This document shows, one piece after another, positions 1 through 64,000 of a stretch of DNA of 64,000 nt (the stretch's first letter is position 1; each line of letters starts with the position of its first letter). This stretch comes from Paenibacillus sp. FSL K6-3182 (lineage in GTDB: Bacteria > Bacillota > Bacilli > Paenibacillales > Paenibacillaceae), in NCBI RefSeq assembly GCF_037976325.1, contig NZ_CP150265.1, positions 5,079,501 to 5,143,500 on the forward strand, in the 5' to 3' direction. The translations under genes were made by a program, and so were the position numbers. A model generated the notes under the pieces. It had not been told where the DNA came from. It saw only the letters and a program-made list of their open reading frames with translations, and did no database searches.

Positions 1-205
1 AATAGACAGCTTATAATTAACATGATTATTTAATTCGGTTAAAAATAGATCCAGCTCATGGTTGGATGGAAATCTGCACTCCAAAAGATAACAACCATCT
101 CCACTGATTTTGAAGTTGTTTAAGATGTACTGCTGTTGTTTCTCAATATAGGCCAAATAGGGCTTATGTTCCGTGCCTTTTGTATAAATATTTATAAAGG
201 AGTGG
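1..205 (-). pseudogene. Lrp/AsnC-type regulator fragment (ligand-binding domain only)
   Basis: The minus strand is open from about 205 to the window edge. It encodes a stretch with FINIYTKG, then YIEKQQQYILNNF, then GDGCYLLECRF and ELDLFLTEL. This pattern matches the RAM/effector-binding half of Lrp/AsnC-family regulators, which sense amino acids. The N-terminal helix-turn-helix is absent: upstream of about 205-215 the frame only reads antisense to the metallo-hydrolase next door. The C-terminal end runs off the window. With no DNA-binding domain and no start codon, this is probably a gene remnant. The family call rests on recognition by eye of a short stretch. Confidence 0.5.
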
Positions 206-223
206 ATTGCAAATAAAACCTTT

Positions 224-922
224 TTGATTGATCCATTCTTGGCGAAAAAGGGGGCAAATCCTCCGTTTCCAAATACGTTGAATCAGGATACATTTAACCA
301 AACAGTAGATCTCCCCATTTCAATCGAAGAGATCGTAGATGTAGATGTCGTTATTGTCACTCATTTACATCCTGATCATTTTGACGCCGCGGCGATCGAA
401 GCATTGCCGAAAACTATTCCTATAATTGCACAGTCTGAAGATGATGTCGCAGTCATCCGAAAAGCAGGTTTTCAAAATGTACAATCGATAGATCGTATTT
501 CGTATATAGAAGGCATTAGCTTAACTAGAACAAAGGGAAAACATGGTATTGGCGAAATTGGAAAGATGATGGGCGAGGTTTCTGGTGTTGTCTTTAACCA
601 TCCGGATGAAAAAACACTTTATCTTGCAGGAGATACGATATGGTGCAATGATGTTGAGGACAGCATCAGACTGCATCATCCTGAAGTCATCATTGTAAAT
701 GGAGGGGCTGCACAATTTCTTCAAGGCGATCCGATCATTATGACAAAAGAAGACATTTATCAAACCTATATGGCAGCTCCGCAATCAACCATTATCGTTT
801 CACATATGGAAGCACTCAATCACTGCTTATTAACTCGAAGAGAATTACAAGCATTCCTTGATGAAAAGGAACTTTCAAAACATATTTTAGTACCTATTGA
901 TGGTGAATCCATCACTTTTTAA
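224..922 (+). CDS. MBL-fold metallo-hydrolase, 5'-truncated
   Basis: This is a metallo-beta-lactamase-fold hydrolase of the UPF0173/UlaG-like type. The THLHPDHFD metal-binding motif lies near residues 46-54, LAGDT near 135, and a later conserved His in SHMEAL. The family normally begins with 10-20 residues forming the first beta strands ahead of the IDPFLA motif. Here the only usable start is a TTG immediately before that motif, and no ribosome site lies at proper distance. In-frame codons upstream (IANKTF) still resemble the family before a stop at 185, so the natural start seems lost. The fragment abuts a headless Lrp-type remnant on the other strand. Substrate is unknown. Probably a pseudogene. 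Confidence 0.7.
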   Translation: MIDPFLAKKGANPPFPNTLNQDTFNQTVDLPISIEEIVDVDVVIVTHLHPDHFDAAAIEALPKTIPIIAQSEDDVAVIRKAGFQNVQSIDRISYIEGISLTRTKGKHGIGEIGKMMGEVSGVVFNHPDEKTLYLAGDTIWCNDVEDSIRLHHPEVIIVNGGAAQFLQGDPIIMTKEDIYQTYMAAPQSTIIVSHMEALNHCLLTRRELQAFLDEKELSKHILVPIDGESITF

Positions 923-951
923 ATAAAAAAAAATTTTCCTCTGGCGTAATT

Positions 952-978
952 AGGCTGTCGAGAAACTCTCGGCAGCCT
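952..978. terminator. Hairpin between convergent genes
   Basis: A 12-bp stem (952-963 with 967-978, one mismatch) around a 3-base loop. It sits between the convergent metallo-hydrolase and the COG2345 regulator and can end transcription from either side. The A-rich stretch at 922-933 becomes a U-run for the minus strand, although it is some way from the stem. Confidence 0.5.
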
Positions 979-1038
979 TCAATATGTCTAATTTATTTAA
1001 AGTGCTACTAATAATACAGGATTCAAAGTACTTTATAG

Positions 1039-1698
1039 CTAACTATTTTGTTCCATAACCTTATAAACACAGTTTCTTCCGCCTGACAAAATATGCTCTA
1101 CGCGTTCGATCTGAACTTCACTGCCTAGCACGGATTGAAAGAGGCTTAACTCATTTTTACATAACCCGGCACAAGCAGCAGCAGCTTCACAGATTGGACA
1201 ATGCTTCTCTATAAACAAAAGGCTTCCATCGCCTAGATCCTTGATATCAGCCATATAACCTTCTTTTGTGCGAATATCAGCCAGTTTCTCCAATTTTCCA
1301 ATTAGATGAGGTTCCCCGCCAAGTTGGAAAAGGTATTGCTCCAGCATTTTTTTATTTCGTACTGCCAGCAGCTTATCCAGCCCCTCGATTCCGAAAGCCT
1401 CTCTCATAGATTGAAGCAGACTAACTGACAATTCCGAATACCCGCTCGGAAAAAATCGATCAGCTTCAGGCGTTAATCTCCATAGCTTGGCCGGTCGTCC
1501 CATCGGACGGGCTTCTTCTTCATACGTAACTAAGCCTTCTTCTTTCAGTGCATTTAAATGCTGGCGAATAGCCATTCCAGACAATAGAAACTCTGAGGCT
1601 AATGCCATAACATCCATCCCACCCTGCTGCTTCAGCAGATTAACGATTCCTCTTCGCGTCTTCGTTGAGGAATCTTTGTTCGTTTGACTTCCGCTCAT
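1039..1698 (-). CDS. COG2345/SufR-like winged-helix regulator with Fe-S type Cys motif
   Basis: A transcriptional regulator of about 219 residues. The N-terminal third is an ArsR/DeoR-like winged helix (RGIVNLLKQQGG, then IRQHLNALKEEGLV, then GRPAKLWRLT). The C-terminal third carries HCPICEAA, a further Cys, LCKNEL and a late Cys in RNCVYK. The related cyanobacterial SufR uses such Cys residues to hold a 4Fe-4S cluster, so redox or iron-sulfur sensing is inferred. I chose ATG 1698 because AAAGGAGGT lies 8 bases upstream; longer starts have no ribosome site. It is transcribed away from the MFS gene at 1868, which it probably controls. Confidence 0.75.
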   Translation of the reverse strand: MSGSQTNKDSSTKTRRGIVNLLKQQGGMDVMALASEFLLSGMAIRQHLNALKEEGLVTYEEEARPMGRPAKLWRLTPEADRFFPSGYSELSVSLLQSMREAFGIEGLDKLLAVRNKKMLEQYLFQLGGEPHLIGKLEKLADIRTKEGYMADIKDLGDGSLLFIEKHCPICEAAAACAGLCKNELSLFQSVLGSEVQIERVEHILSGGRNCVYKVMEQNS

Positions 1699-1760
1699 TA
1701 TAAGGACCTCCTTTTGAGGCAACTGACTCTATATCACTCTCTATATTTTAAATAAAAATG

Positions 1761-1828
1761 TTGACAAAGTCAAAGCTGAACTGTAGCCTAAACTTTATAA
1801 AGAAATATGTTTACTAAGTATCCGGATA
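1761..1828. promoter_or_regulatory. Promoter/operator region between regulator and MFS gene
   Basis: TTGACA at 1761-1766 is a consensus -35 on the plus strand and lies inside an inverted repeat (TTGAC-AAA-GTCAA, 1761-1773). A perfect 10-bp palindrome, TATCCGGATA, is at 1819-1828. Either could be the operator of the neighbouring winged-helix regulator. The -10 box is not obvious. Confidence 0.35.
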
Positions 1829-1867
1829 TGGCGTATACATAAAAAATTTTGTTGGAGGTTACAGGCA

Positions 1868-3235
1868 ATGCCGAATCATCAAAGCATTTTCAGTCCACGT
1901 TACTTTGCACTATCGATAGGAATTATTTTGTCAGTGATGGCAGTAGGATTTGAAGGCTTAGCCGTAACCACGATCGCTCCTTCCATTGCCGGTGATTTGA
2001 ATGGCATTCATCTCTTTGGCTGGATATTCAGCACTTATCTGCTTGCTCAGATTGTTGGCACCCTGGTTGTCGGTCGAATTATTGATAAAAAAGGGCCAGC
2101 AGGACCGTTTACGATTGCACTTGTTTTGTTTATTGCGGGTCTGATTGCTGCGGCTGCTGCCAGCGATATGTACGTTATGATTGCGGCGCGAGCGCTGCAA
2201 GGCCTTGGTGCTGGTGCGATGATGACTTGTGTATACACCGCTATCTCCTTAAGCTATCCCGATGAATTGCGTTCCAAAATACTCGGTGCATTCGGTACAG
2301 CCTACGTCCTTCCGTCTATGCTCGGTCCATTCGTTGCCGGTTTGATTGCAGAACAGTGGTCTTGGCGTTTTGTATTCTGGGGCATATTGCCGATTATCGT
2401 TTTGTCAGCCATTCTTAGCTTGCCGGCTTTTAGAAAATTGAAGGTTCAAGGTACAAGGGAGGGTAATGGTGCCGCCGCTACGTGGATGGCTTTATTTTTA
2501 ACAATAGGTACTGGTATTTTCCTCGTTGGACTTGGCATGCTGCCCAAAATTACAGGAGCTGTATTAAGTATTGCCGGCTTAGCCGTCATGTCATATCCAC
2601 TGCGCAAGCTGCTGCCTACGGGCACTCTACTCTTCCGAAGAGGCATGCCAGCTATTCTAGCAACACGTGGACTTTTCTTCGCCGCATATGTCAGTACACA
2701 AAATTTTCTTGTGTTAGCTCTAATCGATATTAAAGGCATTAATCCCGCTCATGCCGGATTAATTGTTGCCAGCGCGGCGCTTAGCTGGTGTCTCTTTGCT
2801 TATTTGCAAGGGCGCTGGGATACAGAAGACCAGGGTCGTGGGCGCAACAGAAGAATTATTTTAGGAGTGCTGCTGCTCACAATAGGTTTTGCTTTAGTCG
2901 TTTGGATTCCAAACGTAACGGTTGCCTTGGCCGTAATGGGGCAAATCATTGCAGGAATTGGAATGGGATTATCCCATCCAACGAGCGGTGCGGTTGCATT
3001 TGCCCATACTAGTGAAGACGGAGCTGGCGAGACGTCCGCTAATTTGCAATTTGCAGATTCTTTCACACCGGGTGTGGTCATCGGTATAGGCGGTGCTATC
3101 CTTGTCGTTAGTCAGGCTGCCGGAATGACGATGCAATCGGGATTGATTGTAACAATGGGATTTAATCTTTTGTTAATACTTATGAGTTTATTTGCAAGTA
3201 TTCGTATTTCTTCTAAGAAACCAATGGCAGGCTAA
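1868..3235 (+). CDS. MFS efflux transporter (DHA2/EmrB-like)
   Basis: A 455-residue integral membrane protein of the major facilitator superfamily. Many hydrophobic segments run through the whole length. The GRIIDKKGP loop near residue 69 matches MFS motif A, and RALQGLGAGAM near 107 matches the segment typical of 14-helix drug:proton antiporters. The start ATG has GGAGG 10 bases upstream. It diverges from the COG2345-type regulator and is followed by a strong terminator, so it forms a single-gene unit. Proton-driven export of a small toxic compound is inferred; the substrate cannot be read from sequence. Confidence 0.8.
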   Translation: MPNHQSIFSPRYFALSIGIILSVMAVGFEGLAVTTIAPSIAGDLNGIHLFGWIFSTYLLAQIVGTLVVGRIIDKKGPAGPFTIALVLFIAGLIAAAAASDMYVMIAARALQGLGAGAMMTCVYTAISLSYPDELRSKILGAFGTAYVLPSMLGPFVAGLIAEQWSWRFVFWGILPIIVLSAILSLPAFRKLKVQGTREGNGAAATWMALFLTIGTGIFLVGLGMLPKITGAVLSIAGLAVMSYPLRKLLPTGTLLFRRGMPAILATRGLFFAAYVSTQNFLVLALIDIKGINPAHAGLIVASAALSWCLFAYLQGRWDTEDQGRGRNRRIILGVLLLTIGFALVVWIPNVTVALAVMGQIIAGIGMGLSHPTSGAVAFAHTSEDGAGETSANLQFADSFTPGVVIGIGGAILVVSQAAGMTMQSGLIVTMGFNLLLILMSLFASIRISSKKPMAG

Positions 3236-3318
3236 AACACGATGGGGTGATCTGGAGGAGGAGAGATTGTCTCAAGCGAATAAATGAGTGAGTTACTCTG
3301 TCAGTTAGTTCATAAAGA

Positions 3319-3350
3319 AGAAGAGGAGCCTAATTGCAGGCTCCTCTTCT
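3319..3350. terminator. Bidirectional intrinsic terminator
   Basis: A perfect 13-bp stem (3319-3331 with 3338-3350) with a 6-base loop, between the convergent MFS and Old Yellow Enzyme genes. It is GC-rich, with an A/T-rich tract on the left side. Confidence 0.75.
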
Positions 3351-3363
3351 ATCGTGTACAACA

Positions 3364-4479
3364 TTAATATAAAGTTTTTGTAGCGCCTGCGTCATAGCTC
3401 AGCAGCTCATCTGTTCGATTGTCGCGTATTTTGGCTGCCCATTCTGGATCAGCAAGCAGTGCACGGCCTATGGCTACCAGATCAAACTCTTCCTTTTCTA
3501 GTCTTTCAATTAAGCTGTTCAAAATGGCCGGCTTCGCAGCGTCCCCGCTGCTGCTTCTAAATTCATTATCCAGCCCAACTGAGCCTACAGTTATCGTTGG
3601 TTTTCCTGTCAGCTTCTTCGTCCATCCTGCCAGATTTAGTTGAGAATCCTCGAACTCCGGCTCCCAATATCGCCGTGTTGAACAATGAAAGACATCCACT
3701 CCCGCATCAGCAAGCGGCGTCAAAAATTGCAAAAGCTGCTGAGGCGTTTCCGTCAATTTGGCATCATAATGACCTGCCTTCCATTGTGAGAATCGGAATA
3801 CGATTGGGAAATCTCTTCCGACTGCACGACGGCATGCTTCAACAATCTCAACAGCGAAACGTGTCCTCACTGCAAGGTCGCCACCATAGCGATCAGTCCG
3901 TTTATTTGTTTGGCCCCAGAAGAACTGATCGATCAAATAACCATGCGCGCCATGAAGCTCAATACCATCAAAGCCGATTCGTGCTGCATCTGCCGCTGAC
4001 TGTGCGTAAGCTGCGATAACATCCCCAATCTCTTTCTCCGTTAGAGGCTCCGTTATTTTCTCACCTGATAGATTGAGTCCCGAAGGACCAATTGGCAATG
4101 CTTCGTTATTGGGGAGGTCGCCAATTTTGCGCGTTAACCCAACATGCCATAGCTGCGGAATAATTTTACCGCCGGCTTCATGTACTTCTTTTACCACGTT
4201 GGACCAGCCGCTCAGCGCAGCCTCCCCATGAAAGTGAGGCCAATTCGGACTTGCAGCAGCAGCCTTATGATCGATTACGGTTCCTTCGGTAACGATAAGG
4301 CCAACGCCATTCTCCGCCCGCCGACGATAATAAGCCGCAACATCAGCCCCTGGAACTCCATTTGGGGAGTATCCTCTTGTCATTGGCGCCATCACAATAC
4401 GATTGGCAACCTGCAAATTTTTGGAGACAAAGTTCTTAAATAAAGCTTCAACCGATGTTTCATTTGTGGTATTAGACAT
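3364..4479 (-). CDS. Old Yellow Enzyme family alkene reductase (NemA/XenB-like)
   Basis: An FMN-dependent NAD(P)H:flavin oxidoreductase of about 371 residues, the usual length for the family. The TIM-barrel begins with NRIVMAPMTRG near residue 28. The substrate-binding pair is in HGAHGYLIDQFF near residues 175-185. FRFSQWK and AIGRALLADPEW near the end are typical FMN-phosphate contacts. Family members reduce activated C=C bonds and nitro-compounds in the cytosol. I chose the ATG at 4479 because AGGAGG lies 7 bases upstream; the ATG two codons earlier is too close to it. It is a single gene, convergent with the MFS pump, which suggests a shared electrophile-stress theme (inference). Confidence 0.88.
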   Translation of the reverse strand: MSNTTNETSVEALFKNFVSKNLQVANRIVMAPMTRGYSPNGVPGADVAAYYRRRAENGVGLIVTEGTVIDHKAAAASPNWPHFHGEAALSGWSNVVKEVHEAGGKIIPQLWHVGLTRKIGDLPNNEALPIGPSGLNLSGEKITEPLTEKEIGDVIAAYAQSAADAARIGFDGIELHGAHGYLIDQFFWGQTNKRTDRYGGDLAVRTRFAVEIVEACRRAVGRDFPIVFRFSQWKAGHYDAKLTETPQQLLQFLTPLADAGVDVFHCSTRRYWEPEFEDSQLNLAGWTKKLTGKPTITVGSVGLDNEFRSSSGDAAKPAILNSLIERLEKEEFDLVAIGRALLADPEWAAKIRDNRTDELLSYDAGATKTLY

Positions 4480-4677
4480 GTACATTCCTCCTATATATTT
4501 GATTTGAGTTTAATTAGGTTTGTGTACTATAGATACTATCATGAATTACCGTGTATTCCCAGCACTTTACTTATTTTCAATGCCGTAAAACCGAAAACCT
4601 TTTAATCTAAAAAAATGCTCTGATGGTATAATGGAAAAGGAATCCAAATAAAACAGTTATCCATTAGGAGGGTTTGT

Positions 4678-5208
4678 ATGGATTATCTTCGAGATTACAC
4701 CATGTATGCAGCAATATTTGGTTTGTTTAGTTTCAGTTGGTTTGGCTGGGCACAAGAAAATCCTAGAGCGTGTTGGCGCAAATACATTGGCATAGCTTCT
4801 GGAATTGCACTTCTAGTATGCTTGGCAGGCGTCTACCTTAGTATAACGAACTGGGACGCACCCTCCGCTTTGTCTAATCAATTATCTTTCAAAAACTATT
4901 TGATTTCGGTATACACTGAGATTATTTTGGCTGGTGCGGGTGCTTTTGTATTTATAAAAACAAAACGCAGCAAATACGTTTCCCCTTGGATTGCCTTTAT
5001 TGTTGGTATTCATTTTATTAGTTTGAAACATGTTTTCAATGATCCCAGTTTATATGTACTTGCTGCGTTGTTGGTTGCCGTTTCCATCAGTACGTTAATC
5101 ATATCTCCAAAGCTTAAGATAGCCCATAGTGCAATTACAGGTATTGGTTCTGGTACAGTTTTATTCTGCTTCGCCCTCTTAGGCTTGATTCGATATTTCT
5201 TGGTCTAA
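4678..5208 (+). CDS. Hypothetical membrane protein, about 5 helices
   Basis: A 176-residue protein I do not recognise. Hydrophobic segments lie near residues 8-25, 38-56, 82-98, 103-118, 125-142 and 150-174, with basic residues between them, so it is an integral membrane protein. The start ATG has AGGAGGG 6 bases upstream. A TATAAT box is visible at 4627-4632. The gene is alone, with a terminator directly downstream. No catalytic motif is visible and no function is proposed. Confidence 0.6.
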   Translation: MDYLRDYTMYAAIFGLFSFSWFGWAQENPRACWRKYIGIASGIALLVCLAGVYLSITNWDAPSALSNQLSFKNYLISVYTEIILAGAGAFVFIKTKRSKYVSPWIAFIVGIHFISLKHVFNDPSLYVLAALLVAVSISTLIISPKLKIAHSAITGIGSGTVLFCFALLGLIRYFLV

Positions 5209-5216
5209 TACGAGCC

Positions 5217-5256
5217 AAAACAACCATAACTGCATCTCTGCTGCTATGGTTGTTTT
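5217..5256. terminator. Intrinsic terminator
   Basis: A 12-bp perfect stem (5217-5228 with 5245-5256) followed on the plus strand by a T-rich tract. It ends the membrane protein gene and may also serve the sigma factor gene from the other side. Confidence 0.7.
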
Positions 5257-5280
5257 ATTTATTTATTTATTTATTTATTT
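5254..5280. repeat. TTTA tetranucleotide microsatellite
   Basis: Six tandem TTTA units lie between the terminator hairpin and the stop codon of the sigma factor gene. They double as the terminator T-tract. Length change by slippage is possible but would not alter a reading frame here. Confidence 0.8.
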
Positions 5281-5281
5281 T

Positions 5282-6124
5282 CTATCTATTAAAATGGCGC
5301 AGTTTCTCTGGATTCATGACGATATAAATGTCCGAAATGACGTTGTCTTTGATACGAAAGGTAATAACCGAAAACGTAAGCTCGCCAGACTTAATCACAA
5401 TGCCGCTATTTCCATTTAGTTCAACAACATCACAAGTGAAATCTGAAGGAACTTCCGGCCTAATCGCCGTAAAATAACGGATAATAAGATTTTGCCCCAC
5501 AATCGGACGCAGGGCCGCATTTGTTTTGCCGCATCCATCCGTATACAATACTGTTTCCGTGGAAAGAATCGCCAGCATGCGATTGATATTGCCAGAAATG
5601 ATCGCGTTTATGAATTCCTCCATCATAGGACTAGCAATCTCCTGCGGAGCCAATTTACTGCTGGAAGAGGACCCTATGCTTTTTTTTGCCCTATAAAAAA
5701 TTTGCCTACAGTTTCCGCTGCTCTTATCGAGAATAGCGGCAATATCTTGAAATGGGTAATGAAACAACTCCCTTAGTAGAAAAACAACACGCTCTACGGC
5801 GGTCAGCTGCTGCAATAACAGCAAGTATGCGGTAGACAACATTTCCTTCGAAATGTATAGTTGGAGCGGATCGTTTGAGTTAACACCACTCGTAACGAGA
5901 GGCTCTGGCAGCCACGGTCCCACATACAATTCCCGCTGCCTGCTTGTCGATTTCAACTTATTCAGGCATTTATTCGTAACTACTTTGCACATATAAGCTT
6001 TAATAAACTGGATATGATCAGACTGATCTTCATGCAAAGAGATAAACGCGTCCTGAACAATATCTTCCGCATCCGCGACACTGCCCATCATTTGATAAGC
6101 GAGCGAAAATAATAACGGCTTCAA
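5282..6124 (-). CDS. sigJ-like: SigJ-like ECF sigma factor with SnoaL-like C-terminal domain
   Basis: A 280-residue sigma-70 family factor. Region 2 is seen in FSLAYQMMGSVADAEDIVQD at the very start. Region 4 is seen in QQLTAVERVVFLLRELF and the following helix-turn-helix. The C-terminal 120 residues form a SnoaL/NTF2-like domain, as in the ECF41/SigJ group, where it modulates sigma activity in place of an anti-sigma factor. Only TTG or in-frame codons (LYVEL) precede region 2, so about 5-10 native residues including the usual start seem to be missing. The gene starts 1 base after the stop of a truncated flavin oxidoreductase. ECF41 factors commonly control an adjacent oxidoreductase. Confidence 0.75.
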   Translation of the reverse strand: MKPLLFSLAYQMMGSVADAEDIVQDAFISLHEDQSDHIQFIKAYMCKVVTNKCLNKLKSTSRQRELYVGPWLPEPLVTSGVNSNDPLQLYISKEMLSTAYLLLLQQLTAVERVVFLLRELFHYPFQDIAAILDKSSGNCRQIFYRAKKSIGSSSSSKLAPQEIASPMMEEFINAIISGNINRMLAILSTETVLYTDGCGKTNAALRPIVGQNLIIRYFTAIRPEVPSDFTCDVVELNGNSGIVIKSGELTFSVITFRIKDNVISDIYIVMNPEKLRHFNR

Positions 6125-6125
6125 T

Positions 6126-6680
6126 TCAACATATAGCTGTCACAGCAATTGAGGCTATTAGCAGCTCTGGGTGCGGCACAAAGGTGTTCGTCCGGCAAAT
6201 CGAATAAATAACATGCCTAATCATCGGATCTTGAACTTCCTTTTCAGCCCATTCTCGGAATGTTACCCTTTCGAGTTTCGTTGTATCGATTTTAGCTAAT
6301 TTCATCATAAACCGTGCTAGCTCTATTTTCCCAGTAAACGAGAACAATTTAGATGTCAGCAATTGAATGGGTCCAGTCGGCAAAGGAAACACTTGATTGT
6401 TCCAAATTGCGGCCACTGATGGCGGTGGATTGGCTCCTTTTAGCTTAACATCAAGCTCTTTTAGCACTTCCTCGCCTACCCCATCCTGATAGAAAGCATG
6501 AACACCCAGGTTGAGATAAACTCCTTTCTTTTTCACCGTTAATGCCCTTCCGCCCAATCGATTGGACTTTTCGACTAGCAGCACGCATAATCCTGCTTTA
6601 GCCAAATAAATAGAAGCTGTCAGACCAGACAAACCGCCGCCAATAATGACTGCGTCATAGGCTGTTTTTCGCTCATTCAT
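6126..6680 (-). pseudogene. Flavin-dependent oxidoreductase (phytoene dehydrogenase-like), truncated
   Basis: This encodes only the first 184 residues of an FAD/NAD(P)-binding amine-oxidase/phytoene-dehydrogenase-like protein (COG1233). The dinucleotide-binding motif VIIGGGLSGLTAS is near residues 10-22, followed by VEKSNRLGGRA. Family members run to roughly 420-500 residues, so the C-terminal half with the rest of the substrate and FAD domains is absent. The reading frame ends in TGA and the sigma factor begins 1 base later. I chose ATG 6680, which has GAGGTG at 6-base spacing. A deletion joining the two genes is the simplest reading. The stub is unlikely to be active. Confidence 0.7.
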
Positions 6681-7117
6681 TATGATCACCTCATGTTTTT
6701 GCTTATATGACAAATAGCAAAGGTGTTTTGTTACAGAATAGTATTCATTTTTCTGCCCTGATCAGTGCTTAAATGATAATACTACGATTTTTTAATAGAA
6801 TGATGTGCACCGGTTATAATTAATGCATCCCTTGTATGACACATCGTTCTTTAACAAGTGTACTTGTCTCACATAAGTCCCCTGCTACAATTTCCACTTC
6901 AGCTAGAAAACTCGAATGAGGATTACGTGTTAAAAAGCCCTCACTTTTTATCCTAGCTTAGAAACTGATCTACTACTTGCCGTTCAACAGCACTTTCGCT
7001 TCTGTCTCCAAAATTGTCATCACTAATCAACTTCCCATTTTTCTTTGATTCTTTTAACTTCGGTTTGATGGGTGAGAGCAAGTTATCGGTTGAACTCGCT
7101 CTGGCGAAAAAAGATTA
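6681..7117. other. Non-coding stretch upstream of the nuclease-like gene
   Basis: About 440 bases without a convincing gene. It must carry the promoter for the truncated oxidoreductase-sigma pair on the minus strand. An inverted repeat ACAAGT-GT-ACTTGT is at 6854-6867. Nothing else stands out. Confidence 0.4.
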
Positions 7118-7157
7118 TTGAAATCAAATGAATTATCGTTATACTATCTGTATAACG
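7118..7157 (+). promoter_or_regulatory. Promoter overlapped by an inverted repeat (putative operator)
   Basis: TTGAAA (7118-7123), a 16-base spacer and TATACT (7140-7145) form a good sigma-A-type promoter. The -10 box lies inside an inverted repeat CGTTATAC-tatct-GTATAACG (7137-7144 with 7150-7157), so a bound repressor would block it. The downstream gene has its own winged helix, which makes autoregulation possible (inference). Confidence 0.5.
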
Positions 7158-7174
7158 CTGGTCGTGAAGCACAC

Positions 7175-7237
7175 GCCGCTTTGGCACATTCTGCACCTTT
7201 ATGGGTGAACATGTGTTGAAGCGGCTTTTTCGTTTTT
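7175..7237 (+). terminator. Intrinsic terminator inside the gene leader (putative attenuator)
   Basis: A 15-bp stem (7175-7189 with 7211-7225, three G-U pairs) is followed at once by TTTTTCGTTTTT. The 21-base loop holds a smaller stem, CACC with GGTG. No plus-strand gene lies upstream for it to terminate, and the next ORF begins 8 bases after it. It therefore sits in the leader of that gene and may act as an attenuator. Confidence 0.6.
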
Positions 7238-7244
7238 ACCACCA

Positions 7245-7922
7245 ATGATTGAGAGGATGAAAATTGCGATGTCAAGATTTGAACAAGCTTATGAGGAATG
7301 GATGCATTTAGCCATTTCCCAAGAACAAAATCATAGAAGACGGGAATTACTCGAGAAAGGACTTGGCCATGGTACTATTGAATTTTTACGTTCCGTGTGG
7401 TTTCCTGCTGTAAAAAATTTCAACCATCTTTATCCTGAATGGGAAGTTCGTGATTTCAACAATGGATTTCGTTATTTGGATCTAGCTTATATGCCTAGCG
7501 GTGATGTTAAGGGAGGGATTGAAATACAAGGTTATGGACCTCACGCAAGAGACTTGGATGTTAGACGGTTTAAGGACTTATGTTGGCGGCATTGTTTATT
7601 AGCGCTTGATGATTGGGTATTTTTACCGATCGCCTATTTGTCCATTATCGATGAACCGAAGCGCTGCGAGCAGCTCGTTCTTTCTTTTATTGGGAAGTTT
7701 ATCGCTATGGATGCCCCTTGTGATTTGACTTGGCTAGAGGCAGAAACATTCCGGTATGCAAGGCGACTATTTCGTCCATTTTCACCATCGGAACTCGGGT
7801 CCCATCTAGCAATAACCGACCAGCATGCACGGCGAATTCTTCACAAGCTAGTCGATCTCCAGCTATTAACTGTAGTCAGCGGCAATCAACGTTATCGAAC
7901 ATACGGCTTACGAACCCAGTAA
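7245..7922 (+). CDS. Predicted PD-(D/E)XK/Vsr-like nuclease fused to a winged helix
   Basis: A 225-residue protein. Residues 44-115 resemble the DUF559/Vsr-like endonuclease fold: FRYLDLAY gives Asp79, GIEIQGYGPHA gives Glu93, Gln95 and His100, followed by basic RRFKDLCWRHC. This matches the D...ExD-G-x-H pattern, with Gln in place of the last acid. Residues 168-222 form a winged helix (SELGSHLAITDQHARRILHK). Similar proteins in Paenibacillus are, to my recollection, usually called transcriptional regulators. The start is uncertain: ATG 7245 has no ribosome site, while ATG 7269 lies 12 bases after GAGAGG. The last 19 codons are the source-like copy of the repeats that follow. Nuclease activity is inference. 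Confidence 0.6.
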   Translation: MIERMKIAMSRFEQAYEEWMHLAISQEQNHRRRELLEKGLGHGTIEFLRSVWFPAVKNFNHLYPEWEVRDFNNGFRYLDLAYMPSGDVKGGIEIQGYGPHARDLDVRRFKDLCWRHCLLALDDWVFLPIAYLSIIDEPKRCEQLVLSFIGKFIAMDAPCDLTWLEAETFRYARRLFRPFSPSELGSHLAITDQHARRILHKLVDLQLLTVVSGNQRYRTYGLRTQ

Positions 7923-7931
7923 TTCTTATCC

Positions 7932-8205
7932 TCGGCTATTGGCTGTGGTCAGCAGTAATCAACGATATCAGACAAATGGCTAACGAACCCAGTAACTCTT
8001 ATTTGCCCAAAATGTAACGACTAATTATTCTTACGAACTCCACTATCGTTATTTCGAGTAAAACTGCTCATATTCCACTTAATCTGACGCAATAACACCA
8101 ATAGGGTTCGTTAAAATAATAAAAATGTAGTTTTCTCCAATATAAGCGCACTACAGTTCGTTAGAAAAATCTCACTGATACAATTCGTTTACTCTTCAAT
8201 CTTAT
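7932..8205. repeat. Repeat module 1 (one A unit, one middle segment, one C unit)
   Basis: Directly after the nuclease-like gene. The first 75 bases repeat the last 70 bases of the gene (7862-7930), including the codons around the stop. A middle segment follows (CTTACGAACTCCACTATCG, then TTATTTCGAGTAAAAC), then one C unit (TTTTCTCCAATATAAGC, then GTTCGTTAG), ending in GATACAATTCG. The same order recurs at 8880-9345. No coding potential is seen. Confidence 0.75.
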
Positions 8206-8209
8206 ATAG

Positions 8210-8235
8210 AGGGGTGAAGCTAAGTGTTCACCCCT
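8210..8235. other. 9-bp perfect hairpin between the two repeat modules
   Basis: AGGGGTGAA (8210-8218) pairs with TTCACCCCT (8227-8235) around an 8-base loop. There is no T-run after it on either strand, so it is not a typical terminator. It marks the spacer between the two repeat modules. Confidence 0.5.
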
Positions 8236-8350
8236 TACTAAAAAGGTTACATCGTTTACTCGGCATGTAATTACAGAGGGAATGGTCATCAACCTATGAA
8301 TTACAGCTCAGTATGCGATGTGAATCCTCCATAATCTAGTCAATTTCAGT

Positions 8351-8880
8351 TACATACTGTACTCTGCCATAATCAACGTTAGTAGATAAACTACTTAAGA
8401 ACTCAGTAACTCGTATCTTTAACTTCTTACTGTACTCATACTCAGCAGCAATCAACGTCATCAGATAGCTACTTAAGAACACAGTAACTCGTATCTTTAA
8501 CTTCTCACTGTACTCATACTCAGCAGCAATCAACGTCATTAGATAGGCTACTTAAGAACTCAGTAACTCATATCTCCAACTTCTTACTGTACTCATACTC
8601 AGCAGCAATCAACGTCATTAGATTAGCTACTTAAGAACTCTGTAACTCGAATCTCCAACTTCTTACTGTACTCAAACGCAATAAACGTCATTAATTAAGC
8701 TACTTAAGAACTCAGTAACTCATATCTCCAACTTCTTACTGTACTCAGCAGCAATCAACATCATTAGATAAGCTACTTAAGAACTCAATAACTCGTATCT
8801 CCAACTTCTTACTGTACTCAGCAGCAATCAACATCATTAGATAGGCTACTTAAGAACTCAATAACTCGTATCTCCAACTT
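8351..8880. repeat. Tandem array of A units (about seven copies, 73-79 bp)
   Basis: Each unit reads approximately CTTACTGTACTCAGCAGCAA, TCAACGTCATTAGATAGGCT, ACTTAAGAACTCAGTAACTC, then GTATCTCCAACTT. Copies begin near 8351, 8425, 8503, 8582, 8661, 8734 and 8807, and an eighth, divergent copy starts near 8880 and runs into the next segment. Units differ at scattered positions and by a 6-base ATACTC insert. There are no unique spacers, so it is not a CRISPR array. The unit aligns with the 3' end of the gene at 7245-7922. Confidence 0.85.
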
Positions 8881-9056
8881 CTTACTGTACTCATCCGCAA
8901 TCAACTTTAGTGGACATCCGAGCTAACGAATCAAGTAACGCTTATTTGCTTATAATGTAGCAACTTATTGTTCTTACGAACCTCACAATCGTTATTTCGA
9001 GTAAAACAGCTCATTTTGCGCTGAATATGGGTCGATAACGCCAATGGTGTTCGTTA
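8880..9056. repeat. Repeat module 2, divergent A unit plus middle segment
   Basis: This is a second copy of the segment at about 7935-8115. Shared blocks include the region around TAATGTAGCAAC, TTCTTACGAACCTCAC, AATCGTTATTTCGAGTAAAA and the stretch ending GTTCGTTAAAATAA. It links the expanded A array to the expanded C array, so modules 1 and 2 have the same A-middle-C order. Confidence 0.75.
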
Positions 9057-9345
9057 AAATAAAAAAACCTTAGTTTTCTCCAATATAAGCATAGTACGGT
9101 TCGTTAGACAGGTGCCACCATTCGTAAAAACAAATAAACCTTAGTTTTCTCCAATATAAGCACGCTACGGTTCGTTAGACAGGTGCTACCATTCGTAAAA
9201 ACACATAACCCCAGTTTTCGCTAATATAAGCACGCAACGGATCGTTAGACAGGTACCACCATTCGTAAAAACACATATCCCTAGTTTGCGCTAATATAAG
9301 CACGCTATGGTTTGTTAACAAAATAAACACGGATACAATCCGCCT
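9057..9345. repeat. Tandem array of C units (four copies, about 70 bp)
   Basis: Copies start at 9057, 9126, 9197 and 9267. The core is TTAGTTTTCTCCAATATAAG, CACGCTACGGTTCGTTAGAC, AGGTGCTACCATTCGT. The last copy ends GATACAATCCG, like the single C unit of module 1 (GATACAATTCG). Pairwise identity is high for the first three copies and lower for the fourth, so the expansion looks recent. Confidence 0.85.
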
Positions 9346-9665
9346 ACTATATAATCTCTCCTATGTGTAAAGTGTAGCAGATTGTGTTTGGTCACATTTA
9401 ATAGTGACCGACCGATGAAATACGACTTGCAGGTTGACACTTTTCTTCTTCAACCAGTCCAAAATGTTGTTAAAAAGAATCCGCGTCCACTCGGCAAATC
9501 CAAAAAGTGCTACAAAGCTTACATTTCCCATCGTTCTCCGTAAGAACGCGGCCAAAGTAATTCATTCATGGTCTGCATAAAACCACCGTTTTCTTCTAGA
9601 CAACAAGAGAAAAGTGAGCTACACTTTGTTAGAATTTGGAAAGATCATGAGGAGAATGGAGCAGG
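9346..9665. other. Non-coding stretch upstream of the MFS gene
   Basis: About 320 bases. A 64-codon open frame on the minus strand (9361-9555) has no ribosome site and no family resemblance I can name. It could be a remnant of something. The promoter for the MFS gene must lie towards 9600-9650. Confidence 0.35.
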
Positions 9666-10853
9666 TTGAAGATGCGTATTGCCGCAGATATGAAACGTTT
9701 TTTGCAGGTGGATGGTGCAGGTAGGATGCTTTTCACCTTATTTTGTTATGGCATCGGCATGGGCATTCTAGCACCGATGAATGCTATCTATTTAAGTGAG
9801 AGCATCGGACTTTCAAAGAATGAAGTCGTATCGATCTTCGTTGTGTCACTGCTGCTCAATATGGGAACTACGATTACAGTTGGACTTTTAAGTGATAAGC
9901 TGCGCAGCAGAAAAAGACTGGTCATTGCCGCTGCTTTGTTATGTCTCGTCGGTTTGATAATTTACATGAATGCAGAAGGTTATGTCCAGGCGCTGATCGG
10001 CATGTGTGTTGTGAGCGCTCCGTCCGGACTCATTATGGGACAATTGTTCGCTATATCTCGAAATCACTTTGCTAGACTTGCCGGAGATATTGTGGAGATG
10101 GCACAAATTTGGCTGCGCGCAGGGTATAGTGTTGGATTTTTTTGCGGTTTGCTGGCAGGAGCGAATTTGTATTTGATTGCTACGTTTCAAGGTGTATTAT
10201 GGGGCAACTTTGCAGGTTACGCAATGCTCGTTATCCTGCTGTTGTTCTACCGGGAACACTCTGAAGAGAAAAAACAAGCTAATATGGGAGCGAGCGAGCC
10301 TTTTTCCCTCATTATGCTAATTGCTCTGCTGCTGCTTGCATGCGCAGATGCCATTCGCGGATTGTACTTGCCGCTTGTCGTTAAAACGTTGTTCGGCAAG
10401 CCGGAATATATGTCTTATATTTGGAGCTCCCAAGCCGTATTCGAGCTGTTGTTCATGACCATCGCCGGTTATTGGGCGGCGAAATACGGCAGCAAAATAA
10501 TTATTTTAATCGGCGGCTTTGGGGCGCTTATTACTTATACGATTTATGCCTTGCGCTCGCCATTGATCGTTTTTTTCCTCATTCAGCCGATTTATTCTTT
10601 TTTTGTATCCATCTTGTACGGAGTAGCGATGGGGTATGTGCAGCGCATGTTCGCAGGCCGGACCGGATTCGGCGCAAGCTTGTACGTTTTCATTTCACTA
10701 ACGGCATCATTAATCGGATATTTGTTACCATTATTCATCGAAGGCTACGATCCATCCATATTCGTCATTCCAATTGCGCTAGTATCTATTTCAATAACGA
10801 TTATGTCTATCGTGCTGATAAGGGAACGTCGTCTGTCACAGCTGCCTCAATAA
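9666..10853 (+). CDS. MFS transporter, sugar-efflux (SetA)-like
   Basis: A 395-residue major facilitator with about 12 hydrophobic segments. The N-terminal half carries AIYLSESIGLSKNEV and GLLSDKLRSRKR (motif A, near residue 75), a layout like SetA/sugar-efflux and related DHA1 proteins. GGAG lies upstream of both TTG 9666 and ATG 9672; the ATG has the better spacing (about 10 bases). A strong terminator follows. It stands between the repeat region and sugar locus 1 on the opposite strand. Export of a sugar or drug is inferred only from family. Confidence 0.7.
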   Translation: MKMRIAADMKRFLQVDGAGRMLFTLFCYGIGMGILAPMNAIYLSESIGLSKNEVVSIFVVSLLLNMGTTITVGLLSDKLRSRKRLVIAAALLCLVGLIIYMNAEGYVQALIGMCVVSAPSGLIMGQLFAISRNHFARLAGDIVEMAQIWLRAGYSVGFFCGLLAGANLYLIATFQGVLWGNFAGYAMLVILLLFYREHSEEKKQANMGASEPFSLIMLIALLLLACADAIRGLYLPLVVKTLFGKPEYMSYIWSSQAVFELLFMTIAGYWAAKYGSKIIILIGGFGALITYTIYALRSPLIVFFLIQPIYSFFVSILYGVAMGYVQRMFAGRTGFGASLYVFISLTASLIGYLLPLFIEGYDPSIFVIPIALVSISITIMSIVLIRERRLSQLPQ

Positions 10854-10856
10854 CGA

Positions 10857-10892
10857 AACAAGCCTTGAGCCCATACGGGTTCAAGGCTTGTT
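10857..10892. terminator. Intrinsic terminator
   Basis: A 16-bp stem (10857-10872 with 10877-10892, one G-U pair), a 4-base loop and a following T6 run on the plus strand. It ends the MFS gene and lies just beyond the convergent glycosidase. Confidence 0.85.
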
Positions 10893-10945
10893 TTTTGTTG
10901 CACAATGGAGAGTCTACATAAATCATTCACTTTTCAACCATGCAT

Positions 10946-12598
10946 TTAACGGTAAGTCGGATTTACGACGCCAATTGCACGCTCCACGCTAAACTTGCCG
11001 TTCTCAAAGGTCAAATACTCATTACCTTTCACATGAAAAGGAATCTCTTGATTATTATAAATAATTACACCCTGAATCTCACGTACACTCATTCCAATGA
11101 TTCCCTTCATTTGACCCTCGCGATCGGTAATCACGCGAATGCCGCTTGGAAAGCGGATGAAGATTTCTCCATTTCGATACAGCTCCGACCCCGCCTGCAT
11201 ATTTAACAGTTCATAGGTAACACCATCCACGATTCGGCTGTAGCCTGTCTCACCGGTAATCTCTTCTCCATGATCCATATTGTAGGGTACAAGTCCCGTA
11301 AACCATAGCTCGCCATCTGGTGTAGGCAAAATTCCGCATAAACGCTCTACATAATCTAACAGGCACAATATCGATGGTGAATACGCCTCAGTAAATCCCT
11401 CATCTCCAGTCCACGGGCTAACCGCCTGTGCAAAGCGGGTTGCTTTGGTAAATGAAGCTAAGATCGGGTACATCACCCAAGTGAGTTCAACGTGCCGTCC
11501 ATGATGCTCGAAAGCATGAGGTGCGCGAATCAAGCTAAGGAAGTTCGATGCGCCTCCCCAGCTGTTGTAGCTAGAGAACGGATCAAAACGCGGATCGTCC
11601 ATAGCCATCGAAGTAAATGGATATTTGGCAAAAAATTTGCTTGTATTCAATAAATAACGTCTAAGCATCGTATCAAAAAAAGCCTGATCCCCTACTTCGC
11701 ATGCCATTACGCGCAGCAGCACATCCGATTGTACTCGCACAAGCTCATCATTTCGGTCTCGATCATAGAAGAAATGATCCTCTTCATCAAAGCAATAACG
11801 ATACAAACTCGTTAAGCTCTCTTCGGCTTTCGCTAGCCAGTGCTGCTTGCTAGGAAGCTCAAGCTCCTCTGCAATTCGAGCCAAGTAAAGACGTTGACAA
11901 TATACGTTTGCGGTTAAATCCGGCGCCAAAAAGGGTAAAATCGGAGAATCAGGATTCATTTCCGCTGCATCATTAAGATGAGGGGTGTCAGGGACATGCC
12001 AGAACCGCGGTGAAAGATCATGCCCCGTGTCAAAAGTACTGAATGCCTCTACACAACCTGTTCCACGGGTATTTCGGTACTGAACCAGCCACTCATCGTA
12101 GCTTGCCATCGCAGTATACATCGTTTGCAAAAACAGCTTCCCCGCTTGATTCAGCTTATAGTGGTTCCATATACTGCGTGCAAGCGGCGTCACCAGCTGA
12201 ATCTGCCGAAATGCAGGACCATGCTCCGTTACCTTATATGGCAACAAACCATCCTCACGCTGGTGCACGGCAAACGAGCGGAAAGTTGCATCCGATACGG
12301 ATGGAATAAAGCGAGAAAGCAGCTCAGCATTAATCGTTCCTGTACTTTCCAGCCAACAGCCGAGATAGATTCCTCCTTCTTGCAAAATCGGCTCTTCGCC
12401 GCCCGTAGGAACAATACAATCGAGCAGCTTGCGCACTGCTGCATAATAAACCTGCTCAAGCTTGCCTGAACGTGTTGTAAAACGAATGCCGGATTGCTTC
12501 CATTCCTCAAGGCTATTTATGTGAGATGGTTTCTTCAACTCGCCAATCTTCTCATCTATAGACAGCTCCCGAAGCTGCTTCAGCAATGATTCGCTCAT
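10946..12598 (-). CDS. GH63/MGH1-like glycoside hydrolase, cytosolic
   Basis: A 550-residue protein without a signal peptide. It has the alternating aromatic and acidic pattern of an (alpha/alpha)6-barrel clan GH-G enzyme: EDGLLPYK near residue 117, NPDSPILPFLAPDLTANVYC in the middle, and FDPFSSYNSWGGASN near 340. The enclosing clan includes GH63 and GH37 glucosidases and trehalase-like enzymes that invert the anomeric bond. Its place at the end of the locus 1 transport genes suggests that it cleaves the imported oligosaccharide inside the cell. A terminator separates it from the binding-protein gene, so its expression may be lower or partly independent. The exact GH family and substrate are uncertain. 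Confidence 0.65.
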   Translation of the reverse strand: MSESLLKQLRELSIDEKIGELKKPSHINSLEEWKQSGIRFTTRSGKLEQVYYAAVRKLLDCIVPTGGEEPILQEGGIYLGCWLESTGTINAELLSRFIPSVSDATFRSFAVHQREDGLLPYKVTEHGPAFRQIQLVTPLARSIWNHYKLNQAGKLFLQTMYTAMASYDEWLVQYRNTRGTGCVEAFSTFDTGHDLSPRFWHVPDTPHLNDAAEMNPDSPILPFLAPDLTANVYCQRLYLARIAEELELPSKQHWLAKAEESLTSLYRYCFDEEDHFFYDRDRNDELVRVQSDVLLRVMACEVGDQAFFDTMLRRYLLNTSKFFAKYPFTSMAMDDPRFDPFSSYNSWGGASNFLSLIRAPHAFEHHGRHVELTWVMYPILASFTKATRFAQAVSPWTGDEGFTEAYSPSILCLLDYVERLCGILPTPDGELWFTGLVPYNMDHGEEITGETGYSRIVDGVTYELLNMQAGSELYRNGEIFIRFPSGIRVITDREGQMKGIIGMSVREIQGVIIYNNQEIPFHVKGNEYLTFENGKFSVERAIGVVNPTYR

Positions 12599-12645
12599 CC
12601 TAATCGCCTCGCTTTTCCGATATAATTGTTATCTCCACTAAATTT

Positions 12646-12673
12646 AAAAACAGACTGCCGCGAGGCAGCCTGT
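12646..12673 (-). terminator. Intrinsic terminator after the locus 1 binding-protein gene
   Basis: On the minus strand a 10-bp stem (ACAGGCTGCC with GGCAGTCTGT, one G-U pair, TCGC loop) is followed by a T-run. It lies between the binding-protein gene and the hydrolase, so it may reduce readthrough into the hydrolase. Confidence 0.7.
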
Positions 12674-12708
12674 CTATTCATGCATTGCTAATCCCAACTC
12701 ATAGGAAA

Positions 12709-14037
12709 CTATTGATTGTTTTTGAATATTTTCAGAGTGCCATTATAGAAGTCCTTAACAGCCACTTCTACGCTCTTGCGTCCGAAACCAATTTCATACA
12801 TCGTTGATTCGGCAAGCTTGGAATATTCAGAGAAGCCCGGAGGATTGTAGCTGACCGCAAACGGCTCCTTGTTTGTCGCTTCTGAAACACGGCTCGTGTA
12901 GTCATAAACAATTTTCTCTACGCTGTTCGCGCTAGTTTCAAGGAGCTTGCGGTTAGCCGCAACTACTGGTACACCGCGATCATTGCCTAACAATTTAGCA
13001 ACATCGGGATCATTAATGAAGAAACTCAACAACGTCGCTACCTCGTTTGGATGCTTGGTCTTGGCATAACCCGACAAACCTTGGCTTGACTCGAACACTA
13101 CGCCGGTTCCCTTCTCACCGCGCGGCAGCTGTACCATAATCAGCTCATCTTGCGTAAGTCCTTGCAAAGCTGCCAATTGATTGGACGGAATTAAGCTCAT
13201 TGCTACTTTTCCTGTGACGACTAATGACTTACTCGTATCGCCGGGAGGATTGGATACTTGCAGCTCGGATGGGACAACACCGCCGGCTTTCATCGTTTCA
13301 TCCCAATATTGGAACCAACTTAATACGTCAGCCTCTTCGAAGCCCAGCGTCCCTTTATCCATATCATAAAGCTGTTTACCTTGCTGCTTCAGACCGATAT
13401 CCATTCCATCAATGGACATGTTGTAAGTACCATAGACACCGCTGCCCAGTTTGTCCGAGATTTCTTTGCTGATTCGTGCAAAGTCTTCCCAATTCCAACC
13501 ATCCTCAGGTACGGGAAGGCTAGCTTTCTCGAACATCGTCTTATTCACAACGACTCCGCGTGCATTAGCACCAGCAGAAATATGAAGAAGCTTGCCGCCG
13601 ATCGTGCCATATTGAATCATCGATTGATCCATATCGCTTAAATTAAGCTCTTTATCCACATATGGAGAAAGATCAAGAAGTACTTCCTTATTCGCATAAT
13701 CGACCACATTTCCTCCTAAGAAAAAAATGTCTGGCGCCGTGCCGGAAGCAAGCTGCGTATTAAGCTTATCGAAATAACCAGTGGATGGAGCAAACTCGCC
13801 AACAACCTTAATGGAGGGGTTTTTCTCTTGGAAAATTTTCAACGCCTCGTTTGTAATATCCGCCCTCTTTTGATCTCCCCACCACATAATGCGCAGTTCT
13901 ACTTGTTTTGCTTCACTTGACTCATTTCCGTTTTTCTCTTTTTCATTGCTTGATGCTCCACTGCCCGTACCACCTGAGCATGCCGCAGTGAACACCATTA
14001 ACATTCCTAAAGCCAAAATAAGCAACCGCTGTTTCAT
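12709..14037 (-). CDS. Sugar ABC transporter substrate-binding lipoprotein, locus 1
   Basis: A 442-residue extracellular lipoprotein of the CUT1 (family 1) solute-binding type. The signal peptide ends in the lipobox FTAACSGG near residue 20, followed by a Gly/Ser/Asn/Glu-rich linker. The mature part begins VELRIMWWGDQKR and holds APDIFFLGG, as in maltose-type binding proteins. I start at ATG 14037, with GGGGG 8 bases upstream. It lies downstream of both permease genes, the reverse of the usual order, and a cre-like site sits in its leader. It probably captures an oligosaccharide at the cell surface. Confidence 0.88.
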   Translation of the reverse strand: MKQRLLILALGMLMVFTAACSGGTGSGASSNEKEKNGNESSEAKQVELRIMWWGDQKRADITNEALKIFQEKNPSIKVVGEFAPSTGYFDKLNTQLASGTAPDIFFLGGNVVDYANKEVLLDLSPYVDKELNLSDMDQSMIQYGTIGGKLLHISAGANARGVVVNKTMFEKASLPVPEDGWNWEDFARISKEISDKLGSGVYGTYNMSIDGMDIGLKQQGKQLYDMDKGTLGFEEADVLSWFQYWDETMKAGGVVPSELQVSNPPGDTSKSLVVTGKVAMSLIPSNQLAALQGLTQDELIMVQLPRGEKGTGVVFESSQGLSGYAKTKHPNEVATLLSFFINDPDVAKLLGNDRGVPVVAANRKLLETSANSVEKIVYDYTSRVSEATNKEPFAVSYNPPGFSEYSKLAESTMYEIGFGRKSVEVAVKDFYNGTLKIFKNNQ

Positions 14038-14062
14038 TTTGATTTCCCCCAATACCCTATTA

Positions 14063-14076
14063 TGAATTCGCTTTCA
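14063..14076 (-). promoter_or_regulatory. cre-like site (CcpA)
   Basis: The minus strand reads TGAAAGCGAATTCA, matching the WTGNAANCGNWNNCW consensus at all but the first position. It lies 26 bases upstream of the binding-protein start, where bound CcpA could cause catabolite repression. Confidence 0.5.
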
Positions 14077-14171
14077 CTTATGATGCTACCCTGATTTCCG
14101 TTTATACGGAATTTCATTCCTTCGGGTATTCATTATCAATTTTTTCGGTTATCGAGCAAGAAAACACAATC

Positions 14172-15008
14172 TCATTTCAAACCGGTAGTTGCGATGCCAT
14201 CCAAGAAATAGCGTTGAAAAATAAGGAATATCAGCGTTATTGGCACAAGCGACAATGCCGACATGGCAAGCAACGCGCCCCAATCCGATTGACCCGTAGG
14301 ATCAAATAAAGAACGAATTCCCAGCTGCACTGTAAACAGCTTAATATCACTCAAGTAGATCATCTGGCTGAAAAAATCGTCCCATGACCAAATAAAAGTG
14401 AAAATAGCGGCGGATATCAAAGCGGGTACTAAGAGCGGAATGATAATGCGGAAATAAATTTGCCGCGGACTGCAGCCGTCAATCGTCGCACTTTCATCCA
14501 GCTCTCTCGGAATTCCGCGGATAAACTGCACCATCATGAGAATAAAAAAGGAATCATGCGCCAGCCATTTTGGCAGAACCAGCGGAAAATACGTATTGAT
14601 CCATTGTAGCTCATTATAGATGACGTATTGCGGAACAAGCGTCACATGATAGGGAAGCATAATCGTCACCAGCATTAACGAAAACCAAAGCTTCTGAAAC
14701 TTGAAATTCAACCGCGCGAACGCAAAGGCTGCTAAGGAGCAGGTAATCACATTGCCAAGCACGCTTAGAATCGATATCAGCCATGAGTTTGCAAAAAACT
14801 TACTAAATGCGATTCCCTGAAAGCCGCGCCAGCCGTTAATATAATTATCCAGAGTGAATGAGCTTGACCATAATCCCGGCTGTGTAAAGATCAGCTCATT
14901 AGGCTTAAAAGAACTGCTTATTAACCATAGTACCGGGTAAAGCATCGCAATGCCAAAGATGATAATGATCGTATGTTTAGTTAATCCATTTAACTTTCTC
15001 ACTTGCAT
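14172..15008 (-). CDS. Sugar ABC transporter permease, MalG-type, locus 1
   Basis: A 278-residue inner-membrane subunit with six hydrophobic segments. The EAA loop that docks the ATPase is seen in PRELDESATIDGCSPRQIYFR near residue 175. The C-terminus ends with YFLDGIATTGLK, a typical MalG-type tail. The start at 15008 has GGGAGGT 9 bases upstream; the longer frame begins inside the upstream gene. It lies 7 bases after the MalF-type permease. It partners that protein to form the CUT1 channel. No ATPase gene is nearby. Confidence 0.88.
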   Translation of the reverse strand: MQVRKLNGLTKHTIIIIFGIAMLYPVLWLISSSFKPNELIFTQPGLWSSSFTLDNYINGWRGFQGIAFSKFFANSWLISILSVLGNVITCSLAAFAFARLNFKFQKLWFSLMLVTIMLPYHVTLVPQYVIYNELQWINTYFPLVLPKWLAHDSFFILMMVQFIRGIPRELDESATIDGCSPRQIYFRIIIPLLVPALISAAIFTFIWSWDDFFSQMIYLSDIKLFTVQLGIRSLFDPTGQSDWGALLAMSALSLVPITLIFLIFQRYFLDGIATTGLK

Positions 15009-15015
15009 AGCTGCT

Positions 15016-15933
15016 TTACCTCCCTTCCTTGCTGTCACCGTAAAATACCCAATATTTCGATGTTGCAAAAATAATGGCTGTAAACGCCCCGATGATCAGC
15101 AGCATAATCCAGGCTAACGCGGATGCATAACCCATATCGAAGAACGAGAAGCCTTTCATATACAAGTACAGGGTGTAGAACATGGTCGCATCAAGCGGGC
15201 CTCCACGGCCGTCGCCAATGACAAATGCAGGTGTAAACGCTTGAAATGAATTAATAATGCTCATCACGAGATTAAAAAAAATAACGGGAGAAATCATGGG
15301 AAGCGTAATGCGAAAAAATTGACGAGCTTTGCCTGCTCCATCCACTTGAGCTGCTTCATACAGATCAAGTGGCACTTGTTTAAGACCTGCAAGGAAGATT
15401 ACCATCGCTGAACCAAATTGCCATACGGACAATGAAATAATGGTATAAACAATGTAGCTCGGATGGGAAATCCATGAAGGTCCTTGAATGCCGAACCAGC
15501 CAAGAAATTGATTCACAAGGCCGCTGCCATCAAAAATCTGTCTCCATACAATCGCAATAGCGACACTGCCCCCGAGCAACGAAGGGATATAGTATACGGT
15601 GCGGTAAATGCCTAGCACTCGAATACCTTTGTTTAGAACCATAGCGACCATCAGCGCGAAAGCAAGACGCAGCGGGACGGAAATGAACACGTATTTGATT
15701 GTAAGCCACAAGGAATTCGAGAAGGTTTCGTCATCTTTAAAAATGTTAATATAATTTGAAAAACCAATCCATTTTGGCGATGTTAATAAATCATACTTCG
15801 TGAGCGACAAATAAAACGATCCAAGCATTGGACCGAGCGTCAGGCAGAAAAACCCGATCAGCCATGGCAGCAAAAAGGTATATGCGGTTAAGTTATGCTG
15901 ATTGCTAAGCGGCTTAAGGCTTTTTCTCATCAT
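15016..15933 (-). CDS. Sugar ABC transporter permease, MalF-type, locus 1
   Basis: A 305-residue inner-membrane subunit with six hydrophobic segments, beginning AYTFLLPWLIGFF. The EAA loop appears in PLDLYEAAQVDGAGKARQFFR near residue 205. GAGGGG lies 7 bases upstream of the first ATG. It is preceded by the YesN-type regulator with a 60-base gap and followed closely by the MalG-type permease. Together they move the sugar delivered by the binding protein. The energising ATPase is presumably shared and encoded elsewhere. Confidence 0.88.
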   Translation of the reverse strand: MMRKSLKPLSNQHNLTAYTFLLPWLIGFFCLTLGPMLGSFYLSLTKYDLLTSPKWIGFSNYINIFKDDETFSNSLWLTIKYVFISVPLRLAFALMVAMVLNKGIRVLGIYRTVYYIPSLLGGSVAIAIVWRQIFDGSGLVNQFLGWFGIQGPSWISHPSYIVYTIISLSVWQFGSAMVIFLAGLKQVPLDLYEAAQVDGAGKARQFFRITLPMISPVIFFNLVMSIINSFQAFTPAFVIGDGRGGPLDATMFYTLYLYMKGFSFFDMGYASALAWIMLLIIGAFTAIIFATSKYWVFYGDSKEGR

Positions 15934-15993
15934 GAATACCCCTCTCTTATTGATGTAGTTCCATCATAAGGGAGGGGCTATGAACATAGAATG

Positions 15994-17607
15994 CTAATTC
16001 TTTGGGTGTTCACTATCATTTTTTTCAGATTTCAATTCCGATTGCTGCTGACGATAATCCGAAGGTGTCATTCCGTACATCCTTTTAAATTTGGAGCTGA
16101 AATAACTTGCATTGGAAAAACCAGTAAGCTCTGCAATATCCCATAGGTTCAGCGTTGTTGTTTTTAGCATCCGAACAGCCTCAGCAATTCGTACTTCATT
16201 CAAGTAGTGAATAAAGGTTTTGCCTACTTTAGCTTTGAACATTTCTGAGAAATAAGATGAATTATAATTGTATTTCTCTGCAATCATCGTCAAATTCAAT
16301 TCATACATATAGTTCTCGTCAATAAACTGCTTAGCCGCCAAAATCAAGGATGGATCACTTTCCTGAGAGTCGCTTTGCCGCTTGCGCTCGATTTTAGCTG
16401 CAATACGCATCAGAAACCGCTCCGCTTTCTCTACAGTATCGAGACTAAGTGTCATTTCCGGCCTTAGCCAAAGCTGTTCGCCGCTCTCCAAAGCGATTTG
16501 CGATTCATGCGCAATGGTCTCAAGCATTAAGTAAAGCTGGAAAATCAATTTGACAAAACGAAGCTGCGATTTCATTCCGCGCTGTAATTCTTGTCTAATC
16601 GCTGCTTCAAACGATGAAAGCTCTCCTCGAATTAAATAGCGCTCAATAACCTTAATGGTATGCTCAGGTATAGCCGTATGCCCCTCAGAAGCAGGAGCTA
16701 GACCAGCAGCTTTGCCATATGGCATGTTCCATGCCAGCAAAGAGCTAATATAACCTTCTTTCCACTGCTTAAATCTGCTTACCGTTTGACTGGTCCCGAT
16801 TTTAATTTCAAAGGCCATGTACTTATTTACGCTTTGAGTCAGAAACTCAGCAAATTCCCGCTCCAATTCATGATCCGCAGCGATTACAAAATGCATGAGG
16901 CCAGGATAATTGGTATCACGAAATACCTCCATCTTCCCTTGGAACCTGTCTGCGCATTCTCTTGATATGATATCGAACGGCAATCGAAACTTGTCCGGCG
17001 TACGGTCAACCGAGGCGCTTGATTCCCCTCGCTCCCATAGCCCTGCCGTAATAAACCTAACCTCACGTTTATCCCATGAATCCAGCTCAAATAATCGGGA
17101 ACGATCTTTTATAGTACTCTCCTGCAAAATCTCTTCCTTTACGAGATGAACGATAAAATGCTCTTTCATTTCCTTATAATATTGGGAGAGCCGCCACTGT
17201 GTCATAGCCGCCTGATCATGGCTTTGCCTGTCCTTGTCCAGCTCCTTCTTTACGTTTGAAAGTGTGTCGGTCAATTCTTTTCTAGCAACAGGTTTTAACA
17301 AATACTCGCGAGCCTGATTGCGAATGGCTGCTTTCGCATAATGAAAATCCTCATAACCTGTAATGACGATCAGACGCAGGGATGGGTACTGCTCGTGACA
17401 GGAATCTAAAAATAACATACCGTCCATCACAGGCATGTTCATATCTGTAATAACAATATCAATAGCCTCTGCTGAAAGCTTCTCGAGCGCTTCGACGCCA
17501 TTAGAGGATTCCCCTGCAATGATAAGTCCAATACTGTCCCAGTCCACCTTAAGCTTTAGACCCTGACGGATCTCGGGTTCATCATCCACGATTAATACTT
17601 TATACAT
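15994..17607 (-). CDS. yesN-like: YesN-type response regulator with AraC output domain, locus 1
   Basis: A 537-residue cytosolic regulator. Residues 1-120 form a receiver: VDDEPE near residue 8, phospho-acceptor Asp55 in VITDMNMPVMDG, and Lys in LLKPV. A central region of unknown fold follows. The last 100 residues form two AraC helix-turn-helix motifs (YNYNSSYFSEMFKAKVG and FSNASYFSSKFKRMYG). The ATG at 17607 has AGGAGG 9 bases upstream and overlaps the end of the kinase gene by 8 bases, so translation is probably coupled. It likely activates the transport genes just downstream. Confidence 0.9.
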   Translation of the reverse strand: MYKVLIVDDEPEIRQGLKLKVDWDSIGLIIAGESSNGVEALEKLSAEAIDIVITDMNMPVMDGMLFLDSCHEQYPSLRLIVITGYEDFHYAKAAIRNQAREYLLKPVARKELTDTLSNVKKELDKDRQSHDQAAMTQWRLSQYYKEMKEHFIVHLVKEEILQESTIKDRSRLFELDSWDKREVRFITAGLWERGESSASVDRTPDKFRLPFDIISRECADRFQGKMEVFRDTNYPGLMHFVIAADHELEREFAEFLTQSVNKYMAFEIKIGTSQTVSRFKQWKEGYISSLLAWNMPYGKAAGLAPASEGHTAIPEHTIKVIERYLIRGELSSFEAAIRQELQRGMKSQLRFVKLIFQLYLMLETIAHESQIALESGEQLWLRPEMTLSLDTVEKAERFLMRIAAKIERKRQSDSQESDPSLILAAKQFIDENYMYELNLTMIAEKYNYNSSYFSEMFKAKVGKTFIHYLNEVRIAEAVRMLKTTTLNLWDIAELTGFSNASYFSSKFKRMYGMTPSDYRQQQSELKSEKNDSEHPKN

Positions 17608-19402
17608 GCTGGTGTTCCTCCTGTGCTGGTAGTATGAGCTCAATCGTTGTACCCGCGCCAAGCGTAGAATCGATGCGGACCTCAAATAGCGATTCGTAAT
17701 AAAGACGGCAGCGTGCAAGAACATTTCCTAGTCCAATTTGGCTGCTCCGGCTAGTAAGAATTTGCTCCAGCTGAACCGATTCCGATCGCTCCAGCAGCTT
17801 CTTCTTCTGCTCACTTGTCATCCCCGGTCCATTATCTGACACGATTAGATGAACCCTTCCCGCAGCATGGCTTACACGAATGCGGACGATTGCCTCGGAT
17901 TGATGCATGAAGCTATATTTAACGGCGTTCTCTATCAACGGCTGGAAAATAAATTTTACTGTCGATAATCTTAAAAGGTCGCCTTCCTCCTCAATCGTTA
18001 TGTTTAGTTGATCACCGAAGCGGATTTTTAAGATCGACAAATAATAGTGCACATAAACAAGCTCTTCTTCCAACGGAACGAGATCATCGCTAATTTTAAG
18101 AGAGAAACGCATCATCTTCCCTAGTGATTCTATAACTTCGACTGTATCATCCGTCCGTCGCTGTATGGCTAAGCTGCTCATGAGCTCCAGTGTATTGAAC
18201 AGAAAATGCGGATTAATTTGCATGAGCAGCGCTTTGTATTCCGCTTGCTGCCTTAGCAGCTTAAGCTCGAACTCGGTTTTAATATGCTGTCGCAGTCTCG
18301 TAACCATGTTGCGGAACGTTTCAGTTGCGAAGCCCACTTCATTGCGCACCCTCTTCTCAGGCGCCAAACGGCTCTCGGCAAGCACAAAATCGCCTCTCTG
18401 TACATGCCGCATTGCGAGCACCAGCCGTGAAAGCGGCTTCGTAATTCCATGCGAGAACCAAGTCGCCAGTATCAAAGACACAATTAACAAGACAGCCGCA
18501 ACGATTAGAATCGTGCTTCGCAGACGAAAGAGTTGTGAATACAAATCTTTCTCTGATACAAACCCAACAAGCATCCAGTTCGTTTTCGGCAGTTTTTTGT
18601 ATACTAAAATTTCTTTTTCTCCGCTTAAATTATTTAAATAAACGACGCCCTGCTTCCTCCAGCCTGTCCGTAAATCGTCAACCTGCCGTACCATCTCCGA
18701 ATGGGCTCCGTATTCGTTCTGGGACAGCATTGGTTTGCCATGCTGATCTAATAAATAGATTGTTCCGCTCTCCCCAAGATGGATTCTGCCTAGCGGCTCC
18801 AGAAAATAGTCAGCGCTTACATTAATCTTCATCACACTTTTTGTCAGTGAAGGCTCAAATGAACTGATCGGCATCAGCATACTGATTACCGGATGTTTGT
18901 TGTTATTTCGCAGCTCTGCGACATCCGTATGAGCCGGAATCCAGTATTCATCCTCGTTTTTAAAATCGAGATACCACTTTTCCTTCAGAAAGGAATCGTT
19001 AGACACAACTAAATTGCCGCTGCTGACCCACATGCCATCCTGACGATAGACGGCGACACCAGAAACACTGGAATAACTGTTCGTTGTCTGCGTCAAAAAC
19101 TGGCTCATTCGGTAATGGGCAAGATTTTTTTCTCCCTCCGTGGATGCGGAATCAGACGCTACTGCATCCCAATTATTCGTAATATCGCTATTAAAAACGA
19201 TAGAGGCTAAATCATAGATTTGTGTTTGAACCATATCAATGTAAGACCCGTATTCATCCATTTTCTCCAATGCTGAAGATTCAATGTAAGAGCGAATAAT
19301 GGAACGGGACTCATTAAATAAAAGAATGGACAGTGTGACGAAGGATAGAACAAATAGTAAACAAAAGATTGCAATCAAACGACTTTTTAACGAATAAAAC
19401 AT
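17600..19402 (-). CDS. yesM-like: YesM-type sensor histidine kinase, locus 1
   Basis: A 600-residue membrane kinase. One hydrophobic segment lies near residues 9-30 and a second near 292-315, enclosing an extracellular sensor domain of about 260 residues. A HAMP segment follows. The His_kinase domain has the phospho-acceptor His399 in QINPHFLFNTLE. A HATPase domain with DNGPGMTSEQ is near residue 525. YesM-type kinases phosphorylate their partner YesN-type regulator in response to external sugars. GAGGGG precedes the ATG. It is the first gene of locus 1 and diverges from the ger operon. Confidence 0.9.
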   Translation of the reverse strand: MFYSLKSRLIAIFCLLFVLSFVTLSILLFNESRSIIRSYIESSALEKMDEYGSYIDMVQTQIYDLASIVFNSDITNNWDAVASDSASTEGEKNLAHYRMSQFLTQTTNSYSSVSGVAVYRQDGMWVSSGNLVVSNDSFLKEKWYLDFKNEDEYWIPAHTDVAELRNNNKHPVISMLMPISSFEPSLTKSVMKINVSADYFLEPLGRIHLGESGTIYLLDQHGKPMLSQNEYGAHSEMVRQVDDLRTGWRKQGVVYLNNLSGEKEILVYKKLPKTNWMLVGFVSEKDLYSQLFRLRSTILIVAAVLLIVSLILATWFSHGITKPLSRLVLAMRHVQRGDFVLAESRLAPEKRVRNEVGFATETFRNMVTRLRQHIKTEFELKLLRQQAEYKALLMQINPHFLFNTLELMSSLAIQRRTDDTVEVIESLGKMMRFSLKISDDLVPLEEELVYVHYYLSILKIRFGDQLNITIEEEGDLLRLSTVKFIFQPLIENAVKYSFMHQSEAIVRIRVSHAAGRVHLIVSDNGPGMTSEQKKKLLERSESVQLEQILTSRSSQIGLGNVLARCRLYYESLFEVRIDSTLGAGTTIELILPAQEEHQHV

Positions 19403-19661
19403 AGCCAGTCCCCTCTCATGCCAGCCTTTCTTCCAACGATGTTTAGACCCGGTAATAAATCTAGGAATACATTCGCTGCAATCCCCTCTTCTTTAAACCT
19501 ATTATAGTCGTCAATCTCATACATGCAATAAAATATAACAGGTAAACAGAATAGACATTGGCTCCTGCCCTCCCGCCCCAATCCAATGACAACCGAATAT
19601 CTTTCCCTCAACAGGGAAAAGATGTAATCATTCGACACTTCACTTCGGATAGGAGACTCGC

Positions 19662-21206
19662 ATGCGGAAATCGCCCAACTTTTCACCTAATCAGACTTCA
19701 TCCGACAAGCCTTCTTACCCGAACATTTCTCCCCATCTGGAAGAAAATTTGAACTCGCTCGAAGGTTTTTTTGCCAACTGCAAAGACTTGATAATACATC
19801 GTTGGAGTTATGGACAGGGCTTGGAGCAATCGGCCTTTACCGTCTATTTCGATACGCTAACTAAAACGACCGTTACGAATTTCGCAAAGGATACGCTGCA
19901 AAATCTAGTGCCGCATGAGCTTGGTCCTGCCGAGACGGTAACGATAAAAGATGTTATCCATTATTTTGAGAATCATGGCATCGCTTCCCCTAACGTTGAG
20001 CTTATGAGCGAAATGGAACAAGCCGTCAGAGGCATTCTGGACGGCAAAGTTGTCATTTTTTTTGACGGATGGCCTAAAGCTATCGCCTATTTTGCCCTTG
20101 ATGTCGAGCAGCGTCAAACCTCAGAGCCCATTACGGAGCCTACCGTTCAAGGCCCGCATGTCAGCTTCATTGAAAGCTTGGATCGCAACATCGGTGTCAT
20201 TCGAAGCTTGCTGAAATCTCCCGAACTTAAATTTGAGTATTTTATATCCGGGGAGAAGGTTCACAGAAAAGTGTCCTATGGCTATTTGGAAGGCGTCGTA
20301 AAGCCGGAGACATTAGAAGCGTTTAAGCAAAAGATTGAGGGTATAGATCAAGAAGAAATGATTGATATTTCCTATCTGGAAGAGTGGGTTAATGATTCCA
20401 ACTACTCCCCTTTTCCGCAAGTTCGGTATACGGAGCGCCCGGATACGACGGTTACTTCTTTGCTGGATGGCAAAATCATTGCGTTAGTGGACGGAAGCCC
20501 TTCGGTTCTTATCTGTCCAGGAAAATTCATTGAGTTTTTTACAAACAGCGAGGATTATTACTATCGGACGATTTTTTCTTCGTTAATTCGATTGATTCGA
20601 CTGGCTGCGTTCCTCATAGCGCTTATGCTGCCCAGCACTTATATCGCGTTATCAACATTTCACTCTGAACTCATACCGACGGTTCTCCTGCTAGCCATTT
20701 TAGATACACGGGAAGGAATCCCGTTCCCGGCTATGATTGAGGCGTTGATTATGGAGTTTTTCTTTGAGCTGCTGCGGGAGGCCGGCATTCGTCTGCCTCG
20801 GCCGATCGGTTCGGCCGTCAGCATAGTTGGTGCGCTTGTTATCGGCCAAGCAGCGATTCAATCACAGATTGCATCTCCGGTCATGGTCATTGTCGTTGCC
20901 TTGACGGGCATCGCTTCCTTTGCGCTCCCTCAATACAACATGGCCATCGCACTGCGGATTTTGCGCTTTCCGTTAATGTTTCTCGCAGCGACGTTTGGAG
21001 GGCTGGGCATCATGGTCGGCTTAATTCTCATTTTCATTCATCTAGCGACTCTACGATCCTTAGGTGAGCCTTATCTAGATTCGTTTGCTCCACTGGATTT
21101 GAAAAGGCTGCGAGATGCGGTTTTCGTGCTGCCAAGAAGATTGCTGGTTCATTCGCCTAGGAGTCGACATCTACATAAAAAATCTACAGGAAGGAAGAAA
21201 TCATAG
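19662..21206 (+). CDS. gerKA-like: Spore germination receptor A subunit (GerA/GerKA family)
   Basis: A 514-residue GerA-family protein. A large soluble N-terminal half includes LDRNIGVIRSLL and VSYGYLEGVV, typical of the family. The C-terminal half holds several membrane segments and the conserved stretch TREGIPFPAMIEALIMEF, then EAGIRLPRPIGSAVSIVGAL. The subunits sit in the inner membrane of the dormant spore and sense nutrients. AGGAG lies 6 bases before the ATG. It overlaps the next gene by one base, opening a four-gene operon. In the family this operon is made in the forespore; I could not find a convincing sigma-G promoter. Confidence 0.9.
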   Translation: MRKSPNFSPNQTSSDKPSYPNISPHLEENLNSLEGFFANCKDLIIHRWSYGQGLEQSAFTVYFDTLTKTTVTNFAKDTLQNLVPHELGPAETVTIKDVIHYFENHGIASPNVELMSEMEQAVRGILDGKVVIFFDGWPKAIAYFALDVEQRQTSEPITEPTVQGPHVSFIESLDRNIGVIRSLLKSPELKFEYFISGEKVHRKVSYGYLEGVVKPETLEAFKQKIEGIDQEEMIDISYLEEWVNDSNYSPFPQVRYTERPDTTVTSLLDGKIIALVDGSPSVLICPGKFIEFFTNSEDYYYRTIFSSLIRLIRLAAFLIALMLPSTYIALSTFHSELIPTVLLLAILDTREGIPFPAMIEALIMEFFFELLREAGIRLPRPIGSAVSIVGALVIGQAAIQSQIASPVMVIVVALTGIASFALPQYNMAIALRILRFPLMFLAATFGGLGIMVGLILIFIHLATLRSLGEPYLDSFAPLDLKRLRDAVFVLPRRLLVHSPRSRHLHKKSTGRKKS

Positions 21207-22378
21207 TGAAGCCACTCCTCTCCTTTCTCGCTTCAATTCTTGTTCTTTGCTTGATTACTGGATGCTGGGATAATAATGAACTGGACGAGTATGGCTATGT
21301 GCAAGCGATATCGATTGATCGAGGCGAGGGTGATTTTGTCGATATTACGACTCACTTTTATAACCCTTCCAGCAAAATGCAAACTGATCCAGCAACGAGT
21401 ATAGCAGCGAAAGGAATTAATATTCGAACAACAGGAGAAACCTTTTTTGAAGCGATGCGAGAGATCCCTGCAAAATTTGGACGTAAAGCCAAATGGGATC
21501 ATATGCGTGTCATTATTATCGAAGAGAATTTAGCCAGAACGCTGAACATCCGTGAAGTGCTTGACTTTTTCTCAAGAGACCAAGAGCCACGGGGCACGAT
21601 TCTTCCCATCATAGCTGAGAAATCGGCGGCGGCATTTCTGGATATTAAACCGTTTATCGAGCAGACCATTGGTCAACAGTATAGAAAGATGGAGACGACC
21701 GGAGCTCTCTATTCCGCGAAAACGTCTAACCTTCCGCTATATGATCTCGCTATTCAGCTAAGCAGCCCCTCCAAAACCTCTGTTATGCCTTACCTGCATA
21801 AAAATAGCTTGGATAATAAAGCGTCAATTTCCGGGGTCGCATTGATTCAAGACGGGAGAATGGTAGGGGTTCTTACGGAGAAAGATACCGAAACGCTGAT
21901 GATGCTAACAGACAAATATAAGTATGGGGTATTTGAATTCCCTTGCATGAATCATGAAACAAAGAAGCAGATCTACAACAAAGAATCGCTTGAAATAATC
22001 AATTTGAACAGTCAAATCGTTTCGAAGGCAACAAATGAGAATGTAACAGTCGACATCCATATTACGATTGAAGGTACAACCGGAGAACTACGATGCTCAG
22101 ACCTGAAGACCAAGCAAGATATGGAGCGTTTTGAACAAACGATTAAGGAGCAGGTAGAACATCAGATTCAGCATGCAATCCGTACCTTTAAGGCAAAAAA
22201 AGTTGATGTGCTCGGAATCGGCAATCAAATTTATCGGAACAACCCGAAACTATGGAAACAATTAGAACCCAATTGGGAGGATAAGCTTGCTCACATGCAA
22301 TTCCAAACCCACGTTCAAGTTCATGTGTTAAGTACGGGCATGAACGCAGGTACGATATTTGGGAAAAAGGAGCACTAG
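21206..22378 (+). CDS. gerKC-like: Spore germination lipoprotein C subunit (GerC family)
   Basis: A 390-residue Ger(x)C lipoprotein. The signal peptide ends in LITGCWDNNELDEYG; the CWD sequence is the hallmark lipobox of the family. The rest matches the three-domain GerC layout, with RKAKWDHMRVIIIEE near residue 95 and a C-terminal domain ending near KVDVLGIGNQIYR. It starts with GTG that overlaps the stop of the A subunit gene (TAGTG). It forms the outer part of the germinant receptor on the spore inner membrane. Confidence 0.9.
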   Translation: MKPLLSFLASILVLCLITGCWDNNELDEYGYVQAISIDRGEGDFVDITTHFYNPSSKMQTDPATSIAAKGINIRTTGETFFEAMREIPAKFGRKAKWDHMRVIIIEENLARTLNIREVLDFFSRDQEPRGTILPIIAEKSAAAFLDIKPFIEQTIGQQYRKMETTGALYSAKTSNLPLYDLAIQLSSPSKTSVMPYLHKNSLDNKASISGVALIQDGRMVGVLTEKDTETLMMLTDKYKYGVFEFPCMNHETKKQIYNKESLEIINLNSQIVSKATNENVTVDIHITIEGTTGELRCSDLKTKQDMERFEQTIKEQVEHQIQHAIRTFKAKKVDVLGIGNQIYRNNPKLWKQLEPNWEDKLAHMQFQTHVQVHVLSTGMNAGTIFGKKEH

Positions 22379-22380
22379 AT

Positions 22381-22623
22381 GTGTTAGGAAAATTCATCTG
22401 CGTCCTGCTGTTAGCATCCGCTATGCTGATCCATGACATCCCAAAAGTGAAAGCCGCAAGCAAACGAGATCGGCTTGTGTACATAACGATGTTGGCGCCG
22501 CTCCTCTATCTTACAGTTATATTTTTAATAGCCAAGCCATGGCCTAACCTCGATATGATTTTCAATTTATTTACCGAACCGGCTAAACTTTTCATTCGTT
22601 GGCTCAATCCCTTGCATACGTGA
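22381..22623 (+). CDS. Small GerD-type (GerKD-like) receptor accessory protein
   Basis: An 80-residue protein with two hydrophobic segments (residues 3-15 and 32-52) separated by a basic stretch, KAASKRDRL. Small two-helix proteins of this size are encoded inside several Bacillus ger operons (GerKD, GerVD) and modulate receptor function. The GTG start lies 2 bases after the C subunit stop, consistent with coupled translation. Its 3' end is followed by the B subunit after a 26-base gap. The assignment rests on size, topology and place, not on strong sequence identity. Confidence 0.65.
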   Translation: MLGKFICVLLLASAMLIHDIPKVKAASKRDRLVYITMLAPLLYLTVIFLIAKPWPNLDMIFNLFTEPAKLFIRWLNPLHT

Positions 22624-22649
22624 GTGTTATAAAATTTGGAGGAGACCCC

Positions 22650-23759
22650 ATGAAACAAAAAGAACGTATCAGTTCGATTCAAATGTCCATGCTGTTCCTT
22701 TTTTTCATGACAGGCTCCTCCATCGTCATTGTCCCTGCGCCCTTAACGAACATTGCAGGCAACGGAGCATGGATCTCACTACTCGTTGCCTCGGCGATAG
22801 GCATGCTTTTGCTGGCTGCTATCCTTTATTTAAACCGGCTGGCCCCAGAACTTTCGTTGGTTGAGCAAGGCCGCTCCGTCCTGGGAAAGGGACTTACCTT
22901 TTTGGTATTGATCCCTTTCACCTTCGTATTGCTTTGGAATATTTCGGGCGTTGTCATTGAAATCGGAATCTTCTTCAAGAATACGATGATGAAAGAAACC
23001 CCTACCTATGCTGTTAGCACATTGTTTTTCATTATGATCGGAGTAACAGCGATGGCCGGAATCGAAGTCATTGCTCGGATGGCAGCTGTATTAATGTTTC
23101 TGATGTTCGGCTGTATTGTTCTTATCTGGATTCTGGTCTCAAACCTGTACAACCCGCAATATCTGCTCCCTGTGATGCCAGATGGAATTGGACCAATCCT
23201 GAACGCCTCTTATGTAGTTTATGGTTTTCCCTACTCCGAGATGGTCGTATTTTCGGTCATCTTATCGTTTGTACGCAAGGATGAGAACGCTCAGCTGCGC
23301 AAACATATGTACTTTGCGCTTGTAGTCAATTCCTTGACGCTAATTTTCTCGGTCATAAGCAGCATTATGGTACTGGGACCACTGTCCGGTGACTTGAAAT
23401 ACTCTTTGTACCAACTAGCCAGGCTAATATCGTTTCAGGAGGTGATCGAGCGAATTGAATCCATCATCGGATTCTCGCTCATCATCGGCTTTTATTTCAA
23501 AGCTTCTATTCTCCTGCTCATCCTGATCAAAATGTTGAAAGAACTTCTAGGCTTGAAAAATGAACGCTTGGTCGTATTTCCCGTAGCATTCATTTGCCTC
23601 ATGCTGTCGTTAACCACCTATACGAAGGAATCTCAATTGGAGGAGCTCGTCAATGTGACATGGCCGCTGCTCAATAATCTTGCCTATACCTTACCCGTTC
23701 TTCTGATTTTAGTGCTTACAGTGATTAAGCATCATAGAAAACGGAGTAAGAAGCAATAG
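22650..23759 (+). CDS. gerKB-like: Spore germination permease B subunit (GerB family)
   Basis: A 369-residue membrane protein of the APC-related spore germination permease family. About ten hydrophobic segments are visible. It begins ISSIQMSMLFLFFMTGSSIV, and the mid-protein stretch YVVYGFPYSEMVVF matches the conserved region of GerB subunits that forms the germinant-binding site. I chose ATG 22650, with GGAGG 7 bases upstream. It completes the order A-C-D-B. Confidence 0.9.
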   Translation: MKQKERISSIQMSMLFLFFMTGSSIVIVPAPLTNIAGNGAWISLLVASAIGMLLLAAILYLNRLAPELSLVEQGRSVLGKGLTFLVLIPFTFVLLWNISGVVIEIGIFFKNTMMKETPTYAVSTLFFIMIGVTAMAGIEVIARMAAVLMFLMFGCIVLIWILVSNLYNPQYLLPVMPDGIGPILNASYVVYGFPYSEMVVFSVILSFVRKDENAQLRKHMYFALVVNSLTLIFSVISSIMVLGPLSGDLKYSLYQLARLISFQEVIERIESIIGFSLIIGFYFKASILLLILIKMLKELLGLKNERLVVFPVAFICLMLSLTTYTKESQLEELVNVTWPLLNNLAYTLPVLLILVLTVIKHHRKRSKKQ

Positions 23760-23800
23760 CTGTCATTGATTTGTTATTCAAACTAGCAATTAATAAAAAA

Positions 23801-23843
23801 GAGGCAGTCCCATCGGTCACTTAAGACCTTCTGGGACAACCTC
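23801..23843 (-). terminator. Terminator for the NAD(P)-binding protein gene
   Basis: An imperfect stem (23801-23812 with 23832-23843) encloses a smaller GGTC-GACC stem. On the minus strand it is followed by a T6 run. It may also mark the end of the convergent ger operon. Confidence 0.6.
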
Positions 23844-23865
23844 TAGAATTGATTTGCGCGCTTAA

Positions 23866-24732
23866 TTATGACTGAATTTCGTTTACGATTTGACGGAGAG
23901 CCTCTTCGAGCGGTGTGACTGGACGTCCAAGCAGCTTTTCAAAATCATTGCTTTCCACTTCCAATGCTCCATCGCGAATCGCACTTTGAATCTGAACCAG
24001 AATAGGAACAACCGGTTCAGGTACGCCTGCACTGCTCATGATGCTGGCATAAGTAGTGTCATCCACTTGTTGAACAGGAATTTCCCGTACCAAGATAGTG
24101 GCAAGAATGGAAACCAGCTCTTCTTGCGTCGTAAGCTTGCCGGACAACTCATAAACGGTATTCTCGTGGCCTTCGCCAGCGAGCACCGCCGCAGCTGCCA
24201 CTGCATAATCGCGACGCGTTGCCCAGCCTACTTTGCCTGATCCCGCTGATGTCAGCCAAGGCGCACCTCCAAAGACCGCTTGAATGCTGCTGATTTCGTT
24301 CTCCAAATACCAGTTATTGCGCAGGAAGGAATAAGGAATTCCAGTGTTCTTAATCGCTTCCTCTGCAGCACGATGTACTGGCGCAAGAAACAGCGAGCTC
24401 TCGCTTGCATTTCCTACACTGGTATATGCAATGAAACCAACATTAGCACGCTGAGCGGCTGCTACGGCATCGGCATGCTGACGAATTCTCGTTTCGTTAT
24501 CGCCGTCAGTGGACACAATCAATAGACGGTCGATACCCGCGAATGCTTTATCTAACGTTTGTGGCTGGTCAAAATCCCCATGACGTACATCCACGCCCCG
24601 TGCACGAAGGTGTTCGGCTTTCTCCGGATTGCGGACGCTGACAGCCAGATTCTCTGCCGGTATAGTCTCCAATAAAGTCTCTACTACAATTGATCCCAAT
24701 TTCCCTGTTACACCTGTTACCAAAATTTTCAT
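23866..24732 (-). CDS. NmrA/QorB-like NAD(P)-binding oxidoreductase
   Basis: A 288-residue atypical short-chain dehydrogenase. The nucleotide-binding motif TGVTGKLGSIV is near residues 6-16, VRNPEK follows strand 2, and YTSVGNAS and FLRNNWYLEN are typical of the NmrA/QorB (YtfG) group that reduces quinones or acts as a redox sensor. The start ATG has GGAGG just upstream. Its promoter contains an inverted repeat also found at the Rrf2-type gene next door, so it is probably repressed by that regulator. The pair resembles B. subtilis ywnB and ywnA in gene content. Confidence 0.8.
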   Translation of the reverse strand: MKILVTGVTGKLGSIVVETLLETIPAENLAVSVRNPEKAEHLRARGVDVRHGDFDQPQTLDKAFAGIDRLLIVSTDGDNETRIRQHADAVAAAQRANVGFIAYTSVGNASESSLFLAPVHRAAEEAIKNTGIPYSFLRNNWYLENEISSIQAVFGGAPWLTSAGSGKVGWATRRDYAVAAAAVLAGEGHENTVYELSGKLTTQEELVSILATILVREIPVQQVDDTTYASIMSSAGVPEPVVPILVQIQSAIRDGALEVESNDFEKLLGRPVTPLEEALRQIVNEIQS

Positions 24733-24775
24733 CGTAATTCCTCCATTTAGTTTAATGTATTATGATTGCCCCTTA

Positions 24776-24798
24776 GTTATAACCACTTCGGTTACAAC
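24776..24798. promoter_or_regulatory. Operator shared with the Rrf2-type gene (site 1)
   Basis: The minus strand reads GTTGTAACC-N6-GTTATAAC, a near-perfect inverted repeat upstream of the NAD(P)-binding protein gene. The second site at 25263-25285 has the same arms and spacing. Confidence 0.6.
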
Positions 24799-24806
24799 TT
24801 AGGCAT

Positions 24807-24830
24807 AAAAAAAGCTCAATGAGCTTTTTT
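24807..24830 (-). terminator. Short intrinsic terminator after the Rrf2-type gene
   Basis: A-rich and T-rich arms flank GCTC...GAGC (24808-24830). The run of T on the minus strand directly follows the stem. The stop codon of the regulator is 2 bases away. Confidence 0.55.
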
Positions 24831-24831
24831 G

Positions 24832-25248
24832 TTACACAAAATGAGCTGCGAGCTGGCTTAAGTTTACTTGAGCTAGCCTTTGTTCCATCGCAGATTGAGC
24901 TTCCTTCATTTCCAAACGAAGAGCTGCTTCAATGTTTCGGCCAACCGGACACTTTGGATTCGGATTATCATGAAAATTAAACAGTTGACCATCCTCAATG
25001 ACTTCCACGGCACGGTAAACGTCCAAAAGTGTGATCTCATCCCGATCTCTCAGCAACGAAGCGCCCCCGACTCCTGGTCGAATATCCACCAAACCTGCCT
25101 TCTTGAGCATCCCCATAATTCTGCGGATAATGACAGGATTCGTATTCACGCTGCCTGCAATATAATCACCCGTACAATCATTGGAGCTGACGGCGATTAG
25201 AGAAAGGATGTGGACAGCAATGGAAAATCTGCTACTAATTTGTTTCAC
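24832..25248 (-). CDS. ywnA-like: Rrf2-family transcriptional repressor (YwnA-like)
   Basis: A 138-residue winged-helix regulator. SRFSIAVHILSLIAV opens the protein, VIIRRIMGMLKKAGLVDI holds the recognition and following helices, and RPGVGGASLLRD the wing, all standard for Rrf2 proteins. Only one Cys in the effector loop is clear (NPKCPVG), so it lacks the three-Cys set of Fe-S members such as IscR and fits the YwnA/CymR-like group. The start is GTG. The protein probably binds the GTTGTAACC-type repeats before itself and before the NAD(P)-binding protein gene. The inducer is unknown. Confidence 0.85.
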   Translation of the reverse strand: MKQISSRFSIAVHILSLIAVSSNDCTGDYIAGSVNTNPVIIRRIMGMLKKAGLVDIRPGVGGASLLRDRDEITLLDVYRAVEVIEDGQLFNFHDNPNPKCPVGRNIEAALRLEMKEAQSAMEQRLAQVNLSQLAAHFV

Positions 25249-25262
25249 TTAGCATCACCACC

Positions 25263-25285
25263 GTTGTAACCATTGTAGTTACTAC
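25263..25285. promoter_or_regulatory. Operator shared with the NAD(P)-binding protein gene (site 2)
   Basis: GTTGTAACC-N6-GTTACTAC, 14 bases upstream of the regulator start. It has the same left arm and spacing as site 1 at 24776-24798. Confidence 0.6.
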
Positions 25286-25401
25286 GCAGCAGATTGTCAA
25301 TCCTTTAGAAGAAGATAAGCTTATTATATTCAAAACCAGCTTTTTAACCTGCCAAACCAATTTTCATTTGCATAAGAAAAAAATTTTTGATAATATAACT
25401 G

Positions 25402-25413
25402 ACGAACGTTCGT
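25402..25413. promoter_or_regulatory. TetR-type operator palindrome
   Basis: ACGAACGTTCGT is a perfect 12-bp palindrome about 19 bases upstream of the TetR-type start codon, a usual place for autoregulation. Confidence 0.6.
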
Positions 25414-25431
25414 TAATGTGAGGTGAACTTA

Positions 25432-26013
25432 TTGAAAAGCCAAGAAATTAAAGACATTGCTTTAAAGTTTTTCACAATTCATGGGTATGAGGGTGCATCT
25501 CTGTCTCAAATTGCCGACAATGTCGGGATGAAAAAACAGTCTCTCTATGCTCATTTCAAAGGAAAAGATGATCTATTTCTACAAGTATTACAAGATGCTA
25601 AAGAAGCAGAGGTCTCATCGAAACTAAACTATTTGAGTAAAGTGGGTACCCAAAATCCTAAAGAGGATTTATTTGGATACCTGCAATTAGTCATTGATTT
25701 GTTTCAACAGAGCGAGCAGTTGAAGTTTTGGCTGCGTATGTCTTTTTTTCCGCCTCTCCATTTGGCGCCAGCCATTAATGAGGAAGTATTCGACTCGGAA
25801 AATAAGATTCAAACCGTACTCGAAGGCAAATTTCATGATTGGATCGCGGCGAAAGCCATTAGGGAAGATATAGCCTCCATCCCTACGCTTGCTTTCTTAG
25901 GTGTTGTTGATTCCATGATGTTAGAGCTTGCTTATGGGAATAATGAAAAACGTCTACAGGATAAATTAAATGCCTCATGGACTGTATTTTGGAGAGGTAT
26001 TTCACAGCTATGA
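25432..26013 (+). CDS. TetR/AcrR-family regulator
   Basis: A 193-residue one-component repressor. The N-terminal helix-turn-helix is clear (ALKFFTIHGYEGASLSQIA, then GMKKQSLYAHFKGKDDLF, residues 8-47). The C-terminal ligand domain is not diagnostic. TTG 25432 is the likely start, with AGGTGA 6 bases upstream; a GTG three codons earlier lacks a spaced ribosome site. It lies 24 bases ahead of a drug-type MFS gene on the same strand, so it very probably represses both. Confidence 0.85.
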   Translation: MKSQEIKDIALKFFTIHGYEGASLSQIADNVGMKKQSLYAHFKGKDDLFLQVLQDAKEAEVSSKLNYLSKVGTQNPKEDLFGYLQLVIDLFQQSEQLKFWLRMSFFPPLHLAPAINEEVFDSENKIQTVLEGKFHDWIAAKAIREDIASIPTLAFLGVVDSMMLELAYGNNEKRLQDKLNASWTVFWRGISQL

Positions 26014-26037
26014 TTTTACAGAGAGAGGTATTATTTC

Positions 26038-27240
26038 ATGAAGAAACCATTGAAAGAACAAAAAACCGTCTTATTCATTCTACTAAGTAATATATTCATT
26101 GTTTTTCTAGGCGTGGGACTAATCGTCCCGGTTATGCCTTCCTTTATGAATATTATGCATTTATCAGGCCAATCGATGGGTTATCTTATGGCGGCCTTCG
26201 CGTTTGCGCAATTACTCATGTCTCCCCTTGCAGGACGGTGGATTGACACATTCGGCAGGAAGAAAATGATCGTTATCGGCTTATTCCTTTTCAGCATATC
26301 AGAGGTAATCTTTGGACTTGGCACACATGTATCCGTTCTTTACTTTTCCAGAATTTTAGGAGGTATTAGTGGTGCATTTATTATGCCCGCCGTAACCGCT
26401 TTTGTTGCTGATATTACCTCTGTGGAGGAAAGGCCCAAAGCGATGGGTTATATTTCTGCCGCGATTAGTATCGGTTTCATTATTGGTCCTGGCATCGGAG
26501 GTTTTATTGCTGAGCTGGGCGTGCGTGCTCCATTCTATTTTGCAGCTGGCTTCGCATTAATTACCTGTATTTCATCCCTGTTTATTTTAAAAGAACCGCT
26601 ATCCAAACAGGAACTTCTAGAAATTAGTCAGCTCAAAAAAGGGACCAGCTTTGTATCTGATTTGAAACGATCGCTTCAACCTCAATACATTATCGCCTTT
26701 ATAATCGTGTTTGTACTGGCCTTTGGTTTATCAGCGTATGAAACAGTATTCAGTCTTTTTTCTGATCATAAATTTGGTTTCACTCCTCAAGATATTGCAG
26801 CCGTTATTACAATTAGTGCAATCTTCGGCGTTGTCGTTCAGGTCTTTATGTTTGGTAAAATGGTAGATAAACTCGGAGAGAAGAAACTTATACAAATATG
26901 CTTGATTGCTGGCGTATTTTTTGCAGTAGTATCCACCATGATCTCCGGATTTTTAGCTGTTTTGCTAGTCACTTCCTTTATCTTTCTCGCATTTGACCTG
27001 CTGCGGCCAGCATTAACAACCTATTTATCCAAAACAGCCGAGAAAGAACAAGGCTTTATCGCTGGAATGAACTCCACCTATACTAGCCTAGGCAACATCG
27101 TCGGACCTGCGCTGGGCGGAATATTATTTGATGTAAACATCAACTATCCTTATCTCTTTGCTGCTGTCATCATGTTGATTGGCCTTGTCATTACGATGAT
27201 GTGGAAAGAAAAACAATCAGCTGGCAGCTTGGCAAAATAA
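26038..27240 (+). CDS. MFS multidrug efflux transporter (Bmr/NorA-like)
   Basis: A 400-residue, 12-helix DHA1 antiporter. It opens with NIFIVFLGVGLIVPVMPSF, has motif A in GRWIDTFGRKKM near residue 67, and motif C in GFIIGPGIGGFIAE near residue 150, the antiporter signature. The overall pattern resembles Bmr, Blt and NorA pumps. Co-transcription with the TetR-type gene suggests substrate-induced expression. The drug range is not predictable. An excellent terminator follows. Confidence 0.85.
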   Translation: MKKPLKEQKTVLFILLSNIFIVFLGVGLIVPVMPSFMNIMHLSGQSMGYLMAAFAFAQLLMSPLAGRWIDTFGRKKMIVIGLFLFSISEVIFGLGTHVSVLYFSRILGGISGAFIMPAVTAFVADITSVEERPKAMGYISAAISIGFIIGPGIGGFIAELGVRAPFYFAAGFALITCISSLFILKEPLSKQELLEISQLKKGTSFVSDLKRSLQPQYIIAFIIVFVLAFGLSAYETVFSLFSDHKFGFTPQDIAAVITISAIFGVVVQVFMFGKMVDKLGEKKLIQICLIAGVFFAVVSTMISGFLAVLLVTSFIFLAFDLLRPALTTYLSKTAEKEQGFIAGMNSTYTSLGNIVGPALGGILFDVNINYPYLFAAVIMLIGLVITMMWKEKQSAGSLAK

Positions 27241-27302
27241 TGTATGGAACGCTATTGTACAACTAGCGCATCTTCCTTCTTCACAATACGCATAATAAAA
27301 AA

Positions 27303-27337
27303 GAAATCCGATGTCTTTTTGAAAGACATCGGATTTC
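27303..27337. terminator. Bidirectional intrinsic terminator
   Basis: A perfect 16-bp stem (27303-27318 with 27322-27337) with a 3-base loop, between the convergent MFS and GcvPB-like genes. A-rich and T-rich flanks suit both directions. Confidence 0.85.
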
Positions 27338-27373
27338 ATTTGTAAAATAATAGTTGTCATTAATTAGAAATAT

Positions 27374-28933
27374 TTATTCAGGTTGCGTCTTTTTTAAATA
27401 AGCCCGCCACGTAATGCACCATTGCTTCGGATCATCGAGGGATGATTCATCATTTCGGTGTACGGTGCTGCTATGCGGAGCTGATTTCACAATTTCCGGC
27501 TGCGTATAAGCTTCGTTCGAAATATGCTCCAGCGCGTGAATGTATTCGTCCAAATCTTCTTTGGAATAGGACTCAGTCGGCTCTAAGGTGAATGGCTGCT
27601 TCACGATATACGGATGATGGGAAGTCCAATAATGGAGTCCAAAATCGCACATGCGACGAGTAATATCCTCAGTTGTCACACCCGTTTCCGCGGTAAGCTG
27701 CTTCCAGCTGTAACGAACCTGCTCTAGGCGGCGACCTTTGATGTAGGGTGCACTTGCACCGCGAATTTGAAGTATTTTGTGATACAGATAGTTATTGTTA
27801 AGAACTGCAGTCTGTGCAACATCCTTTAGTCCATCTGGACCTAGACTCATGATCCAAGCATAAGAACGAAGCACCGTTTGAGCAACACCATGGAAGCTGC
27901 GCACTTTGCCAATACTGCTTTCTGACTGATTCGCTAATACATACTGGCCATCAACATAATCAACGAGCGGCCCCGGCAAGAAAGGTTTAAGCGCTTCGCT
28001 CACGCCTAGCGCACCTGTAGCTGGACCGCCGCACATATGAGGAGCAGCAAAGGTTTTATGCAAGTTGAAGAAACACATATCAAAGCCAGCTTCCTTCGCT
28101 CGGGTAATACCGAGCAAACCATTAGCATTAGCTTGATCATAGAAGCAGATGCCGCCCGCTTCATGAACCAAATCGGTGAAATCGCGAATGCGGTGATTGA
28201 AAATACCGGTATCTTCCGGATTTGCTACGACAAATCCAGCGGTCCTCTCAGATATCGCATTTCTCAGCTTCTCCAAATCAGGGAATCCGTCTTCGTCCGG
28301 ATGAAGCGTAATGATTTTGTAGCCTTTAACTGCAGCTGTCGCAGCTTGAGAAGGATGGGAGAAAATCGTCGTAATGATTTCATCCCGCTGATCTCCTTCG
28401 CCCCGCGAATCATGGTATGCACGAACGATGGAAGCCATCGCGAGCAAAGCCTGCGTCCCGCTGCTTGGCTGAAACGAGAAGGCATCCATTCCGCTAATTT
28501 CACGCATGGCCAGATCCATTTTATAGAAAATTTCTAATATGCCTTGAACAGAACCTGCATCCTGCAACGGATGGAGCTCCGTCATATGCGGCGTGCGGAT
28601 CAGCATCTCGTTAATACGCGGAATATATTTCATCGTACAAGTACCTTGACCGATCTCAACGTTCAAATCGGAGCCCAGTGTCTCTTGCGAGAGGCGCAAA
28701 TAATGGCGAAGTACTTTTGCTTGACCAATCTCGGGAAGCTCCGGCGCATTGCTGCGACGCATCGATGCAGGTATGCGCCGGGTACCATCTCCTACCTCAG
28801 CTACAATCCCAGCCTCAGTTCCAGGCGGAATGACACCGCGCTCGCCCTGACGATGAAGTTCAAATATGATCGGCTCATCCCATTTGGCTTGATGGAAATT
28901 TCGGACTTTATGGTTCCTGCGAATTCGTTTCAT
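27374..28933 (-). CDS. GcvPB-like PLP enzyme (divergent paralogue)
   Basis: A 519-residue fold-type I PLP protein with clear similarity to glycine dehydrogenase subunit 2. IGQGTCTMKYIPRINEM is near residue 95, and the PLP lysine is Lys293 in NLHKTFAAPH. Canonical GcvPB has HGTNPAS and PHGGGGPG; here the same places read SHPSQAAT and PHMCGGPA. The C-terminus carries an extra Ser/His-rich tail. Glycine cleavage needs GcvH and GcvT, which are absent nearby. Its place at the end of a beta-galactosidase operon suggests another amine or amino-acid substrate (inference). It forms a pair with the GcvPA-like gene 34 bases upstream. Confidence 0.7.
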   Translation of the reverse strand: MKRIRRNHKVRNFHQAKWDEPIIFELHRQGERGVIPPGTEAGIVAEVGDGTRRIPASMRRSNAPELPEIGQAKVLRHYLRLSQETLGSDLNVEIGQGTCTMKYIPRINEMLIRTPHMTELHPLQDAGSVQGILEIFYKMDLAMREISGMDAFSFQPSSGTQALLAMASIVRAYHDSRGEGDQRDEIITTIFSHPSQAATAAVKGYKIITLHPDEDGFPDLEKLRNAISERTAGFVVANPEDTGIFNHRIRDFTDLVHEAGGICFYDQANANGLLGITRAKEAGFDMCFFNLHKTFAAPHMCGGPATGALGVSEALKPFLPGPLVDYVDGQYVLANQSESSIGKVRSFHGVAQTVLRSYAWIMSLGPDGLKDVAQTAVLNNNYLYHKILQIRGASAPYIKGRRLEQVRYSWKQLTAETGVTTEDITRRMCDFGLHYWTSHHPYIVKQPFTLEPTESYSKEDLDEYIHALEHISNEAYTQPEIVKSAPHSSTVHRNDESSLDDPKQWCITWRAYLKKTQPE

Positions 28934-28967
28934 GGCGCTTTCGTCCTTCCTCTGTATAAGTCAAACC

Positions 28968-30380
28968 TCATTTGCGAACGATCGTTTGAATCGTGTCTGC
29001 CAGTCGATGTAGATCAAGCTGCGAATGAATTTCCGTCACGCAGTACAGTGCAGTTTGTCCCCACTGCGGGAAGGCAGCCGACAAATCTTTGCCTCCAAAA
29101 ATTCCTGCTTCCAAGAGCTGAGCGTTTATCTGAGCGACCGTTAAGCCAGTATGATTAAAGTCAACAATAAACTCTTTAAAGAAGGCTGCTTCTCCGAATC
29201 GAAGAGAAACGCCTGGAATAGCTGAGAGCTTGTTCGCTGCATATTGCGACTTCTGCATGATCGTCTCTCCGACCTCTTGCATGCCGGTCGGTCCTAGCAA
29301 AGACAAGTAAACACCTGCTGTTATTCCCCATAATGCAGTTTGGGTGCCAACTGATTCCTTTCCTTTCTCACGCAGCGCAAAGGAAGTTCGCTCATATGCC
29401 ACATCGCCAAAGCCATACTCGCCTTCTACCTCAGTAGGCACAATGCCGAACAATCTTGATGGATACTCCATGACATACTTCTCTTCATCACGGGTCGCAA
29501 TAAAACCGGCTTGCCCCCCGCCATAATTCATATGCATTCCAAGAGGCTGCAAATCTCCGCATACGATATCAGCGCCGTACTGGCTAGGCGGCTGAAGAAC
29601 GCCAAGAGAGATGGGATCAACACCAACGATCGAAATCGCATCTACCGAATGCGCAAGCTCTGATATTTCATGCCCTTGGTCTTCGATAATACCTAGATAA
29701 CCAGGATTCTCGAAGTAAACCGCAGCGATATCGCTCGATAGCTTGCTGCGTAAATCATCTAAGCTCATTTTGCCCGTTGCCTCGTCGATTTCAACGAATC
29801 GAAGCTCCATCACAGGCGTGCAATAATTGTTGATGATCATCACTTTATCAGGATCAACCGACCTTGGAAGCAAGGCAACTTTACGCCCTGTCATGCGCCC
29901 TGCCATCCGAATCGAAGTTGATGCAGCTTGCGCCCAGTCAAAGGTAGGGACGTTTACAACATCCATATCAACTAGCTCAGCCATCAAACTTTGATACTCA
30001 AACAACGTTTGGAAGCGTCCATGATCTTCATAGGGTTCACCTGCATAAGCCGTTACAAATTCGGAACGCTGATTGATCTCATCACAGACAGCTGGAATAA
30101 AATGCTGCCAGCAGCCTGCTCCTAAAAAATTCAGATAAGCTGCACCATGCTTATTTTTTGCAAGCAGGCCATCGATATGACGGCGCAGCTCATATTCCGT
30201 CATCGCTGGAGGAAGGTTCATCTCATGATTCAGCTTTAAGCTCTCTGGTATGCCATCGTGAAGCTGGTCCATCGAGGTGAGTCCAATTTCCTTCAGCATC
30301 GCTTCGCGAACTTCAGGTACAGTATTCGGTATATAAGGATGGGCATACGTTCTGTTCTTAGGCAAAATAAACGCCTCCAT
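28968..30380 (-). CDS. GcvPA-like PLP-fold partner (divergent paralogue)
   Basis: A 470-residue protein resembling glycine dehydrogenase subunit 1. It begins YIPNTVPEVREAMLKEIG and has YLNFLGAGCWQHFIPAVCDE near residue 86, then RSEFVTAYAGEPYEDHG, where canonical GcvPA has TAYTPYQPEISQG. FLGAG and the TAY start are kept, but the following loop is different, as is FDWAQAASTSIRMA in place of the usual Tyr-Asp-Gly-Ala/Ser-Thr stretch. In the family this subunit lacks the PLP lysine and completes the active site. It lies between an SDR gene and the GcvPB-like gene. Function beyond the fold is unknown. Confidence 0.7.
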   Translation of the reverse strand: MEAFILPKNRTYAHPYIPNTVPEVREAMLKEIGLTSMDQLHDGIPESLKLNHEMNLPPAMTEYELRRHIDGLLAKNKHGAAYLNFLGAGCWQHFIPAVCDEINQRSEFVTAYAGEPYEDHGRFQTLFEYQSLMAELVDMDVVNVPTFDWAQAASTSIRMAGRMTGRKVALLPRSVDPDKVMIINNYCTPVMELRFVEIDEATGKMSLDDLRSKLSSDIAAVYFENPGYLGIIEDQGHEISELAHSVDAISIVGVDPISLGVLQPPSQYGADIVCGDLQPLGMHMNYGGGQAGFIATRDEEKYVMEYPSRLFGIVPTEVEGEYGFGDVAYERTSFALREKGKESVGTQTALWGITAGVYLSLLGPTGMQEVGETIMQKSQYAANKLSAIPGVSLRFGEAAFFKEFIVDFNHTGLTVAQINAQLLEAGIFGGKDLSAAFPQWGQTALYCVTEIHSQLDLHRLADTIQTIVRK

Positions 30381-30418
30381 TCATCGTTGTCAGAATTAGT
30401 TGTATCCTGTAGCCGTTC

Positions 30419-31203
30419 CTATGCAATACCGCCGCCATCCACAACGAGCACGCTTCCTGTTACCCAAGAAGACATATCGCTTGCTAAGAACAGAACCGCA
30501 TTCGCAATATCACGCGGCGTTCCAAGCCTTTCAAGCGGACGACCGCTGGCAGAGGCGACAAGGAAGGCTGCCTCGTCCTGCTGCAGCTGCTTTGCTTCAT
30601 CGCGCAGGAGAGGAGTATCCGTATCGCCAGGTGAAACGCAGTTCACACGTATATTGGCGATTCCGTGATCGATAGCCATCGCTCTCGTTAAATTCACGAC
30701 ACCAGCCTTGGCTGCGCAATAAGCTGCAGCCCGATCTCCGCCTTTTAGACCCCAGCCTGAACCCGAATTAATGATACTTCCTCCACCGCTGCGTTCCATG
30801 ATAGGAATGATATATTTGGAGAGCAGATAGACACCCTTCAAAGAAACATCCAAAACGAGATCCCAGTCGCGTTCTTCCAGCTCCACGACAGTCTTGCGAC
30901 GAATAACGCCAGCATTGTTGAACAAGATATCTACTCGGCCATAAGCAGAATCAATTTCTGCTGCTGCACGCTGGCAATCTGCTGAAGAGGTCACATCACA
31001 GCGCTGAAAGCTCGCTTGGCCTCCCTTTTCCCTTATTCCTTTAACCGCCTGTTCACCCATCGCCTCATTAATGTCAATAAGGATAGCTGCTGCACCGAAG
31101 CTGGCAAGAAGTTCAGCTGTCGCAAGTCCAATTCCAGAGGCGCCTCCGGTGATTACGGCTACTTTTCCCGATAGATTAAGCATGTCTTGTGTATGAAGCA
31201 TCA

Positions 31204-31204
<1 letters not shown>
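30419..31204 (-). CDS. Short-chain dehydrogenase/reductase
   Basis: A 261-residue classical SDR. The cofactor motif TGGASGIG is near residues 18-25, an acidic LIDIN at the end of strand 2 suggests NAD(H), NNAG is near 97, and the catalytic Ser, Tyr and Lys appear in INSGSGW and YCAAK (YxxxK). I chose ATG 31204, with AGGAGG 7 bases upstream; it overlaps the stop of the galactosidase gene by one base. In this operon it probably oxidises or reduces a sugar or sugar-derived compound released by the GH2 enzyme (inference). Confidence 0.85.
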
Positions 31205-34407
<3,203 letters not shown>

Positions 34408-34424
34408 CTACCTATTCATGCTGC

Positions 34425-35237
34425 CTATCCCTTAATCCCCGTACCTGCTATTCCACCGACAATATAACGCTGTGCGAAAAAAAATACAGCGAGCGGAGGA
34501 ATCGAGATGAGGCAAGTAATCGCCATAATCGACTGCATATCGACGCCGAACATGCCCTTGAACTGTGCTAATCCGAGCGTCAGTGTGTACTTCGACTGAT
34601 CATTAAGGAAAATAAGCGGCCCCAGATAATCATTCCAGCAGCTCATAATTTGAAACACAGCGACTAAAATGAGCGAAGGTCCCATGAGCGGCACTATAAT
34701 CCGCACAAGAATTCCAAATTTGCTCGCCCCATCTATAGTTGCCGCCTCATCAAGCTCACGCGGAATCGTAAGAATAAACTGCCTCAGCAAAAATATAAAG
34801 TAAGCTGAACCGAACCAAGAAGGTACGATAAGCGGTTTAAGCGTATTAATCCATCCCAAATAGTTGAACTCCATATACTGCGGAATCATTGTCACTTCCC
34901 AAGGAACCATCATCGTCGCTAGTACAACTAGGAAAAGTAGATTGCGTCCCTTAAAAACAAATCTCGCGAACCCGTAAGCTACTAGAGTACAGGATATCAA
35001 CTGGCCAATCGTAGACAACGAAGTTACGATTAGCGTATTTTTCAGAAATAAGTTAAAAGGCTGCGTCGTCCATGCTTCCGCAAAGTTGCTGAATTTCCAA
35101 ACCGAAGGAATCCATTTTGGCGGAAAAAGATACAGCTCCGTCTGCGACTTAAGAGCGGTCGTTAACGCCCAAAATAACGGGGCAGCGAACATCAGCGAGC
35201 AGAAGATCAGCAGCGTATAAACGATGATCCGCCTCAT
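34425..35237 (-). CDS. Sugar ABC transporter permease, MalG-type, locus 2
   Basis: A 270-residue membrane subunit with six hydrophobic segments. The EAA loop is in PRELDEAATIDGASKFGILVR near residue 165. The tail YIVGGIAGTGIKG is typical for MalG-type permeases. Its first bases overlap the end of the MalF-type gene by 4 bases (ATGA), so translation is coupled. It partners that permease in importing the substrate of the GH2 enzyme that follows 53 bases later. Confidence 0.88.
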   Translation of the reverse strand: MRRIIVYTLLIFCSLMFAAPLFWALTTALKSQTELYLFPPKWIPSVWKFSNFAEAWTTQPFNLFLKNTLIVTSLSTIGQLISCTLVAYGFARFVFKGRNLLFLVVLATMMVPWEVTMIPQYMEFNYLGWINTLKPLIVPSWFGSAYFIFLLRQFILTIPRELDEAATIDGASKFGILVRIIVPLMGPSLILVAVFQIMSCWNDYLGPLIFLNDQSKYTLTLGLAQFKGMFGVDMQSIMAITCLISIPPLAVFFFAQRYIVGGIAGTGIKG

Positions 35238-36211
35238 ACGGATCTCCCCTTTCCACTGGACTTCAATTTCTTCTCCGGCAAACGTTTCATTTCGCCTTCA
35301 TAGAACACCCAAGCCTCTGACGACTTGAATACAAAAAAAGTCAATGTGAGCACAATAAGAAACATAAACCATGCGTTTGCAGCAGAGTAGCCCATTTTGA
35401 AAAACTTGAACGCATTCTCATACATGTACATCGCATAGAAGTACGTAGATTTCATAGGGCCTCCGCCCGTGAGCAATAACGCGAGAGTGAGCTGTTGAAA
35501 CGCCGCTATAATAGAAGTAATTAGGTTGAACAAAATCGTCGGCGTTAGCAGCGGAATCGTTACGCTGATGAACTGCCTGATCATACCCGCCCCATCAATT
35601 GATGCGGATTCATAAAGATCCTTTGGAATCCCTTTGAGCCCAGCGAGAAAGACGAGCATCATTGCGCCTTGTCCCCATAGGCTTGCGACAACCATGGCTA
35701 CGAGAGACCACTGTGTTTCATTCAGCCAGTCCGGGCCTTGTACACCGACGAGTGACAGAAAATAATTCAATATGCCGTAATCACCGCTGTACACCCAAGA
35801 CCAGATCATTGCTAAAGCTACACCTGAGATGACAGAAGGCAAATAAAATGCTGTTCGAAAAATCGCACTGCCCCGTGTCTTCTGGTTAAGAAGAATCGCA
35901 AGTCCCAACCCAACTGCAATATTGAGCGGAACAAATAGCGCTGCAAACTTAATCGTGACGCCGAATGACTTCCAAAACAACGGATCATCTGTAAACATTT
36001 CTACATAATTGCCAAATCCAATAAATTGCACCTTGCCCACGATCGGCCAATCAAAAAAAGAAATAATAAGTGAAAACAACAACGGTCCCAAAGTGAAAAC
36101 GAGGAATCCAAAGATCCATGGAAAAATGAAGAGGTAGGGCACAGCCCCACCCCATCTGCGTTTCAGGCTGGCTGAATGTTTTCCTGCTGTCTGTGGGTAG
36201 GTCTGAGCCAT
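35234..36211 (-). CDS. Sugar ABC transporter permease, MalF-type, locus 2
   Basis: A 325-residue membrane subunit with six hydrophobic segments and a basic N-terminal tail (SLKRRWGG). The EAA loop is in PKDLYESASIDGAGMIRQF near residue 210. It lies 29 bases after the binding-protein gene and overlaps the MalG-type gene by 4 bases. The C-terminus is Lys/Ser-rich (PEKKLKSSGKG). Role as in other CUT1 importers, with an ATPase supplied from elsewhere. Confidence 0.88.
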   Translation of the reverse strand: MAQTYPQTAGKHSASLKRRWGGAVPYLFIFPWIFGFLVFTLGPLLFSLIISFFDWPIVGKVQFIGFGNYVEMFTDDPLFWKSFGVTIKFAALFVPLNIAVGLGLAILLNQKTRGSAIFRTAFYLPSVISGVALAMIWSWVYSGDYGILNYFLSLVGVQGPDWLNETQWSLVAMVVASLWGQGAMMLVFLAGLKGIPKDLYESASIDGAGMIRQFISVTIPLLTPTILFNLITSIIAAFQQLTLALLLTGGGPMKSTYFYAMYMYENAFKFFKMGYSAANAWFMFLIVLTLTFFVFKSSEAWVFYEGEMKRLPEKKLKSSGKGRSV

Positions 36212-36240
36212 CTCCTAACCTTCTTTCTGCAGCTATAATG

Positions 36241-37521
36241 TTATTTCAAGTAACGCTCGCTATCTTTTACCGCCTGATTCAATGCTTCCTGCGCATTACT
36301 GCCATGCATAACTGCTTCTACTGCCGCGGAAAGCTGTCTATTCACTTCATTCCACTTTGCGTTAAGCAGGAAAGCCGGTGTATTATCAGAACGTTCAAGC
36401 ATCGTATAGTACGGCTTGTACAGAGGATCTTGATCTTTTTTGAGCTCCTCCACGACGCTTAATCTTACTGGCAAATCAGCTACGCGCATCTTGATCGCTT
36501 CATTCGATACATAATATTTGATAAATTCCCAAGCCAAATCCTTTTGCTTGGAATCCTTCGCAATGGACAGCGCAGATTCTGCGACAACGCCTTTAACTTG
36601 CTTGCCTGGAAATGCTGGCATCTCCACGGTGCCTACATCAATGCCAGCTTGCTTGAAAGATTCGAGCGGCCAAATTCCGCTCTCCCACATGGCGATTTTG
36701 CCAGCTTTAAAAATATCCTCGCCGCTTTGTTGACCTTTACCACCTGCAAGCACGGCAGAGCCGTCCTTTAACATGTCGCCAAACATTTGAATCACACCTG
36801 CTGTTTCGCTGCTGTTCATGTAACCTTCTATTGTTTTACCGTCATCCGATATATAGGAGCTGCCATTGCTCCATACAAACCCTTGCAGATCATAAGTGTC
36901 ATTCTCAGCCCGAACTCCGAAGCCATATTGCTTCTTCGTTTTGTCCGTCAGTTGCTTGGAGATTTCTTGAAACTCATCCCATGTCCAGCCATCCTTCGGA
37001 TAAGGAATCTTCGCATCATCAAACATTTTCTTGTTGTAGTAAACAACACGTGTCGTGAAGCCTGCCGGAATGCCATAAAGGTTGTTGTCAATTGTCGCGT
37101 AATTAAATAGGCCGCTGTAGAAGTCATCCTTTTTCAGGTCCGCATCGCTGTCTGCATAGCTGTTAAGTGGCTCAAGCGACTGGTGATAGGTTGGAAAATC
37201 CCACATATACATGACATCGGGAGGATTTGTAGCCCCGAAGCCTGCAGCCAGCTTTTGGTCAAATCCATCTGCGTAAGCCTCTACCTGAACCTTCGTGCCT
37301 GGATGATTGGCTTCGAACTTCTTAGCGATATCCTGCTCAATCTTGAGCGCATCCCCAGTATCCCATGTGGCGAATCGAAGCGTTTTCAAAGCTGTAGAAC
37401 CTTTTTCATTATCAGGCTTCGCTGTCGTGCCATTTGTACTTTCGTTATTACCTGAACATGCTGTAAGCATTGTCACAGTCATAACCGTCGTAACAATAAT
37501 AAGAGAAATTTTGTTCTTCAT
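36241..37521 (-). CDS. Sugar ABC transporter substrate-binding lipoprotein, locus 2
   Basis: A 426-residue CUT1 binding protein. The signal peptide ends at the lipobox MLTACSGN near residue 22, with an Asn/Thr-rich linker after it. The mature part begins TLRFATWDTGDALK and includes PPDVMYMWDFPTYHQ, typical of oligosaccharide-binding proteins. It is the first transport gene after the two-component pair, with a cre-like site in its leader. It should deliver the ligand to the permeases encoded just downstream. Confidence 0.88.
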   Translation of the reverse strand: MKNKISLIIVTTVMTVTMLTACSGNNESTNGTTAKPDNEKGSTALKTLRFATWDTGDALKIEQDIAKKFEANHPGTKVQVEAYADGFDQKLAAGFGATNPPDVMYMWDFPTYHQSLEPLNSYADSDADLKKDDFYSGLFNYATIDNNLYGIPAGFTTRVVYYNKKMFDDAKIPYPKDGWTWDEFQEISKQLTDKTKKQYGFGVRAENDTYDLQGFVWSNGSSYISDDGKTIEGYMNSSETAGVIQMFGDMLKDGSAVLAGGKGQQSGEDIFKAGKIAMWESGIWPLESFKQAGIDVGTVEMPAFPGKQVKGVVAESALSIAKDSKQKDLAWEFIKYYVSNEAIKMRVADLPVRLSVVEELKKDQDPLYKPYYTMLERSDNTPAFLLNAKWNEVNRQLSAAVEAVMHGSNAQEALNQAVKDSERYLK

Positions 37522-37581
37522 TCTGGCAGCTCCCCTATCCGTGTAGTACTTCGTAATTGAACTGCTTTCATCTTAATAAAA

Positions 37582-37596
37582 ATGAAAGCGCTACAA
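37582..37596. promoter_or_regulatory. cre-like site (CcpA)
   Basis: ATGAAAGCGCTACAA matches WTGNAANCGNWNNCW at 14 of 15 positions (position 14 is A rather than C). It lies about 60 bases upstream of the locus 2 binding-protein start and 41 bases beyond the stop of the regulator gene, consistent with an internal, glucose-repressed promoter. Confidence 0.45.
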
Positions 37597-37636
37597 AACC
37601 GTTAAACATTCGAATGTTGGTGTGGTTTTGTTCGAT

Positions 37637-38854
37637 TTACTTGAGAAGGTGCATATCTGTTTGGAGCGTACTGCCTTTTTGTTGGGTACGGTAGTAGCTG
37701 GGCGTTTGCCCCGTGCAGCGCTTGAACCATTTACTGAAATATTTGCTATCGCCAAGCCCTGTACGCTCGGCTATGTCCTGCATCGTAAGGTTCGTTTCTT
37801 TCAATAACACATATGCGAGTTTCAGCTTGCGTTTATACTGATAGGCGACAAAGCTGTCTCCTACTGCTTTTTTGAACAGGATCGAGAAATGGCTGCGGCT
37901 AAGGCCGACCTGTTTGGCCACGTCGCTGACTGACCAATCTGCCGCTGGGTTCTCATGCAGCAAGTTAACTGCTCGCCAAATTGCCTCTGGCCAATCCACC
38001 GCGGATACGCTGTGGGCTTTCTCCAGTTCTGCTTCTTTATGAAGCGCTGACCATGCTTGAAGTCGTTCATCCGCATGCATGAGCGGCCCTCTTTTGGCCC
38101 ACTGCAGCTTCGTATTCTTGCTCTTTTGCTCCACTAGCAGCATGTCCAAGACATTTAATTTAGATTGCGGGACGATACAGTAGCACCGTTCCTCCCCATA
38201 AGGAATAATCGTCCCTTCACAAATTTTTTGATCCTCGTATGTCACTTTCTTCAATAGATCAAGCCAGGATGACTCGCAGCCTGAAGTCTTGACCAAATAG
38301 ATATAGACAGGCTCGCCATGGAAAGACCACTCCTCGCGAGTGCGTTTCTCCATCTCGCCAATAAATTTATGGTTATGTCCATTCAACCAAGCGTACAACA
38401 GGGTGCTCAAGCGTTCTCCTTGATCAATGCCATTTTCTTCAGGCACCGCGGATTCCGAAGCCGCCCCCAGTTCACTCTGGAACTTCGCCAGCATTCCTTC
38501 CAGCTCTTCGTCCTCGAAGGCGGTTTTGAGCAGATAACCTGATGCGCCCAGCTTCATGCCCTGCTGCGCGTATTCAAAATCCCGGTGGCAGCTGAGTAAA
38601 ATTATTTTTGTATGAGGAGCCTTCTCCTTTACTTTCCGTGATAATTCGATGCCATCCATCTCGGGCATGACAATGTCTGTTATGAGAACTTCAGGCTGAT
38701 GTTCAAGAAAAGCATCCCAGGCTTTGCGGCCGTTTGGAGCGTCAGCGACCACTTCCATTCCATATTTATCCCAAGGAACGGTTGAGCGAAGTCCTTTGCG
38801 GACAATACTTTCGTCATCTGCGATTAACACCTTAATCATCTTGGTTGCTTCCAT
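37637..38854 (-). CDS. yesN-like: YesN-type response regulator with AraC output domain, locus 2
   Basis: A 405-residue regulator, shorter than the other two in this window (537 and 478). The receiver shows IADDES near residue 10, phospho-acceptor Asp60 in LITDIVMPEMDG, and a shortened middle region. The C-terminal AraC domain shows VGLSRSHFSILFKKAVG and LGDSKYFSKWFKRCTG. I chose ATG 38854, with AAGGAGG 9 bases upstream. It overlaps the kinase gene by 23 bases. It probably activates the locus 2 promoter. Confidence 0.88.
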   Translation of the reverse strand: MEATKMIKVLIADDESIVRKGLRSTVPWDKYGMEVVADAPNGRKAWDAFLEHQPEVLITDIVMPEMDGIELSRKVKEKAPHTKIILLSCHRDFEYAQQGMKLGASGYLLKTAFEDEELEGMLAKFQSELGAASESAVPEENGIDQGERLSTLLYAWLNGHNHKFIGEMEKRTREEWSFHGEPVYIYLVKTSGCESSWLDLLKKVTYEDQKICEGTIIPYGEERCYCIVPQSKLNVLDMLLVEQKSKNTKLQWAKRGPLMHADERLQAWSALHKEAELEKAHSVSAVDWPEAIWRAVNLLHENPAADWSVSDVAKQVGLSRSHFSILFKKAVGDSFVAYQYKRKLKLAYVLLKETNLTMQDIAERTGLGDSKYFSKWFKRCTGQTPSYYRTQQKGSTLQTDMHLLK

Positions 38855-40580
38855 GCAGGTTATCCTCCTTTTTGGGCCATTCAATGATGATCGTAGTCCC
38901 TTCACCCTGAATCGATTGTATGGTTAACCCATACTGCAGGCCAAAATGCAGTTTGAATTTCTGATCGGCATTTTGCACCCCAAGTCCTCCTCGGCCCTTG
39001 CGATTCGTCATATTGGGCAGTAATAGAAGCTTTAGCTTATCTGGTGAAATGCCAGCTCCGTTATCAGATAACTTAAGCAATAAATGATTGCCTTTCTCCT
39101 GTACAGTCAAACGGATCACACCCTTGCCATCCTCGAAGCCATGGAAAAAAATATTTTCGAACAATGGCTGCAGCGTCATTCGAGGAATCAGATAGCGTTT
39201 CAATTGCTCATCGCATTCCAGCTCATACTCGAACGTGGAACCGTAGCGCACTTCTTGAATTTTCAAAAAATGATCAATCATCCGAAGCTCACGTTCCATA
39301 GAAATCAACTCCTGTGAGATATCCAAATTACCCTCAAGTACCATCGTAAGGTGATACAGCATCTGACGGATATCTTCTGCTCCTTGCAATCTCGCTTTCC
39401 ATTGAATCGAATTAAGCGTGTTAAACAGTAAATGGGGATTAATTTGATAATGGAAAGCCTTAAGATCCGCCTCCTTCTTAAGTCGCTCGCTCCGTTCCAC
39501 TTCGCCAATTAACGATTGTATCCCGCTAACCATATTATTAAAGCTCGTATCCAGGATGCCTAGCTCGTCATGGGATTCAACCTGAGTCCTCGTATGCAGC
39601 TTTCCGAAGCTTACCTTCTGCATCGCATCCTTAAGGCGGCGAATCCGTGCGGTAAACCGGGAAGAGAACAAGTATGCGAGTCCAAAGGCCAGCAGACAGG
39701 AGCCAAAAGCGACGATGACGGTATTCGACCGTATAATGTCGGAAGAGCGATAAAAGGATGCAGCAGGTAATCTTGCCTCAATGCTCCACCCATTAACAGC
39801 AAGAGTTTTAGTCCATAAGATGTCACTTTCTTTGGGTTGGAAGGCGGTTGCCGTCTCATAGATAATCCTTCCCTGTGGATCATCAATTTTGAGATGTGCC
39901 TTCGTATCATTCTCGAACAGCTGGAACATATGAAGCAGATCTTCGGCATTTTCTTCGATTAATATTTTACTGCCTCGCAGCGCTCCGTAAGGACTATTCA
40001 CCGGTACTGCCAAGCCAAGCAATGAGATCCCGTTCTCCATCGTTTCGCCCATAGCATGGTTCTGAGAGTAAAATCCTAACCAATACTTGCCGCCAAAAGA
40101 AGTGTTCATGGCTTGCCATGCGGGAATAAGGCTGAGCTTGGATACATCAAGATTATTTTCCCCATAATAATAGCCGGAACTGGTAACAATATAGATTCCA
40201 ATCGTTCGATCGGATTTAAGCGCTTTCAAAAGTGCTTCGAAATCATTTTTATCCATGATATCTTTATACGTAGTCGGTACATGATCACTTAGATCAACGC
40301 GCGCAGGATCAAGCAAATAGGAATAAATAGTTTCTGTTGTCTGATTCATTCGATTCAAATATGAGCTCATCTGCTGTTCCAATTGAGCCACTGCATTATC
40401 TCCATATTTGCCAAACTGAGAATTAATGACCTTCGCGGATTGGTAATAAGACAAAGCTCCAAGCGAAAGCAGTGGAATAATGGTCACAATGAGAAAACAG
40501 AAGAGCAGCTTGGTTCGTATGCTCCGGTAAGAGCCAGACAAAAGAGGAAGTTTAAGTTTCTTAAGTACATGATTCATCAT
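38832..40580 (-). CDS. yesM-like: YesM-type sensor histidine kinase, locus 2
   Basis: A kinase of about 582 residues. Two hydrophobic segments (near 22-45 and 275-295) enclose an extracellular sensor of about 230 residues. HAMP is followed by the His_kinase domain with His383 in QINPHLLFNTLNS. An ATP-binding domain has LSDNGAGISPDKL and GRGGLGVQN near the end. The ATG at 40580 follows AAGGATG and GGAGG; a start nine codons earlier is inside the ribosome-site region. It heads locus 2. Confidence 0.88.
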   Translation of the reverse strand: MMNHVLKKLKLPLLSGSYRSIRTKLLFCFLIVTIIPLLSLGALSYYQSAKVINSQFGKYGDNAVAQLEQQMSSYLNRMNQTTETIYSYLLDPARVDLSDHVPTTYKDIMDKNDFEALLKALKSDRTIGIYIVTSSGYYYGENNLDVSKLSLIPAWQAMNTSFGGKYWLGFYSQNHAMGETMENGISLLGLAVPVNSPYGALRGSKILIEENAEDLLHMFQLFENDTKAHLKIDDPQGRIIYETATAFQPKESDILWTKTLAVNGWSIEARLPAASFYRSSDIIRSNTVIVAFGSCLLAFGLAYLFSSRFTARIRRLKDAMQKVSFGKLHTRTQVESHDELGILDTSFNNMVSGIQSLIGEVERSERLKKEADLKAFHYQINPHLLFNTLNSIQWKARLQGAEDIRQMLYHLTMVLEGNLDISQELISMERELRMIDHFLKIQEVRYGSTFEYELECDEQLKRYLIPRMTLQPLFENIFFHGFEDGKGVIRLTVQEKGNHLLLKLSDNGAGISPDKLKLLLLPNMTNRKGRGGLGVQNADQKFKLHFGLQYGLTIQSIQGEGTTIIIEWPKKEDNLHGSNQDD

Positions 40581-40722
40581 AATTACATCCTTCCTCCTCC
40601 ACTCCATAATACTTGAAGTGTATCATGGACCTCTTTTACCGAACAATGAGAAGCAATTCCAGCAAATATGCTGTGGACGACAACCCACCAATCACAAAAT
40701 AGATCTTATTCCCATAAACGTC

Positions 40723-40765
40723 AAAAGCACCTCCCGTCAGCCTATTATTGGCTTATTGGAAGTGC
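40723..40765 (-). terminator. Intrinsic terminator after the GH63-like gene
   Basis: On the minus strand GCACTTCC...GGAGGTGC (one G-U pair) encloses an inner AGCC-GGCT stem, followed by TTTT. It lies between the hydrolase gene and the kinase of locus 2, separating the two units. Confidence 0.6.
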
Positions 40766-40771
40766 AGTGAT

Positions 40772-42478
40772 TCATTCGGTTGTATACTCATTACCCAAAA
40801 TGAGGAACACGCTCGACGTCCATGTAAACGCTCGATCACGTAAACCTTGACCCGTCATCGCATCGAAATTTTCGGCCATCCCGCTTCGATCCAGCATGGC
40901 GCAGAACCGGCGTGAGACCATCTCAGCAAGCTCAAGATCTCCTGCTGCGGCAGCACCTTCAACCAGTATCATCGTCGAGGGCGCCCAGATTGGACCGCGC
41001 CAATACCCGTCAGCACTATAGAAAGGACTATTCACACTCTCCGTCGCCCAGCCATTAGCAGTTAAGAATCTGTTCTCATCACGCAGCCCTTCTAGCAGTG
41101 CAGTGCGGATATGCTCAGGTAGACGTTTGCCCAATATAATTGGAACGAACAATAATAGGCTGTCTCCTTCGGAAAGCTCATGCGTACCTGATCGGCAGGC
41201 TGTAAACTGACCATTTTTCCAAAAATGGCTGATCATTTTTTTCATTGTTCCCTCAGCAAGCTTTCTCCATTCGACTGCTTCTTCCACATGACCGAGCCGT
41301 TCAGCAATTTCAGCTAAAAGCTCTGCTTGAAGAATAAGAAAAGCTGCTAAATCAGGGCTCTCTACCGGAATGCCATTGTTAAACGCCGTGCTGTTATCCC
41401 AGCCGGAGTCGTTGCCATGATTGTATTGCGGAATGCCATCGCTATCGCCATCGCGGTAGTTGAACCACCATTTTGTCCATTTGGACAAAGGGCCATAAAC
41501 CTCTTGAAGCTGCGCCTCCTTGATAAAGTCCGTTCGTGCCATCATCCAAGCAAGCGTCCATCCATGAATGGGCGGTTTGTTGCAATTCCACAGCTCATAT
41601 TTATCGTTGATGAAATCCGGGATAAGTCCACTCTCATCCTGCCGGTCAAAGAAAATCATAAACTGATCCCATGCCAGCTTCGGGTCATGACGAACAAGCG
41701 CCATCGCATTAAAGCAATGATCCCAGCTCCAAATGTTCGTCATCCAATTCTTTGACATATACATCGCTGGCCGAGTGAGACAGCCTTCTGCCGGAACGAG
41801 GCAGGACCACGTAATATAAGCGGCTAGTACTCGGCTTTCTTCCCAGCGTAGTGGCAACGTTAAACTATTATCCAACCACAAATTAAACTCTTCCTTCACT
41901 TGCTTAACGACATCATCAAAAGGTTCCCAAGCCATTCGCGGCTCCAAAATGGTCCTAAACTCTTCAATAGCAAATTCTAATTTACCTGTATTATTGTCCG
42001 GCAAGAAATTTGCGATAACATATGAGCTTTTGATTTTGTCCCATGGGACTTCCATTCGCAGCTCGCCAACAAGCGCAGTAACCATGAACCTGCATTCATG
42101 GGTGAAGCTGTTTACTTCCCAACTGCTAGGTGACGCTTGATAGGCATAATCATAAGCGGCCGTACGGAAGGTCAAGCGAATTCCGCAGCCGTTCGCGCGA
42201 ACACGGAATGTCCGGCTGTCAGATATACAAATTTCTGCCATTAAGCCGCGTTCCGATGTCAACTGAATCCGCTCTGGGGAAGCTTTGGACAGGAAAGATA
42301 CAGATTGGCCGCTTTCATCGAGCATATCGATATGGAAAGCTTCGCCAAATTTATCATCGCCACCGCGCACGGTTCGCATATATAGGCCTTGTTGTCTATC
42401 TCTGGCTTTAGGCAAAATGGAGACCGCTAGGAACGATTCTCTTCGACTGAAAGGTACTATACTTAAATCAAAGTTCAT
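40772..42478 (-). CDS. GH63-like (clan GH-G) glucosidase, cytosolic
   Basis: A 568-residue protein without a signal peptide. The N-terminal 190 residues form a beta-rich domain and the rest an (alpha/alpha)6 barrel. MTNIWSWDHCFNAMAL near residue 247 and NDSGWDNSTAF near residue 358 are typical of the GH63/GH37 glucosidase-trehalase clan, as is GYWRGPIWAP near 500. Members hydrolyse alpha-glucosidic bonds with inversion. A perfect cre lies 22 bases upstream, so glucose repression is likely. It lies between locus 2 and an FAD oxidoreductase gene and may work with either. The substrate is unknown. Confidence 0.75.
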   Translation of the reverse strand: MNFDLSIVPFSRRESFLAVSILPKARDRQQGLYMRTVRGGDDKFGEAFHIDMLDESGQSVSFLSKASPERIQLTSERGLMAEICISDSRTFRVRANGCGIRLTFRTAAYDYAYQASPSSWEVNSFTHECRFMVTALVGELRMEVPWDKIKSSYVIANFLPDNNTGKLEFAIEEFRTILEPRMAWEPFDDVVKQVKEEFNLWLDNSLTLPLRWEESRVLAAYITWSCLVPAEGCLTRPAMYMSKNWMTNIWSWDHCFNAMALVRHDPKLAWDQFMIFFDRQDESGLIPDFINDKYELWNCNKPPIHGWTLAWMMARTDFIKEAQLQEVYGPLSKWTKWWFNYRDGDSDGIPQYNHGNDSGWDNSTAFNNGIPVESPDLAAFLILQAELLAEIAERLGHVEEAVEWRKLAEGTMKKMISHFWKNGQFTACRSGTHELSEGDSLLLFVPIILGKRLPEHIRTALLEGLRDENRFLTANGWATESVNSPFYSADGYWRGPIWAPSTMILVEGAAAAGDLELAEMVSRRFCAMLDRSGMAENFDAMTGQGLRDRAFTWTSSVFLILGNEYTTE

Positions 42479-42499
42479 ATCTAATCTCCTTTACGGAAT

Positions 42500-42514
42500 A
42501 GTATACGCTTTCAT
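42500..42514 (-). promoter_or_regulatory. Perfect cre site (CcpA)
   Basis: The minus strand reads ATGAAAGCGTATACT, matching WTGNAANCGNWNNCW at all 15 positions, 22 bases upstream of the GH63-like start codon and close to its ribosome site AAAGGAG. Confidence 0.65.
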
Positions 42515-42730
42515 TGTATCGAAAGGAGTCCTCGGAAAAAACGGACAGTTGTTTCTGATGGGTGGGAAATTTGTTTCGTTAGAGGCTTTGTTTATCACGA
42601 CGAGGGAGTTTTGTTCGTTGAATGCAGTACTTTTGTTCGAATCGGTATTCAAAATAGTTCTTAAATTTAATCGTTTACTTGAATCATTATTTTGGTGGGG
42701 ACTTGTCCCCCATTTTTACAATACAATCAG

Positions 42731-42780
42731 AAAGAGGATGTCCTCATGCCATGAGATTGGCAAAGGCACCCTCTTTTTTT
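42731..42780. terminator. Terminator-like hairpin between oxidoreductase and hydrolase genes
   Basis: AAAGAGG pairs with CCTCTTT, enclosing an inner ATGCC-GGCA stem. A T7 run follows on the plus strand. For the minus-strand oxidoreductase gene that ends at 42798 it sits just downstream but with only a weak T-tract. The rest of 42515-42730 shows no gene. Confidence 0.45.
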
Positions 42781-42797
42781 CCAGATTAAAAACCTTA

Positions 42798-45041
42798 TCA
42801 TTTACAACTGTATACTCTAATCTCCACAATTTCCGCTCGGGGGCTGCCATTCGTACTTTCGACAACCAATCTTAACTTATTGGTTTGTACTTCATTTATG
42901 GAATGAACTCTTTTTCTTATTCGGTTATTTGTTTCTCTATGCAAAACAGTCCACCCGTTGTTTACCCAAGCTTCAATTCGGTAGTCTTTGACGAGCTCCG
43001 GAATAACTAAAAAAGGCGTTTCGTGATGATGAAGGTTAATTAAATCCTCGTTTACATCATCGTTGAAGGTCACATGGATTTCGGACACATTCGTCGCTTC
43101 GATTAAATCAACCTCAATCCATTCGTCAACACAGGCTTTCAGCGGTTCCGATACCCAAATATGCGGTCCGCCGAACGGTCTTGCGTAACCATCGTTTACC
43201 TTGTTCGCCGCATAGGCTCCCGTTGCCGCCGAGAAACAAAATGGCTCGCGAACCAGTCGCTTCATGCTCCATTCGGTGACAGGCGTATACCGCTCGTCAT
43301 CATCGCGACTGGAGTGTTCAGTATGCATGCTCTCGAAAGATAGTACGCCGGTTAGCGGAACAGCCGACTTGAACAAGCTGATTCGGTCGTTTGCGCGGAC
43401 GATGAGAAATGCATTTTTCGCCGCTTCATCGCTACCCTGCACGAGCGGAATCTCGACCCATTGCCGCTCACCCATGCTTACTTTCACCTTCACACTATGA
43501 CGCAACGTTGCCGGAACGTAGTTTTCCGCACGTCCGGTATCCCACAGCTCAACGGTAAGCTCACTTTCCCCGCTTGCCGACAGCAGCAGCTCGAACTGTC
43601 CCATCTCACCTTCAATTGGAAATAGCAAACCGACGTCCTTTGCAAGGGGGTACGCCTCCGATGGCTGATCCAAGCAAATTCGCGTTAAAGTACTCGAAGC
43701 GCTCATGGTTCCTCTCCTAGCCAAGTCCAATGCATCCATGTTCCGTAATCCGATGATTGAAGCATCACTCTTAAGCAAGATCTGCTGAAGTTCAGCAATA
43801 TGGTACTCACGCAGCTCGCGCGGGGTAACACCTTTCATAACGGATAACGCGGCGCCTGCCCCAGCAGCTTCTCCAATTACCGCGCAAGTTGCCATTACCC
43901 TCGTCGTGCCAAAAGCAACATGCGTCGCGCTGATGTTCCGTCCGGCAAATAACAGATTGCTCACGTTTCTTGAATACAAAGAGCTGAACGGAATATGGTA
44001 GATTCCATCCGCATGCAGATGCTTAGATCCACTCTCAGATGCATACATGCCTTGAGGGGGATGCAAGTCGATCGACCATCCACCGAAGGCGATGCTGTCG
44101 TCGAATGGATGCTGCGCCATAATGTCGTTTTGATTCAACACCGTGTCGCCGATAAAGCGGCGGTACTCTCGCTTTCCCGGGATCGAGCCAACCCATTCGA
44201 GCGTCATCGTCTCCGCATCGAATTGACCTGAATTTTTGATATAGTCCCATATCCCATATATGACCGACCACAGTTCATCGCGGATTCGCTCGTTCTCATG
44301 AACGCTATCCAGCTCTCCACCCCATTCAATCCACCAATAGTGGCAGCCCGAATCGCCGCTGCGTATGACTCGTTTGATCGGAATGGATGTCTTCAAAATG
44401 TCCTTAGCGAATGACGGAGCGACAAAACGAACCGGCTTGCCGGTATCCTTCGTGTAGAACAGCAGGGTGCTGCCTAACGTAATGTCGTCTGCAACCTCTG
44501 GCGCCCAATCTTCCTCGTATTCGTGCTGTGCTTCACGCCCTAGACGATAGGCGGCTCCCGCTAGGAAACCGACCAAACCATCTCCCGTGCAATCGAGGAA
44601 CACTTCGCTCTCGAAACGAATAAGCCGCTCCGAGCCCATCATCCATCCGGTAACAGCACGAATAACTCGCTCTTCAAGCTCTCCATCCGCTTCGACTTCC
44701 CGGACGTCTGTGTTCAAGTACAAGCTGATGTTCGGTTCCGCGCGAACGGCTTCCAGCAATGTCAAATCCCACAAATAAGGATTCCCCTCGGGATTGCGGT
44801 ACTGGTTCTGGATGAACAATTCTCCCATGATCCCTGTCTCACGGGCATAACGATTTACTCCATGACCGGTTGCACCGCATACCCACACTCTCACCTCCGA
44901 GCTGGAATTGCCTCCCAGAACTGGACGGTTATGAACAAGCGCCACTTTCAAGCCCAATCTTGCCGCGGCGATGGCCGCGCAGATGCCCGCCAATCCGGCT
45001 CCAACTACGGTAATATCCGTCTTCACTAACTCATTTCTCAT
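42798..45041 (-). CDS. FAD-dependent oxidoreductase with C-terminal discoidin-like domain
   Basis: A 747-residue protein. The FAD motif VVGAGLAGICAAIAAARLG is near residues 11-29, followed by HNRPVLGGNSSSEVRV, the signature of the FAD_oxidored family (PF12831). DGDGLVG-like FLDCTGDGLVGFLAG and FAGRNISATH complete the domain. The last 150 residues (WIEVDLIEATNVSEIHVTFN onward) look like an F5/8-type carbohydrate-binding jelly roll. No signal peptide is seen, so it is probably cytosolic. I chose ATG 45041, with GGGGGAGA 5 bases upstream. It diverges from an AraC regulator. Oxidation of a sugar or glycoside is inferred from context. Confidence 0.75.
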   Translation of the reverse strand: MRNELVKTDITVVGAGLAGICAAIAAARLGLKVALVHNRPVLGGNSSSEVRVWVCGATGHGVNRYARETGIMGELFIQNQYRNPEGNPYLWDLTLLEAVRAEPNISLYLNTDVREVEADGELEERVIRAVTGWMMGSERLIRFESEVFLDCTGDGLVGFLAGAAYRLGREAQHEYEEDWAPEVADDITLGSTLLFYTKDTGKPVRFVAPSFAKDILKTSIPIKRVIRSGDSGCHYWWIEWGGELDSVHENERIRDELWSVIYGIWDYIKNSGQFDAETMTLEWVGSIPGKREYRRFIGDTVLNQNDIMAQHPFDDSIAFGGWSIDLHPPQGMYASESGSKHLHADGIYHIPFSSLYSRNVSNLLFAGRNISATHVAFGTTRVMATCAVIGEAAGAGAALSVMKGVTPRELREYHIAELQQILLKSDASIIGLRNMDALDLARRGTMSASSTLTRICLDQPSEAYPLAKDVGLLFPIEGEMGQFELLLSASGESELTVELWDTGRAENYVPATLRHSVKVKVSMGERQWVEIPLVQGSDEAAKNAFLIVRANDRISLFKSAVPLTGVLSFESMHTEHSSRDDDERYTPVTEWSMKRLVREPFCFSAATGAYAANKVNDGYARPFGGPHIWVSEPLKACVDEWIEVDLIEATNVSEIHVTFNDDVNEDLINLHHHETPFLVIPELVKDYRIEAWVNNGWTVLHRETNNRIRKRVHSINEVQTNKLRLVVESTNGSPRAEIVEIRVYSCK

Positions 45042-45097
45042 GGCAATCTCCCCCTGAATATAAGTTGTGTGTATCTTCAATTTCAAATATATTGCTA

Positions 45098-45125
45098 TTC
45101 AAAGTATAAGAAAATGCACTATAAT
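45098..45125 (+). promoter_or_regulatory. Promoter of the AraC-family gene
   Basis: TTCAAA, 16 bases, TATAAT, 40 bases upstream of the AraC-type start codon and within the 123-base divergent intergenic region. Confidence 0.45.
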
Positions 45126-45164
45126 TACTTTAAGGATATACTTTATTTCAAGGAGTTTATAAGA

Positions 45165-45971
45165 ATGGATCATCCCGCGCTATGGTCGCACACACCGACT
45201 GTAATACACTATAACTATTGGCAAAATATCGATCGATTCCAGCTTTCCGTGGACACTTACGCCAACTGGGTTATGTTCATACCTGAAAGTGGCCGATTTT
45301 CATTCCAAATTGAAGGTCAAGAGGGGGAATCCAGCTTTGGCAGCATCGTCATATGCCCTCCTCATATTGCATTCCATAGAGAAACGCTTGAAAAGTTAAC
45401 TTTTCATTTCATTTTGTTTCATGTAGCCGAAACGAACACCAACATTCACACAACGACAGAAAGCTATCCACATGGCCAAGTAATTATAGGGGACCCGGAT
45501 CGCCTAAAATCTAATCTTCGAATGCTTCGTAAGCTATCGGGGCATTCGAATCAACAAGCGCAGCTTTGGAAGAACACGATTATTCACGATATCCTCCTGC
45601 TTGCCAGCGATCACTTCAATCCATTTCAGGAATCCATGCCAAGCGCGGAAGATCCTATGCTTGAAGCCATACTCGAGCGTTTGCAAACACTCGCCTATAC
45701 ACCTTTCAACATCAATAGAGTAGCCGCTGAATTTGGTTTAAGCGCTGTGCAGTTGACGAGAAAGTTTAAACAAACTTTTTCTGTCAATCCTAGCGAGTAC
45801 ATCACATCCTTACGAATCAATCGAATAAAATCTCTTTTGATGGAAAGCGATTATACTTTGCAGGAAATTGCTGTACAGTGCGGTTATGACAACGGATATT
45901 ATCTCAGCCGTATCTTCTCGTCACGTGTCGGAGTAAGTCCATCTGACTATCGGAAAAATAACAAAGTATAA
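45165..45971 (+). CDS. AraC-family regulator with cupin-like sensor domain
   Basis: A 268-residue regulator. Residues 1-110 resemble an AraC ligand-binding cupin (GSIVICPPHIAFHRETLEKL). The last 100 residues hold two helix-turn-helix motifs (VAAEFGLSAVQLTRKFKQTF and IAVQCGYDNGYYLSRIFSSR) and end VSPSDYRKN. I chose ATG 45165, with AAGGAG 9 bases upstream; longer frames start inside the promoter. It diverges from the FAD oxidoreductase gene and probably activates it in response to a sugar ligand. Confidence 0.85.
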   Translation: MDHPALWSHTPTVIHYNYWQNIDRFQLSVDTYANWVMFIPESGRFSFQIEGQEGESSFGSIVICPPHIAFHRETLEKLTFHFILFHVAETNTNIHTTTESYPHGQVIIGDPDRLKSNLRMLRKLSGHSNQQAQLWKNTIIHDILLLASDHFNPFQESMPSAEDPMLEAILERLQTLAYTPFNINRVAAEFGLSAVQLTRKFKQTFSVNPSEYITSLRINRIKSLLMESDYTLQEIAVQCGYDNGYYLSRIFSSRVGVSPSDYRKNNKV

Positions 45972-46039
45972 CGATATGAAAAGGCTCAAATGTTGAAGAT
46001 TGACCTTTCACTCCTATTCGTTTACTCTGCCAAACGCAC

Positions 46040-46081
46040 AAGAAGCTGTCCATGAACCAAATCGGTCATGAACAGCTTCTT
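46040..46081. terminator. Bidirectional intrinsic terminator
   Basis: A 16-bp stem with one mismatch (46040-46055 with 46066-46081) and a T-rich plus-strand tail. It sits between the convergent AraC-type and SLH glycosidase genes. Confidence 0.75.
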
Positions 46082-46089
46082 TCCTTCTT

Positions 46090-49000
46090 TTATTGCCGCA
46101 GCTTCTCATTCATTTCAAGCAATCTTACGATGATCACTGCCGCTTCAGCCCGAGTGACAATCCCTTCTGCGGCGAAACGGTTGCCTCCGCGGCCTTCAAT
46201 CAGGCCGTTCTCTGCCGCAGCTGCAGCATAACCTTTGACCCAGGCAGGGATGCTCTCGTTATCCGAGAATCCGGTATTCCCGTTGCTGTTCTGTTTCACC
46301 GGAAGATTCATTGCACGAACAATAATAGCTGTCACTTCGGCACGAGTCATATTGGCTTGAGGGCGGAAGTTTCCGTCCCCAAAGCCTGTAACCCATCCTT
46401 CTCCGACAGCTGCCGCAACCTCTGTTGCTGCCCATACGCCGATTTGTTTTTGATCTGCAAAGTCAGACGCAGTTGCTTCATTTGACGGCTTAAGAGCATG
46501 CACCAGCATATATACCATCTCCTGACGGCTTACCGTTTTATTCGGCTGGAAGGTATGATCGCTATAGCCCTGTATAATACCTAGCTGCGCTGCCTTTTCG
46601 ATCCAGGCTTGTCCCCAATGCCCGTTAATATCGGTCAGTAAAACTTGCTTCGGCTCTCCTCCGTCTTTGGAAAATACAGCGAATTTACCTAAACTTCCAA
46701 TCTCCGCCTTGATCACGTCACCGACAGCTTCCCCGCCGACTTCAATCCATTTCTTTTGCTTCTCGTCATACTGCCATATAGAGGGATATTGCGATTCTTT
46801 CAGCTTCTTCTTGTCGAAAGCAAGACTAAGTATCACTGGCTTATGCAGCTTAACTTCCGGCTCCCCTTGTACCTCGATAAGCGAGCTTAGAAGCTGCCGT
46901 GACAAACCAGCGTTGCCGATATTCTCTTTATCATCCAGCTCCAGCAGCGACAACTTCGTGCCTTTGTCTGTCGTGCCTTCAAAAATGACCAGCTTCGCAA
47001 TTGTGCCTAGGCTTACTTCCCCAGCAGCTTTTACCGGTAGATATAATTGACCCGTAAGTGAGATATTTGGACTTGGGCTATGATTATTTCCACCCTGATA
47101 AGGAGGTGTAACGGTATTTTCTTCAATGTTGACCTTTACTGTCGCAATATTAGAATATTCGTATCCATCAAATACTCGGAACGTAAAAGCATCTTCTCCC
47201 GCTGCGGTGGCATCCGCTCTGTAGACAAATTTGCCCTCACCAGTAGCGACAAGCTCGGCTGTACCTTTCTTGCCGTTTGCAACAATTTCAAATGTCAGCT
47301 TTGCCCCTTCTGCATGCTCCGCTCGCAGCGTTCCTTGCACTTCTTCACCTGATTTGACGGTATAAGTTGCTTCATAGACGGATGGAGCTGCCTGATTATA
47401 CATCCACTGCATCGACCGGAACATACTTGGCCGTTTCTCATTGCCAATTCCAGAGCCCCATTCCAACCAGCCTCTTCTTCCCTTGCCGTCATTCTCATTC
47501 ACGAGCAGTGAGAAGCTCATAACATCACCGCGCTGGGGCTGTATCGGCGTCAGCTCCGACCAAGGCAGAGCAAGCTTATAGATCGTCAGCTTATGCTCCT
47601 CATCCCTTGTTACAGCTGCTTCACCATTTTGCAGCGGCCCTGCCGGCAATCCTCCCATCGTCGTCCAGCGATAAATTTGCGGACCATTCGGCGTATCCGA
47701 TATACCATACTCATACCAGCCCCGGCTTTCCCCAGGAATTCCAGGAGACAAGGCAAACTGGATGCTGTCATTATTCCATATATCAGCACCGGAGGCCGAT
47801 GCCGCATGAACATCGTCCTTTATTTTTGCAGTCATGTACAAATGATCCTGATCATAGTGGAGCCAAGCTTGTCCACTCAATTCAATCTGGCCGCTATGAC
47901 CGGAGAGTAAGACAGGTTTGCCTTGCGATAAATCCATTGTAGGCGATAATGTATCAATTTCTGGCTCTATGCGGTCATTGACCGAAATCGCTCCCTGGTA
48001 GATGGGATTAAAACTGAAATTCCCTTCATAAACATAAGGCTCCTGCTCCTCAAACTCAACTCGGATGGAAGCCGGCTGGTCCCCTCCAAGTGCGATCAGG
48101 CTAAGCGGAATGCTGAATTGCTGTTTATTGCCCGGAAGCACAGTCATGTTGATAAGCTCTTGTCCAGACTGTCCTCCGACCTTCCAGGTTATTCTGTTAA
48201 CAGTAAGACCCGCGGTCTTTCTAAAATTTTCTACATCAACGTTCAGCATTTGATTGTATTGCCCATCGATCTGCTGCAATGCAGGTTTAACAGAAACCTT
48301 ATGCGGTACGCTAGTTACGACCTGATGCTGCAGCTTGCCTATCTTGTTACCTGCTTTGTCCAGCAAGTAAATTGCTACCGAACGGAAACCTTCCCGCGTC
48401 TCATTGACTGTCAGAGAAAGCGCTTCAGCTTGCCCTTGCATAGCCACAATTGAATAGCTGCTTTCCTCCATCCTCGCGGTGATATCAAGCGAAGATCCAG
48501 TCTCGTTGTTCACGGTTAAGGTGAACGTATGCGAATCGCCTACTGCCGTTTGCTCACCGGCGAACGCAAAAGTATCATCCTTCACAATCCGGCTAATGCT
48601 TCCTTTTATATAAAAAGGTTCTCCTGTCAGCGTCATATAAATCTTGCCATTATGCGGTGTGTAAATTTCTGTGTTCCCCATAAAATCCGTAATTTCCAGA
48701 GTATTGTTCGTTTCAATTACGGCACCGGTTTCCTTCTGTGCCCATACAACTCGGAGAGCTTCGCCGCCTTGCGTAAACAAATTACTTTTTATCGGATCGC
48801 CAAATTGCTCGATCTGCTCGAATGCCGCACCTGCAAGCTGCCTGCTCATTGCAGCATAACTCGCATAGGCTGGCTTTGGTGTATAAGCCCCCATAGGGTC
48901 ATCCTTATGCCGGACCAATCCAAAATTATGTTCATTGTAATCGCTTTCAAGACCGTCATTCATGAAATCGTACCAGGACATCCGTTCTACTCCGAGCCCC

Positions 49001-51243
49001 ATTCCCGTTACAAATCCGCGAGGCAAATAATTGGCCTGTGTCTTCTCATCGACACCTTTGGCGGATTGGTGAGTCGGCGAACCAAATTCCGTCACCCAGA
49101 TCGGTACAAGCTTGCCGTCATTGTATTGTTTGATCAAGGTTTTCAGGCCTTCTAATTTTGCAAATACTTCGTCAGGAGCGTTCGGATCCATATAGGTCTG
49201 TACAGACACTGCATCCAAATATTTCAGGCCGGCATTCTTGTCTTCACCTTCTCCTACGCCTTTCAGTACACCTTCGATCCAGTTCAAGTCGACGCCCCCT
49301 GAGACGATACCGACTACCGGCACATCAGGATACGCTGGCTTGACTATGTTATACGTCTCCTTCATCAGCTTGTAGTAATAGTCCGGCTGTGAATTGGCAG
49401 GACTGTTGCCCCTTTTGCCAAATCCTCCGTTGAATTCATTATATACGTTGAACCCGATGAGCTGATCTTTGTAATGACCCACATAGGCCTTCGCATATTC
49501 AGCAAGTCCTCTTCTACCTTCATCCGTGAAGGGTGTGCCATTGTTATCGTAGAACGGATTATTGAATGCCGCCACCAAAAGAAGCTTAAGCTCATTCTCC
49601 GCAAGCTTGTTCATGTAGTCATCCGGTGTAGGTGAAAAAGTATAAACGCCTTTTTCCTTTTCAATACTGGTCCATTCCATGCCATCCCTAACGAAAGACG
49701 CGCCCATATAGCGGATAAGCTTGGTTAGTTCTTTACTCCAGCCAGAGGCAGTCCAGTTCAGATGAGTGCTGACGCCAAATGGCGACTCGCCATTGCCGGG
49801 CGGCAAAACCGAGGAAATGACCGCGTAAGCTGTTTTTCGGACGAGCGGTTCGCTCCCGGGCTGCTCAGCGGAAACATCCAGCGTAAAATAGCCCAATTTT
49901 GTGAAAGGCACCGTTATTCTTGCTGTTCCACCTATGTTTTGTTCTGTCCCTGAGGATACATAGGATCCGTAAACGTCATAAACCGACCATTGTACCGTCG
50001 GCCTAACTGTCCTCACATCAAACGCGATTGATTCATTCTCCAAAAATACATTGCCAAGTGTCGTCTGTTTAATTTCCATTTCTGGCCACCAGTCCCCTAA
50101 TCGGGATGTAACCTGATCCACAAGAACAGTCGCTGTAGTCCCACCATTCTTAATATCAAATCGATCGAAGAGTATCATTACAGCTTCGGCTGGTTTGTGC
50201 CATATCCCGTCATTGGCGCCATTCCAATAAGTAAATGATTTTGATCCCATTTGACTAACTACAACCTGCTGCCAGTCTGATGTATTTTTCAATTCAATAC
50301 GCTGTTGAAACGTTTGCCCCGTTGTATCTGTTGTTCGTATGCGGATTGACTTCAATTCCGAGGTTTTGACCCAAAACGCAAATTGTTCAATGTCTAGGTC
50401 ATCCACCTCTTTTTTTATGGACACATATGGCGATCCCGTAGGGCTTTTACTGAAATCTGCTATTAATTTGCCCATATATTTCCCTTTGTAACTCTCAGCT
50501 GACTCGATCACATTGTAGTTTCCCTTTACGGCAGGCGTATCACCGAAAGCAAAGAGCCAATTGTCATTCGCTTGCTCAAAGTCACTGATTAAGTGATCAA
50601 AATCTACTGGCGGAGCAGTTACTTGAGCTGTGATCTGATCAAGCAAAATAGTGGCATTTAACGCCCCATTCTTTATATCAAATCGATCGAAGAGTATTGA
50701 TATGGCTCCGGCTGGGTTGTGCCATATCCCATCGTTAGCACCGTTCCAATAAGTAAATGATTTCGATCCCATTTGACTTACTACAACCTGCTGCCAGTCT
50801 GATGTATTTTGCAATTCGATACGCTGTTGGAACGTTTGCCCCGTTGAATCAGTTGTTCGTATGCGGATTGACTTCAGATCCGAGGTTTTGACCCAAAACG
50901 AAAATTGTTCAATGTCTAGGCTATTCACCTCTTTTTTTATGGCCACATATGGCGAACCTGTAGGGCTTTTACTGAAATCTGCTATTAATTGCCCCATATA
51001 GTTTCCTTGGTAACTATCAGCTGATTCGATCACATTATAGCTTCCCTTTACGGCAGGCGTATCGCCAAAAGCAAAGAGCCAGTTATCGTTCACTTGCTCA
51101 AAACCACTGAGTACATAATCAAAATCTGATGTGATGTTCTCGAGTTTTTCCGGCTGATCCTCTGCAGAAGCCTGACTGGGAGTGTTATAGAAAAATAGAT
51201 TAGTCAGTAAAGCCATTATAAGAACAATAGTTAGTCTTTTAAT
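46090..51243 (-). CDS. Giant SLH-anchored glycosidase with duplicated N-terminal domain and CBM9
   Basis: About 1717 residues. Order: signal peptide (KRLTIVLIMALL to SQASA); two near-identical domains of about 174 residues each (both with DNWLFAFGDTPAVKG and SKSFTYWNGANDGIWH) resembling beta-sandwich CBMs; a linker beta domain; a TIM-barrel catalytic domain with acid/base Glu in GFNVYNEFNG (about residue 605) and nucleophile Glu in PIWVTEFGSP (about 720), as in clan GH-A; a CBM9-like domain (HYDQDHLYMTAKIKDDVH); a cadherin-like domain; and three SLH repeats holding it in the cell wall. No ATG/GTG/TTG fits: AAGGAGGT lies 8 bases before an ATT that begins the signal peptide. A longer frame from ATG 51297 has no ribosome site. 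Confidence 0.85.
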   Translation of the reverse strand: MKRLTIVLIMALLTNLFFYNTPSQASAEDQPEKLENITSDFDYVLSGFEQVNDNWLFAFGDTPAVKGSYNVIESADSYQGNYMGQLIADFSKSPTGSPYVAIKKEVNSLDIEQFSFWVKTSDLKSIRIRTTDSTGQTFQQRIELQNTSDWQQVVVSQMGSKSFTYWNGANDGIWHNPAGAISILFDRFDIKNGALNATILLDQITAQVTAPPVDFDHLISDFEQANDNWLFAFGDTPAVKGNYNVIESAESYKGKYMGKLIADFSKSPTGSPYVSIKKEVDDLDIEQFAFWVKTSELKSIRIRTTDTTGQTFQQRIELKNTSDWQQVVVSQMGSKSFTYWNGANDGIWHKPAEAVMILFDRFDIKNGGTTATVLVDQVTSRLGDWWPEMEIKQTTLGNVFLENESIAFDVRTVRPTVQWSVYDVYGSYVSSGTEQNIGGTARITVPFTKLGYFTLDVSAEQPGSEPLVRKTAYAVISSVLPPGNGESPFGVSTHLNWTASGWSKELTKLIRYMGASFVRDGMEWTSIEKEKGVYTFSPTPDDYMNKLAENELKLLLVAAFNNPFYDNNGTPFTDEGRRGLAEYAKAYVGHYKDQLIGFNVYNEFNGGFGKRGNSPANSQPDYYYKLMKETYNIVKPAYPDVPVVGIVSGGVDLNWIEGVLKGVGEGEDKNAGLKYLDAVSVQTYMDPNAPDEVFAKLEGLKTLIKQYNDGKLVPIWVTEFGSPTHQSAKGVDEKTQANYLPRGFVTGMGLGVERMSWYDFMNDGLESDYNEHNFGLVRHKDDPMGAYTPKPAYASYAAMSRQLAGAAFEQIEQFGDPIKSNLFTQGGEALRVVWAQKETGAVIETNNTLEITDFMGNTEIYTPHNGKIYMTLTGEPFYIKGSISRIVKDDTFAFAGEQTAVGDSHTFTLTVNNETGSSLDITARMEESSYSIVAMQGQAEALSLTVNETREGFRSVAIYLLDKAGNKIGKLQHQVVTSVPHKVSVKPALQQIDGQYNQMLNVDVENFRKTAGLTVNRITWKVGGQSGQELINMTVLPGNKQQFSIPLSLIALGGDQPASIRVEFEEQEPYVYEGNFSFNPIYQGAISVNDRIEPEIDTLSPTMDLSQGKPVLLSGHSGQIELSGQAWLHYDQDHLYMTAKIKDDVHAASASGADIWNNDSIQFALSPGIPGESRGWYEYGISDTPNGPQIYRWTTMGGLPAGPLQNGEAAVTRDEEHKLTIYKLALPWSELTPIQPQRGDVMSFSLLVNENDGKGRRGWLEWGSGIGNEKRPSMFRSMQWMYNQAAPSVYEATYTVKSGEEVQGTLRAEHAEGAKLTFEIVANGKKGTAELVATGEGKFVYRADATAAGEDAFTFRVFDGYEYSNIATVKVNIEENTVTPPYQGGNNHSPSPNISLTGQLYLPVKAAGEVSLGTIAKLVIFEGTTDKGTKLSLLELDDKENIGNAGLSRQLLSSLIEVQGEPEVKLHKPVILSLAFDKKKLKESQYPSIWQYDEKQKKWIEVGGEAVGDVIKAEIGSLGKFAVFSKDGGEPKQVLLTDINGHWGQAWIEKAAQLGIIQGYSDHTFQPNKTVSRQEMVYMLVHALKPSNEATASDFADQKQIGVWAATEVAAAVGEGWVTGFGDGNFRPQANMTRAEVTAIIVRAMNLPVKQNSNGNTGFSDNESIPAWVKGYAAAAAENGLIEGRGGNRFAAEGIVTRAEAAVIIVRLLEMNEKLRQ

Positions 51244-51312
51244 TAGAATGACCTCCTTATTTATTGCCTCTTGGCATTCGTGAGGCAAACAGAACATGGG
51301 TTTTCTTGGATC

Positions 51313-51348
51313 ACATACATCCTCCTATTTTTATAGGAGGATGTATGT
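51313..51348. other. Perfect 16-bp hairpin between permease and SLH glycosidase genes
   Basis: ACATACATCCTCCTAT (51313-51328) pairs with its exact complement at 51333-51348 around a 4-base loop. In the minus-strand mRNA no T-run follows, so it is more likely an RNA processing or stabilising element than a terminator. It contains an AGGAGG copy, which would be hidden in the stem. The hairpin lies 4 bases past the permease stop. Confidence 0.65.
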
Positions 51349-51351
51349 CGT

Positions 51352-52200
51352 TTATCCTTTGACAGCAGAACTGGAGAACCCTTGAATAATATACTTCTGG
51401 CCAATAAAGAAGACGATAAGCAGCGGCACGACTCCTGCTGTGGCGGCAGCCATCATCATGTTATAGTCCACTCCCGCTTCCAGCATAAAATTCTGCATAC
51501 CAAGCGGAACCGTAAACAGTCTTTTGTCCAGCAAGAAAATCAAAGCGTTTTCATAATCGTTCCACGTCCATGTAAAATCAATGATAGCAAAGGTTGCCAG
51601 AACCGGTTTGGAAAGCGGTAGAAACAATTGAAAGAAAATTCGGAAATGGCCGGCTCCGTCAATGAAAGCCGCTTCAGATATTTCATGGGGAATGCTCATA
51701 AAAAATTGCCGAATCATAAAGACGCCAAATACTGTAAACAAACCCGGAAGTATAAGCGCCCAATGCGTGTTGTAAATTCTCATCCATTCAAACATGATAA
51801 ATTTAGGAACAAAAAGCACTTGTTGTGGAATCATCATCAGACACAGATACAGCACAAAGATAGCGTTCCTTCCCTTGAATGGAATACGGCTGAAGCCATA
51901 TGCGGCAAAAGCGGCAAACAAGGGGGCTCCGACCATTAAAATCAAGGATATCTTCAGCGAGTTTAAATAAAATAAAAGAAATCCGTCTCCGGCCGTCCAG
52001 ACCTTAAAGTGGTTAACCCATACAGGATTGAGAGGAATCCACTGAATTGGATAAGTGAAGACGTCCTTTGCTTTTTTAAACGAGGTGCTGATCATCCAGA
52101 TCATTGGCGACAATAGCAGCAGACTGGCTAATGCCATTAGGATCGTATTAAAACCTTTGATCACTCGTTCTCTGATTATTCTGACATTTCTTGTACCCAT
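51352..52200 (-). CDS. Sugar ABC transporter permease, MalG-type, locus 3
   Basis: A 282-residue membrane subunit with six hydrophobic segments. The EAA loop is in PHEISEAAFIDGAGHFRIFFQ near residue 175. The tail YIIQGFSSSAVKG is typical of the MalG-type group. It follows the MalF-type permease after 18 bases and precedes the SLH glycosidase gene. It should import products released by that surface enzyme (inference). Confidence 0.88.
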   Translation of the reverse strand: MGTRNVRIIRERVIKGFNTILMALASLLLLSPMIWMISTSFKKAKDVFTYPIQWIPLNPVWVNHFKVWTAGDGFLLFYLNSLKISLILMVGAPLFAAFAAYGFSRIPFKGRNAIFVLYLCLMMIPQQVLFVPKFIMFEWMRIYNTHWALILPGLFTVFGVFMIRQFFMSIPHEISEAAFIDGAGHFRIFFQLFLPLSKPVLATFAIIDFTWTWNDYENALIFLLDKRLFTVPLGMQNFMLEAGVDYNMMMAAATAGVVPLLIVFFIGQKYIIQGFSSSAVKG

Positions 52201-52218
52201 TGTGCGTCTTCCTCTCCG

Positions 52219-53097
52219 TTAGTAATGAACCCACTTTTTCTGAACAGCCCACTGAATAAGCGAGATGCTGAGGATGATCAGGAACATGGTCCATGAGACG
52301 GCCGAGGCATATCCCATTTCATAAAAATTGAATGCTTTTTTATAAGCGAAAATAGAGAAAACCGTCGTACTATTAGCAGGACCTCCTTGAGTGATAGCGT
52401 AAATCATGCCAAAACCTTTAATGGAGCCTATGAAGCCGGTAATCATCAGAAAAAAGGTGGTAGGACTAACCAAAGGAAATATAATTAGTCTCAGTAACTG
52501 CCCGAACGTTGCTCCGTCCATCTTGGCAGCTTCTAACTGCTCCGAAGACATTTCCTGCAGCGCGGCCAAATATATAATCATGTTGTACCCGATGCCGCCT
52601 GCTGTCATCATGACCAGCACAGCATACATCGATGTATCTGGAGAAGCGAACCACAGGGGAGGATCACTTACACCAACAGAACGCAGGAATGCGTTAATCG
52701 GACCGTTGGTGGGCTGAAACAGCACCATCCAGACAAAAGCAATTGCGATGCCGCTAGTGAAATACGGGGCAAAAAAGAACGCCCGCAGCGTCTTCTGAAA
52801 ATAGGTTCGATTGTTGAGCATGACCGCAATCAAAAATCCGAGCATAATAGAAATCGGTACGGGGATCAGCACCAGCAAGGTGTTTTTGACCGATACAGCA
52901 AACAAATCGTCTTTCACCATCATCCTAAAATTATCCAATCCGATAAAACGCGGGCTTTGCCCGCTAGCGAATACCCAATCCGTAAACATCAAATAAAAGG
53001 AGAACAGGGCCGGAACGAGCATAAATATCATCATTCCGATCAGATTGGGAGCAATGAATACATAACCAATCATCCTCTGCCGCTTCATCCAGCTCAC
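52219..53097 (-). CDS. Sugar ABC transporter permease, MalF-type, locus 3
   Basis: A 292-residue membrane subunit with six hydrophobic segments, opening GYVFIAPNLIGMMIFMLVP. The EAA loop is in SSEQLEAAKMDGATFGQLLR near residue 190. It follows the binding-protein gene after 112 bases and pairs with the MalG-type protein. It completes the CUT1 importer apart from its ATPase. Confidence 0.88.
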   Translation of the reverse strand: MSWMKRQRMIGYVFIAPNLIGMMIFMLVPALFSFYLMFTDWVFASGQSPRFIGLDNFRMMVKDDLFAVSVKNTLLVLIPVPISIMLGFLIAVMLNNRTYFQKTLRAFFFAPYFTSGIAIAFVWMVLFQPTNGPINAFLRSVGVSDPPLWFASPDTSMYAVLVMMTAGGIGYNMIIYLAALQEMSSEQLEAAKMDGATFGQLLRLIIFPLVSPTTFFLMITGFIGSIKGFGMIYAITQGGPANSTTVFSIFAYKKAFNFYEMGYASAVSWTMFLIILSISLIQWAVQKKWVHY

Positions 53098-53209
53098 GAT
53101 TAGTCACCGCCTTTCTCTATGTATTATTTATTTTTAGTTCCAAGCAACATGCAGCTTGCGACCAAGGGGTAGCGGCGCCAAAGCCCCGCCTCCACCTGGC
53201 CTAGCAGTG

Positions 53210-54562
53210 TTACTTAGATGACTCTTGCAAATTCTTGTTATGCACCCTCGCTAACTCCTTCGCGCCTTCCTCAGGAGACAGCTTTTGGGAAAATACATTA
53301 TCGTAGATTGACTGCTGTTCACTTGACGTTTTCCGATCCAGACGACTCAGGCCTAGCGGAAGATCCCCGAACATGACCCGCTTAATCGATTCTAGGTCAT
53401 ACGTGTCCTCTACACCCTTAAACATAAGGGCGACAGCCTCATCGACTGGAAAGTCCTTGGATGAAGGAACTCTTCCGCCTGCCGCCATCGGCAGCATTCC
53501 GCCGTCTGCATACCACTTGATGAACTTCCAGGTGGCTTCCGGATGCTTGGTTCGGGGATTTATGGAAACCACGTCTCCCAAACCGCCGGCGTTAATATAA
53601 TCGGTCTGATCCTTGTTAACCTTGGGGGCAGGTGCTGCCGCCGCCTTGAACGACCGTGGAAATTCTTTCACATTGTTAGTTGTGCGAAAAATCTGGTTCG
53701 TGGAGAATAACATCGCGGTTTCTCCCTTCACAAACATTTGATCCAAGGCAGGCTTTGAGGTGATCTGCTCTGTATGTGGCATCAAGCTTTTATCCGTGAA
53801 CATCATGTCCGAATAAACCTGAAGTGCTTTGACCGTAAGCGGGTTGTCGAAAGCCGAGGTGCCATCGGGATTCGTCAACTGCAAGCTTTGCTTCTGCATG
53901 GAACCGTTGATCGGGACATTGAAGTAATAATCGCTTTGCGCTACTCCCCAAACGTTGTCACCCTTCAGCTTGGCAGCATAATCCCTGAACTCGTCCAGTC
54001 CCCATTCTGTCGGAACCGGCAATCCCTTAGCGTCGAGCATATCCTTGTTCAACCAGACAAAGGACAAGCCCTTCTGGGTTGGTACACCATAATACTTGTC
54101 GTCAATCTTCCACAAAGCGGCGCCTTCGCCCATTTTCTCATCCACGTTGTAGTCGGAGAAAGCGCTCAAATCAAGCGCGTTTCCTGCTTTGATCCGCTTC
54201 TCGTAAAGACTGATATCATAGCTAATGTACATATCTACGGGTTGGCTGGATATGAGCGCTGTATCCAGCTTCAGATTGCCAGCATCATCATTGACGAACC
54301 GTACGTATTCCAACTGAATATCTGAATTTTCTTTATTCCAGTTGTCGACAACCTCTTGCGGGCCATTTTCTGCCGGCACGGCTCCCCACAGAGTCAGCTT
54401 GATTGGGTCGGCGCTTGCCGCCTTGCCGGGCTCTGCGTTAGAAGATGTTTCTGGTGATTTCGCTCCTCCATTACCATTATTGTTTCCGCCACAGCCAGCA
54501 AGCATCAGAGACACCGCCACAATCGAAATCAAGCCTGCAACCAATCTCTTTCTGTTTCTCAT
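53210..54562 (-). CDS. Sugar ABC transporter substrate-binding lipoprotein, locus 3
   Basis: A 450-residue CUT1 binding protein. The signal peptide ends at the lipobox LMLAGCGGN near residue 25, with an Asn/Gly-rich linker. The mature part opens IKLTLWGAVPAENGPQEV and includes VDMYISYD and WKIDDKYYGVPTQKGLS, typical for the family. I chose ATG 54562, with GGGAGGT about 10 bases upstream. It follows the two-component pair and precedes both permeases. Confidence 0.88.
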   Translation of the reverse strand: MRNRKRLVAGLISIVAVSLMLAGCGGNNNGNGGAKSPETSSNAEPGKAASADPIKLTLWGAVPAENGPQEVVDNWNKENSDIQLEYVRFVNDDAGNLKLDTALISSQPVDMYISYDISLYEKRIKAGNALDLSAFSDYNVDEKMGEGAALWKIDDKYYGVPTQKGLSFVWLNKDMLDAKGLPVPTEWGLDEFRDYAAKLKGDNVWGVAQSDYYFNVPINGSMQKQSLQLTNPDGTSAFDNPLTVKALQVYSDMMFTDKSLMPHTEQITSKPALDQMFVKGETAMLFSTNQIFRTTNNVKEFPRSFKAAAAPAPKVNKDQTDYINAGGLGDVVSINPRTKHPEATWKFIKWYADGGMLPMAAGGRVPSSKDFPVDEAVALMFKGVEDTYDLESIKRVMFGDLPLGLSRLDRKTSSEQQSIYDNVFSQKLSPEEGAKELARVHNKNLQESSK

Positions 54563-54664
54563 CTTTCTTGTAACCTCCCTAATCGGATGTTTAATACATT
54601 CCAACTATATCAACTCGCTCTTGGGTCTATAAGAGACGAAACTTGCGGATTGGCTGTATAAAAC

Positions 54665-56101
54665 TTATATATTGTTCTCTTTCCTAAAGGAGCTGGGTGT
54701 TTGTCCAACCAAGCGCTTGAACACTTTGATGAAGTACGCATCGTCAGTGAAGCCTGTCTGACTCGCGATCTCTTCTACACTGAGCTTGGAATGCAGCAGC
54801 AGACGTTTGGATTGTTCAATACGAATGTTTCGCAAATAGGCGATTGGTGTCAATCCCGTTTTTTTGCCGAATACGGTGCTCAAATAGTCTACATTGATCG
54901 CTACCAGACTAGCCAAATCCGTAACTTTAATGTTCTCCCTGTAATGCTCCAGCATATATTGAATCACCCGGTTCACCTCTGGATGGTCTGTATAGCTTAT
55001 ATGCTCCTCTTGCTTCTGCCGAATAAGCTCCCGTATTGCTTGCAGCATAAGCGCGCGCAGCGATTCATGGCTTACGGCAGAGTAGATGTCTGTCCTATCC
55101 TCCGATTTCCGTCCTGCCAGCATCGTCACAACATGAAGCAGATGGGCTGCTCGTTTTTTCACTTCCACATGAGAAAATGACGAGTCTTTCATGTACGACC
55201 AAATCAGCGTTGCTGCCTCCGTGCATTTTGGTTCATTCCTCTCTTCAAAGCAGCGAATCAACTCAGCCTCCAGCTCCTCAATTGGCACCCGCACGTGTTT
55301 CTCCCCTATCGGATCAGAATTACGACCGTACCATTCGCCGTTTAATTGATTCAGCGCATGCAGCCAATCATCGGACAAACGGGACAAGTTGCTAATAGGC
55401 GTTGTTTCAATCATCCGCTGGGACCGGATCTGGCTGACCGATTCTGACTTCTTCTGAAAACTCCAGCAAAAGAAAGTGGTCTGACCCGCATCATGGAAGG
55501 TTTGGACCAGCAGATATTTTTCCGGCCGGATCCCAACTTGATCCATGCGAGCAGGTGCGGCACCGTTTAGAGTGACTACAATCTCTAATCTCAGACTGCT
55601 GAATTTCTCCACCGCCAAGACAAGCTCCGCTGCATCTGCCTGAGCCGATACTCCTGTTCCCAAAATAACCGCCCACGTGCGGTGATAATAAGGTAAAAGC
55701 GCCTCTCCGGCCCCTTTAAGCTCTGCAAGCAAATCCTCCTTGATTCGTGCCAAACTTTCCAGCAAAACATCATCATTTAAGGATAGTTTCAGCAAATAGT
55801 TGGAAGCTCCGTATTGAAGCGCATCCCGTGCATAATCGAACTGGTTCATAGCCGTCAGCATAATAAAGCGGCTGCGTATACCGGCTTTCCGTGTTTCCTT
55901 CAGCAATTCGATTCCGTCCATGCCAGGCATAACTATATCGGCGATGACGACATCTGGCTTCAAATCCACAATAGCCGAAAGCGCCTCATTGCCGTTGCTC
56001 GCTTCGCCGACAACACAAAAACCATGGCTTTCCCAGTCTAAAATTTCTCTGATAGCTTCACGAACAAACACTTCATCTTCCACCAATAAAATCGTCCACA
56101 T
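54665..56101 (-). CDS. yesN-like: YesN-type response regulator with AraC output domain, locus 3
   Basis: A 478-residue regulator. The receiver has LVEDEV near residue 6, phospho-acceptor Asp55 in VIADIVMPGMDG and a conserved Lys in YLLKLS. A variable middle follows. The C-terminal AraC domain shows VAINVDYLSTVFGKKTG and FTDDAYFIKVFKRLVGQ. I chose ATG 56101, 9 bases after AAGGAG; an earlier ATG is inside the ribosome-site spacing. It overlaps the kinase gene by 29 bases. It should activate the locus 3 transport and glycosidase genes. Confidence 0.88.
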   Translation of the reverse strand: MWTILLVEDEVFVREAIREILDWESHGFCVVGEASNGNEALSAIVDLKPDVVIADIVMPGMDGIELLKETRKAGIRSRFIMLTAMNQFDYARDALQYGASNYLLKLSLNDDVLLESLARIKEDLLAELKGAGEALLPYYHRTWAVILGTGVSAQADAAELVLAVEKFSSLRLEIVVTLNGAAPARMDQVGIRPEKYLLVQTFHDAGQTTFFCWSFQKKSESVSQIRSQRMIETTPISNLSRLSDDWLHALNQLNGEWYGRNSDPIGEKHVRVPIEELEAELIRCFEERNEPKCTEAATLIWSYMKDSSFSHVEVKKRAAHLLHVVTMLAGRKSEDRTDIYSAVSHESLRALMLQAIRELIRQKQEEHISYTDHPEVNRVIQYMLEHYRENIKVTDLASLVAINVDYLSTVFGKKTGLTPIAYLRNIRIEQSKRLLLHSKLSVEEIASQTGFTDDAYFIKVFKRLVGQTPSSFRKENNI

Positions 56102-57887
56102 GTCCGTCATCTCCTTTCTGTGAATAAGGCGCTGCAATCAATAATGGCATACGTATTCGAACGAGGGTTCCTTCCTCGCCCGATATAAGTTCAATCACTC
56201 CCTCACGCTTAAAGAGCAGCTCCAGCCTTTCTCTTAAATTGCTCAGTCCAATCCCGTGTCCGCTGCGTCTCCCCTTATTGCGGGCTGCCTCTTCCATCCC
56301 AATTCCGTTATCTTCCACTTCCAGAACAAGCTCGCTCCCCTCCGCTCGCGCCCTGACCCATATGGTGCCACGACCTTCAGACATATTAAAGCCGTGGGCG
56401 ATAGAGTTTTCTGTCAGAGGCTGCAAACTAAATTTGGGAACAAGCGCATACTGTACCGATTCCTCTGTTTCATATTCGATTGTAAACTGTTCTCTAAATC
56501 GAAACGCCTGTATGGATTCATAGGATCGCAGTAAAGTGATCTCTTGTTTAAGTGGAATCAGCTCAATATCGGAATTCAGACTAGCCTCCAATATTAAGCC
56601 TAAAGAAGTACAAATACCCGCAATGGCGTCCTGTTTCTCTTTTCTTGCAATCCATTTGACAGTGTTCAACGTATTCAAGAGAAAATGCGGGTTCATTTGG
56701 TAGAGCAGCATTTGAAAACGGACTACCTGCTTTTGCCGCTCCTCCTGTTTCAGCTTAGCAATTAGCAGAACAACGTCATCAATCATTCGGTTAAAGCTAT
56801 CGCTTAGAGAACGAATTTCATCTGTTGCACCTTGGTTGATCGATATTTTAACATTCAGCTTCTTGTCCGACGCCTCTTCCATGCTTCGTTTCAAAACATA
56901 CAACGGCTTCGTTATTCGGGATGCCAAAAAGAAGGTTACCGTGATGAAAACGATTACCAGAATAATTAGAAACATATAGATCATCAGTCTTAATTGCTTC
57001 ACTTCACGCTGAAGCTCACTTAAGGGCATTTGACTAACGACATACCAATCCAGCTCCTCCACATAACTGTAATTGATTAGTGACAAAGCTCGTTCATCTT
57101 TGTAATGTCCATTTTTTGCATGTGAAGAAATGATCCTTTTCATGCTGTCCACACCGAAAGCGGATTCCTTATTTTGCAAAATGATTTCTTCTTGCCCGGT
57201 AAAGATGGTTAGATCCTGATTGACCGGATTATCTTTTAGCGTATTGTTGAACCATTCCTGAATGTTGATGCTGATACGTGCTAATCCGTAATTTCCCCGC
57301 AGCTCGTCGTCCAGCATCGTATACAGACTTAGCAGCTTATTTCCTTGACTTCCTCTTACATCATTCCAGTCGTTCGCCACCCATCGGTAAGGACGCAAGC
57401 CGATTTGCAACTTATTTTGCCACTCCTGCAATTCTTTCCGTTCGTTTGTCAACTGGTCATTGGGAGCATAGGAGGTGTATACATTGCCATTACGGTCGAT
57501 AAAACGAAAATACAGCTCCGTCTGATGGAAGAAAAAGCTGTTGTTGATTCCGAACATTTTGCTTTCTATTATTTTCTTTCGAACAAAAGGATCATATTTA
57601 TCAGGAGCGTGCATAATCTGGATCAGGCTTTCATCCTGACTCAGCATGGTATTTGCTTTATATGAAAATGCCATCATATCCGTCAAGGATATATACACCT
57701 GCTGCATACGCTCAGACATGCGGTCGATCATATCATTCTGCCGAATCGTTTCGAAATGCTGGAAAAGATAATAAATTGCGATGCACAAAGGAAGCATCAG
57801 TAATGTGATATACGCGATAAACAGTCTATATTTCAACGTATTTGGGAGCCATTTTCTCCGATATTGCATCATTTGTGTATCATTCAC
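56073..57887 (-). CDS. yesM-like: YesM-type sensor histidine kinase, locus 3
   Basis: A 604-residue kinase. Hydrophobic segments near 21-44 and 295-320 enclose an extracellular sensor. After HAMP, the His_kinase domain has His401 in QMNPHFLLNTLNT. The ATPase domain has EVEDNGIGMEEAARNK and GHGIGLSNLRERL near the end. The start is uncertain: GTG 57887 is almost on top of GAGGAG, while ATG 57872 lies 14 bases beyond it. It heads locus 3. Confidence 0.88.
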   Translation of the reverse strand: MNDTQMMQYRRKWLPNTLKYRLFIAYITLLMLPLCIAIYYLFQHFETIRQNDMIDRMSERMQQVYISLTDMMAFSYKANTMLSQDESLIQIMHAPDKYDPFVRKKIIESKMFGINNSFFFHQTELYFRFIDRNGNVYTSYAPNDQLTNERKELQEWQNKLQIGLRPYRWVANDWNDVRGSQGNKLLSLYTMLDDELRGNYGLARISINIQEWFNNTLKDNPVNQDLTIFTGQEEIILQNKESAFGVDSMKRIISSHAKNGHYKDERALSLINYSYVEELDWYVVSQMPLSELQREVKQLRLMIYMFLIILVIVFITVTFFLASRITKPLYVLKRSMEEASDKKLNVKISINQGATDEIRSLSDSFNRMIDDVVLLIAKLKQEERQKQVVRFQMLLYQMNPHFLLNTLNTVKWIARKEKQDAIAGICTSLGLILEASLNSDIELIPLKQEITLLRSYESIQAFRFREQFTIEYETEESVQYALVPKFSLQPLTENSIAHGFNMSEGRGTIWVRARAEGSELVLEVEDNGIGMEEAARNKGRRSGHGIGLSNLRERLELLFKREGVIELISGEEGTLVRIRMPLLIAAPYSQKGDDGHVDDFIGGR

Positions 57888-58200
57888 TCCTCATATCGTT
57901 TTTGAGCCTATCAAGCGCACCTTTCATTTTATCACACCCAAAAACTGAACCAGCAGATTAAAAACTTGTATTTTTATATAACAATTCTTAGAAATTGAGC
58001 ACTAAGGAGATTTATCTCGTCTAACTGGCTGATCCAGCTTGGGTTCTCCTAGACTTATTTAATTGCTGAAGAAGATGACATAATGAGGAGGTTTCGCCTT
58101 GGATTCAGACGGTGTGCTCCTTCATTCGATTCAGCTTTCTCTGTTCAATCCGTCAACATGAACTGACGCTGTAGTTCACTCATTGGGCATTCCAACATAT
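57888..58200. other. Intergenic stretch upstream of locus 3
   Basis: About 310 bases with no convincing gene. It must hold the promoter for the locus 3 kinase on the minus strand. No clear operator or cre was seen. Confidence 0.35.
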
Positions 58201-58234
58201 AAAAAAAATCACGCCCAATGGACGTGATTTTTTT
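58201..58234. terminator. Bidirectional terminator of the CACG-ATGG-CGTG hairpin family
   Basis: AATCACG pairs with CGTGATT, with A8 on one side and T8 on the other and the loop CCCAATGGA. Related hairpins occur at 61452-61494 and 62123-62145. It lies downstream of the collagen-like gene. Confidence 0.7.
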
Positions 58235-58353
58235 ATTGGTGCAGTCAAAAGGTGAGTCAGCACTAGCCTCATCACATTAAACTACTTGCATTTTCATCCG
58301 GATAGTTCTGTAAATTACATTAAACTTATCCGTTCACAATTTTGAAAGAAATC

Positions 58354-59506
<1,153 letters not shown>

Positions 59507-59548
59507 TTGACATGCGAATGACTTCAGTGATATATTGTGCATGCACAA
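59507..59548 (+). promoter_or_regulatory. Promoter with a perfect palindrome over the -10 (GntR operator)
   Basis: TTGACA (59507-59512), 18 bases, TATATT (59531-59536). A perfect 14-bp palindrome, TTGTGCATGCACAA (59535-59548), overlaps the -10 box and start site. The third gene of the operon is a GntR-type regulator, so it is the likely autorepressor. Confidence 0.65.
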
Positions 59549-59577
59549 CATACACAATTAACAAAGGAGTTGATTAT

Positions 59578-60432
59578 ATGCTTGCCTTAGAAATCAAAAA
59601 TTTAAATAAAAAATATGAGCATTTTCATTTAAAAGACGTATCTTTTCAACTGGAAAAGGGTTATATTATGGGATTTATCGGAGCCAACGGCGCAGGAAAA
59701 ACAACGACAATAAAAGCCATTTTGAATTTGATTCATAAGGATAGCGGCGAGATTAGTATTTTGGGCAAGGAGATGACCAAACACGAGCTCGAACTAAAAC
59801 AAGAAATTGGCTCTGCCTTTGGTGACATCAATTTCTATACTCGAAACAAAGTCAAAACATTAACTAATGTAATCAAAAAGTTCTATCATAATTGGAATGA
59901 TGAAGCCTATTACAATTATCTCAAGAGATTTAATTTGAATGAAAACAAAAAAATAGCTGAATTATCAACCGGGATGAAAGTGAAATACAGCTTAGCCATC
60001 GCTTTATCACATGGTGCAAAGCTGCTTATTCTTGATGAACCAACAAGCGGACTTGATCCGGTTGCAAGGGACAATTTATTGGATATTTTTCAGGAACTAG
60101 TGGAAGATGGTGAAATCAGCATCCTGTTTTCCACTCATATCACAACTGATTTGGAAAAATGTGCCGATTATATTACTTTTATAGATAACGGACATATTAT
60201 CAACAGCTCTGAGAAAGAAGAATTTATTGATACCTACCGCTTGGTGAGCGGGAAAGAAGAACAATTGGATTTGATAAAAGACCAGTTAATTGCCTACAAA
60301 AAGAATTCATTCGGCTTTACAGCCTTAATCCATACTAAAGACTTTGATCCCTCTTGGAATATTAAATCAACTTTGCCTAGTCTTGAGGAGATTATGATCT
60401 ATTTCGCGAAAAAGGAGATTGTGCATGTATAA
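59578..60432 (+). CDS. ABC transporter ATP-binding protein (YtrB/BcrA-like)
   Basis: A 284-residue ATPase. Walker A is GANGAGKTTT near residue 38, the signature is LSTGMKVKYSLA near 132, Walker B is LLILDEPTSGLDP near 152, and the H-loop is STHIT near 186. The signature has Thr-Gly-Met rather than the common SGGQ, as in small exporters of the YtrB/YhcG type. ATG 59578 has AAAGGAG 8 bases upstream. It overlaps the permease gene by 8 bases. With the permease and YtrA-type regulator it resembles envelope-stress exporters. Confidence 0.87.
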   Translation: MLALEIKNLNKKYEHFHLKDVSFQLEKGYIMGFIGANGAGKTTTIKAILNLIHKDSGEISILGKEMTKHELELKQEIGSAFGDINFYTRNKVKTLTNVIKKFYHNWNDEAYYNYLKRFNLNENKKIAELSTGMKVKYSLAIALSHGAKLLILDEPTSGLDPVARDNLLDIFQELVEDGEISILFSTHITTDLEKCADYITFIDNGHIINSSEKEEFIDTYRLVSGKEEQLDLIKDQLIAYKKNSFGFTALIHTKDFDPSWNIKSTLPSLEEIMIYFAKKEIVHV

Positions 60433-61078
60433 TTTACTAATGAAAGAATTAAAGCTAGGCGTAAGCCCATTCTTTTATATCATGCCTTTTTTGACGGGTG
60501 CTTTAATGCTAATTCCCTCATGGTTATATTTCCTTGTCATCCTCTACTTCTGTTTCCTCACGATACCGAATATGTTTGCAGGGTATAAATCTCAGAATGA
60601 TTTGATATTTACAAACATGCTGCCTGTAACCAAAAAAGACATTGTAAAAGCAAAGGTATACGTTATTGTTATTCTGGAATTAATGCACATCATTGTTGCC
60701 ATGATATATGGTTTGATTACTATTCGCTTATATCCAAATCTGACCTATTTTTTCTTCAAACCATCCTTTGGTTTTTGGGGACTATGCTTCGTTATGATTG
60801 CAATCTTCAACATTATCCTTATATCGATGTATTATAAAACAGCCTATAAATACGGCGCAGCAACGATTGTGTCCATTACAGCTGCGATACTGTTTGCAGG
60901 AGGCGCAGAATGGCTCGGAATACAGAATTCATTTGTGTATGATCTTTTCAAAGGAAATGGTACTGATCAATTGGGAATTCATCTATCCATCTTGTTCTCG
61001 GGCATCGTCATATTTGCGATATTTACGATAATCGCTTATCATATTGCAATCAAACGTTTTCAGAAAGTGGAAATTTAA
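60425..61078 (+). CDS. ABC-2 type permease partner
   Basis: A 217-residue membrane protein with six hydrophobic segments (first near residues 15-45, last near 188-208). It is the size of ABC-2 permeases paired with YtrB-like ATPases. ATG 60425 lies 7 bases after AAAGGAG. It overlaps the ATPase gene by 8 bases and the regulator gene by one. The transported compound is unknown; cell-wall active antibiotics are typical for the group. Confidence 0.8.
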   Translation: MYNLLMKELKLGVSPFFYIMPFLTGALMLIPSWLYFLVILYFCFLTIPNMFAGYKSQNDLIFTNMLPVTKKDIVKAKVYVIVILELMHIIVAMIYGLITIRLYPNLTYFFFKPSFGFWGLCFVMIAIFNIILISMYYKTAYKYGAATIVSITAAILFAGGAEWLGIQNSFVYDLFKGNGTDQLGIHLSILFSGIVIFAIFTIIAYHIAIKRFQKVEI

Positions 61079-61443
61079 TGAACATTGCTATTTCGAACTC
61101 ATCTGATAAACCGATCTATCAGCAGCTTTTTGAACAAATTAGCGCACAAATTCTAAAAGGTGAACTAGAAAATGGTTATAGCTTACCTCCCATACGACAA
61201 GCCGCCACAGAGCTTCGTGTTAGTATCATTACCGTAAAAAAAGCGTGGGAAGAACTTGAACGGCTTGGCTTGATTTATACCGTAACCGGCAAAGGCTGTT
61301 TTGTAGCCGAGCTCTCCCCTGATGAGATGCTGAAAAAACGCAACGAAATGATTATGAAGCAAATGGTTCTAGACACTTCCTATTACAAAACCTTCGGCCT
61401 TACTTTAGAGGAAGTTTTCGAGCTTTTGAAGGAAATTTATTGA
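61078..61443 (+). CDS. ytrA-like: GntR-family regulator, YtrA subfamily
   Basis: A 121-residue regulator. The winged helix is clear: PIYQQLFEQISAQILKGEL, then LPPIRQAATELRVSIITVKK, then LGLIYTVTGKGCFVAE. The short C-terminal helical tail of about 45 residues is the mark of the YtrA subfamily. In B. subtilis YtrA represses its own ABC operon and responds to cell-wall antibiotics. Its ATG overlaps the permease stop (TAATG). Unusually it is the last rather than the first gene of the operon. The palindrome at 59535-59548 is its likely operator. Confidence 0.88.
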   Translation: MNIAISNSSDKPIYQQLFEQISAQILKGELENGYSLPPIRQAATELRVSIITVKKAWEELERLGLIYTVTGKGCFVAELSPDEMLKKRNEMIMKQMVLDTSYYKTFGLTLEEVFELLKEIY

Positions 61444-61451
61444 ATAGGTTT

Positions 61452-61494
61452 AAAACAAATCAACCACGTCCTATGGGCGTGGTTGATTTGTTTT
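61452..61494. terminator. Bidirectional terminator, 20-bp stem
   Basis: A 20-bp stem (61452-61471 with 61475-61494, one G-U pair) with a 3-base loop, A4 and T4 tails. It ends both the ABC operon and the convergent DoxX gene. The core ACCACGTCC-TAT-GGGCGTGGT is related to those at 58201 and 62123. Confidence 0.85.
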
Positions 61495-61514
61495 ATTGGT
61501 GAATCCCACTATCC

Positions 61515-61883
61515 TTACCCAAATAGATTGGACAGTTCATCTGCATATAAAAGCACTACTGCAGCAGCTATCAAAAGATTTAATATGGCAGGGAATATTT
61601 TTCCGATTGGATGTTTGACTCTGAAATGTGTGAGGCATGCCAATAGCATCATGACGCCTACCAATAATGCGGTCCATGCCGCAATCTCCGCATACCAATA
61701 GCCGACAATGAGTCCTATGCAGGCAACAATTTGAACGTAGCCCGTAATGACGCGAAACCATTGAGGAAGTTTAATCGAATCAAACAGTTCAACCTGATGC
61801 TTTGCTCCTACAATCTTGCTTCCTCCAAAAAAAGCCATGGAAAAAAGCAGCCAGCTTTGAAGAACAATGGCTAGTATATGCAT
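61515..61883 (-). CDS. DoxX-family membrane protein
   Basis: A 122-residue protein with four hydrophobic segments, the DoxX length and topology. MAFFGGSKIVGAKHQVELFDSIKLP near the start and FRVITGYVQIVACIGLIVG are typical of the DoxX-like_2 group (KxxG-x-QVxLF). ATG 61883 has AAGGA about 10 bases upstream. A perfect inverted repeat lies 33 bases upstream of the start. DoxX proteins are poorly understood; several are linked to thiol or quinone stress. Confidence 0.75.
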   Translation of the reverse strand: MHILAIVLQSWLLFSMAFFGGSKIVGAKHQVELFDSIKLPQWFRVITGYVQIVACIGLIVGYWYAEIAAWTALLVGVMMLLACLTHFRVKHPIGKIFPAILNLLIAAAVVLLYADELSNLFG

Positions 61884-61915
61884 TTAAAATACTCATCCTT
61901 TCTATTTTCTAATAA

Positions 61916-61931
61916 GACACCATTTGGTGTC
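61916..61931. promoter_or_regulatory. Operator-like inverted repeat upstream of doxX
   Basis: GACACCA-TT-TGGTGTC, perfect 7-bp arms, 33 bases upstream of the DoxX start. Flanking bases extend the symmetry. Its regulator is not encoded beside it. The rest of 61932-62231 holds only the hairpin at 62123. Confidence 0.55.
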
Positions 61932-62122
61932 CTATTTCATAATAGTACACCCACATATGTCTTGTAAAGCATTTATTACGATGTATTTTATGAAAATTTT
62001 ATCCATTTAACGGTTTGGATTCTTAATACTCCGCATGCCAGCTCATCATAAAACATGACGCTTTTATTTTGGCATATTTTAATGGTGCATCTCCCCATAA
62101 GCTATCCACCTAATGAACAGAA

Positions 62123-62145
62123 AACCACGTCCGATGGACGTGGTT
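62123..62145. terminator. Hairpin of the CACG-ATGG-CGTG family
   Basis: AACCACGTCC pairs perfectly with GGACGTGGTT around a 3-base loop. It lies 87 bases downstream of the minus-strand SDR stop. The T-run is weak. Confidence 0.5.
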
Positions 62146-62231
62146 GATTAGTTTAGTATGGTGGAACTTAGAGGGTCCCTGATTTCTACGAGCTAAGCGC
62201 TCTCCTCCTATGGTTAGTTTCACTGCTCCGA

Positions 62232-63110
62232 TCAATTTCCAAAGAAGCCTTTCCGCCTTAGAATATCACATGTATCATTCCATAATTTACTTTGCATCTC
62301 CTTCATTCCCCCAGGATGCACGGGTACTATGGGATCGCCGGCTCCTACATTATAATATCCGCCCGATTTTCCTTGATAGTTAGGATCAGTCATTAGACGA
62401 ATAATGATATCGGCTCCTCTTCGCGGATCCCCAATACGAAAGAAATGGAGTAAACGCTCCAGCAACGAGGCGAACCATAGTTCTCTTCCAAGACCCGTAA
62501 CATTAAATCCCGGATTCAGTGCATGAATGCTGATTCCTGTTCCATCCCATTTACGAGCAAGTTCAGCAGTAAACATAATATTTAAAAGTTTGGTTTTCCC
62601 GTATACCGCGGATGAGCCTCTAGAAGTAAAAGGAGCTGTATCGAGTAAATCCGCCGGTATCTTAAGCTCCCCATGACGGCGAGAAGCCTCAGAAGCAACA
62701 TTAACAACAGTTGCACTTCCTGCTTTTTTCAAGGAATGATGCAAGAGATGGGTCAATAACCATGGCGCAAAATAGTTCACAGCCATCATTTCTGCTAATC
62801 CGTCTGACGTAATCCTCTGTTCAAATGCATGAAGGCCAGCGTTATTTAATAACACGTCAATCTTGGGAACTGCGTCTGATATTTCTTGACCCAAACGATT
62901 GACATCCTTCATTGATGACAAATCACCATAGAAAAAGTTAATTTCAGCTGTTGGTGTCAGCTCCTTGATCATTTTTTCAGTTGCTTCTGCACGACTCTTA
63001 CTCCTCGCGGTTAGAACAAGATGAGCGCCTCGCTTAGCCATTTCGATTGCAACAAGCTGCCCCAAGCCACTTGTAGCGCCAGTAATTACAATTATCGGAT
63101 TTGCTGTCAT
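62232..63110 (-). CDS. Short-chain dehydrogenase (retinol-dehydrogenase-like)
   Basis: A 292-residue SDR. The cofactor motif TGATSGLG is near residue 10, LLNNAG near 86, Ser in VVNVASEASRRHG, and the catalytic YGKTK near 165. Basic residues after strand 2 (TARSKSR) suggest NADPH. The tail with LMTDPNYQGKSGGYYN resembles the WW-domain oxidoreductase/retinol dehydrogenase group. ATG 63110 lies 8 bases from AAAGGAG; an ATG two codons earlier is too close. It diverges from a MarR gene with two operator copies between, so it is probably repressed by it. Confidence 0.85.
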   Translation of the reverse strand: MTANPIIVITGATSGLGQLVAIEMAKRGAHLVLTARSKSRAEATEKMIKELTPTAEINFFYGDLSSMKDVNRLGQEISDAVPKIDVLLNNAGLHAFEQRITSDGLAEMMAVNYFAPWLLTHLLHHSLKKAGSATVVNVASEASRRHGELKIPADLLDTAPFTSRGSSAVYGKTKLLNIMFTAELARKWDGTGISIHALNPGFNVTGLGRELWFASLLERLLHFFRIGDPRRGADIIIRLMTDPNYQGKSGGYYNVGAGDPIVPVHPGGMKEMQSKLWNDTCDILRRKGFFGN

Positions 63111-63181
63111 CTTCATTCTCCTTTATATGGATTGCATGTTTTTCACGGTCATTTTGACATCTTATTGCTGAAAATATATAA

Positions 63182-63223
63182 TTGATATATATCAACTATA
63201 TATAAGTGATTGATATATGTCAA
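63182..63223. promoter_or_regulatory. Twin MarR-type operators
   Basis: TTGATATATATCAA (63182-63195, perfect palindrome) and TTGATATATGTCAA (63210-63223, one mismatch) lie 28 bases apart in the divergent SDR-MarR region. They fit a dimeric MarR protein controlling both promoters. Confidence 0.65.
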
Positions 63224-63275
63224 TTAAATAATGAGTGTGCTTTCTTTGAAAAATCTAGGTTAGGTGGTACCAATA

Positions 63276-63746
63276 ATGAATGAAGAACGTAAAGACACGC
63301 TGAGAGGACAATTAGAGCTGAAGCTCGGCGAACAAATTAACGCCCTCATTAGCGCCTCGCATGCGCTGAATGTCAGAACTTCTGCTTATTTCGATTCCTC
63401 AATACAACCTGCGGCTTTCCATATTGTGAGATGGCTGTACTCCCATGGTCCAACAAGCGCCTCTATCTTGGCAGATTCAACTGCTATGGACCGAAGCTCG
63501 GTCAGCCGTCTCGTCAAACAACTAGAGATTTTGGGTTATGTAAAAAGGGAAAGCTCTCCGGATGATCGCCGAGCGATACTTCTTACTCTCACAGAACTTG
63601 GACGCAAAAAAATATTTGATGCTCTGCGGGATAAGGAAAACGTTTTTTATGAACGCATATCCCAATGGGATAATCAACAACTTGATACATTTATCGAAAT
63701 GCTTAAGTCCATTAATGGATTTGAGCAAAATAATGAGATCCTTTGA
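63276..63746 (+). CDS. MarR-family regulator
   Basis: A 156-residue winged-helix regulator. FHIVRWLYSHGPTSASILAD, then MDRSSVSRLVKQLEILGYV, then the wing RESSPDDRRAILLTLTELG are diagnostic of MarR proteins. I start at ATG 63276, with AGGTGG 8 bases upstream; a GTG four codons earlier has no ribosome site. It is divergent from the SDR gene. The ligand is unknown; such pairs often respond to phenolics or electrophiles. Confidence 0.88.
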   Translation: MNEERKDTLRGQLELKLGEQINALISASHALNVRTSAYFDSSIQPAAFHIVRWLYSHGPTSASILADSTAMDRSSVSRLVKQLEILGYVKRESSPDDRRAILLTLTELGRKKIFDALRDKENVFYERISQWDNQQLDTFIEMLKSINGFEQNNEIL

Positions 63747-63833
63747 ATTGGCCAAGGCTGAAAAATGTACGACATGATCCTAAAAAATCGCCTAATTGGG
63801 CTTGCTCGATCATTGGATCCCCTTGCAAGGCTC

Positions 63834-63887
63834 CACCAAACAACAAATAAACCACTTCAGATGAAGTAGTTTATTTGTTGTTTGGTG
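63834..63887. terminator. Long intrinsic terminator after the MarR-family gene
   Basis: A 25-bp stem with one mismatch (63834-63858 with 63863-63887) and a 4-base loop. The T-tract after it is modest (TTTATTT). It ends the MarR-family gene and may also stop minus-strand transcripts entering from the window edge. Confidence 0.75.
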
Positions 63888-63902
63888 AAGTTTATTTGGG
63901 GC

Positions 63903-63977
63903 CTAACCTCTGACCTCATCGCGCAGCATGCTTTCCAAATGGTTTACTCGAAGATTGATATGACTGGGCTTATTCAT
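63903..63977 (-). CDS. Possible 24-residue small protein
   Basis: An ATG 10 bases after a full AAAGGAG ribosome site opens a 24-codon frame that begins MNKPSHINLRV and ends RDEVRG before a TAG. The second half is charged and could form one amphipathic helix. No family is recognised. Good ribosome-site placement is the only support. It could also be the start of a gene disrupted here, or chance. Confidence 0.3.
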   Translation of the reverse strand: MNKPSHINLRVNHLESMLRDEVRG

Positions 63978-64000
63978 ATTTATTTATCTCCTTTCATCAT

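Follow-up and report, generated by a model that had tools for sequence, protein, structure and literature searches.

A predicted nuclease–winged-helix gene adjoining a dispersed four-unit repeat in Paenibacillus

The closest described precedent for a resident enzyme gene lying beside palindromic repeats is the REP/RAYT system, in which the repeats, discussed also in the context of REPINs (PMC3116915), have dispersed intergenic copies, and each copy of the enzyme is paired with a repeat family of its own. RAYTs (TnpA_REP) are IS200/IS605-type tyrosine enzymes; according to the portion of the source drawn on here, their ORFs always lie between two inverted REPs, each REP being a palindrome with a GT(A/G)G head (PMC2817692). 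Dispersed repeats are described from Bacillales as well, among them bcr1 (Bcr1) of the Bacillus cereus group, at 167 nt, and Bhal-1 of B. halodurans, at 74 nt and with 36 copies (PMC2267715); the part of that account used here mentions no linked enzyme gene, and our comparison of these repeats with the element reported below is by description. The nearest likeness in fold for the protein considered here is to the Vsr endonuclease and the EDxHD homing endonucleases; I-Bth0305I has a long multi-domain DNA-binding region (PMC3943268). In literature that included full texts, in part, of PMC3733652, PMC2817692, PMC3116915, PMC3943268, PMC1189080 and PMC2267715, and that scarcely covered subscription journals, we found nothing linking DUF559/Vsr-like winged-helix proteins to dispersed repeats.

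The present locus lies in Paenibacillus sp. FSL K6-3182, within a stretch of 64,000 nucleotides (the window) that occupies 5079501-5143500 of a single-contig, 7.56-Mb genome (G000). The 3' end of a gene there abuts an element of four units (> 50 > 83 < 50 <) that is dispersed in the same genome, and related genes carry other motifs in the same or a similar geometry. We regard it as moderately likely that the gene encodes a resident enzyme and has a dispersed repeat family of its own, an arrangement organized like REP/RAYT and built from other parts.

The gene, on the plus strand, is an ORF of 225 aa at 7245-7922; its likely start is the ATG at 7269, giving 217 aa, and most of the 120 homologues listed are 215-218 aa long, those read beginning where this ATG stands. 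An earlier note on this DNA had predicted a nuclease joined to a DNA-binding domain, and the two-domain architecture is borne out. Because winged helices filled the whole-model VIA look, the N-terminal domain (7269-7715) was predicted separately, and by itself it matches the fold of Vsr/EDxHD nucleases, with conserved acidic and His residues present; D71, E85, H92 and R107 are invariant in all 60 aligned family members. The C-terminal domain (7716-7922) is a winged helix. Searching solved structures with a sequence profile yielded no match. The window protein itself has no significant Pfam match and does not pass the DUF559 or REase_MTES_1575 cut-off, although 23 and 25 of 60 members, respectively, do match these families (E up to 0.01); the commonest Pfam matches among the 60 are MTES_1575, DUF559 and MarR_2, and no Y1 (HUH) transposase occurs among the 25 listed of their 30 matching families. 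Unlike Vsr and the EDxHD homing endonucleases, this family has a dispersed repeat family attached, and in place of the long multi-domain DNA-binding region of I-Bth0305I it has a winged helix.

A different reading of the protein is that it is a DNA-binding regulator or chromosome-organizing factor, the elements being host-useful binding sites, the gene-side copy autoregulatory and the nuclease fold a reused, non-cutting scaffold. Taken as a whole explanation we think this rather unlikely. The protein search found 1002 homologues. Where names are given they are mostly ‘transcriptional regulator’, ‘DNA-binding response regulator’ or ‘hypothetical protein’, and a name such as the first suits a regulator. 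So does residue 87, two positions past the conserved Glu, which is Q in 25/25 close members as against D in 34 of 35 distant ones, a substitution that makes catalysis in the close clade uncertain. The invariance of D71, E85 and H92 argues in the opposite direction. Two other identities were considered and set aside. One is a known defence gene: PADLOC gives no match for the window protein, and the SoFic model is matched weakly by 26 of 60 members (best E 2.4e-5). The other is phage or plasmid cargo, for which there are zero phage matches and a single plasmid record, with 27% identity. Seven neighbouring genes in the window were tested, and none of them turns up in the flanks (1.5 to 4 kb a side) of other-species homologues, so the gene's place is seemingly not kept across species. 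Separately, window 6126-6713 holds a FAD-dependent oxidoreductase gene (named by eye), a reading frame of 195 aa, and at window 6140 a second genome of the species, G284, has 783 additional bases (126058-126840 of its contig C9), either lost in G000 or gained in G284.

The element next to the gene spans 187 bp (7979-8165, plus strand; element A), and outside the window the source genome contains 20 further matches at 67-74% identity, 15 of which span at least 181 bp. Its consensus consists of four units, TAACGAAC...TTAT(T), in the order > > < < with spacings of 50, 83 and 50; the units read TAACGAAC...CGTTATTT, and the element as a whole is palindromic with sharp ends. In a set of 38 copies (18 from G000 and 20 from G284, many being orthologous pairs), 36 align to the consensus free of gaps, and the units are more conserved than the spacers (1.52 versus 1.11 bits). 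This fixity of length and spacing, together with the higher conservation of the units, is again what one would want of host binding sites. At the 18 dispersed G000 loci examined there is no overlap with an ORF of at least 110 aa, and the gene context of these copies is tandem in 11, convergent in 5, divergent in 1 and undetermined in 1. The single-strand fold of the window copy is weak (z -1.9), which suits a REP-type hairpin less well than paired binding sites on double-stranded DNA. Many dispersed copies (L004, L010, L011, L013, L017 and others) have a similar terminator-like hairpin some 40-110 nt before the element, for example GAGCTGTCCCAAAAGTAGAT...GGAACAGCTC followed by a T-run, and the dispersed unit may thus be some 300 bp. 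Dispersed palindromes with sharp ends would also be expected of a classical miniature transposon of a DDE insertion sequence, sitting beside the gene by chance. We consider this origin highly improbable, since the linkage recurs in many species beside one gene that is not of the DDE type; no target duplication was seen between G000 and G284 either, where no clean empty site was available.

Past the stop codon the earlier note had described nested repeats. Repeats there are, but in place of nesting we find two complete 187-bp elements together with tandem arrays, some built from the 3' end of the gene and others from the right end of the element. All of these lie on the plus strand. The last 73 nt of the gene end (7855-7927) are followed directly after the stop codon by a copy at 7928-8000 that is 79% identical (TRF: 73 nt x 1.9, 7862-8002, score 198). 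Element A comes next, its units starting near 7981 (>) and 8031 (>) and ending near 8113 (<) and 8163 (<), and then an array (8342-8942; TRF: 73 nt x 6.9, 8371-8894, score 747) whose units, of 73-79 nt, are related to the 3' end of the gene. Element B, 82% identical to element A, occupies 8922-9108, and a 70-nt array made of the element's right end runs from 9066 to 9317 (TRF: 70 nt x 3.6, score 362). Against five array units tested, the gene-end 73 nt score 63-71% identity; 5000 shuffles of each never exceed 48%, and the rest of the window's plus strand reaches no more than 47%. Copies of the gene's 3' end likewise lie downstream at two other loci (L031, 92% over 89 nt; L025, 81% over 74 nt), the corresponding figure for the window being 82% over 61 nt plus further array copies.

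Tandem arrays of period at least 10 within 1200 nt of the gene occur downstream at 46 of 90 loci and upstream at 21 of 90, near-duplicate loci included. Such arrays, like the duplicated gene ends, suggest that DNA is broken or copied locally, and in this they weigh against a purely regulatory protein. A chance tandem repeat private to the window locus was also considered and rejected, as relatives carry elements at the equivalent place. The arrays vary between loci in period and sequence, and this variation lends something to the idea that the repeats are a passive by-product, with a slippage-prone gene 3' region and a dispersed family spread by some unrelated route. That idea strikes us as very improbable, given the recurrence of the 50/51-bp geometry, with different motifs, in distant relatives and its rarity at other 3' ends (below). 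Other simple repeats were noted in passing: the paralogue L028 has twelve copies of the 6-nt AAGAGT 35 nt past its stop codon; at L113, GGGTGCGAA occurs five times downstream of the gene, at the end of the 330 nt printed past the stop; and window 58588-58788 is a tandem repeat of CCTGTTGCT-type units, with periods of 9, 18, 27 and 45, perhaps a repetitive protein gene.

The association of element and gene extends well beyond the window. An HMM built from 20 G000 copies (18 dispersed and 2 in the window) and run on 78 of 91 loci gave 38 matches in the 93.1 kb lying 3' of stop codons versus 8 in the 249.8 kb elsewhere. Matches occur at 28 of 50 close loci and at 0 of 28 distant ones, and in 24 of the 28 matched loci the first match begins no more than 60 nt from the stop codon and often overlaps it. 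The window gene (L024) has no element in the 1500 nt upstream. A scan of all direct offsets from 20 to 199 at 61 loci, recovering a spacing that had been noticed beforehand among the element units, peaks at 50 (20 loci) and 51 (18 loci), with no other offset above 7. Taken together, a direct offset of 50/51 is found downstream at 35 of 61 loci, upstream at 6 of 61 and at 3 of 68 control gene ends; other offset pairs average 2.2 loci, with a maximum of 10. (The 61 of 91 loci counted are those left after dropping near-duplicates, L032, partial matches and contig-end loci.) Because many loci are related by descent, Fisher values for these counts overstate independence. By clade, the 50/51 offset is present at 25 of 36 close and 10 of 25 distant loci; it is absent at 26 of the 61. 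An inverted span of 76-86 behaves similarly (21/61 downstream, 1/61 upstream and 2/68 control ends). A plain inverted-repeat score is higher downstream than upstream in 59 and lower in 11 of 73 loci, a set that includes L032, an anomalous row that is apparently an N run; a score of at least 22, reached by 12 of 73 loci and by 6 of 68 control gene ends, is alone a weak discriminator, the fairly high control scores likely being caused by terminators.

Among distant relatives the motif changes and the spacing recurs: 51-77-51 in Virgibacillus, 50-77-51 in Paenibacillus L049 and 50-83-50 in L036. The motifs tried gave the complete chain of four units at 4 of 20 loci (L036, L037, L038 and L049) and part of it at others, L025 and L081 yielding a single unit only. 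The distant relatives printed have repeated motifs of different sequence 3' of the gene, with exceptions that include L029 and L111. The gene-linked element of Virgibacillus subterraneus (L038, in genome G567) has a CGGATCC... motif and 46 matching pieces, counted as 29 sites outside the gene locus, of which 8 measure 175 bp or more.

Within the source genome itself there are seven homologues, the window gene included. A 69%-identical paralogue (L025) adjoins an element with a different motif, AACGGACATAGG..., which has 20 other matches in G000, mostly partial, with three exceeding 120 nt; a 33%-identical paralogue (L027) has a 123-bp unit, and 20 pieces that match this unit lie away from its array, in clusters at several sites. 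A separate repeat family for each enzyme copy thus held for three of the seven genes, the window gene, L025 and L027, these being the ones tested, and the difference in repeats between the paralogues tested counts against the regulatory reading. The earlier note had suggested a repeat-linked unit, and the 35 of 61 loci with 50/51-bp repeats 3' of the gene speak for it; homologues do not mostly lack either such repeats or the leader motif described below.

The dispersed copies appear to be old. Of the 20 G000 copies outside the window, 15 align together with their flanks in 20 fetched stretches of G284, and such identity of sites between genomes would be natural for host-useful binding sites. 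L011 probably also matches G284, by eye, and one of the four unmatched G284 copies, L143, proved on direct search to be shared with G000. Partners were not found for L021, L022 and L023 of G000 or for L137, L140 and L155 of G284, and the left flank of L015 was not placeable. Among the remaining copies examined no clean empty site was found, and no insertion polymorphism was seen between the two genomes; mobility of the element was not observed among the copies compared, and no recent jump was caught between G000 and G284. The gene-side unit, on the other hand, does differ. G284 is without window 6766-9571 and has 50 nt there instead, by eye resembling the repeat, which makes deletion with a scar likelier than precise excision or prior absence and led us to reject clean insertion of the whole unit. 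Another genome of the genus, G237, has at least two elements (the multi-genome DNA search scored two candidates per genome and so is unusable for copy counts) and no detectable protein homologue, a point in favor of the repeats being a mere by-product. From the copies shared with G284 and the elements of G237, it seems that copies are long inherited and able to outlive the gene.

The leader of the gene has features of its own, and its hairpin, like the gene and the repeats, lies where the earlier note had placed it. The promoter-like TTGAAA-16-TATACT (7118-7145, plus strand) has 10 of 12 matches, and TATACT is kept in 10 of the 12 relatives printed, though 10 sites of that quality were found in 3 kb versus 8.0 expected in shuffles. 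The dyad over the -10 region, GTTATAC-TATCT-GTATAAC (7138-7156), is real and, among the 12 relatives printed, perfect only in L031. A mini-hairpin, CGUG-AAGCA-CACG (7163-7175, plus strand), precedes an intrinsic terminator (7175-7230, plus strand) whose hairpin (7175-7225, then TTTTT) has a predicted stability of -33.8 kcal/mol and a z of -4.2, with 0 of 200 shuffles equally stable; a simple terminator scan with a loop limit of 3-8 nt did not list it. A CM matches at 7154-7230 with 75.4 bits, the window leader being among the sequences used to build it. A known RNA family was considered and rejected, Rfam giving no match up to E 1 in 6200-10000.

A GAAG(C/A)AC motif followed by a T-run lies upstream of the gene at 48 of 80 loci; those that carry a label all belong to Paenibacillaceae. 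In the alignment of 37 of these 48 leaders, the four-pair hairpin around the AAG(C/A)A loop is paired in 98.6% of cells, compared with at most 66% for slid controls, and changes on both sides affect three of its four pairs and 27 cells. Three of the five measures, namely percentage paired, compensated cells and covariation score, are higher than in any of 500 shuffles; pairs changed on both sides and further pair types do not rise above them. RNAalifold picked the identical hairpin. The leader model recovers L036 and L045, neither used in building it, and has no significant match in the 21 loci scanned from outside Paenibacillaceae. Across the whole of G000 it gives four matches with E < 0.01, each just upstream of a homologue and all members used in building the model, whereas L026 and L030, although in the model, fall below the strength of the E 1 threshold. 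Since these matches sit at the model's own genes, the informative part is that no strong matches occur elsewhere. The leader may act as an attenuator: its terminator would keep expression low, with the mini-hairpin as a putative control point.

How, then, might gene and repeat be connected? The protein may recognize and multiply the repeats, as the earlier note had surmised. The protein would bind the element units through its winged helix, probably acting as a dimer of dimers; such an arrangement would account for the fixed unit spacing. Somewhat less surely, the nuclease domain might cut or nick the element at its outer units. If repair or copying then drew on the gene-side element, spread could be rare in trans and frequent locally, the latter producing tandem arrays at the gene's 3' end. 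A protein that cuts and spreads the element and a regulator that binds it are both candidates, the latter, as a whole explanation, on the doubtful side. Assembled in full, the proposal is of an undescribed selfish or domesticated repeat system in which a Vsr/EDxHD-fold nuclease with a winged helix assembles on its own element into a complex with four sites in fixed geometry, copies the element genome-wide, amplifies its own gene end locally, and is restrained by a leader terminator with a covarying hairpin; in this complete form we offer it tentatively, as a possibility falling a little short of probable.

Compared with REP/RAYT, the locus has the many intergenic copies and departs in enzyme, flanking and head motif. 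The window family has a Vsr/EDxHD fold with a winged helix and is not a tyrosine enzyme; its elements lie mostly on the 3' side only (38 versus 8 HMM matches) instead of flanking the gene in inverted fashion on both sides; and its units are four spaced sites lacking a GTAG head, with the weak single-strand fold of the window copy. A resident enzyme accompanied by dispersed palindromes has one precedent as an organizing idea, namely REP/RAYT, and we found none for the parts employed here. All of this points to a gene-and-repeat partnership that is undescribed.

To our knowledge, for most of the dispersed intergenic repeats in Gram-positive bacteria no maker is known. If the reading favored here is true, a non-HUH enzyme with its own repeat family would represent a second route to REP-like repeats, the nuclease-repeat system having evolved independently of HUH-based REP/RAYT. 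With 1002 homologues the system could be widespread, the repeats having been counted at 61 loci only, and it would carry a meaning for proteins now named ‘transcriptional regulator’, ‘DNA-binding response regulator’ or ‘hypothetical protein’. As the 50/51-bp geometry recurs across genera, it would also provide a testable handle on the origin and persistence of such repeat populations.
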